From Halobacteriales archaeon QS_9_68_42 (GTDB taxonomy: Archaea > Halobacteriota > Halobacteria > Halobacteriales > Haloarculaceae): a stretch of 9,125 bases of DNA. This document shows positions 1 to 9,125 of this stretch, piece after piece. The position numbers were made by a program, and so were the translations under genes. Location: NCBI GenBank assembly GCA_003022905.1, contig PXSE01000096.1:1-9125 (forward strand). Reading direction: 5' to 3'. Position 1 is the first letter of the stretch. Each line of letters starts with the position of its first letter. Below the pieces are notes generated by a model, which did no database searches, was not told the DNA's origin, and worked only from the letters and a program-made list of their open reading frames with translations.

Positions 1-3
1 GGT

Positions 4-645
4 ATGCTCATCGCCTTCGACTTCGACGGGACGCTGTCGGACTCGGAGATGACCGTCCTGCTGGGCGAGCAGGCCGGCGTCGCCGAGGAGATAGACGACA
101 TCACCCGACGGGCCATGAACGACGAGCTCTCCTACGCCGAGAGCCTCTACGCCCGCGCTGAGTTACTCGACGGCCTCCCGGAGGCGGACGCCGAGGCCGC
201 CTTCGACCGGGTCAAGTTGCGCCCCGGCGCCGCCGACGTCGTCGCGGCACTGCGGGAGGCGGGCCACCACGTCGCGGTCCTGACGGGCGGCTTCGAGGCC
301 GGCGTCGAGCGGGCGCTGTCGGCCGAGGGCGTCGATGTCGACACCGTCGTCGCCAACCGCCTGCCGGTCCGCAACGGGCGGCTGACCGGCGAGGCGCGCG
401 GCCCGCTCATCGAGGGGACGAAGGACGACGCCCTCGAGGAGCTGGCCGTCGAGGCCGGCGTCGAGATGGCCGACACCGTCGCCGTCGGCGACGGCGCCAA
501 TGACCTGCCGATGCTGGAGGTGGCGGGGCTGTCGGTCGGCTACGAGCCGAAACCTGCGGTCAAACCCCACTGCGACATCGTCGTCGAGTCGATGGCCGAA
601 CTCCGGGACTTGCTGGCGGAGCGGGGCGTCATCCCGGCCGTCTGA
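4..645 (+). CDS. serB: Phosphoserine phosphatase (HAD superfamily)
   Basis: This 213-residue cytoplasmic enzyme should hydrolyse O-phosphoserine to serine, the last step of the phosphorylated serine pathway. HAD motif I is DFDGT at residues 6-10, with D6 as nucleophile and D8 as general acid/base. Motif II is T95 in VLTGGF, where SerB proteins usually carry Ser. Motif III is probably K140. Motif IV is GDGANDLPM at 162-170, with D163 and D167 as Mg ligands. The helical cap lies between motif I and about residue 75. Length and motif spacing fit a complete archaeal SerB. The ATG at 4 puts motif I at its usual distance from the N-terminus, but only three bases lie upstream, so promoter and operon context cannot be seen. 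Another HAD phosphatase specificity is possible; the GDGANDLPML motif and haloarchaeal SerB-like sequence favour SerB. Confidence 0.9.
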   Translation: MLIAFDFDGTLSDSEMTVLLGEQAGVAEEIDDITRRAMNDELSYAESLYARAELLDGLPEADAEAAFDRVKLRPGAADVVAALREAGHHVAVLTGGFEAGVERALSAEGVDVDTVVANRLPVRNGRLTGEARGPLIEGTKDDALEELAVEAGVEMADTVAVGDGANDLPMLEVAGLSVGYEPKPAVKPHCDIVVESMAELRDLLAERGVIPAV

Positions 646-649
646 GACG

Positions 650-666
650 GATTGTTGTCGTTCTTT
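650..666 (+). terminator. T-rich tract after serB, possible archaeal terminator
   Basis: A few bases after the serB stop the plus strand becomes T-rich in an otherwise GC-rich setting (TTGTTGTCGTTCTTT). Archaeal RNA polymerase often terminates at U-rich tracts without a hairpin. The call rests on base composition and position only. Confidence 0.4.
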
Positions 667-732
667 ACTGTGAGCACCCCCGAACAGGTCGGTGTCTCAC
701 CGTCAAACAGTGACAACAGTCCGTCTGACGCG

Positions 733-740
733 GTTTTATT
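733..740 (+). promoter_or_regulatory. TATA-like box for the small membrane protein gene
   Basis: GTTTTATT stands out as the only AT-rich octamer here. It is centred about 28 bases before the ATG at 765, the spacing expected for a leaderless haloarchaeal transcript. It lies almost against the alternative ATG at 744, which argues against that start. Confidence 0.5.
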
Positions 741-764
741 CCAATGGAGGGCGACGCCCCGTTC

Positions 765-1043
765 ATGGGACTCGGCGGAACGCTCCTGTGGCCGGTCTAC
801 CGGTTTGCGGACTGGGCAGACGACAACCCGATGAGCGCGGTCGGGGCCGTCGTCGCGGTCGGCGCGACGGCCGCGCTGGTAGTCTCGGCGGGGGCGACAA
901 CGGCCGGCCCGGACGGCGGCGGGCAGACGCTGGCCATCGACGGCCTCACCACTGCGGCGCTCCTCCAGGCGGCCCTCGCTCGGCCGGCCTACCCCGTCGT
1001 GGCGCTGGTCGGCCTCGCGGTCGTTGCGCTCTACGACGGCTGA
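765..1043 (+). CDS. Small two-helix membrane protein, unknown function
   Basis: I do not recognise a named family. From the ATG at 765 the product has 92 residues. A short N-terminal part (MGLGGTLLWPVYRFADWADD) is followed by two hydrophobic segments: about residues 24-46 (Ala/Val/Gly-rich) and about 66-90, ending in VVALYDG. A polar Gly/Asp-rich loop (about 48-62) separates them. This suggests a small integral membrane protein with two helices. An in-frame ATG at 744 would add seven residues, but the TATA-like box at 733-740 fits the later start better. It follows serB by about 120 bases behind a possible terminator, so it is probably transcribed separately. Its 3' end converges on metX, leaving about 58 bases between. 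Helical character and strong GC3 coding bias support a real gene; function is unknown. Confidence 0.7.
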   Translation: MGLGGTLLWPVYRFADWADDNPMSAVGAVVAVGATAALVVSAGATTAGPDGGGQTLAIDGLTTAALLQAALARPAYPVVALVGLAVVALYDG

Positions 1044-1101
1044 GGGGTCGTGTTGCGAGCCGACCGCTCGGCGCCATGAGGGCCAGCATCGGCAAGCGTG
1101 G

Positions 1102-2232
1102 TCAGTCCGAGAAGAGACTCGTGTGGACGGGCGCGAACTCGTCGCCCGCCTCGGAGACGGTGTCGGAGACGGCACTGCCGGCGACGCCGTCGGCCAGGAA
1201 GTCCTCGAGTGGCGGGCCGACCCGGTCCGGCTCGACGAGGAAGGCGTCGTGGCCGTGCTCGGAGTCGACGACGTGGTGGGCGGTGTCGGTGCCGGTCGCC
1301 CGGAAGGCGTCGGCCAGCGACTCGCTCTGCTCGACGGTGAAGTGCCAGTCGCCGGTGATCGCTCGGGTCAGATAGAGGTAGGAGTTGGCGTCGAACCGCT
1401 TTGCGAACGTCTCGCCCTGGTAGTCGAGGTAGGACTCGACCTCTCGGTAGGGGAAGAAGCCGGCGGCGGGGTCCGTCTCGAAGGCGTCCCGGCCGGCGTC
1501 CATCCCGGCGGACCGGCGGCCGAACTTGTCCTCCATCGACGACTTCGAGAGGTACATCACGTGGCCGATCTGGCGGGCCAGCGCCAGCCCCTCGGTCGGG
1601 CCGTCGGCATCGTCGTCGGGGTCGTGGTAGTCGCCGCCCTGCCAGTCGGGGTCGGTGGTGATGGCCCGGCGGGCGATGGCGTCCAGCGCGAGACACTGCG
1701 AGTCGAGGCGGGCGGCGGCGGCGACCACCAGCAGGCGGTCGACGTGGTCGGGGTGTCGTTTGGCCCACTCGAGGACGTTCATGCCGCCGACGGAGCCGCC
1801 GACGACCGCGTGGAGATTCGGAATCCCCAGTTCGTCCAGCAGGCGGCGCTGGGCGCGGGTCCAGTCGCCGACCGTCACCGCCGGGAAGTCGGTGCCCCAC
1901 GGCTCGCCCGTCTCGGGGTTCGTCGACGACGGCCCCGAAGAGCCGTAACAAGACCCCGGCACGTTGACGCAGACGACGTGGTATTCGGTGGTGTCGATGG
2001 CCTTGCCCGGGCCGACGATGTCGTCCCACCAGGCGTAGGCCTGACCGGCGGTGTCGGCCCGGCGTCGGCCGCCGGCGACGTGGGCGCTGCCGGTCAGGGC
2101 GTGGCAGACGAGCACCGCGTTGTCGCCGGTGAACTCGCCGTAGGTCTCGTAGGCCAACTCGAGGTCGGGGACGGACTCGCCGCACTCGAAGGTGAACTCC
2201 CCGACCGAAACGATGTCCTGGGCACCGCTCAT
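1102..2232 (-). CDS. metX: Homoserine O-acetyltransferase (alpha/beta hydrolase fold)
   Basis: This 376-residue cytoplasmic enzyme should transfer an acetyl group from acetyl-CoA to homoserine, giving O-acetylhomoserine for the sulfhydrylase encoded just upstream. The nucleophile is S147 in GGSVGG (145-150). The rest of the triad is D295 (in TGDWHF) and H328 (in EHGHDAF); their 33-residue spacing equals that of D304 and H337 in Haemophilus MetX. Other family blocks are CHALTGSAH near 43-51 and [17 protein letters not shown] at 93-109. The acidic tail after about residue 350 is a haloarchaeal style of extension. Its ATG overlaps the TGA of the preceding sulfhydrylase gene by four bases (ATGA), which indicates one mRNA and translational coupling. 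Some MetX homologues use succinyl-CoA; I did not resolve acyl specificity, though the neighbour and family favour acetyl. Confidence 0.93.
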
Positions 2233-3566
2233 AGGACGCCGTCGAGGTCGGCGATGACGTCCTCAACGTCCTCGATGCCGACCGACAGGCGCACGAGGTC
2301 GGGGGTGACGCCGCTGGCGTGCTGTTCGGCCTCGGTCAACTGGGCGTGGGTGGTCGAGGCCGGGTGGATGACGAGCGTTCGGGCGTCGCCAACGTTGGCG
2401 AGGAACTTCGCCACCTCGGTGTCCTCACACACCCGCTTTGCGGCGTCGTAGCCGCCCTCCGGGCCGAAGGCTATCATGCCGCCGTACCCACCGACGGACG
2501 TCCCGTCCGTCGAGCCGCCGGTCGCGTTGCTCCCGGCGACCCCCGAGAGGTACTTCGAGGCGAGGTCGTGGGTCTCGTGGCTCTCGAGGCCGGGGTAGCG
2601 TACCCACGCCACCTCCGGGTGATCGGCGAGGAACTCCGCGACCGCGGCGGCGTTCTCGGAGTGCCGCTCCATCCGCAACCCGAGCGTCTCGAGGCCCTGT
2701 AGCGTGGCCCAGGCGTCGAACGGCGACTGCCCATCACCGAGGCTCCGGGCGCCGCGCTGGCGGGCCGCCATCACGAGCGCGCGGTCGCCGAACCGCTCGC
2801 GGAAGTTCACGCCGCCGAAGGCCGGGTTCGGGCCGCCGACCTCCGGGTACCGCTCGGGGTACTCCTCGAAGGGGAACGACCCGTCCGCGACGAGGACGCC
2901 GCCCACCGTCGTTCCGGAGCCGTGAATCCACTTCGTCGTCGACTCCCAGACGAGGTCGGCGCCGTGCTCCAGCGGCCGGCACAGCGCCGGCGTGGCGAAC
3001 GTGTTGTCGACGAACAGCGGGACGCCACGCTCGTGTGCCACCTCGGCAATCTCCTCCAGCGGCGGGACCACGAGCGAGGGGTTACCGACCGTCTCGCAGT
3101 GGACGTAAGCGGTGTTCTCATCGATTGCCTCCGCATAGGCGTTGGGGTCCAGCGTGTCGACGAACCGCGCCTCGATGCCCCGCCGACTCGCGGTGTGGGA
3201 GAGGTAGGTGTGGGTGCCGCCGTAGATGGAGGAGGCAGATACGACATTGTCGCCGGCCTCCGCCAGGACGAGCGTCGCGGCGTCCAGCGCCGCCATCCCG
3301 GAGGCGGTGGCCAGCGCCGCGGTCCCGCCCTCCAGGGAAGCCAGTCGTTCCTCTAAGGCCGCGACGGTCGGGTTCTCGATGCGCGAGTAGACGTGGCCCT
3401 CGTCCTTGAGGGCGTAGCGGGCGGCCGCGGTCTCGGCGTCGGGGAACTCGTAGGAGGTGGTCTGGTGGACGGGTGGCGCGGCGGCGCCCGTCTCGGCGTC
3501 GGGGCCCTGGCCGACGTGGAGACAGCGCGTGTCGAAGCCGAGGGGCCGTGTGTCCTCGTTGCTCAT
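2229..3566 (-). CDS. metY: O-acetylhomoserine sulfhydrylase (PLP-dependent, Cys/Met metabolism family)
   Basis: This 445-residue enzyme should replace the acetyl group of O-acetylhomoserine with sulfide to give homocysteine, the direct sulfhydrylation route to methionine. It belongs to the fold-type I Cys/Met metabolism PLP family. The Schiff-base lysine is K212 in ESTTKWIHG, the pyridine-nitrogen aspartate is D187 in FVDNTFATP, and SRIENPT (61-67) and ATASGMAAL (86-94) are family blocks. The C-terminal block has [13 protein letters not shown] (398-410) and VRLSVGIED (425-433). A Gly/Ser/Thr-rich stretch at about 343-362 sits where relatives have a short 'YLPKG..G' segment, so a flexible loop has probably been inserted. 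The gene is first in the operon with metX. The ATG at 3566 has a TATA-like sequence about 30 bases upstream. A cystathionine gamma-synthase-like role is possible, but the [11 protein letters not shown] block and metX partner favour MetY. Confidence 0.93.
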
Positions 3567-3592
3567 GTATCATACGCATATATCTTCTTACC

Positions 3593-3600
3593 TCTATAAC
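3593..3600 (-). promoter_or_regulatory. TATA-like box of the metY-metX operon
   Basis: On the minus strand GTTATAGA lies 27 to 34 bases before the metY ATG. This suits leaderless initiation at or next to the start codon. A second AT-rich run (GATATATGC, about 3576-3584) is too close to the ATG unless transcription begins inside the gene. Confidence 0.5.
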
Positions 3601-3609
3601 TACCAGTTA

Positions 3610-3624
3610 CGGCAATCGTTGCCG
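3610..3624 (-). promoter_or_regulatory. Perfect dyad upstream of the metY TATA box, candidate operator
   Basis: CGGCAA-TCG-TTGCCG is an inverted repeat with 6-base arms and a 3-base centre. It lies about ten bases upstream of the TATA-like box of the metY-metX operon, where archaeal activators often bind next to TFB. Binding by a methionine or sulfur regulator is inference only. Confidence 0.3.
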
Positions 3625-3727
3625 GCCGTGGCGGCGGGAAACTTCCAGCGGGTTCATAAATCCCCGAACGTTCCGCGTAGTAGGTTACTGTTGCCTCGGC
3701 GAGTACGACGGCCAATAGGCGAACGGG

Positions 3728-3859
3728 ATGACGCCTCGGAGGGGACGGAGCGGGCGGCCTCCCGGCGGTCGGTGCTCGGTGCGGTCGGCGTCTGGGTCGC
3801 GCTGGGGTCGTTACCGGCCGCCGACGCGAGCGGCGGGAACGCGAGCAACGTCGGGACGG
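3728..3859 (+). pseudogene. Tat signal-peptide fragment fused to a decayed gene
   Basis: From 3730 one frame reads with strong haloarchaeal codon bias (GC at nearly every third position). It encodes an acidic start (DDASEGTERAA), a twin-arginine motif SRRSVLGAVG, a hydrophobic stretch (VWVALGSLPA) and a Ser/Gly/Asn-rich linker (ASGGNASNVG). This is the layout of a haloarchaeal Tat signal peptide. No start codon is available in that frame. An ATG at 3728 would give MT.SEGTERAASRR if one C were restored after ATGACGCC, so the start appears lost to a one-base deletion. The frame then runs into thioesterase sequence near 3855-3868, which does not belong to an exported protein. I infer the 5' end of a secreted-protein gene joined by deletion to another gene. 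The original protein, perhaps a binding protein or halocyanin, cannot be named. Confidence 0.5.
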
Positions 3860-4230
3860 ATGCCGCGGTCCGCCGTCTTTTACGGCAACTACGTCACCTT
3901 CCAGGACGAGGCGTTCACCGCCTTCCTGGAGGCCGTCGGCCACTCCTACGAGAAGTTACGGGACGCCGAGTAGGAGTCCACGTCGTCCATGTCGACCTCG
4001 ACTACTGCAAGCCCGCGACGTTCCCCAACCGGCTACACAGCACCATCCGGGTCTCGGCAATCCGGGAGTCCAGCGTCGCATTCAAGTACGAATGCCGCGG
4101 CGAGGCGGCGATCTCGTCGCCGAGGGCGGTCTGGTCTACGTCGCCGTCGACGAGTTTGGCGAGCCGACCCGCGTCCCCGACGAGTTCCGGGAGGCCGTCG
4201 TTTCAATCCGAGCCACCGGACCCCGTGTAG
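3850..4230 (+). pseudogene. Frameshifted acyl-CoA thioesterase (hotdog fold, YbgC/4HBT-like)
   Basis: Consecutive pieces in different frames join into one hotdog thioesterase of the 4-hydroxybenzoyl-CoA thioesterase/YbgC type, which hydrolyses acyl-CoA in the cytoplasm. GTDAA (about 3853-3867) leads into AVFYGNYVTFQDEAF and FLEAVGHSYEKLRDAE in the next frame, ending at a TAG at 3971. VGVHVVHVDLDYCKPATF and SAIRESSVAFKYECRGE follow in the first frame. GGDLVAEGGLVYVAVDEFG and TRVPDEFREAVVS follow in the third. A last shift near 4200 would give FQSEPPDPV and a stop at 4228. These blocks match the family order (TDAxGxxFxGNY, central YxxPAxF strand, ..VAEG..VYV, VPDExR). Three frame changes are clear (about 3865, 3971, 4100) and a fourth is likely, so the gene is dead unless the assembly is very poor. 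Its N-terminus is missing. Confidence 0.75.
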
Positions 4231-4237
4231 GCGGGGG

Positions 4238-4246
4238 TTTCTTTTC
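4238..4246 (+). promoter_or_regulatory. T-rich promoter element before the 129-residue protein
   Basis: TTTCTTTTC lies 22 to 30 bases before the ATG at 4268, in TATA-box position for a leaderless transcript. The same T-run directly follows the thioesterase remnant, so it could also have served as that gene's U-rich terminator. Confidence 0.4.
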
Positions 4247-4267
4247 GCTCGGGCCGAACGGTCGGAT

Positions 4268-4657
4268 ATGCCGACGACCGCCGAGGTCGTAGACCGCTTG
4301 GACCGGCGCCTAATGAGCCTCGGAGTTTACGTCGAGCGCCACGCCATCGAGGCGGACGAGGACGGCCGACGGCTCCACGTCGAGTACGAGACGGCCGCCG
4401 GCGGCCTCGCCAGCAGCGATATCGGCAACGTCTGTACGGAACTCATCGAGGCCTACGAGGACGGCTGGGAGCCGCTGGACTGCCGCTTCTGGGCGTTTGC
4501 CACCGACGGCGCCGGCGACCTGCTCGGCGAGTGGGAGGTCCACGCCGGCTGGTTTCACGCCCTCGAGTGCGGCGACATCTCCGAGACTGACTTCTCGACG
4601 CTCGTGCTGTCGACCCGCCGCCCGGCCGACGAGAAGCCGCCGCCCCCGGAGGGGTAG
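4268..4657 (+). CDS. Acidic haloarchaeal protein of unknown function, 129 aa
   Basis: I do not recognise a characterised family. The product is soluble and acidic, with no signal peptide or membrane segment. It starts with a helix-like MPTTAEVVDRLDRRLMSLG, continues with a hydrophilic mixed region (HVEYETAAGG), and has an aromatic-rich core: CTELIEAYEDGWEP, DCRFWAFATDG, LGEWEVHAGWFHALECGDIS. It ends in a disordered Pro/Glu/Lys tail (PADEKPPPPEG). The pattern looks like a conserved single-domain haloarchaeal protein. The same frame stays open upstream to 3989, but coding character begins only at the ATG at 4268, which has a T-rich promoter element about 26 bases before it. Upstream lies the thioesterase remnant; downstream lies the hairpin-rich mobile element at 4707. 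Codon bias supports a real gene; no function can be assigned. Confidence 0.75.
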   Translation: MPTTAEVVDRLDRRLMSLGVYVERHAIEADEDGRRLHVEYETAAGGLASSDIGNVCTELIEAYEDGWEPLDCRFWAFATDGAGDLLGEWEVHAGWFHALECGDISETDFSTLVLSTRRPADEKPPPPEG

Positions 4658-4706
4658 CCGCCTGTTCGGTGGCCGAGGAGCGACTACAGGGGGAGTAGCG
4701 AGAGAG

Positions 4707-4725
4707 CCCACCCCTTCGGGGTGGG
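4707..4725 (+). repeat. Left-end hairpin of the element
   Basis: CCCACCCC-TTC-GGGGTGGG is a perfect 8-bp stem with a 3-base loop. It is the likely left-end recognition palindrome, similar to the right-end hairpin. Confidence 0.65.
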
Positions 4726-4927
4726 GTAAATCGCGTGCGCTCGGTACCCCAACCGCAGGATTTAGGCCGCTCGGGGTCGTATGTAGCAGTAACTCAATCG
4801 CCGAAACCAATCCGGAAACACTGGGGTCCTTCCCGCCGATACGCACCGCATGGTGCTCACAGTACCCCTGCCCCTGCAACACGGGATGGGGTGACGGCAT
4901 GACCAATTCAACCCCGTCGGCGTGCGA

Positions 4928-5010
4928 GCCTGTCCACCGTGGTCGTTCGAAAATCTCCGATTTTCGTGATGACGAGAATCTTTGATTCTCGAACCACAGA
5001 AAGGACAGGC
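4928..5010 (+). ncRNA. Nested multi-hairpin structure inside the element (structured RNA or ssDNA candidate)
   Basis: Four stems nest within 83 bases. The outer stem is GCCTGTCC (4928-4935) with GGACAGGC (5003-5010), 8 bp and perfect. The middle stem is GTGGT (4939-4943) with ACCAC (4993-4997). Inside are two perfect 8-bp hairpins: CGAAAATC-TCC-GATTTTCG (4948-4966) and CGAGAATC-TTT-GATTCTCG (4973-4991). Only TGATGA separates these two. Paired AT-rich hairpins with this spacer look familiar from other haloarchaeal genomes, but I cannot verify that here. Whether it acts as RNA or as single-stranded transposition DNA is unknown. Confidence 0.4.
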
Positions 5011-5031
5011 AGGCCGATGGCACGGCCCGTG

Positions 5032-5084
5032 CGCCCCCGGCCGCGAACGGCGGGGGCGAGCCCGACCACGCCGCGTGGTCGGGC
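5032..5084 (+). repeat. Two adjacent strong GC hairpins
   Basis: CGCCCCCG (5032-5039) pairs with CGGGGGCG (5051-5058), enclosing CCG-CGAA-CGG. Next to it GCCCGACCACG (5060-5070) pairs perfectly with CGTGGTCGGGC (5074-5084) over 11 bp, with a CCG loop. They are part of the hairpin-dense right half of the element. Confidence 0.6.
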
Positions 5085-5183
5085 GCTGTGCAAGGAGATA
5101 CCGCGTCCCTGTCGGGACACGCAACACGCCACACCCCTCGCGGGGCTCACGTACCGAGCACGAACCGGAGTACGCCCACGCGG

Positions 5184-5199
5184 CGGAAGCTTGCTTCCG
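5184..5199 (+). repeat. Short hairpin CGGAAGC-TT-GCTTCCG
   Basis: A perfect 7-bp palindrome with a 2-base centre in the right part of the element. A weaker 6-bp stem (5218-5223 with 5233-5238) follows, continuing the series of stems toward the right end. Confidence 0.5.
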
Positions 5200-5268
5200 T
5201 CGGACGGGCGAGACCCACGCACCGTTTTGCCGGGTGCGATGGCCGGCCCGACCCCGAACGCGGGGAAC

Positions 5269-5288
5269 CCCACGACTTCAGTTGTGGG
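5269..5288 (+). repeat. Right-end hairpin of the element
   Basis: CCCACGAC-TTCA-GTTGTGGG forms an 8-bp stem with one G:T pair. GAGAATGTCA follows. From memory this resembles the right-end palindrome and tail of haloarchaeal IS200/IS605-family elements, where cleavage occurs just 3' of the tail. Confidence 0.65.
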
Positions 5289-5294
5289 AGAATG

Positions 5295-5549
5295 TCAGAG
5301 CACCCGCAGTCGGTAGCCCTCGAGGGCATCCTCGTCGGTGACCCGTTCGGCCTCGGCGGCGGCATCGAGCAGTTCGGCGACGAACTCCTCGGGCACCTCG
5401 ACGCCGATGAAGTCGGTGCCCTCCCGGGCCGTGGTCAGTCGCGCCATCGTGCGGTCGGTGCCGTCGTCGTTGTAGATGCTCCCGACGCGCTCGTCGTCCC
5501 GGCGGAACCGGAGGGTCACGTCCGTCGGCTCTATCGCGTCGAACGTCAC
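5295..5549 (-). CDS. Small acidic haloarchaeal protein, probably 5'-truncated by a frameshift
   Basis: I recognise no named family. From a GTG at 5549 the frame encodes 84 soluble acidic residues: a beta-rich start (TFDAIEPTDVTLRFRRDD), a GSIYNDDGTDRTMARL block, then EGTDFIGVEVPEEFVAELLDA and a helical tail to EGYRLRVL. The codon pattern is clearly coding. The GTG is doubtful. Coding sense continues upstream (KFEV) with no ATG in this frame, and another frame starting at ATG 5602 encodes METTVAEHDGRMLAR with a well-placed TATA box. Restoring one A in CGAAG near 5560 fuses the two into an approximately 101-residue protein (...MLAR-K-FEVTFDA...). So it is either a frameshifted gene or a sequence error; an 18-residue leader coupled through a GTGA overlap is an alternative. 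Its TGA lies at the right tip of the mobile element. Confidence 0.6.
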   Translation of the reverse strand: MTFDAIEPTDVTLRFRRDDERVGSIYNDDGTDRTMARLTTAREGTDFIGVEVPEEFVAELLDAAAEAERVTDEDALEGYRLRVL

Positions 5550-5602
5550 CTCGAACTTCGTGCGAGCATACGGCCGTCGTGTTCGGCTACCGTGGTCTCC
5601 AT
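5546..5602 (-). pseudogene. Displaced N-terminus of the gene at 5295-5549 (or a coupled leader ORF)
   Basis: ATG at 5602 opens an 18-codon frame, METTVAEHDGRMLARSSR, ending in a TGA that overlaps the downstream GTG (GTGA). It looks like the true N-terminus of the downstream protein, one base out of frame. A further in-frame ATG lies at 5611, but the TATA spacing favours 5602. Confidence 0.55.
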
Positions 5603-5624
5603 ACCCGCCATACGCGCTCGATGC

Positions 5625-5630
5625 CTATAG
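5625..5630 (-). promoter_or_regulatory. TATA-like box placing the start at 5602
   Basis: CTATAG on the minus strand is centred 26 bases before the ATG at 5602, the leaderless spacing. This supports 5602 rather than GTG 5549 as the original start. A second TATA-like run (GTATAGAT, about 5649-5656) lies further upstream. Confidence 0.5.
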
Positions 5631-5750
5631 TGTCGAAAGACCCAGCCATCTATACCGCTTTAGGGCGGCGGCCGCGGGGGCTCGACCCGGACGGACACGC
5701 CGCCCGGCCCGCTCCGACAGCGGTTAGGTCCGGCGGCCCATCGCTCCGTC

Positions 5751-6152
5751 GTGACCGACGCCACGGCCGTCCGGCGGCGGCTGCTCTCGGCCCACCGGCC
5801 GGCCCTCGAGCGGGCGCTGGCCTGTGCCGACGCCGTCGCGGCCGGCTGGGACGGCGACCACGCGACCGACTCCGTCGCCGACGAGTACCGGGCCACCCTC
5901 GAGGCGGCCGGTGCCCTCGACCCGCTGATTTCGGCGCTGGCCGACGCCATCGATCACGCCGGCGGCGAACTCGCCGCCCGGCCGGTCGCGAACGCGCCGT
6001 ACCTGGCGGTGGCCGGCCGGGGGGTGGTGCTGCGGGGGCCGCTGGCCGGCGGCGGCCGGGTCGTTGCCACGCTCGCGGCCTTCGAGGTCGACCCCTACCG
6101 GCGGGGCGCCGACTTGCCGGCGGCGCTCGTAGTCGAGACCCTCGACCGGTGA
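5751..6152 (+). CDS. Haloarchaeal protein of unknown function, 133 aa
   Basis: I do not recognise a characterised family. The product starts with GTG: MTDATAVRRRLLSAHRPAL is followed by a helical acidic region (ALACADAVAAGWDGD, SVADEYRATLEAAGALDPL). An Ala-rich helix (ISALADAIDHAGGELAARPV) leads to a beta-like half (NAPYLAVAGRGVVLRGPL, GGRVVATLAAFEVDPYRR) that ends in ALVVETLDR. It has no signal peptide or membrane segment. Codon bias is strongly haloarchaeal. There is no ATG near the N-terminus, and a weak TATA-like GTTAGGT (about 5723-5729) sits about 25 bases before the GTG, so GTG 5751 is probably the start. The gene is divergent from the small gene at 5295-5602, with about 150 bases between. 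The repeat-filled stretch follows it. The protein looks complete; its role is unknown. Confidence 0.75.
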   Translation: MTDATAVRRRLLSAHRPALERALACADAVAAGWDGDHATDSVADEYRATLEAAGALDPLISALADAIDHAGGELAARPVANAPYLAVAGRGVVLRGPLAGGGRVVATLAAFEVDPYRRGADLPAALVVETLDR

Positions 6153-6608
6153 TGGGCCGCCGACCCGGGTTCCGGCGCCGTGATTAGTTACGCAAGAGCC
6201 AGCCGGTCAGCCGACGTCGGGCGGGACCTCGAACGGGGCCGACCGCTCGCGCAGCGAGGCCGAGCGAGCGGAGCGAGGGAGGCCTCGGAAAGAAGCGAGC
6301 GGGAGGAGCGACGCGGGGAGCGACGACACGGGAGCACAGCGAGCCGACGCAAGCACGGCCATCGGCCGCGCGCCGCGAAGTCGAGCGAGCGCAACGAGAG
6401 AGGCCTCGAAAAGAAGCGAGCGGGCGGAGCGATGTGGGGAGCGACGACACGAGAGCGCAGCGAGGGAAGGCCTCGTGAAGAAGCGAGCGGGAGGGGGCGT
6501 TCGGAAACTCTACTATCACCAGCGAACTATGCTACTCCCTCATAGGTAAACACTACCGGTTCCGGGCCCGAAAGAGTCAAACGCGCCGCTCCCCTGCCAT
6601 TGGATGGC
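6153..6608. other. Gene-free stretch with direct repeats
   Basis: Both strands stay open through much of this stretch only because it is purine-biased GC repeat (GAGCGAGCG-type) lacking stop codons; the translations are low-complexity Arg/Glu/Ser. It holds the repeats at 6259-6494 and a weak C-terminal-like remnant on the minus strand (stop at 6207-6209, reading RERSAPFEVPPDVG). From about 6505 to 6560 a less GC-rich stretch includes a CTATG/CATAG inverted repeat (6527-6531 with 6541-6545), possibly promoter DNA for the next gene. I see no RNA gene. Confidence 0.55.
6259..6494 (+). repeat. Long direct repeats, period 121 then 67
   Basis: The 83 bases at 6261-6343 recur at 6382-6464 with nine differences by my count (about 89% identity). 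A core starting GGCCTCG recurs a third time at 6469-6491 (two differences in 23 bases), truncated. The unit contains GGCCTCG, AAGAAGCGAGCGGG, GGAGCGACGACACG and many GCGAG steps. Low-complexity GAGCGAGC sequence is common between haloarchaeal genes, but the conserved unit order indicates duplication rather than simple slippage. Confidence 0.75.
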
Positions 6609-7258
6609 ATGGACGTTCGCGTGACGGGACGTGGGCCCGCTGAACCGTTTCTGAGCGCCCGTGACCTGCTGGCGACCGAGCGTGACCTCGAGTTGCCGGT
6701 CGTCGTGAAGTTCCGCGAGGACCCCGACGACCGGACCGTGGCGGGCCACTACGACGACCGCCACGAACTGCTCGTCTCCCGGCGGGCGGCCAGTTCGGCG
6801 ATGGCGCGGGAACTCGCGCTCCATGAGTTCGCACACATGGCCCGCTACGAGGAGGAGCATCCCTCCCACGTGCAGTCGACCGAGGAGGCGCTGTTTCTCG
6901 CCCTGGCGGGCCGCAGCGTCGAACAACGGAAACTGGCCCACTGCTACCAGATCGCCAACCACGTAAAGGACATCTACGCCGACGACATCACGCTGGAAAT
7001 CGGGCCGACCCGGAAACTGGTGTCGTTCCTGGAGTCGTCGCTCGCGAGTGCGGTGGCGGACTCGCCGCCCGCGGCCCCGGGCGGGTGGCAGCGACTGTCG
7101 CCGACGCCGCGGCCGCCGACGCGCCGGAGGTGTCGGTGTCGGCGTTCAGGCGCCGCTTCCGGTCGCTCGGCGCCGACCCCGACGCCTCCGAGTACCGGAA
7201 GACCCTCGTTGACCTGACCCGCGAGTACGTCCCCGAGAACCGCCGGGCCGCGGACTGA
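6609..7258 (+). pseudogene. HExxH metallopeptidase-like haloarchaeal protein, frameshifted near the 3' end
   Basis: From ATG 6609 the first ~160 residues read cleanly: MDVRVTGRGPAEPFLSARD, an acidic stretch, then LALHEFAHMARYEEEH. H72-E-F-A-H76 fits the zinc-binding, catalytic HExxH motif, and E92/E93 in QSTEEALFLALAG could be the third ligand. HCYQIANHVKDIYADDI follows at 111-127. From memory it resembles haloarchaeal DUF5781, with no established substrate. Coding sense is lost near 7080, and that frame runs on to a stop at 7217. From 7082 a second frame encodes 58 well-coded residues (SVSAFRRRFRSLGADPDASEYR, LVDLTREYVPENRRAAD) ending at 7258. Both frames look coding across 7082-7110, so an out-of-frame internal deletion is as likely as a one-base indel. 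A TTG at 6600 would add three residues; ATG 6609 fits better. The gene converges on the sugar dehydrogenase gene. Confidence 0.65.
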
Positions 7259-7351
7259 CGCCGGCCGCAGTCGCCGCACGCGGTCGGCACAGTGACGACT
7301 CGAGGGGTCGGGGTAGGGCGCCTCCGGGGCCGGCCTGCTTCCCGACGGTCC

Positions 7352-8731
7352 TCACTCGGCGACGATGCGGACCAGCCGGTCGTCGTTCCCCTTCGGGAAA
7401 CTGTCCTCCTCGGGTTCGGCGCTCCGGCCGTCGCGGTTCGAGGTGACGGCGTACAGCTCGCCGTCCGGCCCCTGTTCGACGTGTCTGATGCGGCCGAGTT
7501 CGTTGTTCATCAGGGTGTGGACGACCGCTTCGTAGTCGGGGTGGAGCCACTCGGCGTCGTAGCGCGTGCCGCCGATGTCCGGGGCCGACCCCTCGTAGAC
7601 GGAGACGACATTGAGCCGCTGGGAGATGAGCCCTCCGAGGACGAACCGGTTCCGCAGTGCGGGCACCTCGTCGCCGGTGTAGAACACGCCGCCCGGCGGC
7701 GCCCACGTCTCGTCGCCGGTGTTGACCACCGGCGGCGTCACCTCGTCGTGGTCGGCGTAGGAGCCGTACTCGCCAGGGCCGGACCGGACCTCCGACCAGC
7801 CGTAGTTCCCGCCCGCCTCAAGGACGTTCACCTCGTCGCTGCCGCCGGAGGGGCCGTGCTCGGCGGCGATGGGCGTCGCGTCGGGCAGCCAGGAGATGGC
7901 CTGCGGGTTCCGGTGGCCGTAGGTGTAGACCCGCGGGTCATCGAGCCCCGGGTTGTCCGACGGCGCGGTGCCGTCCGGCTCCAGCCGCAGAATCTTGCCC
8001 GCGAGGTTCCCGCCGTCCTGTGCGAACTCCTCGCCCTTGGCCTCCTCGCCGGAGTCGCCGGTGGTCACCCACAGGTAGTTCCGCGGCCCGAACGCAACGC
8101 GGGCGCCGTTGTGGATGATGCGGTGGGCCGGAATCCCATCGACGACGACCGTCTCCTCGTTGCCGTTCTCCAGATCGTAGTAGACGAGGCGGTTGCGGTA
8201 CTCCTCCTCGCCCGCCTGGTAGGTGTAGTAGGCGTACAGCACCGGCACGTCCGGGTAGTTCGGGTGCAGCGAGATGCCGAGTAGGCCGCCCTCACTGCCG
8301 CCGCCCCACCAGTCTTGGCCCTCGACGTCCGGCGAGACGGCGGTGGCGTGGTCGATGACGTCGTCCGCCTCGGTGACGGCTTGGATTTCGCCGGCCTCGT
8401 AGCGGCTGATGCGGCCGATGCGCTCCGAGAAGTACAGCTCCCCGCTGTCGGCGAAGCTCATGTCCCACGGAATCTCGAGGTTCTCGACCAGCGTCTCGGT
8501 GCGGAACTCCGCGTCGGTCGGGGACGTCTCTGGCGGCTCCCAGTCGGGGTCGTAGCCGTCCCAGCTTTCGACGTCGTGCTCGACGGCGAGGTCGTACGAC
8601 GAGTCGACGGGCGTCGGTTCGTTCCCGTCGCTCTCGCTGCTCTCGCCGAGGCTCAGACAGCCGGCGGCGGCGAGGCTCCCAGCGGCACCCATCGACGCGA
8701 GGAACCGACGACGGTCCTGGAGGAATCGCAT
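7352..8731 (-). CDS. PQQ-type glucose/sorbosone dehydrogenase family protein, Tat lipoprotein
   Basis: This 459-residue protein is a six-bladed beta-propeller of the glucose/sorbosone dehydrogenase family; soluble members oxidise aldoses or pyranoses with PQQ and calcium. It begins with a Tat signal (DRRRFLASMGAAGSLAAAGC), the lipobox AAGC placing the lipidated Cys at 25, so it should be anchored outside the membrane after an acidic linker. Family blocks are LEIPWDMSFADSGELYFSER (85-104), EGGLLGISLHPNYP (147-160), HNGARVAFGP (207-216, H207 in the position of the catalytic base), LWVTTGD (220-226), YGHRNPQAI (271-279) and GGNYGW (307-312). The start is supported by a strong TATA box at 8751-8760. 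It lies 95 bases after rpsG on the same strand but has its own promoter. Substrate and electron acceptor cannot be read from sequence, and not all haloarchaeal members are proven to bind PQQ. Confidence 0.88.
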   Translation of the reverse strand: MRFLQDRRRFLASMGAAGSLAAAGCLSLGESSESDGNEPTPVDSSYDLAVEHDVESWDGYDPDWEPPETSPTDAEFRTETLVENLEIPWDMSFADSGELYFSERIGRISRYEAGEIQAVTEADDVIDHATAVSPDVEGQDWWGGGSEGGLLGISLHPNYPDVPVLYAYYTYQAGEEEYRNRLVYYDLENGNEETVVVDGIPAHRIIHNGARVAFGPRNYLWVTTGDSGEEAKGEEFAQDGGNLAGKILRLEPDGTAPSDNPGLDDPRVYTYGHRNPQAISWLPDATPIAAEHGPSGGSDEVNVLEAGGNYGWSEVRSGPGEYGSYADHDEVTPPVVNTGDETWAPPGGVFYTGDEVPALRNRFVLGGLISQRLNVVSVYEGSAPDIGGTRYDAEWLHPDYEAVVHTLMNNELGRIRHVEQGPDGELYAVTSNRDGRSAEPEEDSFPKGNDDRLVRIVAE

Positions 8732-8750
8732 TGTCCCACCCTACGACTCA

Positions 8751-8760
8751 GATAAATAAA
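8751..8760 (-). promoter_or_regulatory. TATA box of the sugar dehydrogenase gene
   Basis: TTTATTTATC on the minus strand is centred about 24 bases before the ATG at 8731. It is one of the most AT-rich decamers in the window and fits a leaderless, independently transcribed gene rather than readthrough from rpsG. Confidence 0.65.
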
Positions 8761-8826
8761 GGCTGCTGGTTGCGGTCGTTCGTGAGCAACGCTGGTCGCG
8801 CCTCGAGAACGGAAAGCGAGACGGAA

Positions 8827-9125
8827 TCAGCGAGCGGCCGCCGCGACGCGCTCCTGCTCTTCCTTCTGGCTGACAGGGTAGGCCTGCAGGTCGTAGTTGG
8901 CCGCGCCGACGAGCTGGTTGGCCAGCGCCTCCTCGACGGGCGTCGGCGTCTTGAACGAGGCGTTATAGGTGCCCTGGGCGATGAACTTCAGGGCCTGGTC
9001 GACCCGTCGCTGGGGGGCGACGTCGACGGCCTTCGGCACCGAGATGCCGCCGTACTTCAGGCGGACCGTCTCCTCGCGGGGCCCGGCGTTCTCGACGGCC
9101 GTCACGAGCACCTGGACCGGGTTCT
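8827..9125 (-). CDS. rpsG: 30S ribosomal protein S7, C-terminal part (continues past the window edge)
   Basis: This is about the last 98 residues of S7, an RNA-binding protein that nucleates the head of the small subunit and lies near the E site. The visible part reads [18 protein letters not shown], then [45 protein letters not shown], and a tail ([15 protein letters not shown]) typical of archaeal S7. Archaeal S7 has roughly 200 residues, so the N-terminal half lies beyond 9125. The GTG at 9111 is an internal valine codon, not a start: coding continues without a break to the edge. In archaea rpsG usually belongs to a translation operon with rpsL and often an elongation factor gene; here the next downstream gene is an exported sugar dehydrogenase with its own promoter, so the operon probably ends here. 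Not truncated other than by the window. Confidence 0.95.

What the first reader, a model, noticed from the sequence alone, without database searches (positions are those of the whole stretch)
4707..5294. Hairpin-dense gene-free block, probably a non-autonomous IS200/IS605-derived element
About 590 bases without a gene are framed by two related stem-loops (shared CCCAC/GTGGG outer stem, TTC-starting loops), and the right one carries a GAGAATGTCA tail as in haloarchaeal IS200/IS605 right ends. Neither tnpA nor tnpB can be read. This fits a PATE/MITE mobilised in trans, whose internal sequence must be maintained for some other reason than coding.
Basis: partly seen in the sequence, partly recalled or inferred. 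Interest (0 to 1): 0.7.

Follow-up and report, generated by a model that had tools for sequence, protein, structure and literature searches.

The report
Gene-free jumping element in haloarchaeon
The block is a protein-less jumping DNA element of the IS200/IS605 kind with exact borders, a conserved structured segment that looks like a stand-alone guide RNA, and a tiny 54-base double-hairpin element nested inside it.

Summary
Window 4688-5298 (611 bp, slightly wider than reported) is a non-autonomous IS200/IS605-type element (a "PATE"). Related copies lie dispersed in other haloarchaeal genomes with unrelated flanks. For 8 of 9 copies tested, a sister genome has the precise empty site: insertion 3' of CTAC (TTAC in two empty sites), right end TCAT (once TCAC), no target duplication. 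The window's copy apparently landed at the stop codon of a conserved 84-aa gene.

Two further findings. (1) The right half (5010-5298) sits where tnpB elements with the same ends seem to carry their omegaRNA, begins with the same hairpin, and holds a tnpB-less core with compensatory base changes, matched in 37 of 391 genomes of the class. I infer a stand-alone guide RNA that borrows TnpB, moved by TnpA in trans; nothing was assayed. (2) Window 4943-4996 is a separate 54-bp double hairpin, inserted between G and C at several kinds of site, including inside tnpA and tnpB. Its model matches 341 of 391 genomes. It resembles bacterial REPINs; nested pairs have the size of Haloquadratum SMR-A elements.

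The parts
4684..4687 (+). retained target CTAC (proposed TAM) directly 5' of the element
   Evidence: of 8 recovered empty sites of relatives 6 read CTAC and 2 TTAC at the junction; CTAC precedes the homologous left end in the window
4688..5298 (+). complete non-autonomous IS200/IS605-type element (PATE), 611 bp
   Evidence: limits of homology among dispersed copies with unrelated flanks; precise empty sites for 8 of 9 related copies
4707..4725 (+). left subterminal hairpin, CCCACCCC TTC GGGGTGGG
   Evidence: sequence; differs in sequence between copies but is a palindrome there too (by eye; some copies carry extra hairpins here)
4928..4935 (+). 5' arm (GCCTGTCC) of the host palindrome that holds the small unit; 3' arm GGACAGGC is 5003-5010
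   Evidence: paired in filled and empty copies
4943..4996 (+). nested 54-bp double-hairpin unit (two inverted hairpins)
   Evidence: absent at the same site from L093, L094, L098, L100, L105, L136; exact 54-bp difference to L093 and L094, 55 to L098; model R2 match 83 bits
5006..5033 (+). remnant of tnpB C-terminal codons (RPMARPV), forming hairpin GCACGGCCCGTGC
   Evidence: DNA match to tnpB genes, 96% over these 28 bases in the best cases; start of raised synonymous conservation in 13 tnpB ORFs
5010..5298 (+). proposed stand-alone omegaRNA-like segment: scaffold plus right end
   Evidence: same start hairpin and right end as tnpB elements; fold of 5006-5318 z -4.3
5015..5166 (+). conserved tnpB-less structured core (model R1)
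   Evidence: 25 sequences, 27 pairs, 9 with compensatory changes; 37 of 391 genomes
5269..5288 (+). right subterminal hairpin, CCCACGAC TTCA GTTGTGGG
   Evidence: sequence; a hairpin at this place in relatives by eye
5295..5298 (+). right-end tetranucleotide TCAG; its TCA is also the stop codon of the minus-strand neighbour
   Evidence: at the 8 empty-site junctions 7 relatives end in TCAT and L099 in TCAC; sequence
5299..5318 (+). proposed guide (flank 3' of the right end)
   Evidence: inference from TnpB systems (recalled); not tested
5295..5549 (-). conserved 84-aa neighbour gene at whose stop codon the element apparently inserted
   Evidence: 9 of 22 genomes match: 7 over nearly the whole length, G005 and G282 in part; G006 (L148) has GACTAC directly followed by AACACCC at its stop, without element

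Best explanation
Window 4688-5298 is a non-autonomous IS200/IS605-type element. A TnpA supplied in trans excises it as a single strand at its subterminal hairpins and pastes it 3' of CTAC/TTAC. Its right half (5010-5298) is a stand-alone omegaRNA-type guide RNA without its tnpB: scaffold, right end, then the flank as guide. A TnpB made elsewhere uses it to cut copies of the site that lack the element, with CTAC as TAM, so that the element is copied back. Shown here: borders, target and lack of duplication (on relatives), lack of a transposase gene, compensatory changes in the core, and the same position as the presumed omegaRNA region of tnpB elements with similar ends. Inferred: TnpA in trans, transcription, use by TnpB, TAM and guide.
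For: Dispersed copies with unrelated flanks end at the same points. 8 of 9 copies have a precise empty site, CTAC or TTAC, no duplication. Full-length tnpB-only elements with similar left and right ends lie in G004 (L223, L224). In 13 tnpB ORFs synonymous codon identity rises from 0.50-0.84 upstream to 0.91-0.96 from RPMARPV on, as expected for an RNA overlapping the 3' end. The mini-element carries that same hairpin and right end. The core has 97.3% paired cells against 90.4% in shuffles and 24-51% in slid controls; 9 of 27 pairs show compensatory changes. Of 30 loci fetched with the core model, 27 hold a recognisable core and in 26 of these the right end lies 158-256 nt downstream; 4 of the 30 have a TnpB match, none overlapping that stretch.
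Against: No expression or protein data. The middle of the core (about 5034-5148) was not found in the tnpB elements examined: on 63 tnp and plasmid loci model R1 gave 8 matches, L238 (apparently a mini-element, the same place as L106), L222 (a tnpB with another 54-nt unit) and six weak ones of 17-23 bits. So it is not simply that family's omegaRNA, and binding by its TnpB is uncertain. G008 holds copies but no TnpA match (draft genome). The window's own genome is not held, so TnpA and TnpB in this cell are unknown. The first of the four raised segments is biased, because most of these ORFs were fetched through that motif. The consensus structure was derived from the same alignment on which it was counted.
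Confidence: 0.62

Rival explanations
1. It is a plain PATE: ends recognised by TnpA in trans. The internal hairpins are only left-over and passenger DNA, and the conserved core helps single-strand DNA folding during transposition instead of acting as an RNA guide.
For: Hairpins matter for single-strand transposition (recalled). Both strands fold better than shuffles. The PATE class is described as transposase-free with near-terminal palindromes (PMC3119063, passages). The left half also holds conserved sequence that is not omegaRNA-like.
Against: In 26 of 27 loci with a recognisable core the right end lies 158-256 nt downstream of it. The core begins with the hairpin at which raised synonymous conservation starts in tnpB ORFs. 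Subterminal hairpins alone would suffice for TnpA (recalled).
Confidence: 0.3
2. It is an inert fossil: a decayed tnpB element kept only by chance.
For: Only a short tnpB remnant remains. In the window the right end reads GAGAATG instead of the commoner GAGGATG.
Against: Matches in 7 contigs of G004, precise empty sites in a sister genome for 8 of 9 copies, compensatory changes.
Confidence: 0.05
3. The block is a host non-coding RNA gene or an intergenic regulatory region, not a mobile element.
For: Strong conserved folding.
Against: Flanks of the copies are unrelated, and the empty sites rejoin the flanks. Rfam has 0 matches at gathering threshold over the whole window.
Confidence: 0.02

Closest known systems
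PATEs of Haloquadratum walsbyi (Dyall-Smith 2011, PMC3119063; passages seen)
   Same: No transposase gene, near-terminal palindromes like IS605-type elements, no target duplication, precise insertions. One described PATE (HqIRS71) also keeps part of a tnpB C-terminal region.
   Different: Here a structured core with compensatory changes is shared by elements in 37 of 391 genomes, in an omegaRNA-like position. The passages seen do not mention a guide RNA; its supplementary tables could not be read.
IS200/IS605 elements such as IS608 and ISDra2 (recalled)
   Same: Insertion 3' of a short fixed target, subterminal hairpins, no duplication. IS608 is recalled with target TTAC and right end TCAA; here CTAC/TTAC and TCAT, TCAC or TCAG.
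   Different: No tnpA and no tnpB in the element.
OmegaRNA / reRNA of TnpB elements (recalled; the archaeal paper PMC12558985 was only searched for six terms, none found)
   Same: Spans the tnpB 3' end to the right end; flank would serve as guide.
   Different: tnpB is absent and the middle of the RNA differs. Protein-less elements carrying omegaRNA may already be described in Geobacillus (Meers 2023, uncertain recall, not seen here).
SMR-A small mobile repeats of Haloquadratum (PMC3119063, passages)
   Same: For the nested unit: no duplication, preference for palindromes of PATE and IS605-type DNA. Three nested pairs are 108-112 bp, SMR-A about 110 bp.
   Different: Single units are 54-60 bp. 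Sequences of SMR-A were not available for comparison.
REP doublets / REPINs / BIMEs and Rickettsia palindromic elements (PMC3733652, PMC3116915, PMC6006769; passages)
   Same: For the nested unit: two inverted short hairpins with an outer GTCG or GTGG tag, dispersed, sometimes inside coding regions in frame.
   Different: The tag is not the GTAG or CGTC of those families. In PMC3733652 and PMC3116915 the words for archaea occurred only in reference titles. No dedicated transposase is known here.

Membership tests
PATE | too short to code for a transposase | tested here: met
   611 bp; no TnpB match by tblastn, only a sub-threshold RPMARPV match by profile, no Pfam family in 9 overlapping ORFs
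PATE | near-terminal palindromes related to IS605-type elements, no terminal inverted repeats | tested here: met
   hairpins at 4707-4725 and 5269-5288; similar ends in tnpB elements L223 and L224; the terminal bases AGGGGG and TCAG are not inverted copies (by eye)
PATE | no target duplication | tested here: met
   8 of 8 recovered empty sites of relatives (9 tested, 1 not found)
IS200/IS605-type transposition | fixed short target retained 5' of the element | tested here: met
   CTAC at 6 and TTAC at 2 of 8 empty sites
IS200/IS605-type transposition | a TnpA able to move it | tested here: inconclusive
   Y1_Tnp found in 4 of 7 related draft genomes, not in G008 or G339, which have copies, nor in G006; own genome not held
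omegaRNA | positioned from the tnpB 3' end to the right end, with RNA-level conservation | tested here: met
   same start hairpin and right end as tnpB elements, raised synonymous conservation there, covariation in the mini-element core
omegaRNA | sequence or structure match to the omegaRNA of a known TnpB family over its length | tested here: inconclusive
   only the first hairpin and the 3' part match; the middle differs
omegaRNA | transcribed, bound by TnpB, directs cutting | not testable with these tools
   needs RNA and biochemistry
REPIN/BIME (nested unit 4943-4996) | two short hairpins in inverted orientation | tested here: met
   99.9% of 750 cells paired in 36 distinct units; covariation 0.222 against 0.066 in shuffles. 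Much of the first hairpin was fixed by the search pattern; hairpin 2 and pair 30-56 were free on at least one side
REPIN/BIME (nested unit 4943-4996) | GTAG or CGTC tag | tested here: not met
   tag is GTCG or GTGG; so it is not filed as a member of those families
REPIN/BIME (nested unit 4943-4996) | associated RAYT/TnpA_REP transposase | not tested
   PMC6006769 passage: in archaea only subclass 1.1 (IS200-type) TnpA was observed
SMR-A (nested unit) | about 110 bp with prominent inverted repeats | tested here: inconclusive
   six single units 54-60 bp, three nested pairs 108-112 bp; no SMR-A sequence to compare

The most novel reading that the evidence does not exclude
Haloarchaea carry their own class of REPIN-like mobile doublets: 54-bp double hairpins that insert between G and C, without duplication, into palindromes of IS200/IS605 DNA and in the reading frame of tnpA and tnpB, and that can nest in one another. 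Host mini-elements of this kind are also free-standing guide-RNA genes that parasitise TnpB. Single-strand hairpin parasites would thus be stacked three deep: IS, PATE, doublet.
Probability: 0.45. Interest if true: 0.75.

Novelty: new variant of a known kind. Interest (0 to 1): 0.55.

Why it matters
PATEs are usually seen as shells without genes. A conserved tnpB-less guide-RNA-like core would explain why their inside is kept, and would make TnpB a shared resource exploited by protein-less parasites; both points can be tested directly. The 54-bp doublets would extend REPIN-like biology to archaea and may be related to the small mobile repeats (SMR-A) that target PATEs in Haloquadratum, whose mobilisation the authors call enigmatic.

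Tried and rejected
Rejected: the block as a protein gene; as an Rfam RNA (0 matches at gathering threshold); as a phage-borne element (one 38-base hit to the right end among phage records; 0 exact matches of the 54-bp unit's pattern in viral contigs).

My first idea that the 54-bp unit is a three-way junction closed by an outer stem was rejected: pair 3-56 fails in 25 of 36 distinct sequences. Two hairpins, each with its own lower stem, fit better.

Led nowhere: synteny of the left flank. The ORF at 4268-4657 had no tblastn match among 9 loci and no Pfam family, so the window's own empty site rests on the right flank and six bases of the left one (L148).

Literature: six searches were answered. 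By title and start of abstract, none of the papers they listed deals with REPINs in haloarchaea or with tnpB-less omegaRNA in archaea. Most subscription papers, including (as recalled) Meers 2023, are not held.

Not done: a control of model R2 on high-GC genomes that are not haloarchaeal; the only control was 50 kb of E. coli.

Full report
WHAT IS THERE. The window is haloarchaeal: the 24 plasmid records that match the block are from haloarchaeal genera, and the 52 genome stretches with the pattern of its small unit carry titles of haloarchaea or of halophilic or uncultured archaea. One phage record from a human sample matches 38 bases of the right end. The window's own genome is not held. The reported hairpins, the right tail and the lack of a gene are confirmed.

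IT IS A MOBILE ELEMENT. A search of 16 haloarchaeal genomes with the block found long matches in several: 7 contigs of G004, and others in G008, G010 and G016 (many further hits there are only the small unit described below). In 391 genomes of the class, 14 match at E up to 1e-20 (two candidates scored per genome). An alignment of the window with 14 copies shows homology starting near CTAY...AGCGAGAGAG and stopping at GAGGATGTCA, with unrelated flanks. Some copies are incomplete or carry extra hairpins near the left end (L091, L094, L096, L097, L099) or the right end (L091, L096, L107). Joined flanks of 9 copies (6 from G004, 3 from G008) were searched in 7 genomes. For 8 of 9 the sister genome has the uninterrupted site, reading CTAC (6) or TTAC (2) at the junction, without duplication; L101 was not found. 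L100's empty site is the least similar (83%). By analogy the window element runs from 4688 to 5298. Next to the same 84-aa gene, G006 (L148) has GACTAC directly followed by AACACCC and no element. This suggests that the window's element landed in the neighbour's stop codon (CTAC is the complement of GTAG) and that its end TCAG supplies the present stop. This inference rests on the right flank and six bases of the left; in G004 and G008 the same gene ends in another stop and has no element beside it (L146, L147).

RELATION TO tnpB ELEMENTS. Full-length tnpB elements with similar left and right ends lie in G004 (L223, L224); by BLAST the left end of L224 is weak (E 0.02 to 0.96), but both show the AGCGAGAGAGT(T/C)C left motif and GGAGGATGTCAT. 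The mini-element shares with tnpB genes a 28-base stretch encoding RPMARPV and part of the 3' end. In 13 tnpB ORFs synonymous codon identity is 0.50-0.84 in 30 ten-codon segments upstream and 0.91-0.96 in the four segments from RPMARPV on. That is what an RNA overlapping the gene's end would cause. The first of these four segments is biased, because most of the ORFs were fetched through this motif; some of the 13 are close relatives.

THE CONSERVED CORE. An alignment of 25 cores (window 5015-5166 and relatives) gives 27 pairs, 9 with changes on both sides. 97.3% of cells are paired against 90.4% in shuffles and at most 51.3% in slid controls; the covariation score is 0.285 against 0.171, reached by 0 of 500 shuffles; the count of further pair types does not exceed the shuffles (25 against 25.3). 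The structure was derived from the same alignment, so the slid control leans towards it. Model R1 matches 37 of 391 genomes of the class at E up to 1e-6 (8 candidates scored per genome). Of the 30 loci fetched there, 27 hold a recognisable core. In 26 of these the right end follows 158-256 nt downstream. Four of the 30 loci have a TnpB match, none overlapping that stretch. A search of 63 tnp and plasmid loci with R1 gave 8 matches: L238 (apparently a mini-element), L222 (a tnpB holding a different 54-nt unit), and six of 17-23 bits. So the core is, as far as tested, a feature of tnpB-less elements.

MECHANISM. I take TnpA in trans for movement and a TnpB in trans that uses the core as guide scaffold; the flank at 5299 onward would be the guide and CTAC the TAM. 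All of this beyond the borders, the target and the covariation is inference. What is said of TAM, guide and IS608 is recalled.

THE NESTED UNIT. Window 4943-4996 is 54 bp: two inverted hairpins. The pattern scan gave 53 distinct units. Filled and empty sites differ by exactly 54 bp in the PATE (against L093 and L094; 55 against L098), in a right-end palindrome (L023 against L024), in tnpB after RPMARPV (L222 against L223, a unit of other sequence), and near the tnpB C-terminus (L021, L027, L031, L034, L057 against L001). In these the unit begins TC, ends CA and lies between G and C; at the tnpB C-terminus the bases beside the junction also differ slightly, so the exact point is less sure there. 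In tnpA (L004, L018, L043; empty form not found) the unit begins TC, ends GA and also lies between G and C. The unit adds 18 codons: the frame is open in tnpA of L004 (annotated as a transposase) and in tnpB of L021, L027 and L031, but holds an in-frame stop in tnpA of L018 and L043 and in tnpB of L034 and L057. So 4 of 8 such genes are open through it. Of 15 element copies resolved at the PATE site, 6 are empty, 6 have one unit (54-60 bp) and 3 have a nested pair (108-112 bp). 19 of 53 units lie in or within 400 bp of tnpA/tnpB matches, against 10.5% of random positions in the same loci. Counting recurrent end palindromes, which were defined from the same data and so have no control, 38 of 53 lie in IS605-like DNA; for 15 I saw no such link. 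Model R2 matches 341 of 391 genomes at E up to 1e-3 (at most 14 candidates scored per genome). In a 50-kb stretch of E. coli the best match had E 0.69. E-values of this model are rough and no high-GC control was run.

WHAT IT RESEMBLES. PATEs and SMR-A elements are described in PMC3119063 (passages); REP and REPIN families in PMC3733652, PMC3116915 and PMC6006769 (passages). I file the block as a PATE. I do not file the 54-bp unit as a REP family member, because its tag is neither GTAG nor CGTC, and SMR-A sequences could not be compared.

Noticed in passing
L097, L099, L102 (element copies in G004 and G016): A second pair of hairpins of different sequence sits inside the linker of the first 54-bp unit, giving 108-112 bp inserts, the size quoted for SMR-A elements.
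   Followed up: partly
L222 889-944 (-): A tnpB gene carries a different 54-nt double hairpin in frame directly after its RPMARPV codons.
   Followed up: partly
L004 998-1450 (-); L018 4598 (+); L043 1555 (-): The 54-bp unit lies inside tnpA just before the HUH motif; open in L004, with an in-frame stop in L018 and L043.
   Followed up: partly
window 6600-7258 (+): A DUF5781 gene appears split by a frameshift: profile positions 1-169 and 198-242 lie in two frames.
   Followed up: no
window 6248-6494: Repeated purine-rich GAGCGAGCGG-type sequence: a 96-nt repeat (two copies, 88%) plus a 30-nt repeat in three copies.
   Followed up: no
window 3750-4230 (+): Looks like a broken gene for an exported protein (twin-arginine-like start RRSVLGAVGVWVALG, then frame changes), read by eye.
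   Followed up: no
L006 2990-3310 and L005 2678-3054: Distant gene-free stretches on Haladaptatus and Natronosalvus plasmids share pieces of the left half or the right end of the block.
   Followed up: partly
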